Positions 1 through 64,000 of a stretch of DNA of 64,000 bases are shown in pieces. The translations under genes were made by a program, and so were the position numbers. The notes beneath the pieces were generated by a model. That model saw only the letters and a list, made by a program, of their open reading frames with translations, had not been told where the DNA came from and did no database searches. Source of the stretch: Burkholderiales bacterium (lineage in GTDB: Bacteria > Pseudomonadota > Gammaproteobacteria > Burkholderiales > UBA6910); NCBI GenBank assembly GCA_026005015.1, contig BPKG01000004.1, forward strand, positions 248,001-312,000. Direction: 5' to 3'. Within the stretch, counting starts at the first letter, position 1, and the number at the start of each line of letters is the position of its first letter.

Positions 1-1223
1 GCAAGGTAGAGGCGGGTCTCAAGCTGCTCGTGCTCCACCTGGGCGCCCACCTGCCGCCACTGGTCGATGAGGAACACGCCCACCGGGGTGTAGGGCATGG
101 GCACGTTGCGGTTGGTGAGCTTGAACTTGAGGCCTTCCGCGCCGGCCTCCTTGAGCAGCCGCTTCGCCTCCGCGCGGGACTTGTTGACGTCCTTCCAGAA
201 GCCGGGATAGGCGACGAGTTCCTTCTCGCTCGCCGCCAGCTCGTAGCCGGGCCGCAGCAGCCCTCCCACGTGGCGCACCAGGGCGACCCGAGAAAGGGCC
301 TCCGCCCCGCCCCAGCGGTCGATCGCCAGGGAAAGTGCCCGGCGCACCCGCTCGTCGTCGAACGGCTTCTTGTGGGTGTTGAAGCTCACCACGAGTGCGC
401 ACACCCAGGGGGATTCCTGCACCACCGCGTCCTTGCCCAAGGTCTGGACGATGCGGTCCCGGTCCGCCGGCGAGTGGCCGCGAAACTCGGCCAGCACCTC
501 CCCCGCCGCCAGGGCGTTAACCATCGCCGCCCCCTTGATGAAGATCGCCCGGTAGCCGTCCAGATAGGGCTTGCCCTTGTCCCAGTAACCGTCGAAGCGC
601 TTGCCCACCCAGTGGGAACCGGCCACGTGCTCGACGAAAGTGAACGGACCGGTGCCCAGGATGTTGCGCTCCGGAAACTTGGGGTCCTCCTTGAGCTTGG
701 CGGCGCTGTAGATGCAGTCCCAGGGGCTGGCGAAGTTGGACAGCATGGAGGCGTTGCGCTTCTTGAGCTTGAACACCACCGTGTGCGGGTCCGGGGTAAG
801 GATGGTGTCGATGTCTTCATAGGCCGCCTGGCGCAGGGAACGCACCCCGGCCGGCGGCTGGCGGATGCGGTCGTAGGTCGCCTTCACGTCCTCCGAGGTG
901 AAAGGGGACCCGTCGTGAAACTTGACCCCTTTCCTCAGCTTGAAAGTGTAAGTCAGGCCATCCTGGGAAACGGTCCAGGACTCCGCCAGATCGCCCACGA
1001 TCTTGGGATAGTTGGGCGGATCGAACTTGAGCAGGGTGTTGTAGTGAGGACGCACCGGGTGAATGAACGCGAATGAGGAGTTGGCGTGGCAATCGTAGTT
1101 AGGCGGCTCCGCAGTCACGGCGAACTTGAGCTCGCCGCCGCGCTTCGGCGCCTGGGCGTACGCGCCGCCGGCGGCGAGGACCGCCGCCACAGTTCCTGCG
1201 AGAAGGAACGCTGGTGCTCTCAT
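1..1223 (-). CDS. ABC transporter periplasmic substrate-binding protein, SBP_bac_5 family (3' end missing)
   Basis: Peptide/opine/nickel-type solute-binding lipoprotein-like or periplasmic protein that would deliver ligand to an ABC permease. The frame opens at an ATG at 1223 preceded by a GGAGG Shine-Dalgarno sequence and stays open to the window edge (about 407 codons seen; family members are usually 500-550). The first ~24 residues are a signal peptide (MRAPAFLLAG, an Ala-rich core, then AYAQ). The mature part shows family hallmarks: GGELKFAV near the N-terminus, LAESWTVSQDG, FKLRKGVKFHDG and TSEDVKATYDRI. It lies 108 bp downstream of a double ATPase gene on the same strand; permease genes are not between them and presumably lie beyond the window. 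Substrate unknown. The C-terminal part is not visible. Confidence 0.9.
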   Translation of the reverse strand, partial: MRAPAFLLAGTVAAVLAAGGAYAQAPKRGGELKFAVTAEPPNYDCHANSSFAFIHPVRPHYNTLLKFDPPNYPKIVGDLAESWTVSQDGLTYTFKLRKGVKFHDGSPFTSEDVKATYDRIRQPPAGVRSLRQAAYEDIDTILTPDPHTVVFKLKKRNASMLSNFASPWDCIYSAAKLKEDPKFPERNILGTGPFTFVEHVAGSHWVGKRFDGYWDKGKPYLDGYRAIFIKGAAMVNALAAGEVLAEFRGHSPADRDRIVQTLGKDAVVQESPWVCALVVSFNTHKKPFDDERVRRALSLAIDRWGGAEALSRVALVRHVGGLLRPGYELAASEKELVAYPGFWKDVNKSRAEAKRLLKEAGAEGLKFKLTNRNVPMPYTPVGVFLIDQWRQVGAQVEHEQLETRLYL

Positions 1224-1285
1224 GTTCTTTCCTCCTTGGTTGGTGGTTGGCGATTTTGTTCGCTTGCTCTTTCGCCCACCGCTCG

Positions 1286-1302
1286 CCCCGGCATGGCCGG
1301 GG
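1286..1302 (-). promoter_or_regulatory. Intercistronic stem-loop between ATPase and binding-protein genes
   Basis: CCCCGGC-atg-GCCGGGG, a perfect 7-bp stem with a 3-base loop, sits in the 108-bp gap between the ATPase stop and the binding-protein start. No T-run follows, so a strong terminator is unlikely. Such hairpins often protect or process mRNA ahead of a highly expressed binding protein; that role here is inference. Confidence 0.4.
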
Positions 1303-1331
1303 GTACGGCATTGTGGGTGTTGTCCGTTGCG

Positions 1332-3410
1332 CTACAGCTTGATGCAGGCGGCAAAATGGTTGTCCTTCACCTCCTTGAGCTCGGGCACGACCCGCCGGCA
1401 CTCTTCGCCGGCGAGGGGGCAGCGGGTGTTGAACACGCAGCCGGTGGGCGGATTGAGCGGGCTCGGCACCTCGCCGCCGAGTAGCCGAGGGGAGCGACGG
1501 CGCTCCAGCGAGGGGTCGGGAATCGGCACCGCCTCGAGCAACGCCTTGGTATAGGGGTGTTGCGGCTCCCGGTAGAGCGCGTCCCGGTCTGCCACCTCCA
1601 TGATCCGCCCCAGGTACATGACCACGACCCGGTCGGAGATGTGGCGCACCACCGCCAGATCGTGGGCGATGAAGAGATACGTGAGCTTGAGCTTCTCCTG
1701 CAGCTCTTCCAGCAGATTGATGATTTGGGCCTGGATCGACACGTCCAGGGCCGACACTGGCTCGTCGCAGACGATGAACCGGGGTTCCAGCGCCAGCGCC
1801 CGGGCGATGCCCACCCGCTGGCGCTGGCCGCCGGAGAGCTGGTGCGGGTAGCGGTCGGCCATGTAGGCGAACAGCCCCACCTGCTGCAGCAGCTCCTCCA
1901 CCTTTTCCTGGGCGGCCTTTCGATTCGGCTGCAGCCCGTGGACCTGCATGGGCTCGGCGATGATCTCGCCAATAGTCATGCGCGGGTTGAGCGAGGAGAA
2001 AGGGTCTTGGAAGATGATCTGGGCGCGGCGCCGGTAGCGCTTCAAGTCCTGGCCGCGGGCCCCGAGGACGTCCAGATCCTCGAACCGCACCTCGCCGGCG
2101 GTGGCCTCCTCCAGGCGGATCAAGGTCCGCCCCACGGTGGTCTTGCCGCAGCCGGACTCGCCCACCAGCCCCACCGTCTCCCCGGGAAAGATGTCGAAGG
2201 AGACGTCGTCCACCGCCTTCACCACCGCCTTGCGGGCGGAAATCAGCTTGAGCCCCGCCGTGACGTAGAAATAGGTCTTGAGGCGGCGCACCGAGACTAG
2301 GGGCTCGCTGCGGTCCACTCGCTTCACCAGCGGCTCCTCCACCGCCGCGCTCACCAGGCCCAGCGCCTTGGGGCCCCGGCGGTCCATCTCGCTAGCCCGG
2401 AAGCAGGCCGCCCAATGGCCGGGGCGCACGTCCACCGGCGGCGGCAGCTCGTGCTCGCAGCGCTCGATCCTGGCCAAGCAGCGGGGGGCGAAGCGGCAGC
2501 CGGTGGGCGGGTGCATCAGGTTGGGGGGCATGCCCTCGATGGTCTCGAGCTTGCGCCCGCGGGGTTTGTCCAGCCGCGGCACCGAGCGCAATAGGCCTGC
2601 CGTGTACGGGTGGCAGGGTCGGGCGAAAATGTCCTCGGCGGCACCCTGCTCCACCATGCGCGCCGCGTACATCACGTTCACCCGGTCCGCATAGCGAGCG
2701 ACGATGCCCAAGTTGTGGGTGATGATCACCAGGGCAATACCGAGCTCGCGGGAGAGCTCCTTCATGAGCTCCAGGATCTGGGCCTGAATGGTGACGTCGA
2801 GGGCGGTGGTGGGCTCGTCGGCGATGATGAGCTTGGGGTTGCAGGCGAGACCGATGGCGATCATGGCCCGCTGGCGCATGCCGCCCGAGAACTGGTGGGG
2901 ATATTGGTCGAGCCGGCGCGCCGGATCGGGAATCCCCACCATCTTCAGGAGATCCAACGCCCGGGTGCGCGCTTGCTCTTCGTCCATCTTCAGGTGGATG
3001 AGCAGCGGCTCCATGATCTGGAAGCCGATGGTGAGCACCGGATTCAAGGAGGTCATCGGCTCCTGGAAGATCATAGCGATGTCCCGGCCGCGCACCGTGC
3101 GCATCTCCTCCTCCGAGAGCCTGAGCAGGTCGCGGCCCTCGAACAAGATGCGCCCGCCCACGATATGGCCAGTAGGCTTGGCCAGCAGCCGCATTACCGC
3201 CAGGGCGGAGACCGACTTGCCGCACCCCGATTCCCCCACCAGGGCCACCACCTCGCCAGCGCGCACCTGATAGGAGATGCCCTCGACCGCACGCACCACC
3301 CCGCGGCTGGTGACGAAGTGCACGTGCAGATTCTGCACGTCCAGCAGCACGTCGCCCGCGTGCTGGGTGGCGCGGGCCTGCGAGTCGAGGATGGCGGTGG
3401 TCGCGTCCAT
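1332..3410 (-). CDS. Fused double ATP-binding subunit of a peptide/nickel-type ABC transporter (DppD-DppF/GsiA-like)
   Basis: 692-residue protein carrying two complete ABC ATPase domains in one chain, the usual DppD + DppF pair fused. The first half has Walker A GESGCGKS at residues 59-66, signature FSGGMRQR and Walker B ending IIADEP. The second half has Walker A GESGCGKT, signature LSGGQRQR and Walker B ending FIVCDEP. Each half ends in the oligopeptide-transporter C-terminal segment with [10 protein letters not shown] and [10 protein letters not shown] cysteine motifs. It energises import of whatever the downstream binding protein (1-1223) captures. Two-domain fusions of this kind are known (GsiA, YejF). 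A good sigma-70 promoter lies about 90 bp upstream. Inner-membrane associated, cytoplasmic side. Confidence 0.95.
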
Positions 3411-3498
3411 AGCGGCCCCAGCTCAGGCTGGGACGCGCATACTGTAGCGCACGGTGACAAGCCTCCTCATCCGCGGACGGCGCGGCGCATGACCGCAC

Positions 3499-3527
3499 TC
3501 TATAGTTTTTCTATGGCGCAAGGTCAA
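3499..3527 (-). promoter_or_regulatory. Sigma-70 type promoter for the ABC transporter operon
   Basis: On the minus strand TTGACC, 17 bases, TATAGA. It reads toward the double ATPase whose ATG is at 3410, giving a leader of roughly 80 bases. The gap between this operon and the CoA-transferase gene upstream (3411-3622) otherwise shows nothing I recognise. Confidence 0.6.
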
Positions 3528-3622
3528 CCGCCATTGTGTTCAATGCTCCAGGTATAGTCAATGCGCCAGGTCAAGGACCGCCTTTGCCCACGAGCTGCAC
3601 GTCGATACCCCCCATGGAGCGC

Positions 3623-4855
3623 TCAAGGAACCACCGCGCCCTCTTCGTCCGCGGCGATCACCGCGCCTTCGTGCAGCAGCGCCTCGATCTCCGCCTCCGA
3701 GTAGCCGTATTCGGTCAACACCTCGCGCGTGTGCTCGCCGAGGACGGGGGCGCTGCGGGTGATCTCGGCCGGGGTGCGGGACAGCTTCACCGGAAAGCCC
3801 AAGCTTTTCACCCGGCCAAGCCGGCGGTGCTCAGTCTCCACTACCATCTCCCGCGCCCGCGTCTGCGGGTGCGAGAGCATCTCCGGGATGCTGAGGATCG
3901 GCCCCACCGGCAACCCCGCCGGCTCGAGCACCTCGAGCCACTCTTCGGTCGTGCGCTGGACGAAGTAGCGGGTCAGGACCTCGACCAGCTCATGACGGTG
4001 GGCCATGCGGTCGCGGTTGGTCTTGAAGCGGGGATCGTCGGCGAGTTCCGGGGCGTTCAACACCGACAGCAGCCGCTCCCAGTTGGCCTGGTTGGCCGCG
4101 CCGATGTTGATCCAGCCGTCGCGAGTCTTGAACGCCTGATAGGGGGCGCTCGTGAGATTTCCCGAGCCCATGGGCGGCGCGGCCGTGCCCGTGGCCAGGA
4201 AGTAGGCGGTGTGCCAGTAGGTCTGGGTGATCCCAGCCTCGAAGAGAGAGGTGTCCACCCGCTGGCCTTCGCCGGTCTTGAGGCGGTGCACATAGGCGGC
4301 GACGATGCCCAGCGCCGCCAGGATGCCGGCGTTGATGTCGGTCACCGGGCCCCCGCACTTGACGGGCGGCCGCCCGGGCTCACCCGTGATGCTCATGAGC
4401 CCCGACACGCCCTGGGCGATGAGATCGAAGCCGGGCTTGCTGGCCCATGGGCCGGTGCGTCCGTAGCCCGAGATCTCGCAGTAGATGAGCCCCGGGTTGA
4501 GCGCCCGCAGCGTCTCGTAGCCGAAGCCCAGCTTTTCCATGGTGCCCATGCGGTAGTTCTCGGTCACCACGTCCGCGGTCGAGAGCAACCGCCGGAGCAC
4601 CTGCTTGCCGCCCTCGGTTTTGAGATTGACGGCGACGCCGCGCTTGTTCCGGTTCATGATGATGAAGGCGGTGGATTCCCCGTTGATCTCGGGGATGCCG
4701 AAGCGGCGCGTGTCATCGCCGCCGGGCACCTTCTCCACCTTGATCACGTCCGCGCCCATGTCGGCCAGCAGCATCCCGCACATGGGCCCGGACATGATGT
4801 GGGCGAGCTCGATGACCTTGAGTCCCGCGAGGGGACCCGGACGCTTTTCTACCAT
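3623..4855 (-). CDS. CaiB/BaiF family (class III) CoA transferase
   Basis: 410 residues, the usual family length. The N-terminus PLAGLKVIELAHIMSGPM and the following MLLADMGADVIKVE match the Rossmann-like opening of formyl-CoA/carnitine CoA transferases. VTDINAG carries the aspartate expected to form the aspartyl-CoA anhydride intermediate, and a GGDDTRRFG motif follows the nucleotide-binding region. Moves CoA between carboxylic acids; the particular acid pair cannot be read from sequence. It is the last gene of a minus-strand run, 47 bp after a crotonase-family gene and after a TRAP transporter, so it probably activates the imported acid or an intermediate derived from it. Confidence 0.92.
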   Translation of the reverse strand: MVEKRPGPLAGLKVIELAHIMSGPMCGMLLADMGADVIKVEKVPGGDDTRRFGIPEINGESTAFIIMNRNKRGVAVNLKTEGGKQVLRRLLSTADVVTENYRMGTMEKLGFGYETLRALNPGLIYCEISGYGRTGPWASKPGFDLIAQGVSGLMSITGEPGRPPVKCGGPVTDINAGILAALGIVAAYVHRLKTGEGQRVDTSLFEAGITQTYWHTAYFLATGTAAPPMGSGNLTSAPYQAFKTRDGWINIGAANQANWERLLSVLNAPELADDPRFKTNRDRMAHRHELVEVLTRYFVQRTTEEWLEVLEPAGLPVGPILSIPEMLSHPQTRAREMVVETEHRRLGRVKSLGFPVKLSRTPAEITRSAPVLGEHTREVLTEYGYSEAEIEALLHEGAVIAADEEGAVVP

Positions 4856-4902
4856 GGCGCTTTCCTCGTGTGGCGAGAATCAACAACTCCTTGCGGCGGG
4901 CT

Positions 4903-5682
4903 CTAGCGGCCCTCGAACTCTGGCTTCACCTTGGCCAGGAATGCCCGGTAGCCGATCTTGAAGTCCTCCGTGTCGTAGCAGCGGAAGCCTTCGTCCAGCT
5001 CGGCCTCGGTCAGCTCCCCGCCCCGCTCCAGGCGGCGGATGAACTGCTTGTGCCAGCGCGCCACCAGGGGCGCGCCCTCACTGATGCGCCGGGCGGCGGC
5101 GTAGGCTTCCTCCTCCACCCGGTCGTCGGGCACCACCCGGTGCACCAGTCCCTTCTCCTTGGCCTCTCGGGCGTCGAACACGCGCCCCTCCAGCAGGATC
5201 TCCAGGGTGGTGGCCCGGCCCACGAGCTTGAGCAGCGCGCCGATCTCCGCGTGGGCCATGGTGAGGCCCAGCTTGTTGATGGGCACGCCGAAGCGGCTCG
5301 ATTCCCCGCAGACGCGGATATCGGCGAGGGCCGCGATCTCCAGCCCGCCGCCCACGCAGATGCCCTTGATCAGCGCCACGGTGGGAATGGGGCACTCGGC
5401 GATCGCCGAGAGCGCTCCGTGCAGCACCCGCCCGTAGGCCTTGCCCTGCTGGAAGTTGGAGCGCTCGGTCTCGAACTCGCCGATGTCGTTGCCTGGGGAA
5501 AAGGCCTTTTCTCCGGCACCCCGCAGCACGATGCAGCGCAAACCTTCTTCGGTGGAGAGCTTGCGCATCGCCTCCCCGAGGCGCTGCCACATGTCCTTGG
5601 TCATGGCGTTCAGCTTGTGGGGGCGGTTGAGCACCACCGTGGCGATGAAGCCGTCCCTTTGCACCAGTATCTCGTCCGGCAT
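4903..5682 (-). CDS. Enoyl-CoA hydratase/isomerase (crotonase) family protein
   Basis: 259 residues, normal crotonase length. The oxyanion-hole regions GNDIGEFE and VGGGLEIAALADI are present. In GGGLEIA the glutamate matching Glu144 of rat mitochondrial hydratase is kept. In FGVPINKLG the residue matching Glu164 (the PEI of FGQPEILLG) is isoleucine. Standard syn-hydration uses both glutamates, so this may be an isomerase, hydrolase, decarboxylase or lyase rather than a simple hydratase. It lies 13 bp downstream of dctM and 47 bp upstream of the CaiB-type CoA transferase, so it likely acts on the CoA thioester formed in the same pathway. Confidence 0.9.
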   Translation of the reverse strand: MPDEILVQRDGFIATVVLNRPHKLNAMTKDMWQRLGEAMRKLSTEEGLRCIVLRGAGEKAFSPGNDIGEFETERSNFQQGKAYGRVLHGALSAIAECPIPTVALIKGICVGGGLEIAALADIRVCGESSRFGVPINKLGLTMAHAEIGALLKLVGRATTLEILLEGRVFDAREAKEKGLVHRVVPDDRVEEEAYAAARRISEGAPLVARWHKQFIRRLERGGELTEAELDEGFRCYDTEDFKIGYRAFLAKVKPEFEGR

Positions 5683-5695
5683 GGCTTGCCCTCGA

Positions 5696-6976
5696 TCAAC
5701 GATAGAACAGGTTAACCAGCGACAGGGGAATCGCCGGCACGTAGGTCACCAGGAGCAGCACCAGGAGCAGCACGCCGATGAAGGGGAGATTGGCCTTGGT
5801 CACGTCCCAGATGTTTTCCTTGGCGATGGAGCAGGCGGTCATCAACACGCTCGCCACGGGCGGAGTCTGCTGGCCGATGGCGAGATTCAGGGTCACCACC
5901 AGCCCGAAGTGCACCGGGTCGATGCCCACGGCGTTCACCACCGGCATGACGATGGGCACCACCAGGATGATGGCTGCCGCCGAGTGCAGGAACAAGCCTA
6001 CCGCCAGGAAGAACAGGTTGAACAGGGCCAGGATCAGGTGCTTGTTCGAGGTGAGCTCGGCGATGGCCTGGGCCAGCCGCTGGGGCACCTGCTCCTCGGT
6101 AAGGTACACCCCCAGCAGCGCCGAGGAGGCCACCAGCAGCATCACCACCGCCGTCTGCACGGCGCCGTCGACGATGGCCGCCCGAAGCTGGGGCCAGTCA
6201 ATCTCCCGGTAGTACACGGCGATGGCGATGGCCGCCACCACCGCCAGCCCTGCCCCTTCGGTGGCGGTGACCAGGCCCCCGAAGATGCCGCCGAGAATGA
6301 TGAGCGGCAATAGAAATGCGAGGGAGGCGTCCTTGAAGGTGGCCCACAGCCGCTTCAACTGGAAGGCCTCCTCCACCGGCCAGTCGTACTTGCGTGCGTA
6401 GTAGTAGCAGAGCGCCATCATGAGCAGCCCCCCCAGCACGCCGGGGATGATGCCGGCGACGAAAAGCTGCACCACCGAGCTTCCGGACATGACCGCGTAC
6501 AGGATCATGGGGATGGAAGGGGGGATGATAATGGCCAGGGAGGCGGAGGAAGAGGTGATGGCGGCGGTGAAGGGGCCGGGATAGCCCTTCTTTTTCATCG
6601 CCGGCATGAGCACCGAGCCGAGGGCCGCCACGTCGGCCACCGCCGAGCCCGAGATCTCGGCGAAGAAGAGGGAAGTGCCCACATTCACCATGGCGAGTCC
6701 CCCGCGGATGAACCCCAGCAGCGCGGAGGCGAAGGCGATGAGCCGCCGGGAGATCCCCGAGGTGTTCATGATCGCACCCGCCAGGATGAAGAGCGGTATG
6801 GCGATCAAGGGGAAGTTGGTGGCCCCGTTGTACATGACGATGGCCAGATTGGGCAGGGACTCCACCCCTTGGCTCACCACGATGGCGACGGTGGCGGCGA
6901 TGCCCAGGGCCACGGCGATGGGCACGTTGATCAGCACCAGGGCGAGGATGCCTAGGACGAGGAGCGCGGTCGCCAT
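5696..6976 (-). CDS. dctM: TRAP transporter large permease subunit (DctM family)
   Basis: 426 residues, very hydrophobic, with about 11-12 membrane segments. It has typical DctM features: the N-terminus ALLVLGILALVLINVPIAVALG, a GSAVADVAALGSVLMPAM stretch and the conserved IIPPSIPMILYAVMSG. It forms the sodium-coupled transport channel with DctQ. Its ATG overlaps the stop codon of dctQ (TGATG arrangement on the coding strand), so translation is coupled. Downstream come the crotonase and CoA-transferase genes, suggesting import of an organic acid that is then metabolised as a CoA ester. Confidence 0.95.
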   Translation of the reverse strand: MATALLVLGILALVLINVPIAVALGIAATVAIVVSQGVESLPNLAIVMYNGATNFPLIAIPLFILAGAIMNTSGISRRLIAFASALLGFIRGGLAMVNVGTSLFFAEISGSAVADVAALGSVLMPAMKKKGYPGPFTAAITSSSASLAIIIPPSIPMILYAVMSGSSVVQLFVAGIIPGVLGGLLMMALCYYYARKYDWPVEEAFQLKRLWATFKDASLAFLLPLIILGGIFGGLVTATEGAGLAVVAAIAIAVYYREIDWPQLRAAIVDGAVQTAVVMLLVASSALLGVYLTEEQVPQRLAQAIAELTSNKHLILALFNLFFLAVGLFLHSAAAIILVVPIVMPVVNAVGIDPVHFGLVVTLNLAIGQQTPPVASVLMTACSIAKENIWDVTKANLPFIGVLLLVLLLVTYVPAIPLSLVNLFYR

Positions 6977-7488
6977 CAGGGATTGGCCTCCGCCCGCGCC
7001 ACCGGGCCCCCGCCCTCCAGCGCCGCCCGCAGGGCGTCGGGCACCACCAGGAGCTCCGCGATCACGAAGAGCGCCGCGCCAATGGGGATCACCGACTGGG
7101 TGTACATCACCGACACCTGGGGCAGGCTCACCAAGTAGTCGGTGGCGAGCACGTCCAGCACGGAGGCGCCCACGTAGGCCATGAGCACGAAGAAGCCGAT
7201 CACCAGGGCCTCGGCGGCGAGCGTCACCGACACCCGGAGGGAAACCGGCATGGCCTCCACCAGGCCGGGAAAGCCGATGTGGGCGCGCTTGAGCGCCGCC
7301 AGGGCAGCGCCGTAATAGGTGAGCCAGGCGAGCAGCACCGAGGCGATCTCGTCATACCACACCAGGGACATGCCGGCCTTGCGGTAGATCACCCCCAGGG
7401 TGACGATCGCCGCCAGGGCCAGCATCAGCACGATGACAATGAAATTGAGCAGCCGCTCCAGAGCCCGCCGGAGCCTGTGCAGCGTCAT
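6976..7488 (-). CDS. dctQ: TRAP transporter small permease subunit (DctQ family)
   Basis: 170 residues with four predicted membrane segments (around residues 13-35, 45-65, 85-110 and 130-155). The motif VWYDEIASVLLAWLTYYGAALA between segments one and two is the family signature region. Partner of the DctM protein encoded immediately downstream, with overlapping stop and start codons. A strong stem-loop separates this gene from the binding-protein gene upstream. Confidence 0.93.
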   Translation of the reverse strand: MTLHRLRRALERLLNFIVIVLMLALAAIVTLGVIYRKAGMSLVWYDEIASVLLAWLTYYGAALAALKRAHIGFPGLVEAMPVSLRVSVTLAAEALVIGFFVLMAYVGASVLDVLATDYLVSLPQVSVMYTQSVIPIGAALFVIAELLVVPDALRAALEGGGPVARAEANP

Positions 7489-7513
7489 GGGTCTCCTCCT
7501 CGTGTATTCGTCG

Positions 7514-7539
7514 GGGGCGGGGTTTCCGATCCCCGCCCC
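7514..7539 (-). promoter_or_regulatory. Strong intercistronic stem-loop between dctP and dctQ
   Basis: GGGGCGGGG, an 8-base loop, then CCCCGCCCC: a perfect 9-bp G:C stem lying in the 65-bp gap between dctP and dctQM. There is no T-run on either side. In transporter operons such hairpins often stabilise the binding-protein mRNA and reduce downstream permease expression. That role is inference from position and stability. Confidence 0.55.
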
Positions 7540-7553
7540 TCGCGGGACGCTCC

Positions 7554-8537
7554 TCAGCGCTTGCCGAGCGCGATGGCGCGGTCGATCATCTCCTTGGCGC
7601 CCTGCACCTCCTTGCCGAACTCCTCGTAGACGGACTTGCTGGCGGCGATGAAGGCGTCCTTGTCAGGGGTGTTCACCTGCATGCCGGCGGCTTTGAGCTT
7701 CTCCAGCAGCTCGGTGTCGAAGCGCTCGGCGGTCTGGTAGACGAAGGACTGGGTCTCCCTGGCCGTCTCCTCCAGCACCTTGCGCACGTCTTCGGGCAAC
7801 TGGTTCCATTTCTTGAACCCCACAGTCACGTAGGCCGGGGTGTACACGTGACCGGTGAGGGAGAGGTATTTCTGCACCTCCTGGAACTTGGCGCTGTAAA
7901 TCTGAGCAAAGGGGTTTTCCTGGCCGTCCATGACCCCGGTCTGCAAGGCCGTGAACACCTCGGAGAACTTCATCGGGCTAGGATTCGCCCCGTAGGCCTG
8001 GAACATCTTCACCCGCCATTTGCCCTCCGGCACCCGCAGCTTAATGCCCTGCAGGTCTTCGGGCTTCTGGATAGGCCGCTTGTTGTTGGTGATGTGGCGG
8101 TAGCCGTTCTCCCACACGGCGATGATCTTGAGCCCCTTCTTCTCCGCCAGGGGCGCGAGCAAGGGCCAGAATACCTCCTTCTCGATGCGCTTCATGTGCT
8201 CCCGGTCCTTCACCAGGTAGGGCATCTCGAAGACGCCGAAGGCGTCCACCTCCGAGGACATCACGGTGGAGGGAAGGGCGAAATCCACCGTCCCCAGCTT
8301 GAGCTTCTGCAGCAGCTCCTTGTCGCCACCGAGCTGGCTGGAGCCGTACACCACCACCTTGTACTTGCCGCCCAGCCGGGCGTTGGCGCGCTGGGCGAAC
8401 TCCTCGGCGGAAAGGGCGAAAAGGGAGCCCGGCTCGCCCACGTGGCCGAACTTGAGCTCCACCGGCTCCGCCCGCACCGGCGCGGGGGCCAGGGCGGCGA
8501 AGGCGAACAAAACGATCAGCAGCCGTAAGTACTTCAT
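7554..8537 (-). CDS. dctP: TRAP transporter substrate-binding protein (DctP family)
   Basis: 327 residues with a clear signal peptide (MKYLRLLIVLFAFAALAPAPVRA). The mature protein begins EPVELKFGHVGEPGS. Family features include GGDKELLQKLKLGTVDFAL, the conserved arginine-bearing segment LQGIKLRVPEG that binds the substrate carboxylate, and TGVMDGQENPFAQIYS. It captures an organic acid in the periplasm for DctQM. First TRAP gene, 77 bp after the aminotransferase gene. The ligand cannot be assigned. Confidence 0.94.
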   Translation of the reverse strand: MKYLRLLIVLFAFAALAPAPVRAEPVELKFGHVGEPGSLFALSAEEFAQRANARLGGKYKVVVYGSSQLGGDKELLQKLKLGTVDFALPSTVMSSEVDAFGVFEMPYLVKDREHMKRIEKEVFWPLLAPLAEKKGLKIIAVWENGYRHITNNKRPIQKPEDLQGIKLRVPEGKWRVKMFQAYGANPSPMKFSEVFTALQTGVMDGQENPFAQIYSAKFQEVQKYLSLTGHVYTPAYVTVGFKKWNQLPEDVRKVLEETARETQSFVYQTAERFDTELLEKLKAAGMQVNTPDKDAFIAASKSVYEEFGKEVQGAKEMIDRAIALGKR

Positions 8538-8614
8538 GGTCTTCCTCCTCTCTCGGTCGTCATTCCCACTACGCCCGGGCGGGCGCGGGTTCGATGCACG
8601 AATTCAGGGCGCAG

Positions 8615-9820
8615 TTAGGCGGCGCTGCGCGCGTCCCGTTTGACGGCCCCCGCTGTCTGCTGCGCCAGGTAGTCCAGGGCCGCCTGCACGCCGCCCTTCC
8701 GGTGGGGCACGCCCGCCAGCCCGAGCCCCATCTCCACGCCGGAGAGGGTGCCCGCCAGCATGAGATCGTTGAAGCTGCCCAGGTGGCCGATGCGAAACAC
8801 CTTGCCTTGGAGCTTGCCCAGGCCGCTGCCCAGGGACATGTCGAAGGCCTCGAGGATCACCTGGCGCAGTTGGTCCGCGCCATGCCCATCGGGCATCAAG
8901 ACCGCGGTGAGGGAGCTGCTGTATTCCGCCGGGTTCAAGCACAGCACCTCCAGGCCCCAGGCCCGCACGGCGCGCCGGGTCGCTTCCGCGTGCCGGTCGT
9001 GGCGGGCGAACACGTTCTCCAGCCCTTCCTCCAGCAGCATGGCAATGGCCTCCCGCAGGCCATAGAGCAGGTTGGTGGCCGGCGTGTAGGGGAAATAGCC
9101 GGTCTTGTTGGCCTCCAGCATCTCCTCCCAGCCCCAGAACGACTTGGGCAGGCGGGCGTGGCGGGACGCGGCCAGGGCCTTTTCGCTGACGGCGTTGAAC
9201 GACAGGCCCGGCGGCAACATCAGACCCTTCTGGGAGCCCGCCACGGTCACGTCCACCCCCCACTCGTCCATGCGGTAGTCGATAGAGGCGAGGGAGGAGA
9301 TGGTATCCACCATGAAGAGGGCAGGATGGCCCGTCCGGTCGATGGCCTGGCGGATCTCGCCGATACGGCTGGTCACTCCCGTGGAGGTCTCGTTGTGCAC
9401 CACGCACACCGCCTTGATGGTGCGAACCTTGTCCTCGGCGAGCTTTGCTTCCACCAGGGCCGGGTCCACCCCGTGGCGCCAGTCCCCGGGCACGAATTCG
9501 GCTTGCAAGCCCAGGCGGGTGGCCATGCGGTGCCACAGCGTCGCGAAGTGGCCGGTCTCGAACATGAGGACCCGGTCCCCCGGCGACAGGGTGTTCACGA
9601 GCGCCGCCTCCCACGCGCCGGTGCCCGACGCCGGGTAGATGATCACCGGGTTGCGGGTCTTGAAGATGTGGCGAATTTCGGAGAGGACTTCGCGGCCCAG
9701 GCGCCCGAACTCGGGCCCCCGGTGATCGATGGTGGGCCGATCGATGGCGCGCAGCACCCGATCGGGGACATTGGTGGGCCCCGGAATCTGCAGAAAATGA
9801 CGGCCGCTGGGATAACGCAT
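8615..9820 (-). CDS. PLP-dependent class V aminotransferase, serine/alanine-glyoxylate aminotransferase type
   Basis: 401 residues. The N-terminus has LQIPGPTNVPDRVLRAI, typical of serine-glyoxylate and alanine-glyoxylate aminotransferases, with PASGTGAWEAAL around the phosphate site. VDTISSLAS contains the PLP-ring aspartate region and VAGSQKGLMLPPG the Schiff-base lysine. Class V enzymes of this subgroup transfer an amino group to glyoxylate to make glycine. It heads the minus-strand island and is divergent from a GntR regulator and a glycolate/lactate-type dehydrogenase, so disposal of glyoxylate formed from glycolate is an attractive but unproven role. Aspartate-glyoxylate aminotransferase (BhcA) is a relative, but the other beta-hydroxyaspartate-cycle genes are absent here. 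Confidence 0.9.
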   Translation of the reverse strand: MRYPSGRHFLQIPGPTNVPDRVLRAIDRPTIDHRGPEFGRLGREVLSEIRHIFKTRNPVIIYPASGTGAWEAALVNTLSPGDRVLMFETGHFATLWHRMATRLGLQAEFVPGDWRHGVDPALVEAKLAEDKVRTIKAVCVVHNETSTGVTSRIGEIRQAIDRTGHPALFMVDTISSLASIDYRMDEWGVDVTVAGSQKGLMLPPGLSFNAVSEKALAASRHARLPKSFWGWEEMLEANKTGYFPYTPATNLLYGLREAIAMLLEEGLENVFARHDRHAEATRRAVRAWGLEVLCLNPAEYSSSLTAVLMPDGHGADQLRQVILEAFDMSLGSGLGKLQGKVFRIGHLGSFNDLMLAGTLSGVEMGLGLAGVPHRKGGVQAALDYLAQQTAGAVKRDARSAA

Positions 9821-9923
9821 GACGATGCTCTCGACGATGGGATGGGCGAAGCCTGCCCGGACATCTTTCGGCGACGACCTTTTCGGCAGGCGCTTTTAAA
9901 AAACTTTAGCTTACTTCGGGCCT

Positions 9924-9937
9924 TTTTGTATACAAAA
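9924..9937. promoter_or_regulatory. Candidate operator for the divergent GntR-family regulator
   Basis: TTTTGTATACAAAA is a perfect 14-bp palindrome in the AT-rich 244-bp divergent gap (9821-10064) between the aminotransferase and GntR genes. TTGTATACAA cores are common operators of FCD-type GntR proteins. A further TTGTAT half site is at 10022-10027. Position and symmetry suggest it controls both directions. Confidence 0.55.
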
Positions 9938-10064
9938 TTTTCTTTGCAAAGGGCGGTCTTCAATAAGTTGTTGCCTCCGAAAGAATTTATCTTTTCTGGC
10001 TTTGCCTTTTTCACAACGGCATTGTATTATGCATGCAAATTCTCCCAGCCGCGGATCCCCGCCC

Positions 10065-10778
10065 ATGAGCGCCCAGATCACCCCCTTTCCCAGCTTCGAC
10101 AAAGCCATCGACCGCCGACCCCTGCACCACGAGGTGGCGGCCCGGCTGCGGGACATGATCATCCAGGGGGAGCTCGCCCCGGGGGCGCGCCTCAACGAGC
10201 GGGTGCTGTGCCAGCAGCTCGGCATTTCCCGCACGCCCCTGCGGGAAGCCCTCAAGGTGCTGGCCACGGAGGGGCTGGTGGAGCTGCTGCCCAACCGGGG
10301 GGCGGTGGTCACCCAGCTCACCCTGCGCGCGGTGCGGGAGATCTTCGAAGTCATGGGCGCCTTGGAGCGTCTCGCCGGAGAGCTCGCGTGCCGCAACGCC
10401 ACCGACGCCGACATCGCCGAGATCCGGGCGCTCCATTACCAGATGATGGCCCATTACGCCCGCGGCGACCTGGCGGGCTATTTCCGCTACAACCAGCAGA
10501 TCCACATCAAACTGGTGGAGTGCACCGGCAACGCCACCCTGGCAGCCACCTACCGCAACTTGAACGCCCACGTGCGCCGCGCCCGCTACATGGCCAACCT
10601 GTCCCGGGAGCGGTGGGACAAGGCGGTGCAGGAGCACGAGGAGATCCTGGACGCCCTCACCCGGCGGGACAGCGCCCGGCTCCAGGGCCTGCTCCAGGAT
10701 CACCTGGGGAACAAGATGTTGGTGGTGCTGGAGGCCTTGACCGCCCAGCCCGCGCCCGCCAAAACGGCCGCGCCGTGA
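10065..10778 (+). CDS. GntR family transcriptional regulator, FCD subfamily
   Basis: 237 residues from the ATG at 10065; an upstream in-frame ATG at 10033 would add a poorly supported leader. The N-terminal winged helix spans about residues 20-85 (LHHEVAARLRDMIIQGELAPGARLNERVLC and GISRTPLREALKVLATEGLVEL). The C-terminal all-helical FCD ligand domain includes YFRYNQQIHIKLVECTGN, whose Asp/His-type metal and ligand residues fit the family. It probably senses a hydroxy- or keto-acid and controls the overlapping dehydrogenase gene and perhaps the divergent aminotransferase-TRAP operon. Its stop overlaps the GTG start of the next gene (GTGA). Confidence 0.92.
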   Translation: MSAQITPFPSFDKAIDRRPLHHEVAARLRDMIIQGELAPGARLNERVLCQQLGISRTPLREALKVLATEGLVELLPNRGAVVTQLTLRAVREIFEVMGALERLAGELACRNATDADIAEIRALHYQMMAHYARGDLAGYFRYNQQIHIKLVECTGNATLAATYRNLNAHVRRARYMANLSRERWDKAVQEHEEILDALTRRDSARLQGLLQDHLGNKMLVVLEALTAQPAPAKTAAP

Positions 10779-13741
10779 ACGATCCCGCCTTCCCGCCCAC
10801 CCGCTCCTCCGCGGGGGAGCGGAGCCTCCTGGCCGAGCGCCTCGCGCGGGAGATCGAAGGGGAGGTGCTGTTCGACGCCTTCTCCCGGGGCCGCTACTCC
10901 ACCGACGCCTCCATCTACCAGATCGAGCCGGTGGGGGTGGCGGTGCCCAAAAGCGAGGACGACGTGGCCCGCGCCCTGGCGGTCGCCGCGGACCTGGGCG
11001 TGCCCCTGCTCCCCCGGGGCGCCGGCACCTCCCAGTGCGGCCAGACCGTGGGGGAGGCCCTGGTCATCGACCACAGCAAGTACCTGCGGGAGATCGTCGC
11101 CTTCGACCCCGAGGCGCGCACCGTCACCGTGCAGCCGGGCATCGTGCTGGATCGCCTGAACGCTTTTCTGCGCCCCCACGGCTTGTGGTACCCGGTGGAC
11201 GTGTCCACCGCCGCCCAGGCCACCCTGGGCGGCATGGCGGGCAACAACAGTTGCGGAGCCCGCTCCCTCGCCTATGGCAACATGGTGCACAACGTGCTGG
11301 AGGTGGAGGCGCTGCTCGCGAGCGGCGAACGCCTGACCTTCGGTCCGGTGCCGGAAGCGGGAAAGCCCGTGCCCGGGCCACCTGTCTACCGGCGCTTGGT
11401 GGAAACCGTGCGCGCCCTGTACCGGCGCGAGCGGGAGGAGATCGCCGCCCGGGTCCCTAAAGTGATGCGCCGGGTGGCCGGGTACAACCTGGACCTGGCC
11501 GACGACGAGGGCCCCTTCAACATGGCCCATCTGCTGGTGGGCTCGGAAGGAACGCTCGCCTACTTCCAGCGGCTAAAGCTCAAGCTCGCTTCTTTGCCCC
11601 CCCACAAGACCCTGGGGGTGGTGCACTTCGCGAGCTTCTATAAGGCCATGGAGTCGACCCAGCACATCGTCAGGCTCGAGCCGGCGGCGGTGGAGTTGGT
11701 GGACCGCACCATGGTCGAGCTTTCTCGGGAGATCGCCCAGTTCCGCGACACGGTGGCGAAGTTCATCCGCGGCGAGCCCGAGGCGATCCTGCTGGTGGAG
11801 TTCGCGGGCGAGGACCGGGACGAGCAGCTCGCGAAGCTCAAGCGGTTAGGCGAGCTGATGGGCGACCTGGGCCTGCCCGGGAGCGTGGTGGAGGTGATCG
11901 ACCCCGCGCTGCAGAAGGACGTGTGGGAGGTGCGCAAGGCCGGGCTCAACATCATGATGTCCATGAAGGGCGACGGCAAGCCGGTGTCCTTCATCGAGGA
12001 CTGCGCCGTGCCCCTGGAGCACCTGGCCGACTACACCGAGCGCCTGACCCGGGTGTTCGAGAAGCACGGCACCCGGGGAACCTGGTACGCCCACGCCTCG
12101 GTCGGCTGTCTCCACGTGCGGCCGGTGCTCAACTTAAAGAGCGAAGAAGGCGCGCAGAAGATGCGGGCCATCGCCGAGGAAGCCTGCGCGCTGGTCAAGG
12201 AATACAAGGGCTCCTACTCCGGCGAGCACGGCGACGGGCTGGTGCGCTCGGAGTGGATCGAGCCCATCTACGGCCCGCGGCTCGTCCGAGCGTTCGAAGA
12301 GGTGAAGCGGGCTTTCGATCCCCAAGGTCTCATGAATCCCGGCAAGATCGTGCACCCTCTGCGGATGGACGATCGGAGGCTGTTCCGCTTCAAGCCGGGC
12401 TACCGCACCCTGCCCCTGGACACGGCCCTCGACTGGTCCGAATACGAAGCGGGGCCCAGCCGCGGCCCCGGCGGCGGCTTTGCCGCGGCGGTGGAGATGT
12501 GCAACAACAACGGCCACTGCCGCAAGTTCGACGCGGGGGTGATGTGTCCCTCCTACCGTGTCACCCGGGACGAGCAGCACCTGACCCGGGGGCGGGCCAA
12601 CACCCTGCGTCTTGCCCTCTCCGGCCAGCTCGGTCCCGATGCGTTCACTTCCCCGGCCATGTACGAGACGCTGGCGCTGTGCGTCTCATGCAAGGGCTGC
12701 CGGCGGGAATGCCCCACGGGGGTGGACATGGCGCGGATGAAGATCGAGTTCCTCCATCACTATCACCGGCGCCATCCCCGTTCCCTCAAGGACCAGCTGG
12801 TGGCGCACCTTCCCCGCTATGCGCCGTGGGCAGCGCGGCTCGCGCCGCTCCTGAACCTGCGGGATCGTTTGCCCGGCCTGGCGGCCCTGAGCGAGCGCCT
12901 CCTGGGGCTTTCCGCCCGCCGGTCGCTCCCCCGCTGGCGGCGCGACTTCTTCCGCCCCCAAGAGGCCGGGCGCCCGGCTGCGACGCCGGTAGGAGAGGTG
13001 GTGCTCCTCGCCGACACCTTCAACACCTACTTCGAGCCGGAGAACCTGCGCGCGGCCCTGCGGGTGCTCGCCGCCGCCGGCTACCGGGTCGCCGTGGCGG
13101 CGCCGGCGCACGGGGGGCGGCCCCTCTGTTGCGGGCGCACCTATCTCGCCTCGGGCATGGTGGAAGAAGCCCGCGCGGAGGCGCAGCGGTTGATCGCAGC
13201 GCTTCAGCCCTTCGTCGCGCGGGGCGTCCCGGTCGTGGGCCTGGAGCCTTCGTGCCTCCTCACCTTGCGGGACGAGCTGCCGGCCATGCTCCCCGGGCTC
13301 GAGGCGCAAGCCCTCTCCCGCCGGGCGCTCCTGTTCGAGGAGTTTCTCGTGGAGGCGCGGGATGCGGGCCGGCTCGAGCTTTCCCTCGGCTCCCTGCAGG
13401 CTTCCCGAGTCCTGGTGCACGGCCACTGCCACCAGAAGGCCTTCGGGGCGTTCTCCTCGGTGGTGCAGGCGCTGCGGATGATCCCGGGACTGCAAGTCGA
13501 AACCATCGAGTCCTCCTGCTGCGGCATGGCCGGCGCCTTCGGCTTCGACGCGGCCTACTATGACGTGTCCATGAAGATGGCGGAGCTGTCGCTGCTGCCC
13601 GCGGTGCGCGCCGCCGGGCCCGAGGCGCTCCTGGTCGCCGACGGCACGAGCTGTCGCCACCAGATCCGGGACGGCGCGGGGCGCACCGCGCTGCATGCCG
13701 CGCGGGTGCTGGAGCAGGCGCTGCTCGCTCCTCAGCCCTAG
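10775..13741 (+). CDS. FAD-binding and iron-sulfur 2-hydroxyacid dehydrogenase (GlcD/D-lactate/YdiJ-like fusion)
   Basis: 988 residues from a GTG that overlaps the regulator's stop by four bases. The N-terminal FAD_binding_4 domain contains LPRGAGTSQCGQ and GGMAGNNSCGARSLAYGN; FAD-oxidase C domain follows to about residue 530. Then comes a ferredoxin-like part with CNNNGHCRKFDAGVMCPSYR and CVSCKGCRRECPTG, and a C-terminal heterodisulfide-reductase-type cysteine-rich domain (LCCGRTYLASGM, HGHCHQKAFG, SSCCGMAGAFGF). The arrangement matches single-chain D-2-hydroxyacid dehydrogenases such as YdiJ (about 1018 residues). Expected to oxidise a D-2-hydroxyacid (glycolate, D-lactate or 2-hydroxyglutarate) and pass electrons to the respiratory chain. 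The frame is open far upstream of 10775, but that part lies on shadows of the aminotransferase and regulator genes. Confidence 0.92.
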   Translation: MNDPAFPPTRSSAGERSLLAERLAREIEGEVLFDAFSRGRYSTDASIYQIEPVGVAVPKSEDDVARALAVAADLGVPLLPRGAGTSQCGQTVGEALVIDHSKYLREIVAFDPEARTVTVQPGIVLDRLNAFLRPHGLWYPVDVSTAAQATLGGMAGNNSCGARSLAYGNMVHNVLEVEALLASGERLTFGPVPEAGKPVPGPPVYRRLVETVRALYRREREEIAARVPKVMRRVAGYNLDLADDEGPFNMAHLLVGSEGTLAYFQRLKLKLASLPPHKTLGVVHFASFYKAMESTQHIVRLEPAAVELVDRTMVELSREIAQFRDTVAKFIRGEPEAILLVEFAGEDRDEQLAKLKRLGELMGDLGLPGSVVEVIDPALQKDVWEVRKAGLNIMMSMKGDGKPVSFIEDCAVPLEHLADYTERLTRVFEKHGTRGTWYAHASVGCLHVRPVLNLKSEEGAQKMRAIAEEACALVKEYKGSYSGEHGDGLVRSEWIEPIYGPRLVRAFEEVKRAFDPQGLMNPGKIVHPLRMDDRRLFRFKPGYRTLPLDTALDWSEYEAGPSRGPGGGFAAAVEMCNNNGHCRKFDAGVMCPSYRVTRDEQHLTRGRANTLRLALSGQLGPDAFTSPAMYETLALCVSCKGCRRECPTGVDMARMKIEFLHHYHRRHPRSLKDQLVAHLPRYAPWAARLAPLLNLRDRLPGLAALSERLLGLSARRSLPRWRRDFFRPQEAGRPAATPVGEVVLLADTFNTYFEPENLRAALRVLAAAGYRVAVAAPAHGGRPLCCGRTYLASGMVEEARAEAQRLIAALQPFVARGVPVVGLEPSCLLTLRDELPAMLPGLEAQALSRRALLFEEFLVEARDAGRLELSLGSLQASRVLVHGHCHQKAFGAFSSVVQALRMIPGLQVETIESSCCGMAGAFGFDAAYYDVSMKMAELSLLPAVRAAGPEALLVADGTSCRHQIRDGAGRTALHAARVLEQALLAPQP

Positions 13742-13790
13742 AACCCTCCTCTCAATGATATGCGCAACAGTAAGGGCGGTCTCGCTTGCC

Positions 13791-13811
13791 CTAGCCAGCA
13801 AGCATGGCTAG
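13791..13811. repeat. Inverted repeat CTAGCCA-N7-TGGCTAG
   Basis: Perfect 7-bp arms around the 7-base loop gcaagca, in the 125-bp gap between the dehydrogenase gene and hicB. It could be a weak terminator or a binding site. No T-run follows. Confidence 0.35.
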
Positions 13812-13866
13812 ACTCTGAGCTGCCTAAATCACGCCGCGCGCCGCATTCATAAACGGAGCAGAGGCT

Positions 13867-14088
13867 ATGGAAAAACAACTTACTGCAATCATCGAGCGGG
13901 AAGGAGACGACTATGTGGCGCTCTGCCCGGAACTGGATATCGCGAGTCAAGGCGACACCATTGAACAGGCGCGTGACAATCTGCGGGAGGCCCTTGAGCT
14001 CTTCTTCCAGTCCGCATCACCTGAGGAGATCGCCCAGCGATTTCATGAGGAGGTGTTCGTGACGCGAGTGGGCGTGGCCATTGGGTAA
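13867..14088 (+). CDS. hicB: HicB-family antitoxin
   Basis: 73 residues, short HicB type without an obvious C-terminal DNA-binding domain. The N-terminus KQLTAIIEREGDDYVALCPELDIASQGDTIEQARDNLREALELFF is the partly degraded RNase H-like HicB fold. In intact modules it binds and neutralises the HicA mRNA interferase. The adjacent hicA (14081-14315) overlaps its 3' end but is broken, so this antitoxin appears to be orphaned. Codon use has a lower third-position GC content than the flanking genes, which fits a mobile toxin-antitoxin cassette. Confidence 0.88.
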   Translation: MEKQLTAIIEREGDDYVALCPELDIASQGDTIEQARDNLREALELFFQSASPEEIAQRFHEEVFVTRVGVAIG

Positions 14089-14315
14089 GCTGCGCATTCT
14101 TTCGGGCAAAGAGGTTTAGGTTTGTGCCATTCTCACTCGTTACGGGTTTGTTGAAGTGCGCCGGCGCGGCAGCCACATTGTCATGCAGAAAAAGGCTGGC
14201 AAACACCACGATTACGGTTCCAGTACCGAATCATTCTGAACTTCGCATAGGCACCCTTCAGTCGATCATTCGGCAATCCGGTGTACCGCGCAACGAATTC
14301 GAGCTTCGGTCATGA
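14081..14315 (+). pseudogene. hicA: Broken hicA toxin (mRNA interferase) gene
   Basis: Reading from a TTG at 14081, which overlaps the hicB stop, gives GKLRILSGKEV and then an in-frame TAG at 14117-14119. The sequence GTTTAGGTTTGT looks like GTTTGT with a 6-base insertion that creates the stop. The frame then resumes the HicA sequence (GFVEVRRRGSHIVMQKKAG, with the catalytic histidine in GSHIV) until about 14201, where an extra A in GGCAAAC shifts it. The C-terminal third continues in another frame as NTTITVPVPNHSELRIGTLQSIIRQSGV. Two independent lesions make a functional toxin very unlikely. Confidence 0.85.
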
Positions 14316-14365
14316 GGGCTAGGCGGCGGGGTTCGTTGCAGGGAAAGTAACGGGCGCACTCCTCT

Positions 14366-14385
14366 AAAAAACGCCCGTAGGGCGT
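14366..14385 (-). terminator. Terminator-like hairpin on the minus strand, no minus-strand gene nearby
   Basis: On the minus strand ACGCCC-tac-GGGCGT is followed by TTTTTT. There is no minus-strand gene feeding into it; it lies in the 163-bp gap (14316-14478) after the hicA remnant. It may be left from a lost gene or act against antisense transcription. Confidence 0.35.
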
Positions 14386-14478
14386 GAAGTAGGTTCCAAG
14401 GCTCTCTCCTTCGCCGCGGGCGTACAAGTCCCTGGTTCTCGGCTATCATTCCGGCCAGGACGGTAGGAGGAAGCGACC

Positions 14479-15354
14479 ATGGGTCTTCTGATCCATGCCC
14501 ACATCGAGGTGACCGGGGACCCTGGGGCGCTCAAGCGCTTCCGGGACCGCCTGGCGGGGCTGCTGGCCGAGGAAGGCATCGAAGGCGACATCCAGGAGCA
14601 TTCCGGTGCGGACCGGTTGCGCTACGACCTCAAGGTGAGCGGCGGCCTCCCCTTTCCTCCCTTCGTCGCCGCCTCCCAGGAATCGCCCGACTTGCGCATC
14701 GCCGTGGAATGGTTCTCCGCCGCCGAGGCCACCCGCGGCAGCGCCGTCATCCAGGCCGGCAAGCTCCTGGAGCACACGGCGGGCCCGGCCGGCGGCGTGC
14801 CCCTCGTGGACGACCAGCCCCTCTACGTGCGCGTGGATCCCGGCGGGGCGCTGGGCCTCGCCCTCGCCCTGCTACCTTTGTCCCCGGACGCCTACCTCGG
14901 CTACGCCGTCACCGCGGACCGGGATGCCTTCTTTCGCCTCACGCGCCAAGGCGAGACGGCCCGGCTCCAGGCCACGGCGGGCGCCGAGCCCCGGTGGAGC
15001 GAGGCCTGGACCATCGACCTCGGAAAAGAGCGCTACGAACACGAGACCCTCGATCCTTCCCTGCCCATCGAGGAACGGGAGCATCAGGCCTTGACTGCCC
15101 TGGCAGACGGCTTCGTGGCCCAATGGATCTGGTTTCGCGACTCCCCCGAAGAAGAAACGGTGCTGGAGAAAGAGCGCTATGCCCGGCTCAGCTATCCGGT
15201 GCGGGAGGCGAACGTGAAGAGCGGAAAGCTGCGCCTGCTGGAGGCGCGGCCGGGCGGGGTCCAGGTGGCGGACACCCTGGGCCCGGAACTCGGATGGATA
15301 GAGGAGGTGCTGAGCCAATGCTGGCTGGAAAACGGATCGGCGCCTGGACGCTGA
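14479..15354 (+). CDS. Hypothetical protein
   Basis: 291 residues, not recognised. The start is an ATG 8 bp after GGAGG. It is soluble and acidic, with no signal peptide or membrane segment. The N-terminal ~90 residues (GLLIHAHIEVTGDPGALKRF and RLRYDLKVSGGLPFPPFVAAS) look like an alpha/beta domain; the middle holds LYVRVDPGGALGLALALLPL and the C-terminal part is rich in Glu, Arg and Trp. The last 37 bases overlap the start of the alpha/beta hydrolase gene, so the two are probably co-translated. High GC3 typical of the genome supports it being a real gene. Confidence 0.75.
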   Translation: MGLLIHAHIEVTGDPGALKRFRDRLAGLLAEEGIEGDIQEHSGADRLRYDLKVSGGLPFPPFVAASQESPDLRIAVEWFSAAEATRGSAVIQAGKLLEHTAGPAGGVPLVDDQPLYVRVDPGGALGLALALLPLSPDAYLGYAVTADRDAFFRLTRQGETARLQATAGAEPRWSEAWTIDLGKERYEHETLDPSLPIEEREHQALTALADGFVAQWIWFRDSPEEETVLEKERYARLSYPVREANVKSGKLRLLEARPGGVQVADTLGPELGWIEEVLSQCWLENGSAPGR

Positions 15355-16079
15355 TCGCCTGGTTCGCCGCGTCCGCCGCCTGGGGCGCCGCGGACTACGC
15401 CCGGGAGAAGAAGTGGGCCGACGAAATCCTGCCCGGGATCGTGGTGGGAGAGCCCGTGACCCTGACCGACGCCGGCGGACGCCGCTTCCTCGGCCTCTAC
15501 ACCGAAGCGAAGAACGCCAAAGGGGCGGTGGTGGTGGTCCACGGCATGGGGGTGCACCCCGATTGGGGGCTGGTGGGCGTGCTGCGCAGCCAGCTCGTCG
15601 ACGCGGGCTATACCACCCTCTCGGTCCAGATGCCGGTGCTGGCGGCGGAGGCCAGGCCCGAGGAGTACGAGAAGGTTTTTCCGGAGGCCGCCGAGCGGCT
15701 GGCGGCGGCGGTGGCCTACCTCAAGACGAAGGGCTACCGGAAAATCGCCCTCGTCTCCCACAGCCTGGGGGCGCGCATGAGCGGCTATTACTTGGTGAAC
15801 CACGCGGACCCCCCGGTCGCCGCCTGGGTGGCCATCGGTCATTCCGGCCGGTTCAAGGAGCCGCAGAACTTGAAGATCCCGGTGCTGGATCTCTATGGGG
15901 AAGCAGACTTTCCCCAGGTGCTGGAGGCGGCGCCCCGGCGGGCGGCGGCCCTAAAGCGCCTTCCCGGCTCCGCCCAGGTGGCGGTGCAAGGGGCGGACCA
16001 CTTCTTCAACGGCCAGGAAGACGCCCTGGTCGCCCAGGTGCGCGCCTTTCTCGACCGGGCCTTGGCCGGTCCCCATTAA
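15318..16079 (+). CDS. Exported alpha/beta-hydrolase family protein (DUF3530-like)
   Basis: 253 residues from an ATG inside the end of the preceding gene. The first ~24 residues (MLAGKRIGAWTLIAWFAASAAWGAA) form a signal peptide. The core has AVVVVHGMGVHPDWG (oxyanion turn), the nucleophile elbow LVSHSLGARMSGYY (Ser in SHSLG), an acidic LDLYGEADFP and a late histidine in GADHFF. All three catalytic residues are in the order expected for alpha/beta hydrolases. Resembles the DUF3530 group found in proteobacteria; the substrate is unknown. Periplasmic. Confidence 0.82.
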   Translation: MLAGKRIGAWTLIAWFAASAAWGAADYAREKKWADEILPGIVVGEPVTLTDAGGRRFLGLYTEAKNAKGAVVVVHGMGVHPDWGLVGVLRSQLVDAGYTTLSVQMPVLAAEARPEEYEKVFPEAAERLAAAVAYLKTKGYRKIALVSHSLGARMSGYYLVNHADPPVAAWVAIGHSGRFKEPQNLKIPVLDLYGEADFPQVLEAAPRRAAALKRLPGSAQVAVQGADHFFNGQEDALVAQVRAFLDRALAGPH

Positions 16080-16102
16080 GGCCGGTGACGGGACCGCGTC
16101 CG

Positions 16103-17803
16103 ATGCGCCCAGGCGTTTCCCGAGGCGTGACCCTCGGGTTCCTAGTAGTGCTTGCGATCCTCATCGGGGGCGCCGTGGTCACCTTCGGCAATTCCGGCCG
16201 GCTGCTCCGCACCGGCGAATCGGTCACCCACACTCTGGTGTCCCTCGACCTGCTCAAGAACCTGCAAGCCGACCTGCTCAACGCCGAGACCGGGCAGCGG
16301 GGCTACCTGCTCACGGGCGAGGAGCGCTACCTAGAGCCCTACCATAGCGCCCTTCAGCGGCTGGAGGCGCCCCTGATCCGCTTGCGCGATGAAATGGCCA
16401 ACGACCCCGAGCAGTTGAAGCGACTGGGGCGGCTCGAGGGGCTGGTGCGGGAAAAAATCCAGGAGCTGGAAGCGACCGTGGCGGTGCGCAAAGAGCAAAG
16501 CTTCGAAGCGGCGGTCCTCTTAATGCGCACCGACCAGGGCAGGCGGCTCATGGACGGGATCCGGGCTGAGCTGGCGGAGATGGTCCGTCACGAAGAGGAA
16601 GTGCTCACGCGCTACGCCCATCGCCTAGAGCGGGATGCGTACCTCACCCTGGCCTCCTTCTCGGTGGCTTCGCTCCTGTCCGTGGTGCTGCTCGCCCTCA
16701 CTTATCTGGGGGTGGCGCGGGAAATCAAGGTCCGGCGGGAGGGCGAAGCGGCGCTGCAGCGCTTGAACCGGGAGATGGCGCACAACATCGCCGAGCTGAA
16801 GGCCCGGTCCGGGGAAATGCTATCCCTCTCGGAGATGGGAAGCTACCTTCAGGCCTGCCTGTCGGCGGAGGACGCCGCTGCGGCCGCAGCCCGTTTCGCG
16901 GAAAAACTCTTTCCCGCGGGCGGCGGCGTCCTGTATCTCATGCATCCGTCGCGCAACTACCTAGAAGCGACCGCCCAGTGGGGCGGCCTCGAATGCCGGG
17001 AGCCCACCCTGTCGCCAGAAGCGTGCTGGGGATTGCGGCGCGGCCAGCTCCACTTCACCGACAGCGCCGAGGCCGGGCTCGCATGCCCCCACGTCGAGGC
17101 GAAGCCCGAGGACCCGTTCTGCTCCATCTGCGCTCCCCTGATCGCCCACGGGGATCTCTTGGGCCTCCTGCACCTGCGCTACCGCCGACCCGAGGCGGAG
17201 AAGGGGGAGGAAGTCTTCTCGTCTTACCAGCGCATGCTGGTCAACACCGTGGCGGAGCAGGTGGGGCTCGCCATCGCCAACCTGCGACTGCGGGACTCCC
17301 TGCAGCAGCAATCCATCCGGGATCCCATCACCGGGCTCTACAACCGGCGCTTCCTGGAGGAAGTGCTGGAGCGGGAACTCGCCCGGGCCCGGCGCCGGCA
17401 GGTGCCCCTCGCCCTCGTGATGGCGGACGTGGACCGTTTCAAAGGCTTCAACGATTCCTTCGGCCATGAGGCGGGGGACATGGTGTTGCAGAGCCTCGCC
17501 CGGCTGCTGAAATCCAGCCTCCGGGAAAGCGACGTGGTATGCCGCTACGGGGGCGAGGAATTCGTCTTGATCCTGCCCGAGACCACTGCGTCCAACGCTC
17601 GGGAGCGGGCCGAGGCGCTGCGCAGCGCGGTGCACGGTTTGCAACTACGCTACCGGGAGCAGCCCCTGGGACCCATCACCGTCTCCTTCGGCGTGGCGGC
17701 CTTTCCGGAGCACGGGGGCAATTCGAAAGCCCTGCTGGCGGCGGCGGACGCGGCGCTCTACGAAGCCAAACGCAGCGGCCGCGACCGGGTGGTGGCGGCG
17801 TAA
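16103..17803 (+). CDS. Membrane-bound diguanylate cyclase with CHASE3, GAF and GGDEF domains
   Basis: 566 residues from the ATG at 16103 (a GTG at 16085 is an alternative). The first membrane helix spans about residues 9-30. A CHASE3-like periplasmic helical domain follows (LLNAETGQRGYLLTGEERYLEPY), then a second helix near residues 183-204. Next come a short coiled coil and a GAF-like domain with Cys-rich FCSICAPLIAHGDLLG. The GGDEF domain starts at DPITGLYNRRFLEE and has an intact active-site GGEEF. RESD five residues upstream fits the RxxD product-inhibition site. Predicted to make c-di-GMP in response to an envelope signal. Converges with the Sua5 gene. Confidence 0.92.
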   Translation: MRPGVSRGVTLGFLVVLAILIGGAVVTFGNSGRLLRTGESVTHTLVSLDLLKNLQADLLNAETGQRGYLLTGEERYLEPYHSALQRLEAPLIRLRDEMANDPEQLKRLGRLEGLVREKIQELEATVAVRKEQSFEAAVLLMRTDQGRRLMDGIRAELAEMVRHEEEVLTRYAHRLERDAYLTLASFSVASLLSVVLLALTYLGVAREIKVRREGEAALQRLNREMAHNIAELKARSGEMLSLSEMGSYLQACLSAEDAAAAAARFAEKLFPAGGGVLYLMHPSRNYLEATAQWGGLECREPTLSPEACWGLRRGQLHFTDSAEAGLACPHVEAKPEDPFCSICAPLIAHGDLLGLLHLRYRRPEAEKGEEVFSSYQRMLVNTVAEQVGLAIANLRLRDSLQQQSIRDPITGLYNRRFLEEVLERELARARRRQVPLALVMADVDRFKGFNDSFGHEAGDMVLQSLARLLKSSLRESDVVCRYGGEEFVLILPETTASNARERAEALRSAVHGLQLRYREQPLGPITVSFGVAAFPEHGGNSKALLAAADAALYEAKRSGRDRVVAA

Positions 17804-17819
17804 GCCGACGCGAAGTTCC

Positions 17820-18791
17820 TCAAGCCGCCTGGGGCGGGGAGCCCGCGGCGGCCCGGGTAAGGCGGTCCAGCACCGCGTCCCATTCGGGCGCCGGCGGGGG
17901 CTTTTCCACCAGGATCACGCTGCAGCCCGCCCGGTCGAGCTGGCGCAGGTGGGCGTAGAGTTCCCGGGCGAATCCGGCCGGGTCCTCCGGGGCCTTGACC
18001 CAGACTAGGTGGGGGGCGTCCGGGGGCGGATCGGAGCGGGCCAGGACCGCCACCCGCTCGGTGGCCGACGTGCGCGTCGGGAGCCCCACCAGGGCCGACG
18101 AGTCCACCAGGGCGAGGGGGGTGGCGGGGGCATAGTGGGCGGGGAGCCGTCCGGGCGCCCGCGGCGACCCCGGCCCCGGCGCCTCCACGGTCATCCCGAG
18201 GGTCTCTTCCAGGGCTTCCCGGGTGACGTGACCGGGGCGCAACAAAGTGGGCCGCTCGCTGGAGCAATCCACGATGGTGGACTCGATGCCCACCGGGCAG
18301 GCGCCGCCGTCCAGGATGAGGTCCACCGCCCCGTCCAGCTCCGCCTCCACGTGCTGGGCGGTGGTGGGACTCAAGCGGCCGAAGCGGTTGGCCGAGGGGG
18401 CGGCGATGCCGCCGCCGAAAGCCTTGAGCAGCGCCTGGGCCACGGGGTGGGCGGGCACCCGCAGGCCCACGGTGTCCTGGCCCCCCGTCACCGCGTCGGG
18501 AACGCCGGGGCCGCGCCGCAGGATGAGGGTCAAAGGACCGGGCCAGAAGCGTTCCGCGAGCCGTCGCGCTCCCGCGGAAATCTCCACCGCCCAGGCGTCG
18601 AGCTGGGCCGCCTGCCCCAGGTGCACGATGACCGGATGGGTCTGGGGACGGCCCTTGGCGGCGAAGATCTTCCCCACCGCGTCCGGGTTGCGGGCGTCCG
18701 CCCCCAGGCCGTACACGGTCTCTGTGGGAAAGGCGACCAGTCCCCCCGCCCGCAGGATGTCCACCGCCCTGGCGATTTCCCGCTCCAGCAT
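17820..18791 (-). CDS. L-threonylcarbamoyladenylate synthase (Sua5/YwlC type)
   Basis: 323 residues from the ATG at 18791; an earlier in-frame ATG at 18851 would overlap purC and is less likely. The YrdC/TsaC domain covers residues ~1-190 (AGGLVAFPTETVYGLGADA, KGRPQTHPVIVHL, ERFWPGPLTLIL, AAPSANRFGRLSPT, ESTIVDCSSERPTLLRPG). A C-terminal Sua5 domain follows to the end, so this is the long form. Makes threonylcarbamoyl-AMP from threonine, bicarbonate and ATP for the universal t6A37 tRNA modification. It lies 56 bp after purC on the same strand and is probably co-transcribed with the pur genes. Confidence 0.93.
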   Translation of the reverse strand: MLEREIARAVDILRAGGLVAFPTETVYGLGADARNPDAVGKIFAAKGRPQTHPVIVHLGQAAQLDAWAVEISAGARRLAERFWPGPLTLILRRGPGVPDAVTGGQDTVGLRVPAHPVAQALLKAFGGGIAAPSANRFGRLSPTTAQHVEAELDGAVDLILDGGACPVGIESTIVDCSSERPTLLRPGHVTREALEETLGMTVEAPGPGSPRAPGRLPAHYAPATPLALVDSSALVGLPTRTSATERVAVLARSDPPPDAPHLVWVKAPEDPAGFARELYAHLRQLDRAGCSVILVEKPPPAPEWDAVLDRLTRAAAGSPPQAA

Positions 18792-18847
18792 GGCCCCGAG
18801 TTTACCGCGGAAGGGTGGCGGGAAGATCCTTCTCGACGCATTTACCC

Positions 18848-19738
18848 TCAATCCGTCAACCGTCTGAGGGCCTCCTGGTACTTCTCGGCGGTCTTGGCCA
18901 GGATCTCGGGAGGCAGGGCCGGCGCCGGGGCCTTCTTGTCCCAGGGCTGGGCCTCCAGCCAGTCGCGCACGAACTGCTTGTCGAAGCTGGGAGGGCTTCC
19001 GCCCGGCCGGTACTGGTCTCGGGGCCAGAAGCGGGAGGAATCCGGAGTGAGGACTTCGTCGATCAGATGGAGTTCGTCGGCCCGGTCCAACCCGAACTCG
19101 AACTTGGTGTCGGCGATTATGATGCCCCGGGTTTCCGCGTAGCGGGCCGCCTCGGTGTAAAGGCGCAGCGCCACGGCACGCACCTGCTCCGCCCGCTCGC
19201 GCCCTACCAGGCGCGCCATTTCGTCGAAGCCGATGTTTTCGTCATGGGCTCCGGCCGGCGCCTTGGTGGCCGGGGTGAACAGAGGCTCGGGCAGTTTTTC
19301 CGCTTCCTGGAGCCCGGCGGGGAGCGGGATGCCGCACACCCGGCCCGTCGCCCGGTAATCCTTCCAGCCGGAACCGGCCAGGTAGCCCCGCACCACCGCC
19401 TCGATGGGCAGGGGCTTGAAGCGCCGCACCACGAAGGCCCGGCCCTCCACCTGGGGGCGTTCCTCGGGGGCGACCACCGAAGCCGGGTCGATGCCCGTCA
19501 GATGATGGGGAATGATGGGGGCGAGCTTCTCGAACCAGAACTTGGACAAAGCGGTGAGCACCCGCCCTTTGCCGGGCACGGGGGTGGGCAGCACCACGTC
19601 GAAGGCGGACAGCCGGTCGGTCTGAATCACCAACAGCTTGTCCTCCCCCACCGCGTAGAGGTCCCGCACCTTGCCCCGGTGCAGGAAGGGCAGGCTCCTG
19701 ATCCTGGACTCGAAAAGCGGGGGGGCAGGCTCATACAT
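18848..19738 (-). CDS. purC: Phosphoribosylaminoimidazole-succinocarboxamide synthase
   Basis: 296 residues, the length of the non-fused beta/yeast-like PurC. Motifs: [31 protein letters not shown] near the N-terminus, [32 protein letters not shown] in the middle, and ADTKFEFG with [14 protein letters not shown]. Condenses CAIR with aspartate to SAICAR in purine synthesis. Last pur gene of a purE-purK-purC run (22 bp after purK). Confidence 0.97.
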
Positions 19739-19759
19739 GGTTCGTTTTCCTGGGGAAAT

Positions 19760-20917
19760 TCAGGCCCGGGCCGCCTGGGCCGGGACGCAGGCCTGCTCCA
19801 GCCGCGCCTTGATGGCGAGCGCCGTCTCGAGGGCAGCCTCGACGCCGTCGGCGAGCACCGTGTAGTGGCCCATTTTGCGCCGCGGCCGCGCCTCCCGCTT
19901 GCCGTACAGGTGGAGCTTCGCCCGCGGGTGCTCCAGCACCAGGCGCCAGTCGGGCTCGCCCCGGGCCCACAGGTCCCCCAGCAGGTTCACCATCACCGCG
20001 GGACAGTGCAGCCCCGGGTCCCCCAAGGGCAGCCCCGCCAGCACCCGCACCTGCTGCTCGAACTGGGAAGTCACGCAGGCGTCCAGGGTGTAGTGGCCGC
20101 TGTTGTGGGGACGGGGGGCGATTTCGTTGACCAGCAGCCGCCCGTCCTCCAGCACGAACATCTCCACGCACAGTACCCCCCGGTAGTCCAGGGCCTCGGC
20201 CACGGCGACCCCGGTGCGGCGGGCCTCCGCCACGAGGGCTTCCGGCACCCGCGCCGGGACAATGGAGACGTCCAGGATGCCGTGACGGTGCTGGTTCTCC
20301 GCCACCGGAAAGGTCACCACTTGGCCGGCGAAATCCCGGGCCACCACCACCGACACTTCCGTCGCCAGGGGCAGGCGCTTCTCCAGCACGCAGGGCTCGC
20401 CCCCCAGGTTGCGCCAGGCTTCCAGGGCTTCCGCCGGGCTCCCCACGGACGCCTGACCCTTGCCGTCGTAGCCGAAGCGGCTCACCTTGAGGATGCCGGG
20501 ATAGAGGCCGGCCGCGCCGGGGCTCGCCAGCTCGGCGCCCTCCCGCACCACGACGAAGGGGGCCACCGGAAAGCCCGCCCCGGAGAGGAATTCCTTTTCG
20601 TGGATCCGGTCCTGGGCCACCGCCACGCTCTCGGCGGTAGGGCTCACCACGCAGTGCCGGGCAAGGAAGCTCAAGGCTTCCGCGGGCACGTTCTCGAACT
20701 CGGTGGTGGCGGCGGCGCAGGCGCGGGCGAGCCGGGCGAGCCCCGCGGGATCGGCGTAATCGGCGCGAATGTGCTCGTCGGCCACGTCTCCCGCCGGGCT
20801 GTGCAGTCCGGGATCCAGCACCGCGACCCGGTAGCCCATGCTCTGGGCCGCCATGGTAAACATGCGGCCCAGTTGTCCCCCGCCGAGCAGCCCCAGCGTC
20901 GCACCTGGTGGAATCAT
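19760..20917 (-). CDS. purK: N5-carboxyaminoimidazole ribonucleotide synthase (PurK)
   Basis: 385 residues from the ATG at 20917. Begins [21 protein letters not shown] with the Rossmann loop. ATP-grasp features follow: [30 protein letters not shown] and [19 protein letters not shown]. Converts AIR, ATP and bicarbonate to N5-CAIR. Its ATG overlaps the purE stop by four bases (ATGA), so the two consecutive pathway steps are translationally coupled. Confidence 0.96.
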
Positions 20918-21405
20918 GGTATCGGCAGTTTCATCTGACGCACCGCTTCCTTCAGCTGCTCCCGATGCTGGGCGAGCCGCATCTTCACGCTCTCGTCGCG
21001 GGTGGCGACGATGGCAGCAGCGAACAACCCCGCGTTGGCCGCGCCCGCCTCGCCAATGGCGAAGGTGGCGACCGGCACGCCCCTGGGCATCTGCACGATG
21101 GAAAGCAGCGAATCCAGCCCCTGGAGGTGCCGGGAAGGCACCGGCACCCCGAGCACGGGCAGGGTGGTCTTGGCGGCGAGCATACCGGGCAGATGGGCTG
21201 CCCCGCCCGCGCCGGCAATGAGGCACACGAGCCCGCGCTCGGCTGCGGTGGCCGCGTAGTCGAACATGTCGTCCGGGGTCCGATGGGCGGAGACGACCCG
21301 CGCCTCGAAGGGCACGCCCAGCGCTTCCAGCATCCGGGCGGCGTGCTGCATCACCTCCCAGTCGCTCTGGCTGCCCATCACCACCCCGACCAAGGGTCGA
21401 TCCAT
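20914..21405 (-). CDS. purE: N5-carboxyaminoimidazole ribonucleotide mutase (PurE class I)
   Basis: 163 residues from the ATG at 21405; an in-frame ATG at 21432 would add nine residues. [35 protein letters not shown] and [16 protein letters not shown] are the class I PurE signatures, including the catalytic histidine in SAHR. Interconverts N5-CAIR and CAIR. First gene of the pur run. The 193 bp between this gene and fbp show no recognisable feature. Confidence 0.95.
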
Positions 21406-21598
21406 CGCCGCTGGCCTGGAAAAAGGCGACATTATACCCGCCGCCGCCCCCCAGGGAGAGCAAGATCATGCCCCAAGGGGCGCGGAACAAGCGCAAAAGC
21501 AAAGGCCGCGGCGAAAACGCTCTTCGCCCTCGCCGGGATTGTTTCCCCTGCGCCTGCAGCGCCCCCGGCGGCGAGTCACGGAGATCGCCTGGCGCCCC

Positions 21599-22615
21599 TC
21601 AGGCGAACGCCGGTTCCCGGTGGTAGCCGACGATGCGCGCCACCTCGTTCTTCGAGCCCAGGATCACCGGCACCCGCTGGTGCAACTCGGTGGGCCGCAG
21701 GTCCAGGATACGCTCATAGCCGGTGGAGGCCAGACCCCCGGCCTGCTCGACGATGAAGGCCATGGGATTGGCCTCGTACAGCAGCCTCAGACGTCCGGGC
21801 TTCGACGGGTCCTTGGTGTCGCGGGGATACATGAACACGCCGCCCCGCATGAGGATCCGGTGCACGTCAGCCACCATGGAGGCGATCCAGCGCATGTTGA
21901 AGTTGACGCCCCGGGGCCCGGTGGTGCCGGCCAGACATTCGTCGACGTAGCGCTTGACCGGCGGCTCCCAGAACCGTTCGTTGGAGGCGTTGATGGCAAA
22001 CTCCCGGGTATCGGCGGGGATGGTGATCTTGGGATGGGTCAGGATGAACTCGCCCACTTCCCGGTCCAGGGTGAACCCGTTCACGCCGTGACCGCTGGTC
22101 AGCACCATCATGGTGGCCGGTCCGTAGATGGCGTAGCCGGCGCACACCTGCCGGACGCCGGGCTGGAGGAAGTGTTCAAGCCGTAGCTCGACCGCCCCCG
22201 GGGGGAGCCTCAGGATGGAAAAGATCGTCCCCACCGACACGTTGACGTCGATATTGCTGGATCCGTCCAAGGGATCGAACACCAGCAAGTACTTGCCGCG
22301 CGGATAGCGCGCCGGAATGGGGTAGATCTCCTCCAGCTCCTCGGAGGCCATCGCCGCCAGATGCCCGGCCCACTCGTTGGAGCGCAGCATCACCTCGTTG
22401 GCGATCACGTCCAGCTTCTTCTGGGTCTCCCCTTGCGCGTTCTGCACGCCCGCCTCGCCCAACGCGCCCACCAAGGCCCCTTTGTTCACCGCGTTGGCGA
22501 TCACCTTACAAGCGGTGACGATATCGTTCAGCAGCCCGGTGAAGTCTCCCGAGCCGCCGACCTGGCGTTGCTCCTCGATCATGAACTGGGTGAGGGTGGT
22601 CTTCTCGTTCAACAT
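21599..22615 (-). CDS. fbp: Fructose-1,6-bisphosphatase class I
   Basis: 338 residues, typical class 1 length. Metal-binding and active-site motifs are present: VIANEV and ASEELEEIY, then [22 protein letters not shown], and [26 protein letters not shown] near the C-terminus. Hydrolyses FBP to F6P in gluconeogenesis and in the regenerative part of the Calvin cycle. It is the last gene of the RuBisCO-side operon, 42 bp downstream of the aldolase-Dabb fusion, which makes its substrate. Confidence 0.97.
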
Positions 22616-22657
22616 GGCATGCTCCGTGGATTGGCGTGGAATCCGCGCCCGCGCCCC

Positions 22658-23836
22658 TCAAGGCTCCAGCTCGAAGTCGATGGTGAGCCGATCGGCGGCG
22701 TGGGGCCGGAAACGCCGGTCGGCGTAGGCCACGTGCTCCGGATGCCGGGCGTAAGTGTCGACCACCGCGCGCGAGGCAAACCGCACCAGCCAGACCCGTT
22801 GGTAGCGGGCGTGCGGGGTGAGCGCCTGGCCCGCGTCCACGCGCCGCACGCCCGGCACCCGCGCGAGCCGTTCCCGACCCTCGGCGATCCAACCCTCCAT
22901 TTCCTCGGGCGACAGGTCGTTCGGATTGAATACGACCACGTGCGCCACCTCCCGCCAGGGGCGGCAGGCGGCGAGCGCCGCTTCAGCGCGCCCGGCACTG
23001 CCGAACACGGTGTTCACCCGTGCCACCTCTGCCTGGACGGCCCGGCGCACGCCGGCGATGAGCCGGGTATAACCCGCCTTGGGGTCCTGCGCTGCCGCTT
23101 CCCGGACCGCCGCCGCGGCGGCGTCCGAAAGAGCCGTGTAGTAATTGATCTTGGCCACGCCGTTTTCGATGAGCCGTCGGAACTCGCCGTCTTCCAGGCC
23201 GGTCCCGCCATGGATGACCAGCGGAATCCCCAGGGCCGAGTTGATGCGGGCCAGGCGCTCGAAATCGAGCCGGGGCCGACCCCGCAGACGGCCGTGGACG
23301 GTGCCGACCGAAACCGCGAGGCAATCCACACCGGTCTGTTCGACGAACAGGCGCGCTTCTTCCGGGGAAGTGTAGATCGCTTCGCCCGGGTGTTTTTCCG
23401 CGTCTTCGCCTTCGACGCCGGCCACGTAGCCGAGCTCCCCCTCCACCGGCACGCCGCAAGCGTGGGCAAATTCCACGACTTCGCGAGTGCGGGCCACGTT
23501 GTCGGCGAACGGCAAGTGTGAGGCGTCCACCATCACCGCATTGGCCCCCAGCCGGATCGCCCGCTCGACCGATTCCAGGCCCGAGCCGTGGTCCAGGTGG
23601 ATCGCCACCGGCACCGCGGCCCGGCGGGCCACCGCCACTACCGCCGGCATCAAGGTATCGAAGTCATAGTGCTCGAAGTGGGATTCGGCCAGGGACAGGA
23701 TCACCGGGGCACGGGTGGCCTCGGCCCCCGAGAGCGCCGCTTCCAGGAACTCGAGACCCACCAGATCGAAGGCGCCCACCGCGTAGCGGTGGCGATAGGC
23801 GTGGGCAAGCAGGTCTGAGAAGTGGACGAGGGGCAT
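22658..23836 (-). CDS. Class II fructose-bisphosphate aldolase-family protein fused to a C-terminal Dabb (stress-responsive A/B barrel) domain
   Basis: 392 residues from the ATG at 23836. Residues ~1-285 are a class II ketose-bisphosphate aldolase (KbaY/FbaA family): metal ligands in IHLDHGSG, VEGELGYVAG, VGTVHGRLRG and VIHGGTGLED are all present. Residues ~295-392 are an extra ferredoxin-like Dabb domain (WREVAHVVVFN, LSPEEMEGWIAEG and YARHPEHVAYADRRF) not part of ordinary aldolases. It sits between cbbY and fbp, so it may act in the Calvin cycle on FBP or SBP. A second, conventional Calvin-type aldolase is encoded at 29573. The role of the Dabb domain is unknown; it could be regulatory, oligomerising or catalytic on a side product. 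Confidence 0.88.
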   Translation of the reverse strand: MPLVHFSDLLAHAYRHRYAVGAFDLVGLEFLEAALSGAEATRAPVILSLAESHFEHYDFDTLMPAVVAVARRAAVPVAIHLDHGSGLESVERAIRLGANAVMVDASHLPFADNVARTREVVEFAHACGVPVEGELGYVAGVEGEDAEKHPGEAIYTSPEEARLFVEQTGVDCLAVSVGTVHGRLRGRPRLDFERLARINSALGIPLVIHGGTGLEDGEFRRLIENGVAKINYYTALSDAAAAAVREAAAQDPKAGYTRLIAGVRRAVQAEVARVNTVFGSAGRAEAALAACRPWREVAHVVVFNPNDLSPEEMEGWIAEGRERLARVPGVRRVDAGQALTPHARYQRVWLVRFASRAVVDTYARHPEHVAYADRRFRPHAADRLTIDFELEP

Positions 23837-23840
23837 GGAC

Positions 23841-24110
23841 TCAACTCTTCGCAGAAAAGGCAGCCGGCGCCTTTCCACCCGTCCGTACCGTGGATCGCCC
23901 AAAAGAAAAGACCCTTCCGCGGAAGCGGTAAGGGTCTAAGTCCAACGGACGTGCGCAGTGGTACAACGAACCGTCAGAGTGGAGGAAAGCCGTTCCCCGC
24001 GCCCAGAGACCTGGCTTCATCTCCAGGAGCGCGTAGGCAAGCCAGTTACCACTATAGGGGCGCCAGCGCCTCGCCGACAAATCGATCTTCTTATCGTTAC
24101 GATAAGACAT
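23841..24110 (-). CDS. Possible small protein between cbbY and aldolase (doubtful)
   Basis: An 89-codon frame starts with an ATG overlapping the last 14 bases of cbbY and stops four bases before the aldolase ATG, which is operon-like spacing. The product is rich in aromatic residues (SARRWRPYSGNWLAYALLEM, DPYRFRGRVFSFG) and has no domain, signal or membrane segment that I recognise. Against it: no good Shine-Dalgarno sequence, third-position GC below that of its neighbours, and the frame runs straight through a strong terminator hairpin. More likely a by-product of a structured RNA, but it should be tested. Confidence 0.25.
   Translation of the reverse strand: MSYRNDKKIDLSARRWRPYSGNWLAYALLEMKPGLWARGTAFLHSDGSLYHCARPLDLDPYRFRGRVFSFGRSTVRTGGKAPAAFSAKS
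23898..23937 (-). terminator. Intrinsic terminator in the 5' leader of the aldolase-Dabb gene
   Basis: On the minus strand AGACCCTT-a-CCGC-ttcc-GCGG-AAGGGTCT forms a 12-bp stem with one bulged base, followed by TTTTCTTTT. It ends about 62 bases before the aldolase ATG, so it either ends the cbbL-cbbY transcript, ends a small RNA, or acts as a conditional attenuator for aldolase-fbp. Confidence 0.7.
23898..24056 (-). ncRNA. Candidate structured leader or small RNA upstream of aldolase-Dabb, family not recognised
   Basis: The minus-strand transcript of the 260-bp gap between cbbY and the aldolase gene folds readily. GTGGTA pairs with TACCAC to enclose three hairpins: GGC-tt-GCC; CGCGC/GCGCG with an inner CCTGG/CCAGG; and GGAA/TTCC. 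A small GTCC-gtt-GGAC hairpin and then the terminator at 23898-23937 follow. A promoter-like pair lies just upstream. Third-position GC of the overlapping reading frame is lower than in neighbouring genes, favouring RNA over protein. I could not match it to a known riboswitch; at roughly 150 bases it could also be an independent small RNA such as a 6S-like RNA. Confidence 0.4.
24051..24080 (-). promoter_or_regulatory. Candidate promoter for the aldolase-Dabb/fbp leader
   Basis: Minus strand TTGTCG, 18 bases, TATAGT, reading toward the structured leader; the start would be near 24044. It follows the palindrome at 24089-24107, whose centre would be near -54, a position suited to a LysR-type activator. 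Confidence 0.4.
24089..24107. promoter_or_regulatory. Palindrome TCTTATCGT-T-ACGATAAGA, CbbR-like box (TTAT-N7-ATAA)
   Basis: A perfect 9+1+9 inverted repeat that overlaps the end of cbbY. It contains TTAT-N7-ATAA, which fits the CbbR consensus TNA-N7-TNA and the LysR T-N11-A rule. The same TTAT-N7-ATAA form recurs at 37176-37190 upstream of tkt. Confidence 0.45.
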
Positions 24111-24885
24111 CTTTACCGCCCTTCAGCGCCTCGGCGTGCCAGGCCCGCAGCAAGCCGGGATCCGCCCAGCGTTTGCCATGGGCGCTGCCGCGCAGCACCC
24201 GGAAGGGCCGTTCCGGCTCGCCGAAGCCGCTGACGACCGCCACCGCGCCAACGAAGTCCTGGCCCTGCGTGTAGTCGTTGACCACGATCAGGGTCGCGAG
24301 CCCCGCCTGCAGGCTCGAGCGCAGCCCGTTCTCGGAATCTTCCACCGCCAGGCACGCCTGGGGGCTCAGCCCGAGCCGGTCCAGCACCCAGGCATAGATG
24401 TCCGGCGCTGGCTTCTTGGCCCCCACCACGTCCCCGGCGCCGATCACCTCGAACCAGGCCGGGCCCGCCGGCCCCAGGTTCGCTTCCAGGAGGGCCTGGA
24501 CGTTGTCCGGCGTCGTGGTGGTGGCGATGGCGAGGCGCAGTCCCTCGGCCCGCAACGCTTCCAGCAGCGGTCTCACGCCAGGGCGGAAGGCAATGCGCCC
24601 TTGCGCCACCAGATCCGTATAGATGCGGGTCTTGCGCCGGTGCAGCGCTTGCACCAGCTCCGCGAAGTCGGCACGCCGGGCCGTCCCGGGATCGAAGCGC
24701 TCGGCGTAATGGCGTATGCGCTCCTTGCCGCCGGTGACCGACAGCAGCCGGCCGTAGAGCACCGCGTCCCAGTGCCAGGCGAGCCCCGCCTCGGCGAAAG
24801 CGGCGTTGAACGCCACCCGGTGCCCGTCCCGCTCGGTGTCGGCCAGGGTGCCGTCCACGTCGAAGATGACCGCCTCTAGTGCCAT
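24097..24885 (-). CDS. cbbY: CbbY-type HAD phosphatase (xylulose-1,5-bisphosphate phosphatase)
   Basis: 262 residues. HAD motif I is AVIFDVDGTLADTE, motif II ATTTTP, motif III lysine in GAKKPAPDIY, and motif IV VEDSENGL. The cap (AFNAAFAEAGL, WHWD, RLLSVTGGKERI) matches CbbY rather than phosphoglycolate phosphatase CbbZ. CbbY removes xylulose-1,5-bisphosphate, a misfire inhibitor of RuBisCO. It lies 37 bp downstream of cbbX, the activase gene, so the two RuBisCO-maintenance functions are side by side. The 3' end overlaps a palindrome that may regulate the next unit. Confidence 0.92.
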   Translation of the reverse strand: MALEAVIFDVDGTLADTERDGHRVAFNAAFAEAGLAWHWDAVLYGRLLSVTGGKERIRHYAERFDPGTARRADFAELVQALHRRKTRIYTDLVAQGRIAFRPGVRPLLEALRAEGLRLAIATTTTPDNVQALLEANLGPAGPAWFEVIGAGDVVGAKKPAPDIYAWVLDRLGLSPQACLAVEDSENGLRSSLQAGLATLIVVNDYTQGQDFVGAVAVVSGFGEPERPFRVLRGSAHGKRWADPGLLRAWHAEALKGGKDVLS

Positions 24886-24922
24886 GGCGATTCGGGCTGA
24901 AACGGGCCGCCGGGCGCCGCGC

Positions 24923-25846
24923 TCACTGTTCGGAGGCAGGCGCGTCCTCGCGGAAGATCCGGCTCTGCAGCAGGTCCGTCGGCTCGATGGTCATGATCTG
25001 CTCCCGCGTCAGAGGCTTGCCGCGGCTGGCGAACAGGCGGTTCGCCTGCCGCAGCCGCGCCCGGTCCAGAGCATTGCGGATGGAGCGGGCGTTGGCGAAA
25101 TGGGGCAATCCCATGCGCCGCCGGATATAGTCCTTGAACACCTCTTCGGCCTCGGGACTCAAGCGGTAGTTCTGTTGCGCCAGCATGAGCTTGCCGATCG
25201 CCAACAGCTCCTCGGGCGCGTAGTCCGGAAAATCGATGTGGTGGGCGATGCGGGAGCGCATGCCCGGATTGCTCTGGAAGAAACGATCCATCTTGTCCTT
25301 ATAGCCGGCGAGGATCACTACCAGGTCGTCGCGCTGGTTCTCCATCACCTGGAGCAGGATCTCGATCGCCTCCTGGCCGTAGTCGCGCTCGTTCTCGGGG
25401 CGGTAGAGGTAGTAGGCCTCGTCGATGAACAGGACCCCGCCCATGGCTTTTTTCAGCACTTCCTTGGTCTTGGGGGCGGTATGGCCGATGTACTGGCCCA
25501 CCAGGTCATCCCGCGTCACCGCCACCAGGTGGCCCTGGCGCACGTAGCCGAGACGGTGCAGGATGTCGGCCATGCGCAGCGCCACGGTGGTCTTTCCGGT
25601 GCCCGGATTGCCGGTGAAGGACATGTGCAGCGTAGGGGTCTCGGAGGTCAGATGGAGCTTGCGCCGCACCCGGTCCACCAGCAGCAGGGCCGCGATCTCG
25701 CGGATGCGCGTCTTCACCGGCGCGAGCCCCACCAGCTCCCGGTCGAGCTGGTCGAGGACCTCCTGGACGTTGGAGGCCCGGAATTCCGCATCCAGGTCCA
25801 CGGCGGCCTCGGGAGCGGCGGGGTAAGGCAGGGGTTCGCTGCTCAT
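24923..25846 (-). CDS. cbbX: Red-type RuBisCO activase CbbX
   Basis: 307 residues from the ATG at 25846, preceded by GGAGG. AAA+ protein with Walker [16 protein letters not shown], the pore-loop region [22 protein letters not shown], Walker [14 protein letters not shown] and sensor/arginine region [17 protein letters not shown], all as in CbbX of Rhodobacter and red algae. It remodels inhibited form IC RuBisCO by pulling on the large-subunit C-terminus. Downstream of the DJ-1 gene in the cbbL operon. Its presence agrees with the red-type large and small subunits here. Confidence 0.96.
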
Positions 25847-25876
25847 CAACGTGCCTCCGTGAGGGTCATGGCGTGT

Positions 25877-26431
25877 TCAGGCGGGTAGCACCAACCCGCT
25901 CTCGACCTCGTTCCGCTTGTCGCGACCGGCGAGCTTCTCGACCAGCGCAAGCGCGAATGGGATGGACGTGCCCGGACCGCGCGAAGTGATCACGGTACCG
26001 TCTTCGACCACCGCCTCCTCGCGGTAACGCACGCGGTCGATGGCGACCTGGTCCTTGAACTTCGGGTTGCTCGTCGCCTGCTTGCCGTCGAGGTGGCCGT
26101 AGGCCGCGAGGATCGACGGCGCGGCGCAGATCGCGGCGAGGTAACGGCCCTTCGATCGGAACCGCTCGAGCAGCTCGCGGACGCGGGCGTCCTCGCGCAG
26201 GTGCGCGACACCCGGCATGCCGCCAGGCAGCACAATCATGTCGAAGTCCTCGTTCATGACCGCGTCGAGCGTCTCGTCCGGATGGAGCACGGTGTGGCGC
26301 GAGCCCTTCACCGGCCCCGCGCCCAGACCCGCAACCACGACCTGGATCCCGGCGCGACGCAGGATGTCGATCACTGCGACCGCTTCCAGCTCCTCGAAGC
26401 CATCCGCCAAAGGGATCAGAACACGTGCCAT
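25877..26431 (-). CDS. DJ-1/PfpI family protein (possible deglycase/glyoxalase III-like) within the RuBisCO operon
   Basis: 184 residues from the ATG at 26431. ARVLIPLADGFEELEAVAVIDILRRAG is the DJ-1 N-terminus with the conserved glutamate; VLPGGMPG and the nucleophile elbow AAICAAPSILAA (Cys in ICAAP) follow, and HTVLHPD and FALALVEKL complete the family pattern. DJ-1 proteins have been described as glyoxalases, deglycases or hydrolases of reactive glycolytic by-products. Position between cbbS (72 bp) and cbbX (30 bp) suggests damage control for triose-phosphate or RuBisCO chemistry. Codon choice differs from neighbours (Ser mainly TCG and Pro mainly CCG, where neighbours prefer TCC and CCC), hinting at later acquisition. 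Confidence 0.92.
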   Translation of the reverse strand: MARVLIPLADGFEELEAVAVIDILRRAGIQVVVAGLGAGPVKGSRHTVLHPDETLDAVMNEDFDMIVLPGGMPGVAHLREDARVRELLERFRSKGRYLAAICAAPSILAAYGHLDGKQATSNPKFKDQVAIDRVRYREEAVVEDGTVITSRGPGTSIPFALALVEKLAGRDKRNEVESGLVLPA

Positions 26432-26503
26432 GTCTCGTTCACCTCGTTTGACTGCGCGTGACGCACGGCCAAGGGCGGCGGGCACCATGCCCGCCGCTTT
26501 GGG

Positions 26504-28447
<1,944 letters not shown>

Positions 28448-28482
28448 CTATAAGCAAAACTTGTATTTTTTAATTGTAATGA

Positions 28483-28496
28483 TAAGCTGGAGCTTA
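28483..28496. promoter_or_regulatory. Candidate CbbR operator between cbbL and cbbR
   Basis: TAAGCT-gg-AGCTTA, a perfect inverted repeat (TAA-N8-TTA, close to the TNA-N7/8-TNA CbbR pattern), in the 129-bp AT-rich divergent gap. An imperfect ATAAG-N5-CTTGTAT pair lies at 28450-28466 nearer to cbbL. The site nearest cbbR would serve autoregulation as in other LysR systems. Confidence 0.5.
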
Positions 28497-28519
28497 GTTC
28501 CCACGAGGCGGAGCTCGCC

Positions 28520-29449
28520 ATGCTGCATGTGACCCTGCGCCAATTGCGGGTGTTCGAATCGGTCGCCCGGCACCTGTCCTTTTCCCGAGCGGCGGAGGAA
28601 CTGTTTCTTTCCCAGCCGGCGGTGTCCATGCAGATCAAGCAGCTCGAAAACCAGGTGGGGCTACCCCTCTTCGAGCAAATCGGCAAGAAGATCTACCTCA
28701 CTGAAGCAGGCAAGGAGATCTACCACTACAGCCGGGCCGTCGCCCAGCAGCTCTCGGACATGGAGCACGCACTGAACGAGTTGAAGGGCCTGGAGCGCGG
28801 GCGCCTGGCCATCGCGGTGGTGTCCACCGCCAATTTCTTCGCGCCCCAGCTCCTCGCCCGCTTCGTGCAGCAGCACCCTGGCGTCCAGGTGAGCCTCTCC
28901 GTGGTGAACCGGGAGACGGTGCTGCGGCAACTGGCGGAGAACGAGATCGATCTGGCCATCATGGGACTGCCGCCGGAAGGGCTGGACGTGCGCTGGCAGC
29001 CGTTCATGGAAAACCCCCTGGTGGTGATCGCGCCCCCCAGCCATCCCCTCACCAAGGAGAAGCGCATCCCCATGAAGCGGCTCGCCGAGGAGGTGTTCGT
29101 CATCCGCGAGCCCGGCTCGGGTACCCGGGGCGCTATGGAGCGCTTTTTCGCCGAGCACCGGGTGCAGCTTAAGACCAGCATGCAAATGGGCACCAACGAG
29201 GCGATCAAGCAAGCGGTGCAGGCCGGGATGGGGCTGGGTGTGGTGTCCTACCACACCATCGAGCTGGAGCTGGAGACCAAGCGGCTCAAGGTGCTGGACG
29301 TGGTGGGCTTTCCGATCCGGCGCAACTGGTACCTGGTGCACCGGCAGCAGAAGCGCCTGTCCAAGGTGGCCGAGGCGTTCCGCGAGTTCCTGCTCAAGCA
29401 GGCCGAGCGCCTAATGCAGAGCAAGGCGCCGGAGAAGGTCCACGCTTGA
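28520..29449 (+). CDS. cbbR: LysR-type transcriptional regulator CbbR
   Basis: 309 residues. The N-terminal winged helix TLRQLRVFESVARHLSFSRAAEELFLSQPAVSMQIKQLENQVGLPLFEQIGKK is characteristic of CbbR. The effector domain has LERGRLAIAVVSTANFFAPQLL, IMGLPPEGLD and GMGLGVVSYHTIELE. Divergent from cbbL with the usual short shared control region. CbbR activates cbb operons in response to metabolites such as PEP, NADPH or RuBP, depending on species. It likely also controls the tkt-gap-pgk-pyk-fba block downstream, which converges on this gene. Confidence 0.95.
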   Translation: MLHVTLRQLRVFESVARHLSFSRAAEELFLSQPAVSMQIKQLENQVGLPLFEQIGKKIYLTEAGKEIYHYSRAVAQQLSDMEHALNELKGLERGRLAIAVVSTANFFAPQLLARFVQQHPGVQVSLSVVNRETVLRQLAENEIDLAIMGLPPEGLDVRWQPFMENPLVVIAPPSHPLTKEKRIPMKRLAEEVFVIREPGSGTRGAMERFFAEHRVQLKTSMQMGTNEAIKQAVQAGMGLGVVSYHTIELELETKRLKVLDVVGFPIRRNWYLVHRQQKRLSKVAEAFREFLLKQAERLMQSKAPEKVHA

Positions 29450-29572
29450 AGGGTGCCAGCGAGCGGCGATTTCCGTCGCCCTGGAGCAGCCGTTCGGGCA
29501 ACAGGTGGGTGAAGGCGGCCGGGCGGCCGCCTTTCCGGTGCAAGAATCACCCCATGGAGCGGGAGCGAGGCT

Positions 29573-30637
29573 TCAGCGCACCACCTGCTTCAACTCACCT
29601 TTGGCGTACATCCGGGCCATGGCATCCAGGGGAATCGGCTCGATGCGGGAGGCCTGGCCCGCGGTGCCGAAGGCCTCGAAGCGCGCCTTGCAGATCTCCT
29701 TCGCCGCGAGCATCGCTTCCTTAAGGAACTTGCGGATGTCGAACTCGCTCTTGTTCTTGGCCAGGGAACGGCGCATGGCCCCCGTCATGGCAAGGCGGAT
29801 GTCGGTGTCGATGTTCACCTTGCGCACCCCATGGCGGATGCCTTCCTGGATTTCCTCCACCGGCACGCCGTAGGTTTCCTTCATCTCGCCGCCGTACTCC
29901 CGGATCACCTGCAGCCACTCCTGGGGCACGCTGCTGGAGCCATGCATCACCAGGTGGGTATTGGGGATGCGGCGGTGGATCTCCTTGATCCGGTCCATGG
30001 CCAGGATGTCGCCGGTGGGAGGCCGCGAGAACTTGTAGGCGCCATGGGAGGTGCCGATGGCCACCGCCAGGGCGTCCACCTGGGTCTCCCGCACGAACTC
30101 GGCCGCCTGCTCCGGGTCGGTGAGGAGCATGTCGTGGGTGAGGGCCCCTTCCGCGCCCGACCCGTCTTCCTTGCCGGCGGTCATGGTCTCCAGCGACCCC
30201 AGGCAGCCGAGCTCGCCCTCCACCGAGACGCCCACCCAGTGGGCCATTTCCACCACCCGGCGCGTGACCTCCACGTTGTACTCGTAGGAGGCGGGCGTCT
30301 TCATGTCCTCCTTGAGGGAGCCGTCCATCATGACGCTGGTGAATCCCGAGCGGATCGAGGCCTGGCACACGGCGGGGCTCGCACCGTGGTCCTGGTGCAG
30401 CACCACCGGGATGTGGGGATACTGCTCCACCGCGGCCAGCACCATGTGGCGCAGGAATGCCTCCCCCGCGTACTTACGGGCCCCGGCGGAAGCCTGCATG
30501 ATCACGGGACTGTCGGTCTCGTCGGCGGCCTGCATGATGGCCTGGATCTGCTCCAGGTTGTTGATGTTGAACGCCGGCACGCCGTAGCCGTGTTCCGCGG
30601 CGTGGTCGAGAAGCTGGCGCAGTGCGATCAGAGCCAT
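29573..30637 (-). CDS. fba: Fructose-bisphosphate aldolase class II, Calvin cycle subtype
   Basis: 354 residues with [17 protein letters not shown] at the N-terminus and zinc/active-site motifs [31 protein letters not shown] and [10 protein letters not shown]. The insertion with [12 protein letters not shown] is typical of the Calvin-type class II A aldolases (CbbA). Condenses DHAP with GAP or E4P. Last gene of tkt-gap-pgk-pyk-fba, 34 bp after pyk. Converges with cbbR across 123 bp that show no feature I can name. Confidence 0.96.
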
Positions 30638-30671
30638 GGCAACCTCCTATTGTGTGGGAAACGAGATGCCC

Positions 30672-32150
30672 TCAGGCCTTCCTGCGCCGCGGCCTCGCCG
30701 CGGCCTGGGTAAGGCCCTGGGTGATTCGATACTCGCCCACGCGCACGACCTTTAGCGTATTGGTATGTCCGGCGAGGCCCACCGCCTCGCCGATGGTCAA
30801 AACGATCAAATCGCCTTCCCGCACCGCGCCGCGCCGCAGCAGTTCGTCCTCCGCCGCCCGCAGGGTCTCCTCCCGGTCGTGGGAGGGGGGATTGAAGCGG
30901 ATCGGATGCACGCCCGAGAACAGGGCCATCTTGCGCCTGGTCTCCACCACGGGAGTCAGGCCGTAGATCGGCACCCCCGAGTTCATGCGGGACATCCACA
31001 GAGCGGTAGAGCCGGACTGGGTGAGCGCCCCGATAGCCTTGGCCTTGAGGTGATAGGCGGTGAAGAGGGCCGCCATGGCGATGGACTGGTCGATGCGGGT
31101 GAACACCTGGTCCATGAAGTCCCGGTCCAGGTGGATTTCCATCTGTTTTTCCGCCTCGACGCACACCCGGCTCATGGTTTCCACCGTCTCCACCGGATAC
31201 TGGCCCACGGCCGTCTCGGCGGAGAGCATCACCGCATCCGTGCCGTCCAACACGGCGTTGGCCACGTCGGACACCTCGGCCCGGGTGGGCACGGGGTTGG
31301 AGACCATGGACTCCATCATCTGGGTGGCGGTGATCGCCAGGCGGTTGCGGGCGCGGGCCATTTTGATCATGCGCTTCTGCAGCGCCGGCACCACCGCGTC
31401 GCCGATTTCCACCGCGAGATCCCCCCGCGCCACCATGATGGCGTCGGATTCGTCCAGGATCTCGGGCAGAGCGTCGATCGCCTCGGCCCGCTCGATCTTG
31501 GCCACCAGGAGGGACTTGCCGCCCGCTTCGTGCAGTAGCTCCCGGGCCGCCCGCATGTCCTGGCCCGACCGAGGGAACGAGACCGCCAGGTAATCGGCCT
31601 TGAGCGCCACCGCGGTCTTCAAGTCCTCCACATCCTTCTCTGTAAGCGCCGGCGCCGTGAGACCACCGCCGCGGCGGTTGATGCCCTTGTTGTTGGACAG
31701 CACCCCCCCAGCGATCACCCGGGTGTAGATTTCGGGGCCCTTGACCCTCTCCACTTCGAGCACGATGCGCCCGTCGTCCAAAAGCAGGATCGCGCCCTTG
31801 GACACATCGTTGGGAAGCTCCTTGTAGTCGAGCCCCACCCGCTCTTCGTTGCCCAGCTTGCACTCGGCGTCCAGAATGAAAGTCTGGCCCGGCACCAGGG
31901 TGACTTTGCCCCGCTCGAACTTGCCGATGCGGATCTTGGGGCCCTGCAGATCCGCGAGGATGGCCACGGTGCGGCCGGCGCTGCGGGCAAGGGAGCGCAC
32001 CAGCTCGGCGCGCTTGACGTGCTCCTCCACGGTACCGTGGGAAAAGTTCATGCGCACCACATCCACCCCCGCATCGATCATGCGCTCCAGCACTTTGGGA
32101 TCGCTCGAAGCAGGTCCCAACGTGGCGACAATCTTGGTGCGGCGTAGCAT
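30672..32150 (-). CDS. pyk: Pyruvate kinase
   Basis: 492 residues from the ATG at 32150 (an in-frame ATG at 32162 would add four residues but has no ribosome site). LRRTKIVATLGPASSDP opens domain A. RMNFSHGTVEEH, the K-binding and catalytic VSFPRSGQDMRAA, VAKIERAEAIDALPEI and MVARGDLAVEIGDA follow, with TQMMESMVSNPVPTRAEVSDVANAVLDGTDAVMLSAETAVG covering the signature. Makes pyruvate and ATP from PEP. Its location in a Calvin operon between pgk and fba links fixed carbon to pyruvate. Confidence 0.97.
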   Translation of the reverse strand: MLRRTKIVATLGPASSDPKVLERMIDAGVDVVRMNFSHGTVEEHVKRAELVRSLARSAGRTVAILADLQGPKIRIGKFERGKVTLVPGQTFILDAECKLGNEERVGLDYKELPNDVSKGAILLLDDGRIVLEVERVKGPEIYTRVIAGGVLSNNKGINRRGGGLTAPALTEKDVEDLKTAVALKADYLAVSFPRSGQDMRAARELLHEAGGKSLLVAKIERAEAIDALPEILDESDAIMVARGDLAVEIGDAVVPALQKRMIKMARARNRLAITATQMMESMVSNPVPTRAEVSDVANAVLDGTDAVMLSAETAVGQYPVETVETMSRVCVEAEKQMEIHLDRDFMDQVFTRIDQSIAMAALFTAYHLKAKAIGALTQSGSTALWMSRMNSGVPIYGLTPVVETRRKMALFSGVHPIRFNPPSHDREETLRAAEDELLRRGAVREGDLIVLTIGEAVGLAGHTNTLKVVRVGEYRITQGLTQAAARPRRRKA

Positions 32151-32222
32151 ATGCGGTTCCATCGGATGGGTTGGAAGCCTTAAAGTTTACTCCCATAGCC
32201 CATATGATGGAACCGCGTTTCA

Positions 32223-33404
32223 TTATCCGGAAGCGCGTTGCTCGAGAATTTCGACCGCCGGCAGCTTCTTTCCCTCAAGAAACTCCAGGAACGCTCCGCC
32301 CCCTGTGGAAATATAGGAGATCTTGTCCCCGACCCCGTATTTGGCGATGGCCGCCAGGGTGTCCCCGCCTCCGGCGATGGAAAAGGCCGAAGACCCGGCG
32401 ATGGCCAGGGCCAGCCGTCGGGTGCCTTCCCCAAACGGGTCGTACTCGAAAACCCCCAGGGGGCCGTTCCACACCACCGTGCCCGCCTGGCGGACGAAGG
32501 CCTCCAGGGCGGTCGCGGACTGGGGCCCGATATCCAGGATCAGGTCGTCGTCGGCCACGTCCTTCGTGGCCTTAAGCTCTGCTTTTGCTTTCGGCGATAG
32601 CTCTTTGGCGCACACCACGTCGATAGGGATGGGCACCCCGCCGCCCCGCTCCTCCATAAGCCGCATGATTTCCCTGGCTTCATCCACCAGCTCAGGTTCC
32701 GCCAAGGATTTGCCGATTTTCCCCCCAGCCGCCAGGATGAAGGTGTTGGCGATGCCGCCCCCTACGATGAGCTGGTCCACCCGCAGCGCCAGGTTCTTGA
32801 GGATGGTGAGCTTGGTGGAGACCTTGGAGCCGCCCACGATGGCCACCAGGGGCCGCCTCGGGTTCTCCAAGGCCTTGCCCAGGGCCTCCAGTTCCGCCGC
32901 CAGGAGGGGCCCAGCGCAGGCCACCCGGGCGTACTTGGCGATCCCATGGGTGGTGGCCTCGGCCCGGTGGGCCGTGCCGAAGGCGTCGTTCACGTAGACG
33001 TCGCACAGGGCCGCCATCTTCTGGGCGAGGGCGTCGTCGTTTTTCTTCTCGCCTTTGTTGACGCGGCAGTTCTCCAGCATCACCACCTCGCCGGGCTTCA
33101 CTTCTATCCCGTCCACCCAGTCCCGGATCAGGGGGATCTTCCGTCCCAGCAGCGCCGAGAGGCGCTCGGCCACCGGGGCGAGGGAGTCCTCGGGCTTGAG
33201 CTCCCCTTCGGTGGGACGCCCGAGATGGGAGGTCACCATCACCGCCGCCCCTTGCTCCAGGGCGTAGCGGATGGCGGGCAGAGACGCGCGGATGCGGGTG
33301 TCGTCGGTGATGCGGCCCGCGTCGTCCATGGGGACGTTCAGGTCGGCGCGGATGAACACCCGCTTGCCCCGGAGATCCACATCGGTCATCTTCAGCACCG
33401 CCAT
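32223..33404 (-). CDS. pgk: Phosphoglycerate kinase
   Basis: 393 residues from the ATG at 33404. Signature [29 protein letters not shown], with [37 protein letters not shown] and [16 protein letters not shown]-terminal nucleotide site [38 protein letters not shown]. Converts 3-phosphoglycerate from RuBisCO to 1,3-bisphosphoglycerate. It follows gap after a 196-bp gap that holds a decayed second gap 3' end and a hairpin. Confidence 0.97.
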
Positions 33405-33440
33405 GGCGCGCCTCCCGCAACGAGGGTGGATCGTCCTCCG

Positions 33441-33505
33441 CACCCGCTCATCTCGCGTTCATCCAGGCCACGGTGGTGTCCAGCATCCGGTTGGAGAAGC
33501 CCTGG
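33441..33505 (-). pseudogene. Remnant of a second gap gene 3' end
   Basis: On the minus strand this encodes [17 protein letters not shown] and a stop, nearly the same as the last residues of gap at 33601 ([17 protein letters not shown]). About 55 of 62 aligned bases match, at an offset of 153 bp. Differences are mostly synonymous or conservative, so the fragment derives from a diverged gap copy rather than a very recent duplication. No upstream part of a second gene remains. Confidence 0.8.
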
Positions 33506-33540
33506 GCGGTTGTGGCTCCGGCCGCTCGCCTTCCCTCGCT

Positions 33541-33561
33541 TCACGGCGCTTCGCGCCGTGA
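33541..33561. promoter_or_regulatory. Stem-loop in the gap-pgk gap
   Basis: TCACGGCGC-ttc-GCGCCGTGA, a perfect 9-bp stem with a 3-base loop and no T-run. It lies between gap and the remnant gap end and may be an mRNA-stabilising or partial-termination element. Confidence 0.45.
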
Positions 33562-33600
33562 GCCTTCGCCCCAACGCCCGGGGCTTGCCTGCGCACCCGC

Positions 33601-34611
33601 TCACTTGGCGCTCATCCATGCGACCGTGGTGTCCAGCATCCGGTTGGAGAAGCCCCACTCGTTGTCATACCAGGCCAGGGCTTTGACGAAGGTGCCGCCG
33701 GTCACCTTGGTGAGGGTCGCATCGTAGATGCTGGAGGCCGGGTCGTGGTTGAAGTCCATGGACACTAGAGGCTCGTCGCAGACCTTGAGGATGCCCTTGA
33801 GCTCGTTCTGGGCCGCAACCTTCATCGCCTGGTCGATCTCCTCCTTGCTGGTGGGCCGCGCCACCACGCAGGAAAGGTCCACCAGAGAGACGTTGACGGT
33901 GGGCACGCGAATGGCGAATCCGTCCAGCTTGCCGGCGAGCTCCGGCAGCACCAGGCCCACGGCGGCGGCGGCGCCGGTCTTGGTGGGGATCTGGGACATA
34001 GTGGCCGAGCGGGCGCGCCGCAGGTCCTTGTGGTACACGTCGATCAGCACCTGGTCGTTGGTGTAAGAGTGGATGGTGGTCATCAGGCCATGGACCACGC
34101 CGATTTTCTCGTGCAGCACCTTCGCGAGCGGCGCCAGGCAGTTGGTGGTGCAGGAGGCGTTAGAGATCACGGTGTGGCTCGCCTTGAGCACGCTGTGGTT
34201 CACACCGTAGACCACCGTGGCGTCCACGTCCTTTTCCCCGGGCGCGGAGATGATGACCTTCTTCGCCCCCGCGGCGAGATGAGCGGAGGCCTTCTCCTTG
34301 CTGGTGAAAAGCCCGGTGCATTCGTGCACCACATCCACGTTCAACTCCTTCCAGGGCAGGTCTGCGGGGTTCCTCACGGAGAGCACGCGGATCCGATCCC
34401 CGTTCACCACCATGGCGTCCCCGTCCACCTTGACCTCGCCCGGGAACTTGCCGTGCACCGTGTCGTAGCGGGTGAGGTGAGCGTTGGTCTTGGCGTCGCC
34501 CAGGTCGTTCACCGCCACGATCTGGATGTCTTTGCGGCCGGACTCGTACAGGGCGCGCAGGATGTTGCGGCCGATGCGGCCGTAGCCGTTGATGGCGACT
34601 CGGATAGGCAT
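33601..34611 (-). CDS. gap: Glyceraldehyde-3-phosphate dehydrogenase
   Basis: 336 residues. [21 protein letters not shown] is the dinucleotide-binding start. [19 protein letters not shown] holds the catalytic cysteine, and the later histidine lies in [23 protein letters not shown]. Residues [17 protein letters not shown] belong to the Calvin-type GapA/B-like group common in Betaproteobacteria. Reduces 1,3-bisphosphoglycerate in the Calvin cycle. Second gene of the tkt operon. The 3' 60 bases are repeated in degenerate form downstream at 33441-33505. Confidence 0.97.
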
Positions 34612-34949
34612 GGAGATTCTCCCCTGGCTGAAGCGAAAATTTTTATTTTAACGCAGCAAGGCGCCAGCTACGCCGGCGCCCCTTAGCCTTCGGCAAAATG
34701 TTCGAAGACCCATCTATCGCCGTCCCGGCCCTCTCTCCCATGGGGAGAGATGGGACTGAGGTGAGCCTGCGCTGAAACTCAAGCGCCGCGCCCGCGCGAT
34801 CGCACCCAGCACCGCCTTCGCTCATAGCACCGACTTCACAGCCTTCACCACGTTTTAGCTCCGGCCTCACCTTGGCCTCCCGGCAAAGGTGAGCCTGCGC
34901 TGAAACTCAAGCGCCGCGCCCGCGCGATCGCACCCGGCACCGCCTTCGC
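34612..34949. other. Gene-free gap between gap and tkt, with repeats and hairpins
   Basis: 338 bp without a gene. From the gap side it holds an AT-rich stretch (34637-34652), a GGCGCC...GGCGCC inverted repeat near 34660-34681, and TCTCTCCC-atg-GGGAGAGA near 34732-34752 in a context (ccctctctccc...gactgaggtgag) that resembles dispersed bacterial REP-like units. Next is the first copy of the 98-bp direct repeat (34759-34856), then CTCACCTT/AAGGTGAG inverted arms at 34866-34893. No open reading frame of quality and no clear promoter for gap, so gap is probably read from tkt. Confidence 0.6.
34759..34856. repeat. 98-bp direct repeat, copy 1 (duplicate of the tkt 3' end)
   Basis: Matches 34887-34984 base for base except one position (A at 34808, G at 34936), at an offset of 128 bp. 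On the minus strand it contains the last codons of transketolase (VVKAVKSVL and stop) and 63 bp beyond, but has no gene upstream of it. Near-identity means a recent event. Confidence 0.9.
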
Positions 34950-34984
34950 TCATAGCACCGACTTCACAGCCTTCACCACGTTTT
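34887..34984. repeat. 98-bp direct repeat, copy 2 (contains the real tkt 3' end)
   Basis: Partner of 34759-34856. This copy includes the functional transketolase stop at 34950-34952. Confidence 0.9.
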
Positions 34985-36974
34985 CCACGGTGAAGCCGAA
35001 GTGCTTGAAGAGGTCCCCGGCGGGCGCCGATTCGCCGAAGGTGTCGATCCCCACCACCGCGCCTTCGATCCCCACGTACTTGCGCCAGTAGTCGGTGACA
35101 CCGGCTTCCACCGCCACCCGGGGTACACCCCTGGGCAGCACCGCTTCCCGGTACTGGGGATCCTGGCGATCGAACAGGGAGGTGCAGGGCATGGAGACCA
35201 CCCGCACCGGGAGGCCCTCGCCGGCAAGGGCTTTCTGGGCGCCCATGGCGAGGGACACTTCCGAGCCGGTGGCGATGAGCACGCAGCGGGGCGCTCCCCC
35301 GGGCGCCTCCGCAAGCACGTAGCCCCCGCGCCGCACCCCCTCCAGGGCGGCCGCGTCCCGGGTCTGGAACGGAACGTTCTGCCGGGAGAGGAGGAGCGCC
35401 ACCGGCCCGTCCCGGCGCTCGACGGCCCGCACCCAGGCCGCCGCGGTCTCCACCGTGTCGCACGGCCGCCACACCTCCATGTTGGGGATGAGCCGCAGGC
35501 TCGCCGCGTGCTCGATGGGCTGGTGGGTCGGCCCGTCTTCGCCGAGACCGATGGAGTCGTGGGTCAGCACGAACACCGCGTGCGCCTTCATCAGGGCCGC
35601 CATGCGCAAGGCGTTGCGGGCGTAGTCGGAGAACACCAGGAAGGTGCCGCCGTAGGGGATGAACCCGCCGTGCAGGGCCAGCCCGTTCATGATGGCGGCC
35701 ATGCCGAACTCCCGCACGCCGTAGTGGATGTAGTTGCCGCCGTCCTTGCGGGTGACCGGCTTCGAGCCGGACCAGTTGGTCAGGTTCGACCCGGTGAGGT
35801 CCGCCGAGCCGCCGATCAGCTCCGGAAGCAGCGGCCCCAGCCCCTCGAGGGCGTTCTGGGACGCCTTGCGGGTGGCGATGGTCTCGGCCTTCTCGTGGGC
35901 CCGTTGCAGCAGCGCCTCCACGTGGGCGCTCCAGTTTTCCGGCAGCTCGCCCCGGATGCGCCGCTCGAACTCGGCCGCTTCCCGGGGATAGGCTTTGCGG
36001 TATTCGGCGAATTTGGCGTTCCACTCCGCCTCCAGCCTCGCCCCCTTTTTCCTGGCGTCCCAGGCCTCGTACACCTCCTTGGGAATCTCGAAGGGCCCGT
36101 AGTGCCAGCCGATGTGGGGCCGGGTGGCGGCCACCTCGGCCTCTCCCAGGGCCGCCCCGTGCACGTCGTGGCTTCCGGCCTTGTTGGGCGCGCCCATGCC
36201 GATCACCGTCTTGCAGCAGATGAGGCTGGGCTTGTCCGTGACCGCCTTCGCTTCCTCGATGGCCCCCTGGATCGCCACCGGGTCGTGGCCGTTCACGTTC
36301 GGCACCACGTGCCAGCCGTAGGCCTCGAAGCGCTTGGGGGTATCGTCGGCGAACCAGCCTTCCACGTGCCCGTCGATGGAGATGCCGTTGTCGTCGTAGA
36401 AGCAGACGAGCTTGCCGAGCCCGAGGACCCCCGCCAGCGAACACGCCTCGTGGGAGACGCCCTCCATCAAGCAACCGTCGCCCAGGAACACGTAGGTGTA
36501 ATGGTTGACGATGTCAAAGCCCGGACGGTTGAATTCCGCGGCCAGCACCTTTTCCGCGATGGCCATGCCCACGGCGTTGGCCAGTCCCTGACCCAGGGGG
36601 CCGGTGGTGGTCTCCACCCCGGGCGTGACCCCGTATTCCGGGTGGCCCGGCGTCTTCGAGTGCAGCTGGCGGAAGCGCTTGATCTCCTCCATGGGCAGGT
36701 CGTAGCCCGTGAGGTGCAGCAACGCGTAGAGCAGCATGGAGCCGTGGCCGTTGGACAGAACGAACCGGTCCCGGTCGGGCCACTTGGGATTGGCCGGATT
36801 GTGGCGCAGATGATGGATCCACAACACCTCGGCGATCTCGGCCATGCCCATGGGCATGCCCGGGTGGCCGGACTTGGCCTTCTCCACCGCGTCCATGGCC
36901 AGCGCCCGGATGGCGCTGGTCAGGTTCTTGAAAACCGGTGCCTCGAAATCCTTGAAGCGCGCCTTGGCACTCAT
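34950..36974 (-). CDS. tkt: Transketolase
   Basis: 674 residues. TPP-binding signatures: [31 protein letters not shown] at the N-terminus, [16 protein letters not shown], and [18 protein letters not shown] with the metal-binding GDG. The pyrimidine domain has [31 protein letters not shown] and [19 protein letters not shown]. Transfers two-carbon units in RuBP regeneration and the pentose phosphate pathway. First gene of the tkt-gap-pgk-pyk-fba operon. A CbbR-like palindrome lies about 200 bp upstream. Its last 98-bp segment is duplicated downstream. Confidence 0.97.
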
Positions 36975-37175
36975 GCCTTGCTCCTTGGCGTTACGGTGAG
37001 GGATCCGGACGGGGCCCGGGCCCCGAGTCGCACTCCGAACGGCCCAGGCCGGGATCTGCGCCGAAGGGCGCTGATTATCGCCGACCCCTCATCCCCTAGG
37101 CAACGACACCCCCGCCGGATCCCTCGTGCGCGAGAAATTATGGGTGGCGGGCGCAGAGGAGAAAATCGAATGTTT

Positions 37176-37190
37176 TTATGGTGGGTATAA
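37176..37190. promoter_or_regulatory. Candidate CbbR box upstream of tkt
   Basis: TTAT-ggtgggt-ATAA, TTAT-N7-ATAA and T-N11-A, in the 235-bp gap between ntrX and tkt, about 200 bp before the tkt ATG. The same half-sites and spacing occur at 24091-24105. The rest of the gap holds only G/C-rich imperfect repeats and no clear gene. Confidence 0.45.
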
Positions 37191-37209
37191 CGACCGGGCG
37201 TCGGCGCGG

Positions 37210-38472
37210 TCAATCCTCGCCGCGGCCGGGAATGCGAATCCCCAACTGCTTCAGCTTGCGATAGAGGTGGGTGCGCTCGAGCCCCACCTTGTCCGCCACC
37301 CGGGAAATGTTGCCCTCTTCCCGGGCGATGTGGTGCTCGAAGTAGATCTGCTCGAAGCGCTCCCGGGCCTCCCGCAGGGGTAGATCCAGCGGGATCGGGA
37401 AGGGCTGCGCCGGGCCATCCGGGCGCGGCAGCAAGCGCTCGATCTCCTCCGCGGTGATCTCCGGGCCGAGGGCGGCGTGGGCGGCGGAACGGATCACCCC
37501 GTTCAGTTGCGCCAGATCGCCGGGCCAGCGGGCGTTGCGCAGCAGGTTGAGCGCCCCGGTGGACAGGGTGCGCACGGGCACCTCACCCGCCTCCACGCAC
37601 TGGGAGAGGAGCATGCGAGCGATCTCGGGGATGTCTTCCCGGTGATCCTCGAGGGCCGGCACCGGGACAGTCAGCGCCGAGAGCAGCTCGTAGAGCTTGG
37701 CGTCGAACTGGCCTTGGCTCACCAGGGCAGCCAGGTTGTTGCGGGCGCTGGCGCACACCAGCCGGACGTTGTAGCGCTCCAGCTTGGCCGCGTGGATCAG
37801 CAGGCCCTTCTGCTCCAGGCGGCTCAAGTCCGCCACCTCCCGCAGGAACAACACGCCGTCGCGGGCCTCGGCCAGCAGGTCGACGGCCGGATCGATGAGG
37901 CGGGCGCCGTTCTCCAGCGCCACCCAGGGGGTGTTGGGGCGGTGCAGGAAGCGGGCGCACAGCTCCACCGGCGACCCCGGCGGGCCGAGGAGCAGCACCG
38001 GCGAGCGCAGGTTCGCCACCTGCTCCAGGCGGCGGCGCAGCTCGGCCACCACGGGCGAGCGGCCCAGGGCCAGCAGGGAAAGGGGCGGGGCGGGCTCGCT
38101 CTTGCCCCGCTGCAGGGCGCGCCCGACGGTGGCGAGCAGCTTCTGCATGGCGATGGGCTTTTCCAGGAAGTCGAAGGCGCCGATACGGGTCGCCTCCACC
38201 GCCGTGTCGATGGTGGCGTGCCCCGACATCATCACCACGGGCATGGTGAGCAGCCCCCGGCTGGCCCACTCCTTGAGCAGCGTCACCCCGTCGGTGTCGG
38301 GCATCCAGATGTCCAACAGCACCAGGTCGGGGCGCATGCGGTTGCGGATGTCCCGGGCCTGGCTGGCGTTCTCCGCCAGGCGCACCCGGTAGCCCTCGTC
38401 CTCCAGGATCTCGGACAGGAGCTCCCGGATGCCCACCTCGTCGTCCACGATCAGGATCTGGCTGGGTCCCAT
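37210..38472 (-). CDS. ntrX: NtrX-type response regulator with degenerate AAA+ domain
   Basis: 420 residues. The receiver domain is intact (ILIVDDE, phospho-acceptor in LVLLDIWMP, VMMSGHATI, EKPI). The central domain is aligned with sigma-54 activators but has lost key motifs: the Walker A position reads GPPGSPVEL with no Lys-Thr/Ser, the Walker B position reads GVLFLREVADL with Arg for Asp, and there is no GAFTGA loop. A Fis-type helix-turn-helix ends the protein (EEGNISRVADKVGLERTHLYRKLKQLGI). It therefore probably binds DNA but cannot drive sigma-54 by ATP hydrolysis. Nine bases separate it from its kinase gene ntrY. Confidence 0.88.
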   Translation of the reverse strand: MGPSQILIVDDEVGIRELLSEILEDEGYRVRLAENASQARDIRNRMRPDLVLLDIWMPDTDGVTLLKEWASRGLLTMPVVMMSGHATIDTAVEATRIGAFDFLEKPIAMQKLLATVGRALQRGKSEPAPPLSLLALGRSPVVAELRRRLEQVANLRSPVLLLGPPGSPVELCARFLHRPNTPWVALENGARLIDPAVDLLAEARDGVLFLREVADLSRLEQKGLLIHAAKLERYNVRLVCASARNNLAALVSQGQFDAKLYELLSALTVPVPALEDHREDIPEIARMLLSQCVEAGEVPVRTLSTGALNLLRNARWPGDLAQLNGVIRSAAHAALGPEITAEEIERLLPRPDGPAQPFPIPLDLPLREARERFEQIYFEHHIAREEGNISRVADKVGLERTHLYRKLKQLGIRIPGRGED

Positions 38473-38480
38473 GGCCCGCC

Positions 38481-40637
38481 TCAGGAAGCCACCCGCCCCA
38501 CGGCCATGCCCGCCTCGGCTACGGCGAGGGCCGGCAGCTCGATGGTGATGCGCGCCCCCCGGGGAGCGAGGTTTTCGATGCGCACTTTGCCGTCGTGGGC
38601 TTCGACGATTCTTCTCACGATGGCGAGCCCCAGTCCCGTGCCCTTGGGCTTGGTGGTAACGTAGGGTTCGAAGGCGCGGCGCACCACCTCCTCCGGAAAC
38701 CCCTGGCCGTTGTCCAGCACCGACAGGGTCACCGTGCCGTCTTGCGCCCGGGTCGCCAGGGTGATCTGGGGCCGCGTCGCCTCCGCCGTGGCGTCCTGGG
38801 CGTTGCGCAGCAGGTTGTGGATCACCTGCCCCAACTGCTCCGCGTCGCCCATCACCAGGGGGAGCTGCGGCGCCAGGTCGACCCGGATAGCGGGCGCCGC
38901 CGCCTCGTAGAGGGGCAGAATGTCGTTGACCAGCCGGTTGATGTCAAGGGGCGCGCGCTTGATCTCCGGAAGCCGGGCGTAGCGGCTGAAAGCGTCCACC
39001 ATGGTCTTCATGGCCGCGACCTGGGCGACGATGGTGCGGGTCGCCCGGGCGAGCACCTCCGCGTCGCGCCCGGTAAGCTTGTCCGCCAGCTTGTGCTGCA
39101 GCCGCTCGGCGGCGAGCTGGATGGGGGTGAGGGGATTCTTGATCTCGTGGGCCAGCCGGCGCGCCACCTCGCCCCAGGCCGCCTCCCGCTGGGCCTGGAT
39201 CAGGTCGGTCACGTCGTCGAAAACCACCACGTAGCCGCTCGCCGCCACTTCCGGGAGCCGCGTGCCCCGCGCGAGCAGCACCTGGGTGCCGGAGGCGAGG
39301 GGTCGCTCCACCTGGCGCTGCCAGCGCTCCTCCTGGGATTGGGCGAATTCGCGCGCCACCGTCTCGACGAGAGGGGCGAGCTCCGGAAAGCGCTCGGCGA
39401 TCTCGGCGTAGGTCAGGCCGACGAGGGCCTCCGCGTCCACCCCCAGGATGCGCGCCGCGCTGCGGTTGGCGGAGCGCAGCCGTCCCTCCTTGTCGAAGGC
39501 CACCACGCCCGAGGACAGGTTGGCGAGCAGGCTCTCCAGGTAAGCCTTGGCGCCTTCCACCTCGGCCTGCTTGCGCAGGGCCTCCGCCCGGGCCTCGGCG
39601 AGCTGCTGGGTCATGGCGTTGAACGAGGCCATGAGGATGCCCATCTCGTCCCGGCTCTGCACCGGGTGGCGGCGGCTGAAGTCCCCCTGGGCCACCGCCC
39701 GGGTGCCTTCAGCCAGCAGCCCCAGGGGCGCCGCCAGCCGCTCGCTCAGGATGAAAGCCAGGGCCAGCGCCGACAGCAGCGACAGCAGCAGCGACAGGGT
39801 CAGGGTCACGCGGTACAGGCGCTTCAACCCGGTGCGCGCCAGCAGCAGCTCCTGGTAGTCCTGGTAGACCGCCTGCACCGACTCCGCGTCCTGCCTGAGC
39901 TGGGTCGGCACCGGCTGGATGAGCTGCAGCACCCGCACGTCCTCTCCCGGCAGGAGCACGTTCACCGGCATCAGCACCCGCAGCACCATGCCCCGGTCGG
40001 GCAGCCGCTCCACCGCCGAGTACGCCTTCTGCAACCGCACCTGCCGCAGCACGGCGGCGTCGGGAAAGTGGGGCAGCAGGGCCGCGCTGGCGCCGGTGGA
40101 GAAGGCGAGGAGCTTTCCCCGCTGGTCGAACAGGGACACTTCGAACAATCCCGTCTGCTCGCGCAACTGGTTGAGCAGCTCCAGGGGCTCGCGGCCGGGC
40201 TGTTCGGCGAGCACCAGGGAGAGATTCACCGCCGCCGCGTTCATGTCCTTGAGCATGTTGTCGAGGGCGGTACGGCCCAGGTTGAGGCCGCCTTCCAGCG
40301 CCCGCTCGACCCGCACGTCGAACCACGACTCGATGCTCTTGGTGAGGAACTGGACCGAGACCACGTACACCAGCGCCCCCGGCACCAGCGCCATGAGGGT
40401 GAAGAGCGCGAGCAGCTTGAAGGCCAGCCGCGAGCCGAACACGCCCCGGCGCAGCTTCTTCACCAGCCGCGCGAGCTGCGTTCCCACCACCAGCAGCAAC
40501 AGGACCACGAGCGCCCCGTTCAGCGCCAGCAGCAGCGGATACTGGTCGGCGAAAAGGGCGCTGTTGCGGCTCGCGGTGGCGAGGAGATAGAGCAGCACCG
40601 CGCCCAGCCCGATGACGATGACCACCAGGTACTTCAC
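38481..40637 (-). CDS. ntrY: NtrY-type membrane histidine kinase
   Basis: 718 residues from a GTG start. Membrane helices lie near residues 3-22, 34-56 and 71-100, then a periplasmic sensor loop, another helix near 275-300 and a HAMP linker (LAEGTRAVAQGDFSRRH). A PAS domain follows (VVAFDKEGRLRSANRSAARILGVDAE). The HisKA box is EVARRLAHEIKNPLTPIQLAAERLQ with the phospho-accepting His, and the ATPase part has the N box LLRNAQDAT, and LDNGQGFP and GTGLGLAIV. Paired with NtrX downstream; NtrYX systems are tied to nitrogen, redox or envelope sensing depending on species. Confidence 0.93.
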   Translation of the reverse strand: MKYLVVIVIGLGAVLLYLLATASRNSALFADQYPLLLALNGALVVLLLLVVGTQLARLVKKLRRGVFGSRLAFKLLALFTLMALVPGALVYVVSVQFLTKSIESWFDVRVERALEGGLNLGRTALDNMLKDMNAAAVNLSLVLAEQPGREPLELLNQLREQTGLFEVSLFDQRGKLLAFSTGASAALLPHFPDAAVLRQVRLQKAYSAVERLPDRGMVLRVLMPVNVLLPGEDVRVLQLIQPVPTQLRQDAESVQAVYQDYQELLLARTGLKRLYRVTLTLSLLLSLLSALALAFILSERLAAPLGLLAEGTRAVAQGDFSRRHPVQSRDEMGILMASFNAMTQQLAEARAEALRKQAEVEGAKAYLESLLANLSSGVVAFDKEGRLRSANRSAARILGVDAEALVGLTYAEIAERFPELAPLVETVAREFAQSQEERWQRQVERPLASGTQVLLARGTRLPEVAASGYVVVFDDVTDLIQAQREAAWGEVARRLAHEIKNPLTPIQLAAERLQHKLADKLTGRDAEVLARATRTIVAQVAAMKTMVDAFSRYARLPEIKRAPLDINRLVNDILPLYEAAAPAIRVDLAPQLPLVMGDAEQLGQVIHNLLRNAQDATAEATRPQITLATRAQDGTVTLSVLDNGQGFPEEVVRRAFEPYVTTKPKGTGLGLAIVRRIVEAHDGKVRIENLAPRGARITIELPALAVAEAGMAVGRVAS

Positions 40638-40665
40638 GGGCGCCTCCTGCGGGCGGCGGCGCGGC

Positions 40666-41259
40666 TCACGGCATGAACCTCCACTGGTACCAGTCGGACT
40701 CGATCGCCCAGTCCCGGGTGGTGAGGGAGCTCACTTGAAACGGCGGCGGCAGCCGGGCGGGATCCAGGCGCATGCGCACCGCCGCCCGGTACACCACGCC
40801 CCGCTCGAGGGCTCGGCCGTCCAGCACCCGCCAGCCCCGCACCCGCCCCGCCCAGCGCAGCGCCGCCTCCAGGCTGTCGGCCACATGGGTGCCCTGATCG
40901 TCGGACACCTCGTACTGGCGCGTGAGGGGGACGTAGGAGAGCCGCACCGAATGCTCGCCGCCCGCGATGCGCTTGCCGAACCAGTACCTGCGCGGGCGCG
41001 ACACTTCCACGTCCACCACGAAATGGACCGGCACGCCCTTGCTCAGGGCGGTAATGACGACGGGATTGAGGGAGATGGCGAAATCCGCGTTCAGGACGTA
41101 GCCGCTGCCCGCTTGCACCAGCTCGGCCGAATTCACCTCGATCGCCTCGGCCCCGGCCGCGGCGGCAGCGGCGAGGAGCAGGCAGGCGGCAAGCGCCCCG
41201 CGCCACGGACGCCCCTCAGCCCAGGGCCGGTTCAGCGCTTCCCTTACCGAGCAGGGCAT
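40666..41259 (-). CDS. DUF4390 domain protein, exported
   Basis: 197 residues from an ATG inside the end of rsmB (44-bp overlap). The signal peptide region is PWRGALAACLLLAAAAAAGAEA. The mature domain (YVLNADFAISLNPVVITALSKGVPVHFVVDVEVSRPRRYWF, RLSYVPLTRQYEVSD and ESDWYQWRF at the end) matches the DUF4390 family, which in Betaproteobacteria is regularly encoded between rsmB and ntrY. Function unknown; a periplasmic or envelope partner of the NtrY sensor is an inference from conserved position. Confidence 0.85.
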   Translation of the reverse strand: MPCSVREALNRPWAEGRPWRGALAACLLLAAAAAAGAEAIEVNSAELVQAGSGYVLNADFAISLNPVVITALSKGVPVHFVVDVEVSRPRRYWFGKRIAGGEHSVRLSYVPLTRQYEVSDDQGTHVADSLEAALRWAGRVRGWRVLDGRALERGVVYRAAVRMRLDPARLPPPFQVSSLTTRDWAIESDWYQWRFMP

Positions 41260-42511
41260 AGAAAAATCCGTCCTGGGAGGCGTCGGGGAAAAGCTGCCGC
41301 ATGCCGGACTCGGCGCCCGGCAGCGGCAGGAGCCGGGCGTCGCCGTGCCGCTCGAGGAACGCGCCGATGACGCCCTGATTCTCCTCGGCGAACACGGAGC
41401 AAGTGACGTAGAGCAATTTACCACCACTGTCCAGGACCCGCCACACGCCGTCCAGGATACGCCCCTGCTCGGCGGCGAACCGGGGAAGATCGGCGGCGCG
41501 TCTCAACCACTTGATGTCGGGATGGCGCCGCACGACCCCCGAGCCGCTGCAGGGCACGTCCGCCAGCACCCGCTGGAAGGGCCGGCCGTCCCACCAGCGT
41601 TGCGGGTCCGCGCCATCGGCGCACAGGAGGCTTGCCGAAAGCCCCAGGCGGGCAAGGTTGGCCTCGACCCGCTTCAGCCGCTCCGGGTCCCGGTCTAGGG
41701 CCACCAGCGCCACGTCCGCGTGCTCGAGGAGGTGGGCCGCCTTGCCCCCCGGGGCGCTGCAGGCGTCCAGCACCCGCATCCCGGGCTGCGGGTCCAGGAA
41801 GGCGGGCGCGAGCTGGGCTCCCAGGTCCTGCACCGACACCCAGCCTTCGGCAAAGCGCGGCAGCCGCTCCACCGGCACCGGCCGCTCCAGCAGCACTCCC
41901 GCGGGCGGCACCGGGCGGGCTTCGAGCCCCGCCTCCGTGAGCAGCGCCAGGTACCCCTCCAGGGTCGTGCGCCGCAGGTTCACCCGCAGGCCCATGGGCG
42001 GATGCCCGTTGCCGGTCTCGAGCAGCGCCCGGTAGCGCCCGGGATACTGGATCTTCAGCGCCTCGATCCACCAGCGGGGATGGGAGTAGCGGGCGCTCTC
42101 GTCGTCGGCCACGGCGCTCCTCACCAGCTCCGCCGAGCGGCGCTGGAAGGCGCGCAACACCGCGTTGGCGAACCCGCGCGCCCCCTGCCCTGCCAGCTCG
42201 CCCGCAAGTCCCACCGCTTCGCTTACCACGGCGTGGGGCGCCGCCCGGGTGGCATGGAGCTGGTACAGAGCCACCAGGAGCAAGGCCCGAAGCCGCTGCG
42301 GGCGGGGGGCCTTACGCGCGAGCCGCTCGAGGACCGCGGCGAGCAGCCCGTAGTGGCGCAGGGTGCCGTAGGCCAGATCCTGGGCGCGGGCCCGCTCGGC
42401 CCCCGCCAGATCTTTCCGCCGGTCCAAGGCGAGGGGCAGCGCCGTGGAGAGACTCTCGCCCCCGAGGACCCGCGCCACCGCTTCGGCGGCCACCCGCTGG
42501 GCTTCGCGCAT
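41216..42511 (-). CDS. rsmB: 16S rRNA (cytosine(967)-C(5))-methyltransferase
   Basis: 431 residues. An N-terminal NusB-like RNA-binding domain (RAQDLAYGTLRHYGLLAAVLE, FANAVLRAFQR) precedes the Rossmann methyltransferase. SAM site VLDACSAPGGKAAHLLE, catalytic cysteines in DVPCSGSGVVRRHPDIKW and YVTCSVFAEENQGVI. Methylates C967 of 16S rRNA. Follows fmt by 18 bp in the def-fmt-rsmB cluster found widely in bacteria. Confidence 0.96.
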   Translation of the reverse strand: MREAQRVAAEAVARVLGGESLSTALPLALDRRKDLAGAERARAQDLAYGTLRHYGLLAAVLERLARKAPRPQRLRALLLVALYQLHATRAAPHAVVSEAVGLAGELAGQGARGFANAVLRAFQRRSAELVRSAVADDESARYSHPRWWIEALKIQYPGRYRALLETGNGHPPMGLRVNLRRTTLEGYLALLTEAGLEARPVPPAGVLLERPVPVERLPRFAEGWVSVQDLGAQLAPAFLDPQPGMRVLDACSAPGGKAAHLLEHADVALVALDRDPERLKRVEANLARLGLSASLLCADGADPQRWWDGRPFQRVLADVPCSGSGVVRRHPDIKWLRRAADLPRFAAEQGRILDGVWRVLDSGGKLLYVTCSVFAEENQGVIGAFLERHGDARLLPLPGAESGMRQLFPDASQDGFFYALLGKGSAEPALG

Positions 42512-42529
42512 CGTCCCGAGACTCCCGCT

Positions 42530-43459
42530 TCAGCCGCCCAGCCGCTCCCCGGGCTGCAGGGGGAAGCCCCGCAGGAACTCGGCCGCGGGCAAGCGCCGCC
42601 CGCCCGGGCGCTGCAATTCCAGGATCCGCAGCGCCCCCGAGCCGCAGCCCACCACCAGGCCTTCCGCGTTCGCCTGGAGCACCCGACCGGGCGCGCCCCC
42701 TGGAGCTTCCACCGGCCGAGCCCGCCACAGCTTGAGGGCCGTGCCTCTGGCGGAGGTGGCGGCTCCCGGATGGGGGCTGAACGCTCGCACCTGGCGCTCG
42801 ATGAAAGCGGCCTCCCGGCTCCAGTCGATGGCGGCTTCCTCCCGGGCGATCTTGGGGGCGTAGCAGGCCCCCGCCTCATCCTGGGGCGTGGGGCGCAGCT
42901 TCTCCGCTTCCAGGGCGTCCAGAGCTTCCACGATACATTGGGCCCCCAGGGCGGCCAGCTTGCCGGTGAGGCTGCCCGCGGTATCGTCCGGGGCAACGGG
43001 CAGGGCCCGCTGGAGCAGCACCGGGCCGGTGTCCAGGCCCTCGTCCATCTGCATGATGGTAATGCCCGTTTGCTCGTCCCCGGCGAGGATGGCTCGTGGG
43101 ATGGGCGCGGCGCCGCGCCAGCGGGGGAGGAGGGAGGCGTGGATGTTGACGCAGCCATGGCGCGGGATCTCTAGGACCGCGCGGGGGAGGAGCAGGCCGT
43201 AGGCCGCCACTACCAGCACATCCGGCGCCGCCTCCACCAGCGCCTGCTGGACCGCCCCATCCCGCAGGGTCTGGGGCTGGAGCAACGCGAGCCCCGCCTC
43301 CTGCGCCAGTCGCTTCACCGGGCTTGGGGCGGGCTTGAGGCCCCGACCTGCCGGCCGGTCCGGCTGGGTCAATACCAGCATGACCCGGTGTCGGGAGCGC
43401 AGCAGCGCCGCCAAGGCGGTCGCCGCGAATTCGGGCGTGCCGGCGAAAACGAGATTCAT
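42530..43459 (-). CDS. fmt: Methionyl-tRNA formyltransferase
   Basis: 309 residues. NLVFAGTPEFAATALAALL starts the formyltransferase domain. Formyl-folate site CVNIHASLLPRWRGAAPIPRAI and the catalytic-loop DEGLDTGPVLLQ are present. The C-terminal OB-fold region begins around residue 205. Formylates initiator Met-tRNA. Lies 34 bp after def, the enzyme that later removes the formyl group. Confidence 0.97.
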   Translation of the reverse strand: MNLVFAGTPEFAATALAALLRSRHRVMLVLTQPDRPAGRGLKPAPSPVKRLAQEAGLALLQPQTLRDGAVQQALVEAAPDVLVVAAYGLLLPRAVLEIPRHGCVNIHASLLPRWRGAAPIPRAILAGDEQTGITIMQMDEGLDTGPVLLQRALPVAPDDTAGSLTGKLAALGAQCIVEALDALEAEKLRPTPQDEAGACYAPKIAREEAAIDWSREAAFIERQVRAFSPHPGAATSARGTALKLWRARPVEAPGGAPGRVLQANAEGLVVGCGSGALRILELQRPGGRRLPAAEFLRGFPLQPGERLGG

Positions 43460-43493
43460 GGGGGAATCTCCCGGTCCCGGACCGGGGCCGGGC

Positions 43494-43997
43494 TCACATG
43501 ACCTTGCGCTGCTGCTTGCGCAGCTTGGCCAGGATGCGGTTCTGCTTGAGGCGCGAGAGGTACTCGACGAAGACCTTGCCCTGCAGGTGGTCCATCTCGT
43601 GCTGGATGCACACGGCGAGCAGGCCCTCCGCGTCCAGGGTGAAGGATTTGCCCTGCGGGTCCAAGGCCCGCACGGTCACCCGCTCGGCCCGCTGCACCCG
43701 CTCGAAAATGCCGGGCACCGAAAGGCAGCCCTCTTCGATCTCCGACACGCCGCTCTTCGCCAGGATCTCCGGGTTGATGAGCACCAGCAACTGATCCCGG
43801 GTCTCGGACACGTCGATGGTGATCACCTGCAGGTGAACGTCGATCTGGGTGGCAGCGAGCCCGATGCCTGGGGCGGCGTACATGGTCTCCGCCATGTCCT
43901 GGACCAAGGCCCGGATGGAATCGTCCACCAAGGCGACCGGGGCCGCTTTCTTGTGCAGCCGAGGATCGGGGTACTGCAGGATTTGCCGGATCGCCAT
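43494..43997 (-). CDS. def: Peptide deformylase
   Basis: 167 residues with all three metal-site motifs: [20 protein letters not shown] and HEMDHLQG. Removes the N-formyl group from nascent proteins. First gene of the def-fmt-rsmB-DUF4390-ntrY-ntrX run, with a strong promoter upstream. Confidence 0.97.
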
Positions 43998-44020
43998 AAA
44001 ATCTTGCCGATTGAATGGAC

Positions 44021-44049
44021 TATATGGAGAATTTAATCTAAAGTGTCAA
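44021..44049 (-). promoter_or_regulatory. Promoter of the def operon
   Basis: Minus strand TTGACA, 17 bases, CATATA (TATAGT two bases further is an alternative -10). It is directed at def, whose ATG is at 43997. Located in the 128-bp divergent gap shared with the LysM-protein gene. Confidence 0.6.
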
Positions 44050-44125
44050 CTGGAAGCCAGCCGTCCGCCCCTCTTTACTCCGCCGGCGGGGGAGGCGCCA
44101 GCCCATCGAAAAAGGCGAAGCCGCT

Positions 44126-45160
44126 ATGCATAAGAGCATTATATCCCTGTTTTTGTTTCCTTGTTTCCTCCTTTGGCTGCCCGCCAAGGGCGTCCAGGCC
44201 CAGCCCCTACAGCTCGTCCCTGACGCCCCGGACCGGTACGTGGTCCAGAAGGGCGACACCCTGTGGGCCATCTCCGGCCGCTACCTCCAGAGCCCGTGGC
44301 GCTGGCCCGAGCTATGGGGGATGAACAAGGAACAGATCAAAAATCCCCACCTGATCTATCCGGGCGACGTGCTGGTGCTGGACCGCCGCGGCCCGGCACC
44401 CCGGCTCTCCAAGGAAATGGAGACGGTGAAGCTCTCTCCCCGGGTCCGGGTGGAGCCCAGCACCCGGGAGGCCATTCCCACCATCCCGGCGAGCGCCATC
44501 CGGCCGTTCTTGGCCAAGCCTCTGGTGGTGGACGCCCAAGGACTCCATGGGGCGCCCCGCATCGTCGCCATGCAGGAGGGGCGGGTGATCGCCTCCGCCG
44601 GCGACCTGCTGAGCGTCGCCGGCCTGCCCCAGGGCCAGGGCCTGCTCTGGGACATCTACGAGCTGGGGGGTGCCTTGAAAGACCCGGGAACTGGAGAAAT
44701 CCTGGGCCACGAGGCGGTGCATCTGGGGACGGGCCGGATCGTGCGCCATGAACCCGCGGCCACGGTGGTGGAGGTGGTGGATTCCAACCAGGAGATCCTT
44801 CTGGGGGCCCGGCTGGTGAAAGCCGTCGAAATGCCTTACATCAACTTCGTACCTAAGGCGCCCCAGCGCCGGATCTCCGGTTTCGTCATCTCCACCTACG
44901 GCGGGAGCACCGAGGCGGGCCCCACCGCCGTCGTGGCCATCAACAAGGGCAAGCGGGACGGCCTGGAGCTTGGGGACGTGCTGAAGGTGCGGGCGGGCCA
45001 AGGCCGGGCGACGGTGGAGCGGGGGCGCTCGGCGGAGGCCGCCCCTGACCAGAGCATCGGGTTGATCATGGTGTTCCGCACCTTCGACCGGGTGTCCTAC
45101 GCCATGGTGATGCAGGCGAACCGCCAAGTGGCGCCTCTGGACACGATCGAAAACCCTTGA
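44126..45160 (+). CDS. LysM-domain envelope protein
   Basis: 344 residues with a signal peptide (MHKSIISLFLFPCFLLWLPAKGVQA). A LysM domain follows immediately (YVVQKGDTLWAISGRYLQSPWRWPELWGMN, HLIYPGDVLVLD), which binds peptidoglycan. The remaining ~250 residues have no enzyme motif that I recognise. In Betaproteobacteria this protein is commonly encoded between def and dprA, as here. Periplasmic, probably cell-wall associated; precise function unknown. Confidence 0.9.
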   Translation: MHKSIISLFLFPCFLLWLPAKGVQAQPLQLVPDAPDRYVVQKGDTLWAISGRYLQSPWRWPELWGMNKEQIKNPHLIYPGDVLVLDRRGPAPRLSKEMETVKLSPRVRVEPSTREAIPTIPASAIRPFLAKPLVVDAQGLHGAPRIVAMQEGRVIASAGDLLSVAGLPQGQGLLWDIYELGGALKDPGTGEILGHEAVHLGTGRIVRHEPAATVVEVVDSNQEILLGARLVKAVEMPYINFVPKAPQRRISGFVISTYGGSTEAGPTAVVAINKGKRDGLELGDVLKVRAGQGRATVERGRSAEAAPDQSIGLIMVFRTFDRVSYAMVMQANRQVAPLDTIENP

Positions 45161-45194
45161 GCGACGGCAGGGCCGCGACCGGGCGATTTCGCCC

Positions 45195-46295
45195 ATGGCG
45201 CCGGATCGCCGCACCGAGGCCTGGGTTCGGCTGAGCCTCGTTCCCGGATCGGGCGGCAAGACCCTGCGGAGTCTCCTCGCCGCTTGCGGCGGACCGGAAG
45301 AGGTGCTGGCCGCGTCCCGGGGCTTGGTCGCCCGCATCGCCGGGGAAGCCGCCGCGGCCCGCTTGCAGGCGGGCCCTGACCCGGCCCAGGTCGAAGCGAC
45401 CCTGGCCTGGGCCCAACTCCCCGGCCATCACCTGGTGGCCCTGGACGACCCCCGCTATCCCGGACAACTGCTCCATATCCCGGACCCACCCCTGCTCCTG
45501 TACGTGAGGGGCAGGGCCGAGCTCCTGGCGCGACCGGCCCTGGCCATCGTGGGCAGCCGCAACGCCACGCCCCAGGGCCTGGCCAACGCCGAAGCCTTCG
45601 CCAAGGCCTTGAGCGACGCTGGGCTGACCATCGTGAGCGGTCTCGCCTTGGGGATCGACGCCGCGGCCCATCGGGGCGGCCTCGCCGGAGCCTCCAGCAG
45701 CGTGGCGGTCACCGGGACCGGGCTTGACCGGGTCTACCCGGCCCGCAACCGGGACCTGGCCCTGGCCCTGGCGGAACAGGGGGCCCTGGTGTCCGAGTTT
45801 CCCCTGGGAACGCCCGCCCGGGCGGAGAACTTCCCCCGCCGCAACCGGCTCCTGAGCGGCCTGTCCCGGGGTTGCCTCGTGGTGGAGGCGGCGCTCCAGA
45901 GCGGCTCCCTCATCACCGCCCGCCTGGCCGCAGACCAGGGCCGGGAGGTCTTCGCCATCCCCGGCTCTATCCACTCGCCCCTGTCAAAGGGCTGCCATGC
46001 CCTCATCAAGCAAGGGGCGAAGTTGGTAGAAACCGCCCGGGACATCCTGGAAGAGCTGGGCCTCCAAGCGGCGGGCATCGGGCCGTCCTTAGGCCTCGCC
46101 CCCGGTTCTGCGGCACCCGGCCAGGCGGAGGCCTCGCCCCTGCTCGCCCACCTGGGCTTCGACCCGGTGGACCTGGATACTCTGGCCCAGCGCAGCGGCC
46201 GGCCACCCCAGGAGCTCCTGGCAGAGCTGGTGGCCCTGGAGCTGGAAGGCCGGATCGCTAGCCTACCCGGCAGCCGCTACCAGAGAATCAAATAA
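45195..46295 (+). CDS. dprA: DNA-processing protein DprA
   Basis: 366 residues. An N-terminal helix-hairpin region, then the Rossmann-like domain with AIVGSRNATPQGLANAEAFAKAL, IVSGLALGIDAAAHRGGL and VAVTGTGLDRVYPARNRDLA. The ssDNA-binding G-S/R-rich FPRRNRLLSGLSRGCLVVEAAL and the C-terminal winged helix (from DPVDLDTLAQRSGRP) complete it. Loads RecA on incoming single strands in natural transformation. 34 bp after the LysM gene. Confidence 0.96.
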   Translation: MAPDRRTEAWVRLSLVPGSGGKTLRSLLAACGGPEEVLAASRGLVARIAGEAAAARLQAGPDPAQVEATLAWAQLPGHHLVALDDPRYPGQLLHIPDPPLLLYVRGRAELLARPALAIVGSRNATPQGLANAEAFAKALSDAGLTIVSGLALGIDAAAHRGGLAGASSSVAVTGTGLDRVYPARNRDLALALAEQGALVSEFPLGTPARAENFPRRNRLLSGLSRGCLVVEAALQSGSLITARLAADQGREVFAIPGSIHSPLSKGCHALIKQGAKLVETARDILEELGLQAAGIGPSLGLAPGSAAPGQAEASPLLAHLGFDPVDLDTLAQRSGRPPQELLAELVALELEGRIASLPGSRYQRIK

Positions 46296-46360
46296 AAAAA
46301 ATCAAAATATTGTGAGTAAGTAAGCGCTCGCAATACGAGTGCCCCGGCTGCCCGCCTGAC

Positions 46361-46389
46361 TTGTACCGCCCGGGAATAGCTCCTATCAT
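46361..46389 (+). promoter_or_regulatory. Promoter for topB
   Basis: TTGTAC, 17 bases, TATCAT, ending 46 bp before the topB ATG at 46436. It lies in the 140-bp gap after dprA. Confidence 0.5.
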
Positions 46390-46435
46390 CAACCGCTTTC
46401 TTTTTCCGGCGCGAACGCTCCCAGCGGTCCATTCC

Positions 46436-48976
46436 ATGGGTAAGAAACTGATCATCGCCGAGAAGCCTTCCGTCGCTGCGGACATCGCCCGGGCGCTGGG
46501 GGGCTTCAAGAAGCACGGCGAGTATTACGAAAGTGATCGCTACGTGCTTTCCTCCGCCGTGGGCCATCTGCTGGAGCTGGCCGTTCCTGAGGGGCACGAG
46601 GTGAAGCGAGGCAAGTGGTCCTTCGTCCACCTACCGGTGATCCCGCCCCACTTCGAGCTCAAGCCCATCGAAAAATCCGAGGAGCGGCTCAAGCTCCTCC
46701 TGCGCCTCATCAAGCGCAAGGACGTGACGGGCCTCATCAACGCCTGCGACGCCGGGCGCGAAGGGGAGCTCATCTTCCGCTACATCGTCCGCTATGCCAA
46801 AACCCGCAAGCCCATCGAGCGGCTGTGGTTGCAGTCCATGACCCCCGAGGCGATCCGGGAGGGCTTCGCCCAGCTCAAGAAGGACGAGGAGCTGCGGCCC
46901 CTGGCGGACGCGGCCGTGTGCCGCTCGGAGGCGGACTGGCTGGTAGGCATCAACGGCACCCGGGCCATGACCGCCTTCAACTCCAAGGACGGGGGCTTCT
47001 ACAAGACCACCGTCGGGCGGGTCCAGACGCCCACCCTGCGCATCCTGGTGGAGCGGGAGGAGCAGATCCGCAACTTCGTGCCCCGGGACTACTGGGAGGT
47101 GCACGCCACCTTCGCCTGCGCGGGGGGCGAATACCCGGGCCGCTGGTTCGACGAAAAGGCGGCTAAAACGGGCGCAGAGGGCGACCCCGAGGCGCGGCCC
47201 GAGCGGCTGTGGGACCAGGCCCGGGCGGAGGCGATCCGCGCCAAGTGCGAGGGCAAGCCGGGCACGGTCAGCGAGGAGGCGAAACCGTCCACCCAGATGG
47301 CGCCGCTGCTTTTCGACCTGACCAGCCTGCAGCGGGAGGCCAACAGCCGGTTCGGCTTCTCCGCCCGCATGACCCTGTCCCTGGCCCAGGCCCTGTACGA
47401 AAAGCACAAGGTGCTCACTTATCCGCGCACCGACTCCCGGGCGTTGCCCGAGGATTACCTCGCCACGGTCAAGAAGACCCTGGAGACCCTGCGCGGGGGG
47501 AAGAAAAGCGAAGCCTCCCCCTACGCCCCCTTTGCCGACCAGATCCTGAAACAGGGCTGGGTGCGGCCGAACAAACGGGTCTTCAACAACGAGAAGGTCT
47601 CGGACCATTTCGCCATCATCCCCACCCTGCAGCCGCCCAAGCACCTGAACGAGGCGGAAGCGAAGCTCTACGACCTGGTGGTGCGCCGCTTCCTGGCGGT
47701 GTTCTACCCAGCGGCCGAGTACTTGGTGACCACCCGGATCACCCGGGTGGCGGGCGAGGCGTTCAAGACCGAAGGGCGGGTGCTGGTGAACCCGGGCTGG
47801 CTCGCGGTCTACGGCAAGGCGGCCGAGGAGGACGCCCAGCGCCTTCCTCCCGTCCAGGCGGGAGAGAAGGCGCGCACCCTAGCGGTGGAGGTGCGGCAGA
47901 ACCAGACCAAGCCTCCTCCCCGCTACACGGAGGCCACGCTCCTCTCCGCCATGGAGGGGGCGGGCAAGCTCATCGAGGACGAGGAGCTGCGGGCGGCGAT
48001 GGCGGCCCGGGGCCTGGGAACCCCCGCCACCCGCTCCCAGATCATCGAGGGCTTGATCCAGGAGGAATACGTGCATAGGAACGGGCGTGAGCTGCAGCCC
48101 ACCGCCAAGGCCTTCTCCCTGCTCTTCGCCCTGGACCACTTCGGGGTCAACGAGCTCACCTCCCCGGAACTCACGGGCCAATGGGAGTACAAGCTCAAGC
48201 AGATGGAGCAGGGGAAGCTCCCCCGCAGCGAGTTCATGGACCACATCGTGGACCTCACCCGCGACATGGTGAAGCGCATCAAGGAGGGAGAGATCCCGGA
48301 CGAAGCCTTCCGCACCCTCAAGACGCCCTGTCCCAAGTGCGGCGGCGTGGTGCAGGAGAACTACCGCAAGTTCCAGTGCCAGGGCTGCGACTTCGCCATC
48401 TGGAAGGTGATCTCCGGCCGAGAGCTGGAGCCGGAAGAGGTGGAGCGGTTGATCACCCAGCGCAGCGTGGGGCCCCTCACGGGCTTTCGCAGCCGCATGG
48501 GCCGGCCGTTTTCGGCGGTCCTACGGCTCAGCGACGACCTGCGCACCGAGTTCGACTTCGGTCAGGCGAGTGCCGAAGGCGACGAGGAGGAAGCGGACTT
48601 CTCAGGCCAGGAGCCCGTGGGCCCCTGTCCCAAGTGCGGGGCCCGGGTCTACGAGGTCGCCGCGGCGTACCTGTGCGAGCGCTCGGTGGGGCCCAGCCGT
48701 AGCTGCGACTTCCGTACCGGCAAGGTGATCCTGCAGCGGCCCATCGAGCGGGAGCAGATGAAGAAGCTGCTTGCCCACCGCAAGACCGACCTGCTGCATC
48801 GCTTCATTTCCCGCAAGAACGGCCGCCCGTTCTCCGCCTTTCTCACCCTGTCGGGCGATGGCAGCGTGGGGTTCGAGTTCGCTCCCAGGGAATCCAAGAG
48901 CGCGAAGCAGAGAGAAGCGGGAGAGGCCAAAGCGGCGCCGAAGCCCGAAACCCGCCGCCGGGCGGCCGCCAAATAA
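46436..48976 (+). CDS. topB: DNA topoisomerase III
   Basis: 846 residues from the ATG at 46436. The Toprim start KKLIIAEKPSVAADIARALG, acidic NACDAGREGELIFRYIV and active-site tyrosine in LTYPRTDSRALPEDY define a type IA enzyme of the TopB group (N-terminal EKPSVA rather than the TopA form). Two C-terminal zinc-ribbon-like repeats (CPKCGGVV...CQGCDF and CPKCGARVYEVAAAYLCE) follow. Decatenates replicating DNA. Converges with gyrB across 18 bp. Confidence 0.94.
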   Translation: MGKKLIIAEKPSVAADIARALGGFKKHGEYYESDRYVLSSAVGHLLELAVPEGHEVKRGKWSFVHLPVIPPHFELKPIEKSEERLKLLLRLIKRKDVTGLINACDAGREGELIFRYIVRYAKTRKPIERLWLQSMTPEAIREGFAQLKKDEELRPLADAAVCRSEADWLVGINGTRAMTAFNSKDGGFYKTTVGRVQTPTLRILVEREEQIRNFVPRDYWEVHATFACAGGEYPGRWFDEKAAKTGAEGDPEARPERLWDQARAEAIRAKCEGKPGTVSEEAKPSTQMAPLLFDLTSLQREANSRFGFSARMTLSLAQALYEKHKVLTYPRTDSRALPEDYLATVKKTLETLRGGKKSEASPYAPFADQILKQGWVRPNKRVFNNEKVSDHFAIIPTLQPPKHLNEAEAKLYDLVVRRFLAVFYPAAEYLVTTRITRVAGEAFKTEGRVLVNPGWLAVYGKAAEEDAQRLPPVQAGEKARTLAVEVRQNQTKPPPRYTEATLLSAMEGAGKLIEDEELRAAMAARGLGTPATRSQIIEGLIQEEYVHRNGRELQPTAKAFSLLFALDHFGVNELTSPELTGQWEYKLKQMEQGKLPRSEFMDHIVDLTRDMVKRIKEGEIPDEAFRTLKTPCPKCGGVVQENYRKFQCQGCDFAIWKVISGRELEPEEVERLITQRSVGPLTGFRSRMGRPFSAVLRLSDDLRTEFDFGQASAEGDEEEADFSGQEPVGPCPKCGARVYEVAAAYLCERSVGPSRSCDFRTGKVILQRPIEREQMKKLLAHRKTDLLHRFISRKNGRPFSAFLTLSGDGSVGFEFAPRESKSAKQREAGEAKAAPKPETRRRAAAK

Positions 48977-48994
48977 CCCCTTTCGAAATCGCCT

Positions 48995-52539
<3,545 letters not shown>

Positions 52540-52728
52540 GATTGTCCTTCTGGTAAGAATAGATAAGCCCGTCGAAAAGCCCTCGAAACAGGAAATTTGT
52601 TAATTATAACAATCTCTTGTACCTATGGAAAGACTGGGTATAAGCCCCAGTCGGGCTGTGGACAGATTGTGTACGAAAAACCGGACCGGACGCGCCGCGG
52701 GGGTTATCCACAGGCTGTCCATGCCGGA
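52540..52728. other. oriC: Candidate origin region between dnaA and dnaN
   Basis: 189 bp with an AT-rich core containing TTGTTA-atta-TAACAA (52597-52612). A perfect DnaA box TTATCCACA lies at 52704-52712 (plus). Two weaker boxes on the minus strand are at 52657-52665 (CTGTCCACA) and 52668-52676 (TCGTACACA). A further perfect box is on the other side of dnaA at 54130. AT-rich DNA beside DnaA boxes suggests an unwinding element. Which gap is the working origin is not certain. Confidence 0.55.
52704..52712 (+). promoter_or_regulatory. DnaA box TTATCCACA
   Basis: Exact match to the consensus box, 17 bp after the dnaA stop in transcriptional order. Confidence 0.8.
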
Positions 52729-54042
52729 TTAACCGCGCAGGATCTGAATCAGGGTCTTGAAATCCCGCGAAATCTCGGGGTTCGTGGACTGCAGCTCGCC
52801 GATCTTGCGGCAGGCGTGGAGCACGGTGGTATGGTCGCGCCCTCCGAAGGCGTCGCCGATGTCCGGCAGGCTCAAGGAGGTGAGTTCCTTGGCCAGCGCC
52901 ATGGCGAGCTGTCGCGGGCGGGCCACGTTGCGGGAGCGCTTCTTCGAGTACAAGTCCGACACCTTGATCTTGTAGTAGTCGGCCACCGTCTTCTGGATGT
53001 TCTCGATGGAGATCTGCCGGCTCTGCACCGCCAGCAGGTCCTTCAGCGCCTCCCGGGCCAGGTCAAGGGTGATGGGCATGCCGGTGAAGCGGGAGAAGGC
53101 TACCACGCGCTTGAGTGCCCCCTCTAGCTCCCGGACGTTGGAGCGGATGTGCTTGGCGACGAAGAAAGCGACGCCCTCGTCCAGTTGAATCTGCTCGGAG
53201 GCCGCCTTCTTGATCAGGATCGCCACCCGCATTTCCAGCTCCGGCGGCTCCACCGCCACCGTGAGTCCCCAGCCGAAGCGGGAGATCAGCCGGTCTTCGA
53301 TCCCGTTGATCTCCTTCGGGTAGCTGTCGCAGGTGATCACCACCTGCTTGTGGGCCTCGATCAGGGCGTTGAAGGCGTAGAAAAACTCCTCCTGGGTGCG
53401 GCTCTTGCCACCGAAGAACTGGATGTCGTCGATCAGCAGCAAGTCTAGGGAGTGGTAGTACTGCTTGAAGTCGTCGAAAGACTTGTGCTGGTAAGCCTTC
53501 ACGACGTCGGAGACGTACTGTTCGGCGTGGGTGTAGCGGATCTTCGCTTCGGGATGGAGTTCGTGCACCAGGTTACCGATGGCCTGGATCAGATGGGTCT
53601 TTCCCAGTCCCACGCCGCCATAGATGAACAGGGGGTTGTAGGCGGTGCCGGGATTTTCCGCCACCTGGATGGCGGCGGCCCGGGCGAGTTGGTTCGCCTT
53701 GCCGGTGACGAAGGTGTCGAAGGTGAAGATGGGATTGAGCCGGCTCGGGTCCCGGACCCGGGTTCTGGCTCGGGGCAGGCTCGCGGCGCCGGCACCCTCG
53801 ACCCCCTGACCCGAAAGCTCCAGGGTGACGGGCACGGCCGCGGCGAAATGGGCCTTGGCCATGCCTTCGATCGCCTCCAGGAAGCGGTCCCGCACCCAGT
53901 CCAGGACGAAGCGGTTGGGGGCGTGGAGGACGATGCCCCGGGGCTGCCGCTCGTATTTCAACGGCTTGATCCAGGTCTTGAACTGCTGCGGCGTGAGCTC
54001 GCGCTCGAAATGCTTGAGACAGCCTGCCCAGAACTCGTCCAT
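52729..54042 (-). CDS. dnaA: Chromosomal replication initiator DnaA
   Basis: 437 residues. Domain I ([25 protein letters not shown]) with short linker, AAA+ domain with [22 protein letters not shown], Walker [14 protein letters not shown] and sensor motif [11 protein letters not shown]. Domain IV has the DnaA signature [16 protein letters not shown] for box recognition. Short domain II compared with E. coli (467 residues), as in many Betaproteobacteria. Divergent from rpmH. Confidence 0.98.
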
Positions 54043-54129
54043 GGAGATGGGGGATCTTTTTTTGGGAGAAGGACTTCGCGCCGGCGGCGCGAAATCGACG
54101 AAGCGTTATTCTAGTCCCTTCGCCGTGCC

Positions 54130-54138
54130 TTATCCACA
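54130..54138 (+). promoter_or_regulatory. DnaA box TTATCCACA in the dnaA-rpmH gap
   Basis: Exact consensus box about 90 bp upstream of the dnaA ATG, close to a TAGAAT -10-like element on the minus strand, so it could mediate dnaA autoregulation as well as origin function. Confidence 0.75.
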
Positions 54139-54170
54139 GCGCCCGCGGCTGCGCCGCCAGCGGGCCGCGG

Positions 54171-54199
54171 TTGACAGGGTGCGGGTCTCGGTTTGTAAT
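54171..54199 (+). promoter_or_regulatory. Promoter of rpmH-rnpA
   Basis: TTGACA, 17 bases, TGTAAT; start of transcription would be 20-25 bp before the rpmH ATG. Confidence 0.6.
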
Positions 54200-54233
54200 A
54201 GCGGGCTTTTCCGCCCAACGATGAGGTTTAACC

Positions 54234-54368
54234 ATGAAGCGCACCTATCAGCCGTCGGTCGTTCGGCGAAAGCGCACCCATGGCTTCCGGGTCCGCATGC
54301 GCACCCGCTCGGGTGCGGCAGTGATCCGCGCGCGCCGGGCGAAGGGCCGCGCTCGGCTCAGCGTCTGA
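54234..54368 (+). CDS. rpmH: 50S ribosomal protein L34
   Basis: 44 residues: [20 protein letters not shown], then [24 protein letters not shown]. Complete and typical L34 of the usual 44-residue length. First gene of the rpmH-rnpA-yidD-yidC-mnmE run. Confidence 0.98.
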
Positions 54369-54733
54369 CCCTGGCGGTACGGCGGCACGGTTTTCCCAAA
54401 TCGGCGCGACTGCGCCTGCCCGGTGAGTTTCGCGCCGTCTTCGAGCAGCGTTCGAGCCTCGCCGGCCAGTATTTCCAGGTGTTCGCCCGGCGCAACGGCC
54501 TGGGGCGGCCGCGGCTCGGCCTGGCGGTCTCCCGCAAGGCGGCGCCCCGCGCCGTGGATCGCAACTACGCCAAGCGCATCGCCCGGGAAGTCTTCCGCCA
54601 GCGGCAGGCGGCGTTGGGAGGGGCGGACATTGTCGTGCGCTTGAGGCGCCCGATCTCCCGAAGGGAGGGGGGAGCGGCGCGGGAAGAGCTGGCGGCCCTG
54701 ATGCAGAGAATTGCCCCATGTCACGGTTCCTGA
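54365..54733 (+). CDS. rnpA: Ribonuclease P protein component, start codon unusual
   Basis: From a CTG that overlaps the rpmH stop (CTGA) the product has 122 residues. [20 protein letters not shown] is the normal RnpA beginning, and [30 protein letters not shown] holds the basic helix (RNY in place of the more common RNR). [23 protein letters not shown] is the C-terminal part. There is no ATG, GTG or TTG in frame between the rpmH stop and the conserved region; the nearest upstream ATG is at 54221, before rpmH. Protein subunit that, with RNase P RNA, cuts tRNA 5' leaders. Confidence 0.88.
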
Positions 54734-54951
54734 TCGTCCTTATCCAGGCCTACCAGATAGGGGTGAGCCCCCTGCTCGGACCCCGTTGCCGGTTTACCCC
54801 GAGCTGCTCCGAATACGCCCGGGAGGCGATCCAGCGTCACGGCCCCGGACGGGGGACGTGGCTCGCCCTCAAGCGCCTGGCGCGCTGCCATCCGTTCCAC
54901 GCCGGGGGCTATGACCCGGTGCCCGAGGACCCATGGAAATCCAACGGCTGA
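54718..54951 (+). CDS. yidD: Membrane protein insertion efficiency factor YidD
   Basis: 77 residues. [34 protein letters not shown] and [17 protein letters not shown] are the family signatures with conserved cysteines. Overlaps the rnpA end by 16 bp and the yidC start by 19 bp. Peripheral inner-membrane helper in Sec/YidC insertion. Confidence 0.95.
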
Positions 54952-56579
54952 TCCTGTTCCTGATCTTTTCCATGTCCCTGCTGTTCCTGTGGGACGCCTG
55001 GCAGCAGCACCAGCGCGGCTCCGTCGCGCCCGCGCCCCAGGCCCAACCCGCGCCCGAGGCGCCGGCGCCCACGGTGGGGCGGGAGCTGCTGGAGAAGCAG
55101 GGGGATCTCGCGCAAGCCGAGCGCCCGGCCACGCCTGCGAGCGGCAGCACCCTCACCGTCACCACCGACGTGCTGCGGGCGCAGATTCAGACCCTGGGGG
55201 GGGATCTGGTCCGGCTGGAGCTGCTCAAGCATCCGGGAGCGGTGGATAAGAGCAAGCCCTTCGTCTTGTTCCAGCGGGAGGGGGAACGGGTGTATGTGGC
55301 CCAGTCGGGCCTGATCGGGGATAGCCTGCCGAGCCACAAGACCCTCTTCACCGCCGAGCCTGGGCCCTACCAGCTCAAGCCGGGGGAGGACGCGGTGCAG
55401 GTGCGGCTCGCTGCTCCGCCCGTGAACGGTACCGTGGTGGAGAAGATCTACACCTTCCGCCGCGGCAGCTACGTGGTGGACGTGGCCTTCTCCATCCGCA
55501 ACGAGGGCGCCGCGCCCATCGCTCCCTTCGCCTACTACCAGTTTCAGCGGGACGGCAAGGCCCCCGAGGGCGAGCAGCGGTTCCTCTATACCTACACCGG
55601 CCCCGCAGTGTACACCGAGGCGACCAAGTTCCAGAAGCTTCCCTTCTCGGACATCGAGAAGGGCAAGGCAGAGCTGCCGAAGGCGGCCAGCGACGGCTGG
55701 ATTGCCATGGTGCAGCATTATTTCCTTGCAGCCTGGCTGCCCGAGGGCAACGCCTCCCGGGAATTCTTCGCCCGGCAGCTTGCCCCGGACTTGTACGCCG
55801 TAGGGATCATCGTGCCGGTGGGCACCCTCGAGCCGGGGGCGAGCCGCACGGCGAGCATGCGGCTTTACGCAGGGCCCCAGGAACAGCGCACCCTGGCCCA
55901 GCTCGCCCCCGGCCTCGACCTGGTGGTGGACTACGGCTGGCTCACCGTGATCGCGGTGCCTCTGTTCTGGGTGCTGGATCTGTTCCACCGGTGGGTGGGC
56001 AACTGGGGCGTGGCCATCATCCTGCTCACCGTGCTGGTCAAGGCCGTGTTCTATCCCCTGTCCGCGGCGAGCTACCGCTCCATGGCACGCATGAAGGCCG
56101 TCACTCCCCGGCTGCAGCGGATCAAGGAGCTGTACGGCCACGACCGGCAGAAGCTGCACCAGGCGATGATGGAGCTCTACAAGGAGGAGAAAATCAACCC
56201 TTTGGGCGGATGCCTGCCGATCCTGATCCAGATCCCGGTGTTCATCGCCCTGTACTGGGTGCTGGTGGCGGCGGTGGAGCTGCGCAATGCTCCCTTCGTC
56301 GGCTGGATCCAGGACCTCTCTGCGCCGGATCCCTATTTCGTCCTGCCGGTGGTGATGGGCGCCACCATGTGGATCCAGACCAAGCTCAACCCCACGCCCC
56401 CGGACCCGATTCAGGCCCGGGTGATGCAGATCATGCCCATCGCCTTCTCCATCTTCTTTTTCTTCTTCCCGGCGGGGCTAGTGCTCTACTGGCTGGTGAA
56501 CAACGTTCTGTCCATCGCGCAGCAGTGGTACATCACCCGCCGGATGGAGCGGGCGACCGCTGCCCATGCAAAACGGTGA
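54933..56579 (+). CDS. yidC: Membrane protein insertase YidC
   Basis: 548 residues. N-terminal membrane anchor ([23 protein letters not shown]), a large periplasmic domain (~residues 60-330), then the conserved five-helix insertase core starting at [43 protein letters not shown]. The arginine in that helix contributes to the hydrophilic groove. [21 protein letters not shown] and a basic tail follow. Inserts membrane proteins alone or with SecYEG. Overlaps yidD and mnmE. Confidence 0.97.
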
Positions 56580-57921
56580 GCAAAACGGTGAGCCGATCGC
56601 GGCCATCGCCACGCCTCCCGGGCGCGGCGGCATCGGCATCGTGCGGCTCTCCGGCCGGGATCTCAAGCCTTTCCTGATCGCGCTCCTCGGGCGCGTGCCC
56701 AAGCCCCGCTTCGCCACCCTGGCCTGCCTCCAGGACGCCGAGGGGAGGGTGATCGACGAAGGCATCGTGCTCTATTTCCCCGCGCCCCACTCCTACACGG
56801 GGGAAGACGTGGTGGAGCTGCAGGGCCACGGCGGAATGACCGTGCTTCGCCTTCTCCTCCAGCGCTGCCTGGAGCTGGGCGCCCGGCTCGCCGAGCCGGG
56901 GGAATTCAGCAAGCGGGCTTTCTTAAGCGGCAAGCTGGACCTGGCCCAAGCGGAAAGCGTGGCCGACCTGATCGACGCCTCCACCGCGCAGGCCGCGCGC
57001 AGCGCCATGCGCTCCCTTCAGGGGGAGTTCTCCCGGGAAGTGAACGCGCTCAAAGAGGAGCTGATCGAGCTGCGGGCCCTTACCGAGGCGACCCTGGATT
57101 TCCCCGACGAGGAGATCGATTTTCTGCGGGAAGCCGACGCCTTCGGGCGGCTCGAGCGGCTGCGCCGCAAGCTCGAGACGCTCACCGCCAACGCCCGGCA
57201 GGGAGCGCTCCTGCGGGAAGGGGCCCAGGTGGCCCTGGTGGGGCGCCCGAACGTGGGCAAGTCGAGTCTGCTCAACCGCCTGGCGCGGGAGGAGGTGGCC
57301 ATCGTCACCGAGGTCCCCGGCACCACCCGGGACACCCTGCGCAGCCACGTGGAGATCCAGGGCGTGCCCTTCCACATCATCGACACCGCTGGCCTGCGGG
57401 AGACCCAGGACGCGGTGGAGCGCATCGGCATCGAACGGGCGCGGGCGGCGGCGGCCCAGGCGGACCTGGTGCTGGTGGTCACCGAGTACGCCCGGGGGGT
57501 GACGCCGGAAGACGAGGCGATCCTGCGGGAGTTGCCCCCGGGGCTCCCGCGGGTGATCGTGCGCAACAAGATCGATCTCGTCGGCGTGGCGCCCCGACTC
57601 GCCCAGGAAGGGAGTGCGGCCGAGGTGTGGCTCTCCGCCAAGACGGGGGAGGGGGTGGATCTGCTGCAGCAGGCGCTGCTCCGGCAGGCGGGATGGACGG
57701 GGGGCGACGAAGGGCTGTTCATGGCCCGGGCGCGGCACCTGGAGGCCCTCGCCCGGGCCGAGGAGCGGCTCGCCGCCGCGGCCGAGGCGGCGGGCCGGGG
57801 CCTGGAGCTCTTCGCCGAGGAGCTGCGCCTGGCCCACCTGGCCCTGGGCCAGATCACGGGGGAGTTCACCGCCGACGATCTGCTGGGCCAGATCTTTTCC
57901 CGCTTCTGCATCGGCAAGTAG
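56566..57921 (+). CDS. mnmE: tRNA modification GTPase MnmE
   Basis: 451 residues. N-terminal folate-binding domain ([30 protein letters not shown]), helical domain, inserted G domain with [23 protein letters not shown] and NKID, and the C-terminal CIGK that marks MnmE. With MnmG makes the 5-carboxymethylaminomethyl-U34 modification. ATG overlaps the yidC end by 14 bp. MnmG is encoded about 2 kb downstream. Confidence 0.97.
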
Positions 57922-57994
57922 GGTTCCGCGGTGCCTCGGGGCTCGTGTAAAGTGTGTGTCCCATCCCGTCCAACAAAAAAGCAGGGCTACAACG

Positions 57995-59833
57995 ATGAAT
58001 CGAACCACGGCGGCCGCCGCGAGCCGGCTCGGCGCTCCTGACGAAGTGAGGCATGCACGGCTCATCGAGTGGGTGCGAACCATCGCCGAGCTTGCCCGGC
58101 CGGAGCGGATCGTGTGGTGCGACGGCAGCCAGGCCGAGTACGATCGGCTATGCGACGAGATGGTGGCCGCGGGCACCTTGATCCGCCTGAACCCGGCGCT
58201 TCGTCCCAACAGCTTCCTGGCCCGCTCCGACCCCACCGACGTGGCGCGCATGGAGGACCGCACTTTCGTGTGCAGCCGCCGCCGGGAAGACGCCGGCCCC
58301 AACAACAACTGGGTGGACCCACAGGAGATGCGGGGCACGCTTCGGCGGCTGTTCGCCGGCTGCATGCGCGGCCGCACCCTGTACGTGGTGCCGTTTTCCA
58401 TGGGGCCGGTCGGCTCCCCCATGGCCCACGTCGGGGTGGAGCTCACCGACTCGCCCTACGTGGTGGTCAGCATGCGCATCATGACCCGCATGGGGCGCGC
58501 CGTGTACCGCGTCCTGGGAGAGGACGGTGATTTCGTGCCCTGCGTCCATTCCGTTGGCATGCCCCTCGGCCCCGGCGAAAAGGACGTCCCCTGGCCGTGC
58601 AACCGCCAGGAGAAGTACATCGTGCATTTCCCCGAGGACAAGGAAATCTGGTCCTACGGCTCGGGCTACGGCGGCAACGCGCTTCTCGGCAAGAAATGCT
58701 TTGCCCTGCGCATCGCCTCCGTCATGGCCCGGGAGCAGGGCTGGCTCGCCGAGCACATGCTCATTCTCGGGGTCGAGTCTCCGAGCGGCGAAAAGAAGTA
58801 CATGGCGGCCGCCTTCCCCAGCGCCTGCGGCAAGACCAACCTGGCCATGCTGGTGCCGCCCAAGGCCCTGGCGGGCTGGAAGGCCACCACGGTGGGGGAG
58901 GACATCGCCTGGATCAAGCCCGGCGCCGACGGACGCTTCTACGCCATCAACCCGGAAGCGGGCTTCTTCGGCGTCGCCCCGGGCACTTCCACCGAGACCA
59001 ACCCCAACGCCGTGGCCACCCTCCATGCCAATTGCATTTTCACCAACGTGGCCCTGACCCCCGAGGGGGACGTCTGGTGGGAGGGCATGACCCGCACGCC
59101 GCCCCCGGTGCTCACCGACTGGCAGGGTGAGCCCTGGACCCCGGACTGCGGGCGCAAGGCGGCCCATCCCAACGCCCGCTTCACCGTGCCCACTGCCCAG
59201 TGTCCATCCATGGACACGGAATGGGAGAACCCGGACGGGGTGCCGATCTCGGCCTTGATCTTCGGCGGGCGCCGCTCCGAGACGGTGCCCCTGGTGACCG
59301 AGGCCTTCAGTTGGGGCGACGGGGTCTACATGGCCGCCACCATGGGATCCGAGACCACCGCCGCCGCTACCGGCCAGGTGGGGGTCGTGCGCCGGGACCC
59401 CTTCGCCATGCTGCCGTTCTGCGGCTATCACATGGGGGACTATTTCCAGCACTGGCTGAGGATGCGCCGGGCGGTGGTGGAGCTGCCCCGGATCTTCCGC
59501 GTCAACTGGTTCCGGCTCGGGCGGGACGGCGGCTTCCTATGGCCCGGCTTCGGCGAGAACATGCGGGTCCTCCAATGGATTTTCGAGCGCTGCGCCGGCC
59601 GGGCGAATGCCCGGGAGACCGGGCTCGGCTGGATGCCCCGGTACGAGGACCTGGACTGGCGCGGGCTGGAGTCCTTCCCCCCGGCCCAGTTTGAGGAGCT
59701 CATGTCGATAGACCTGGAGGCGTGGCGCCAGGAACTTGCCGCCCACCGGGAATGGTTCGAGCGGCTGGGGGAGCGCCTGCCCCGGTCCCTGGCCCTGAGA
59801 CAGGAGCTACTGGCCCTCGAGCTGGGCGCATGA
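57995..59833 (+). CDS. pckG: Phosphoenolpyruvate carboxykinase (GTP)
   Basis: 612 residues from the ATG at 57995. GTP-type features: the P-loop with reactive cysteine [63 protein letters not shown] and [18 protein letters not shown]. Catalyses OAA + GTP to PEP + CO2 + GDP, or the reverse carboxylation. In this autotroph it probably links the C4 pool to PEP. It interrupts the usual mnmE-mnmG neighbourhood. Confidence 0.96.
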
Positions 59834-59874
59834 TTTATACAACAAATTGATTTTAATTAATTTTTAGCCGTTCC

Positions 59875-59888
59875 GTTTCACGTGAAAC
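59875..59888. promoter_or_regulatory. parS: parS site 1 (GTTTCACGTGAAAC)
   Basis: Perfect 14-bp parS core, the ParB loading site, in the 156-bp gap between pckG and mnmG and 3.5 kb upstream of parB. The AT-rich stretch 59834-59866 just before it shows no hairpin. Confidence 0.93.
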
Positions 59889-59905
59889 GCCCATGGGCAG
59901 GCCCA

Positions 59906-59919
59906 GTTTCACGTGAAAC
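59906..59919. promoter_or_regulatory. parS: parS site 2 (GTTTCACGTGAAAC)
   Basis: Second perfect parS core, 31 bp from the first (start to start), about three helical turns, so both face the same side of DNA. Confidence 0.93.
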
Positions 59920-59989
59920 CCGAGCCGTCCTGATTGGGCGACCCCCGCGATTGCAGTATCATTGGCAGCCCAATGATTGCGGTTGCGCC

Positions 59990-61897
59990 ATGGAGTATCC
60001 CACCCATTTCGACGTGATCGTCGTCGGCGGCGGGCACGCGGGCACCGAGGCGGCCCTGGCGGCGGCCCGGGCCGGAGTCCGCACCCTATTGCTCACCCAT
60101 AACATCGAGACCCTGGGGCAGATGTCCTGCAACCCTTCCATCGGCGGCATCGGCAAGGGGCACCTGGTGAAAGAGATCGACGCCTTGGGGGGCGCCATGG
60201 CGGCGGCCACCGACGAGGCGGGGATCCAGTTCCGCATCCTGAACGCCAGCAAAGGGCCGGCGGTGCGGGCCACCCGGGCCCAGGCGGACCGGGTGCTCTA
60301 CAAGCAGGCCATCCGCCGGCGGCTGGAAAACCAGCCCAATCTGTGGCTGTTCCAGCAGGCGGTGGACGACCTGCTCCTGGAAGGCGAGCGGGTGACGGGG
60401 GTGGTGACCCAGTTGGGGCTTCGTTTTGAGGCCCGGGCCGTGGTGCTCACCACCGGCACTTTCCTGTCCGGCCTGATCCACGTGGGCTTTACCAACTACC
60501 AGGCCGGCCGAGCAGGGGACCCGCCGGCCCTGACCCTGGCCGCCAGGCTGCGGGAGCTGAAGCTCCCCGTGGGACGCCTGAAGACCGGGACGCCGCCCCG
60601 CATCGACGGGCGCACGGTGGACTTTTCGGTGATGGAGGTGCAGCCCGGGGACGATCCACCCCCCGTCTTCTCCTTCCTGGGGGATCCGGCCCAGCACCCC
60701 CGGCAGCTTCCCTGCTGGATCGCCCATACCAACGAGCGTACCCACGAGATCATCCGGAGCGCCCTGGACCGCTCCCCTTTGTACTCGGGCAAGATCCAAG
60801 GGGTCGGTCCCCGGTACTGTCCCTCCATCGAGGACAAGGTGGTGCGGTTCGCGGCCAAGTCCTCCCATCAGGTTTTCCTGGAGCCCGAGGGACTGACTAC
60901 CACCGAGCTCTATCCCAACGGGATCTCTACCTCGCTACCCTTCGACGTGCAGCTGGCGGTGGTGCGCTCCATCCGCGGCCTGGAGAACGCCCATATCACC
61001 CGGCCCGGCTATGCCATCGAATACGATTATTACGATCCCCGCTGGCTCAAGAGCTCCCTGGAGACGAAGCAGATCGAGGGGTTGTTCTTCGCCGGGCAGA
61101 TCAACGGCACTACGGGCTACGAGGAGGCAGCGGCCCAGGGCCTCCTCGCCGGCATCAACGCGGCGCTCCAGGTCCAGGAGCGGGAGCCCTGGAGCCCACG
61201 CCGGGACGAGGCTTACCTGGGGGTCCTGGTGGACGACCTCATTACCCGGGGCGTGACCGAGCCCTACCGCATGTTCACCAGCCGGGCCGAGTACCGCTTG
61301 AGCCTGCGGGAGGACAACGCGGATCTGCGCCTCACCGAAACCGGGCGGCGGCTCGGCCTGGTGGACGACGGGCGCTGGGAGCGCTTCTGCCGCAAGCGGG
61401 ACGCCATTGCCCGGGAGCAGGAGCGGCTCAAAAGCACCTGGGTCAACCCCCGCCTGCTGGACCCGGAGGTGCAGGCGCGTCTCTTCGGCAAGTCTCTGGA
61501 GCGGGAGGCCTCCGCCCTGGAGCTGTTGCGGCGCCCGGGGGTCACGTACCGGAGCCTGATGACTCTGCCCGGGGTGGGGCCCGGGCTGGAGGACGCCCAA
61601 GCCGCCGAGCAGGTGGAGATCCAGGCCAAGTACCACGGGTACATCGAGCGTCAGAAAGACGAAGTGGAGCGCCAGCGCAGCCTGGAATCGACCCGCCTGC
61701 CCGAGGACTTAGACTACACCACGGTGCGCGGGCTGTCGGTGGAGGTGCAGCAGAAGTTGAATCTCCACCGGCCCGAGACCCTGGGCCAAGCGGCCCGGAT
61801 TTCGGGGGTCACCCCGGCCGCCATCTCCCTGCTGCTGGTACATCTCAAGCGGGGTTTCTCCTGCACGCCAGGGCGAGCACAGAAGAGGCGGGCCTGA
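59990..61897 (+). CDS. mnmG: tRNA uridine-5-carboxymethylaminomethyl modification enzyme MnmG (GidA)
   Basis: 635 residues from the ATG at 59990; an upstream in-frame ATG (59893 region and earlier) would lie on the parS sites and is rejected. FAD motif [58 protein letters not shown] and the C-terminal MnmE-binding helical domain ([48 protein letters not shown]). Partner of MnmE. Followed directly by rsmG. Confidence 0.97.
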
Positions 61898-61932
61898 GGG
61901 AAGCCCGGCTCCTGGAAGAGGGGCTTGCCCGG

Positions 61933-62532
61933 TTGAGCCTCGCGCTGGCCCCCGAACGGGTCCAGCGCCTTCTCGACTACATCGCCCTGCTGGCGAAGTG
62001 GAACCGGGTGTATAGCCTCACGGCGATCCGCGCGCCGGCCCGCATGGTCACGCACCATCTGTTGGATTCGCTTGCGATTTTGCCCTTGATCGAGGGGGCG
62101 CGGATCGCGGACGTGGGCAGCGGGGCGGGACTGCCGGGAATTCCCTTGGCCATCGCCCGGCCGGGGCTGGAAGTGACCTTGATCGAAAGCAGCCAGAAGA
62201 AGGCGGCGTTTCTCGTCCAGGCGAAGGCGGAACTGGGGCTCGCCAACGTGACCGTGGAGCGGCGCCGGGTGGAAGCTTGGGTGCCCCACATCCCCTTCGA
62301 TGGGGTCGTGTCCCGGGCTTTCGCGGCGCTGCCGGAATTCCTGCGGCTGGCGGGCCACCTGGTCCGCAGCGGCGGACAAGTGCTGGCGATGAAAGGAGAA
62401 TATCCGGTGGAGGAGCTGGGGGGAATCCCTCCCGGCTACCGGTTGGAGCGGGTGGCGGCCCTGGGGGTCCCGGGCCTGGAAGCGGCCCGGCACGTGGTGC
62501 TACTGCGCAAGGAAGCGGGGCCGGGGGCCTGA
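61933..62532 (+). CDS. rsmG: 16S rRNA (guanine(527)-N(7))-methyltransferase RsmG
   Basis: 199 residues from a TTG at 61933. [33 protein letters not shown] motif [20 protein letters not shown] and [12 protein letters not shown] are RsmG signatures. Homologous sequence continues upstream in frame ([16 protein letters not shown]), so translation probably begins earlier. The most likely place is a CTG at 61894 overlapping the mnmG stop, which would give 212 residues. Methylates G527 of 16S rRNA. Confidence 0.93.
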
Positions 62533-62565
62533 CCCGGATGTGGGACGAAAGAGGATAGAGGGAGA

Positions 62566-63462
62566 ATGGTGCGGATCCTGGCGGTCGCGAACCAGAAAGG
62601 GGGGGTGGGGAAGACCACCACCAGCGTCAACCTGGCGGCCAGTCTGGCGGCGGCCTCCCGCCGGGTGTTGCTGGTGGACCTGGATCCCCAGGGCAACGCC
62701 ACCATGGGCAGCGGCGTGGACAAGCGCAAGCTTTCCCGCACCGTCTATCACGTGCTGTTGGGTCAGGCGACGGTCAAGGAAGTCCTCGTCATCGGACAGT
62801 CCTGCGGCTATCACCTGCTCCCCGCCAACCGGGAGCTGGCGGGGGCGGAGGTGGAGCTGGTGGAATTGCCCGACCGGGAGTCGTGCCTGAAACGGGCGCT
62901 GGCGGAGGTGGAGGAGGACTATGACTTCATTTTTCTCGATTGCCCGCCGGCCCTGAACCTGCTCACGGTCAACGGGCTGACCGCCGCCCACTCGGTAATG
63001 ATTCCGATGCAGTGCGAGTACTACGCCTTGGAGGGATTGTCCGACCTGGTGCAGACCATCCGCCGGGTGCGGGCCCATCTCAACCCGCGCCTGGAGATCG
63101 AGGGGCTGCTGCGCACCATGTTCGACCCGCGCAACACCCTTTCCCTGCAGGTATCGGCTCAATTGGTGCAGCATTTTGGCGACAAGGTTTACCGCACCGT
63201 GATCCCGCGCAACGTGCGGCTGGCGGAAGCCCCCAGCTTCGGGGTGCCCGTGCTGCAGCACGACCGGACCTCTAAAGGATGCCAGGCTTACCTGGCCCTG
63301 GCCGGGGAGCTGCTCAACCGGCACCCGGCGCCTGGCGTCCGGCCAAACCTGAGAGAGCACCCATCATGGCAAAAGCGAAAGGATTGGGGAGGGGGCTGGA
63401 CGCCCTCCTCGACGCCACTGGACAAGCCTCCCCCTCAGAGGACCTGCGGACCTTGGCGGTGA
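62566..63462 (+). CDS. parA: Chromosome partitioning ATPase ParA (Soj)
   Basis: 298 residues. Deviant Walker A AVANQKGGVGKTTTSVNLAASLA, LLVDLDPQGNATMGSG and DFIFLDCPPALNLLTVNGL. The normal ParA body ends near residue 254 (LALAGELLNRHP). The last ~44 residues (from PAPGVRPNLREHPSWQ, then KRKDWGGGW) are atypical. Most of this tail lies in the 97-bp overlap with parB, read in another frame. Moves ParB-parS complexes to segregate origins. Confidence 0.94.
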   Translation: MVRILAVANQKGGVGKTTTSVNLAASLAAASRRVLLVDLDPQGNATMGSGVDKRKLSRTVYHVLLGQATVKEVLVIGQSCGYHLLPANRELAGAEVELVELPDRESCLKRALAEVEEDYDFIFLDCPPALNLLTVNGLTAAHSVMIPMQCEYYALEGLSDLVQTIRRVRAHLNPRLEIEGLLRTMFDPRNTLSLQVSAQLVQHFGDKVYRTVIPRNVRLAEAPSFGVPVLQHDRTSKGCQAYLALAGELLNRHPAPGVRPNLREHPSWQKRKDWGGGWTPSSTPLDKPPPQRTCGPWR

Positions 63463-64000
63463 CGGCGCTGCGCCCCGGGCGCTACCAACCCCGGGTCCGG
63501 GTGGACGAAGAATCCCTCCGGGCCCTGGCGGACTCCATCAAGGCGCAAGGAGTCATGCAGCCCATCCTGGCTCGCCCCCAGGGGGACGGGCACTACGAGA
63601 TCATCGCCGGCGAGCGCCGCTGGCGCGCCGCCCAGTTGGCGGGGCTCAGCGAGATCCCGGCCGTGGTGCGGGATGTCCCGGACGAGGCGGCCCTCGCCAT
63701 GGCGCTGATCGAGAACATCCAGCGGGAGGACCTGAACCCTCTGGAGCAGGCCCGGGGGATCCAGCGCCTGACCGACGAGTTCGGCATGACCCACCAACAG
63801 GCGGCCGAGGCCTTGGGGTACTCCCGCAGCGCGGTCACCAACCTGTTGCGGCTGCTCAATCTGGCCCAGCCGGTGCAGGAGATGCTGCTGGAGGGCAAGC
63901 TGGACATGGGCCACGCCCGGGCGTTGCTTGCTCTTTCGGCGGCCCAGCAGGTTCAAACCGCCCGCCTCGTGGTGGCGAAGCAGCTCTCGGTGCGGGATAC
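63366..64000 (+). CDS. parB: Chromosome partitioning protein ParB (C-terminus beyond the window)
   Basis: 211 codons visible from the ATG at 63366. AKAKGLGRGLDALLDATG is the usual ParB N-terminus that contacts ParA. CTP/parS-loading motif IIAGERRWRAAQLAG and ENIQREDLNPLEQARG, then the helix-turn-helix MTHQQAAEALGYSRSAVTNLLRLLNL. CTP-dependent clamp that loads at the two parS sites near 59.9 kb. The start lies inside the parA frame. Confidence 0.96.
   Translation, partial: MAKAKGLGRGLDALLDATGQASPSEDLRTLAVTALRPGRYQPRVRVDEESLRALADSIKAQGVMQPILARPQGDGHYEIIAGERRWRAAQLAGLSEIPAVVRDVPDEAALAMALIENIQREDLNPLEQARGIQRLTDEFGMTHQQAAEALGYSRSAVTNLLRLLNLAQPVQEMLLEGKLDMGHARALLALSAAQQVQTARLVVAKQLSVRD

What the first reader, a model, noticed from the sequence alone, without database searches (positions are those of the whole stretch)
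23836..24110. Promoter, structured RNA and terminator ahead of the aldolase-Dabb/fbp unit: possible attenuator, riboswitch or small RNA in a Calvin operon
Within 275 bp there is a CbbR-like palindrome, a TTGTCG-N18-TATAGT promoter, about 100 bases that fold into a closed multi-hairpin element, an intrinsic terminator with U-run, and then the aldolase ATG about 62 bases later. This order (promoter, folded domain, terminator, gene) is that of a transcription-attenuating leader. GGTCT in the second hairpin could pair with AGACC of the terminator stem, which would give a switch. I know of no characterised riboswitch for Calvin-cycle sugar-phosphate genes, and the element does not match the families I know. 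A stand-alone 6S-like small RNA, or an 89-codon protein, remain alternatives.
Basis: partly seen in the sequence, partly recalled or inferred. Interest (0 to 1): 0.75.

Follow-up and report, generated by a model that had tools for sequence, protein, structure and literature searches.

The report
Candidate small RNA inside Calvin-cycle operon
Between two genes of a bacterial carbon-fixation operon lies what looks like a short regulatory RNA gene with its own start and stop signals, found so far only in one genus; it looks like an ordinary kind of small RNA rather than a metabolite-sensing switch.

Summary
The gap between cbbY and the aldolase-Dabb gene (minus strand) does hold a promoter-like site and a strong intrinsic terminator. 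Only one other genome with the element was found (G001, same genus, syntenic). Shared: (i) 23 identical bases from the cbbY stop into the -35; (ii) 57 nt, 53 identical (shuffle maximum 34), with UUCCUCC and a hairpin; (iii) the terminator stem, kept by two two-sided and two one-sided changes, with a U-rich tail. The 99-nt domain folds no better than shuffles; breaking the terminator costs 10-13 kcal/mol. No reading frame is conserved, Rfam gives no match above cut-off, 6S lies elsewhere, Hfq is encoded. A terminator of like strength was not found upstream of 43 related aldolase genes. Best reading: an Hfq-type small RNA gene of about 145 nt, inferred to act in trans through UUCCUCC, whose terminator would also end the upstream cbb transcript. 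A dual attenuator/sRNA stays possible: no promoter was found between terminator and aldolase. Limits: two genomes, no expression data, and hairpin 1 by itself is no more stable than shuffles.

The parts
24097..24885 (-). cbbY (HAD-like phosphatase), gene upstream of the element; its stop codon is the start of the conserved promoter block
24077..24099 (-). Block TAACGATAAGAAGATCGATTTGT, identical in G001: cbbY stop codon, the region upstream of the -35, and the first four bases (TTGT) of the -35; perhaps a regulator or UP-type site (inferred)
   Evidence: without its first base it is unique in the own genome at up to 3 mismatches
24091..24105 (-).
24051..24080 (-). Promoter-like site TTGTCG-N18-TATAGT (9 of 12); G001 has TTGTTC-N18-TATCAT at the same place (8 of 12 by eye, below the scan's threshold)
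23988..24044 (-). Variable 5' part of the inferred RNA (start near 24044 inferred from the -10); similarity to G001 near chance
23981..23987 (-). UUCCUCC, identical in G001, complementary to Shine-Dalgarno sequences; inferred seed
   Evidence: unpaired probabilities 0.45-0.94 here and 0.15-0.96 in G001; but in some single best folds part of it pairs with a GGGAA or GGAAGG just upstream
23941..23978 (-). Hairpin 1 (15 predicted pairs), same predicted fold in both genomes
23909..23937 (-). Intrinsic terminator hairpin, 12 pairs shared with G001: two changed on both sides, two on one side, eight unchanged
23901..23908 (-). U-rich tail UUUCUUUU (preceded by the U of the closing pair)
23837..23900 (-). 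Leader between terminator and aldolase ATG; similarity to G001 near chance, no promoter found
22658..23836 (-). Class II fructose-bisphosphate aldolase fused to a Dabb domain, gene downstream

Best explanation
The gap carries a small non-coding RNA gene. It is probably transcribed from its own promoter at the end of cbbY (start near 24044, inferred) and ends at the terminator at about 23901, giving an RNA of about 145 nt (about 175 nt in G001). The 3' 87 nt are the likely functional core: a Shine-Dalgarno-complementary UUCCUCC, a conserved hairpin, and a terminator hairpin with U-rich tail, a layout like that of Hfq-binding trans-acting small RNAs. The inferred action is base-pairing with ribosome-binding sites of target mRNAs to lower their translation, from a gene placed inside the cbb operon; targets are unknown. 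The same terminator would also end, fully or partly, transcripts arriving from cbbLS-cbbX-cbbY. Shown by computation: the conservation pattern, pair-keeping changes in the terminator, lack of a conserved frame, presence of an hfq gene. Inferred: transcription, start site, Hfq binding, trans action.
For: 57 nt with 53 identical in G001, while 500 shuffles reach at most 34 and the rest of the gap is near chance (best 30-mer 20 identities, shuffle mean 18.5); flanking cbbY is 80% identical. Terminator stem: 12 shared pairs, 2 changed on both sides, 2 on one side, none broken. 23 identical bases and promoter-like hexamers at the same place and spacing in both genomes. Same fold of the 3' part in both genomes, z -3.40 and -3.04. 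UUCCUCC largely unpaired in both full-length ensembles. No reading frame with shared start and stop. Hfq in 4 of 4 family genomes held. No Rfam family above cut-off.
Against: Only two genomes, of one genus, are known to have it. No RNA data. The G001 promoter is below the scan's threshold. Hairpin 1 without the terminator is no more stable than shuffles (z -0.30 and -1.19), and in some single best folds part of UUCCUCC is paired. The U tail is interrupted by a C in both genomes, whereas the abstract of PMC5558911 describes seven or more T for Hfq sRNAs. Target search in the window gave nothing usable. No promoter was found between terminator and aldolase, so the aldolase may depend on read-through, which would make the terminator an attenuator in effect.
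Confidence: 0.6

Rival explanations
1. Transcription attenuator or riboswitch for the aldolase-fbp unit: the conserved 57 nt sense a ligand or protein and decide whether the terminator forms. A mixed form, in which the terminated leader is also a trans-acting sRNA, is included.
For: Order promoter, conserved RNA, variable terminator, gene; no promoter found after the terminator in either genome; UUCCUCC could in both genomes pair with the terminator 3' arm, GGAAGG or GGAGGG (read from the sequences; the G001 fold with an unpaired 5' arm uses this pairing). Precedent for a leader that is also an sRNA: UpsM (PMC5089854, abstract).
Against: Keeping the terminator 5' arm from its partner costs 12.8 kcal/mol here and 10.4 in G001. 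43 loci with related aldolases gave one R1 match, at E 5.2, and two weak terminator candidates (-9.3 and -8.8 kcal/mol). The leader after the terminator is not conserved. Taxon-restricted switches exist, so absence elsewhere is not decisive.
Confidence: 0.17
2. Plain end of the cbbLS-cbbX-cbbY transcript, with the conserved RNA as a processed 3' UTR product and no promoter of its own.
For: Position just behind cbbY on the same strand; strong terminator kept in both genomes; the G001 promoter is weak.
Against: The promoter region, not only the 3' part, is conserved: 20 identical bases beyond the cbbY stop, with promoter-like hexamers at the same spacing.
Confidence: 0.15
3. A small protein-coding gene (the 89-codon frame or another frame on either strand).
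For: The 89-codon frame is open in the window.
Against: Upstream of the block that frame has in G001 no ATG or GTG, only a TTG at another place, and it ends 66 instead of 144 nt after the start of the block; 2 synonymous and 2 non-synonymous changes; no frame on either strand that opens at or before the block keeps both start and stop (frames opening inside the block were not listed). Pfam gives nothing above cut-off for this frame.
Confidence: 0.03
4. A 6S-like RNA that binds RNA polymerase.
For: Length in the range of 6S RNAs (recalled).
Against: The genome's 6S gene is elsewhere (C4:238534-238715, 67.6 bits); no 6S match here or in G001 even at E 10; the 3' part folds as two hairpins, not a rod with a central bubble (the 6S shape is recalled).
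Confidence: 0.02

Closest known systems
Hfq-dependent trans-acting sRNAs (general class; e.g. SgrS and RyhB, named in the abstract of PMC5558911)
   Same: Candidate seed, hairpin, intrinsic terminator with U-rich tail, promoter-like site; Hfq encoded in the genome
   Different: No Rfam family matched above cut-off; tail interrupted by C; targets and Hfq binding untested; found in one genus only
UpsM of Rhodobacter sphaeroides (PMC5089854, abstract read)
   Same: sRNA released by an intrinsic terminator ahead of a gene cluster, restricted to one taxon
   Different: UpsM is the 5' leader of the dcw cluster in Rhodobacteraceae; no sequence relation tested or claimed; here read-through is not shown
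RblR, antisense RNA regulating RuBisCO in Synechocystis (PMC5306279, search listing only)
   Same: Small RNA tied to carbon-fixation genes
   Different: RblR is an antisense RNA in a cyanobacterium; this one lies on the sense strand between genes, in another lineage
Rfam RF02278 Betaproteobacteria toxic small RNA
   Same: UCCUCCA ahead of a terminator hairpin (weak alignment)
   Different: 13.7 bits against a gathering score of 50, E 3.4; not a member

Membership tests
Hfq-type trans-acting sRNA | Discrete gene with own promoter and intrinsic terminator | tested here: inconclusive
   Terminator kept with pair-keeping changes; promoter-like site at the same place in both genomes, but below threshold in G001; transcription not testable
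Hfq-type trans-acting sRNA | Seven or more consecutive T at the terminator (abstract of PMC5558911) | tested here: not met
   UUUUCUUUU and UUUCUUUUUU: 8 of 9 and 9 of 10 U, interrupted; longest runs 4 and 6. So it is not filed as a strict member
Hfq-type trans-acting sRNA | Conserved unpaired seed | tested here: inconclusive
   UUCCUCC identical in two genomes; unpaired probabilities 0.45-0.94 and 0.15-0.96, but partly paired in some single best folds
Hfq-type trans-acting sRNA | Hfq present, and binds the RNA | tested here: inconclusive
   Presence met, 4 of 4 family genomes held; binding not testable
Riboswitch / transcription attenuator | Conserved sensor with mutually exclusive terminator and antiterminator | tested here: not met
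Ligand-bound and co-transcriptional states cannot be computed here
Riboswitch / transcription attenuator | Travels with the regulated gene | tested here: not met
   One chance-level R1 match (E 5.2) in 43 loci; two weak terminator candidates and no comparable one upstream of 43 related aldolase genes; but the sister genome with the gene has it
6S RNA | Covariance model RF00013 | tested here: not met
   No match here; 6S found elsewhere in the genome
Small protein-coding gene | Conserved start, stop and codon-wise substitution | tested here: not met
   two genomes only

The most novel reading that the evidence does not exclude
A dual-function intercistronic RNA in a Calvin-cycle operon: terminated, it is a trans-acting anti-Shine-Dalgarno sRNA; read through, it lets the aldolase-fbp unit be made, so that carbon-fixation output and a distant regulon are set by one termination decision.
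Probability: 0.1. Interest if true: 0.6.

Novelty: new member of a known kind. Interest (0 to 1): 0.3.

Why it matters
The rows listed by my literature searches (most lists were cut, and many subscription papers are not held) showed no small RNA or riboswitch in a proteobacterial cbb operon. If real, this would place a post-transcriptional regulator at the RuBisCO locus and give a simple, testable case. It is a genus-level candidate, not a new class.

Tried and rejected
Closed 99-nt domain: rejected, z +0.50. Matches to the 5' part in G002 (44 nt, E 3.9e-5) and G040 (24 nt, E 0.0089): both cover the part that is not conserved in G001. The G002 one lies in overlapping open frames; with 60 genomes searched about 0.002 such matches are expected, so chance is not a full account and it stays unexplained. 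R1 match in G031, 23.3 bits, E 0.0076: about 3 such are expected over 399 genomes, and the place reads by eye as part of a reverse-strand open frame (the ORF list, which leaves out frames running off the locus, showed none); taken as chance. Target prediction for 43 crudely called genes of the window: strong GC-rich duplexes throughout (mean best -27.5 kcal/mol), no usable ranking. GGAGGAA shortly before a possible start: 6 places in the window and 3 in 40 kb of G001, among them a transporter-like gene here and cbbL in G001, not alike in both; no target claimed. UUCCUCC pairing with the terminator 3' arm was kept only under the attenuator rival. Plasmids: no match; viral contigs: no exact match to one 26-base pattern. 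L018, the only one of 47 loci with a cbbY match upstream of the aldolase, has a 295-nt gap with no promoter-like or terminator-like site.

Full report
WHAT IS THERE. The gap holds TTGTCG-N18-TATAGT (24080..24051), the only promoter-like site of the kilobase scanned, and a 12-pair hairpin with U-rich tail (23937..23901; -19.8 kcal/mol, z -5.79). The simple terminator scan did not list it; a scan that folds each candidate did.

COMPARISON. Of 60 genomes (own included) and 399 genomes of the order (own included), only G001, the same genus, has a convincing match besides the own genome. The 40 kb fetched from its contig align with the window over 38.5 kb, with breaks. cbbY is 80% and the aldolase 95% identical in DNA, the gap 62% on a global alignment. 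Inside the gap, identity is concentrated in two blocks: TAACGATAAGAAGATCGATTTGT, 23 bases whose first three are the cbbY stop, and 57 nt with 4 differences. The best 57-base ungapped identity is 53; 500 shuffles that keep dinucleotides reach at most 34. With both blocks masked the best 30-mer has 20 identities against a shuffle mean of 18.5, so the rest of the gap is near chance. The promoter hexamers sit at the same place and spacing in G001 (TTGTTC-N18-TATCAT, read) but fall below the scan's threshold.

STRUCTURE. Both genomes fold the 3' part alike: hairpin 1 with the same bracket pattern and the terminator (z -3.40 and -3.04). The terminator carries this signal: the stretch with hairpin 1 but without the terminator gives z -0.30 (73 of 200 shuffles as good) and -1.19 (21 of 200). 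UUCCUCC has unpaired probabilities of 0.45-0.94 here and 0.15-0.96 in G001 in the full-length ensembles, yet part of it is paired in the best folds. Of the 4 substitutions in the 57 nt, one changes a U-G pair to C-G, one lies in the loop, one in the single strand, and one in the outermost terminator pair (A-U to G-U). The terminator has 12 shared pairs: 2 changed on both sides, 2 on one side, 8 unchanged, none broken; G001 adds one pair. With two sequences this covariation is suggestive, not statistical.

ATTENUATOR TEST. If the terminator 5' arm may pair only upstream or not at all, the best fold loses 12.8 kcal/mol in the window and 10.4 in G001. The 5-bp GGTCT/AGACC pairing is not preserved: G001's 5' domain has no GGTCT (it has GGGGGTC, which could in principle pair but sits in a strong local hairpin in the predicted fold). 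Related aldolase genes elsewhere do not carry the element: model R1 on 43 loci gave one match, at E 5.2, and a terminator scan of the 420 bases upstream (less in two loci) in the same 43 loci gave two weak candidates (-9.3 and -8.8 kcal/mol, against -19 here). Four of the 47 loci were left out of both: L043 and L047 lack the gene start, L048 has almost no upstream sequence, L046 is a distant homologue (39% identity). The Dabb domain was tested only in the window's protein. On the other side, neither genome shows a promoter between terminator and aldolase, so read-through may matter; the attenuator is lowered, not excluded.

CODING AND KNOWN RNA TESTS. No frame on either strand that opens at or before the 57-nt block keeps both start and stop; in the 89-codon frame there are 2 synonymous and 2 non-synonymous changes. 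Rfam: nothing at gathering score in the window; at E up to 10 the six matches here and the one in G001 are far below cut-off. The 6S gene is at C4:238534-238715. Hfq is encoded in 4 of 4 genomes of the family that are held.

DISTRIBUTION. R1 against 399 genomes of the order: own, G001 and a chance-level match in G031; against 369 of the class at E 0.001: own only. The other two family genomes held, G002 (85% complete) and G003, show neither a convincing match to the element nor an aldolase-Dabb relative at E 1e-80, so their lack of the element does not separate the readings. The order and class sets are draws from larger groups, and stricter Infernal filters were used, which lose weak matches.

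UPSTREAM SITE. The conserved block next to the -35 is unique in the genome at up to 3 mismatches, and the palindrome has no second match in the window at up to 2 mismatches, the region between cbbL and the LysR-type gene beside it included. Calling it a CbbR site is therefore not supported; it may bind another regulator.

CONCLUSION. The best-supported reading is an intercistronic small RNA gene of Hfq type, with trans action inferred from UUCCUCC. The seven-T feature given in the abstract of PMC5558911 is not met (runs of 4 and 6), so I say it works like such an sRNA and do not file it as a strict member. Precedent for terminated leaders acting as sRNAs: UpsM (PMC5089854, abstract) and Rli51 (PMC11394854, title and start of abstract in the search listing). 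Literature searches for small RNAs or riboswitches with cbb genes listed cyanobacterial cases such as RblR (PMC5306279, listing) and none in a proteobacterial cbb operon among the rows shown; four of the five lists were cut at 12-15 rows, and the library lacks most subscription papers.

Noticed in passing
window 27706 (minus strand, cbbL): One extra base relative to the intact 483-aa cbbL of G001 shifts the frame of the RuBisCO large-subunit gene; real mutation or assembly error.
   Followed up: partly
window 22658-23836: Class II aldolase fused to a Dabb domain. In 43 named loci, 40 relatives are 56-75% identical, mostly in gamma- and alphaproteobacterial MAGs, and three are 39-50% (near records may be left out); a relative at E 1e-80 is in 2 of the 4 family genomes: possible horizontal gain.
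   Followed up: no
window 24077-24099: Promoter-proximal block of 23 bases identical between two species whose cbbY genes are 80% identical; unique in the genome, regulator unknown.
   Followed up: partly
window 7554-8537 (minus): Gene that looks by eye like a TRAP-type solute-binding protein, with a ribosome site GAGAGGAGGAAGACC-ATG complementary to UUCCUCC; G001 has GGAGGAT there. Not claimed as a target.
   Followed up: partly
L003 1501-1544 (G002) against window 23989-24032: 44 bases, 84% identical to the variable 5' part, E 3.9e-5, inside open frames of a family member; unexplained.
   Followed up: partly
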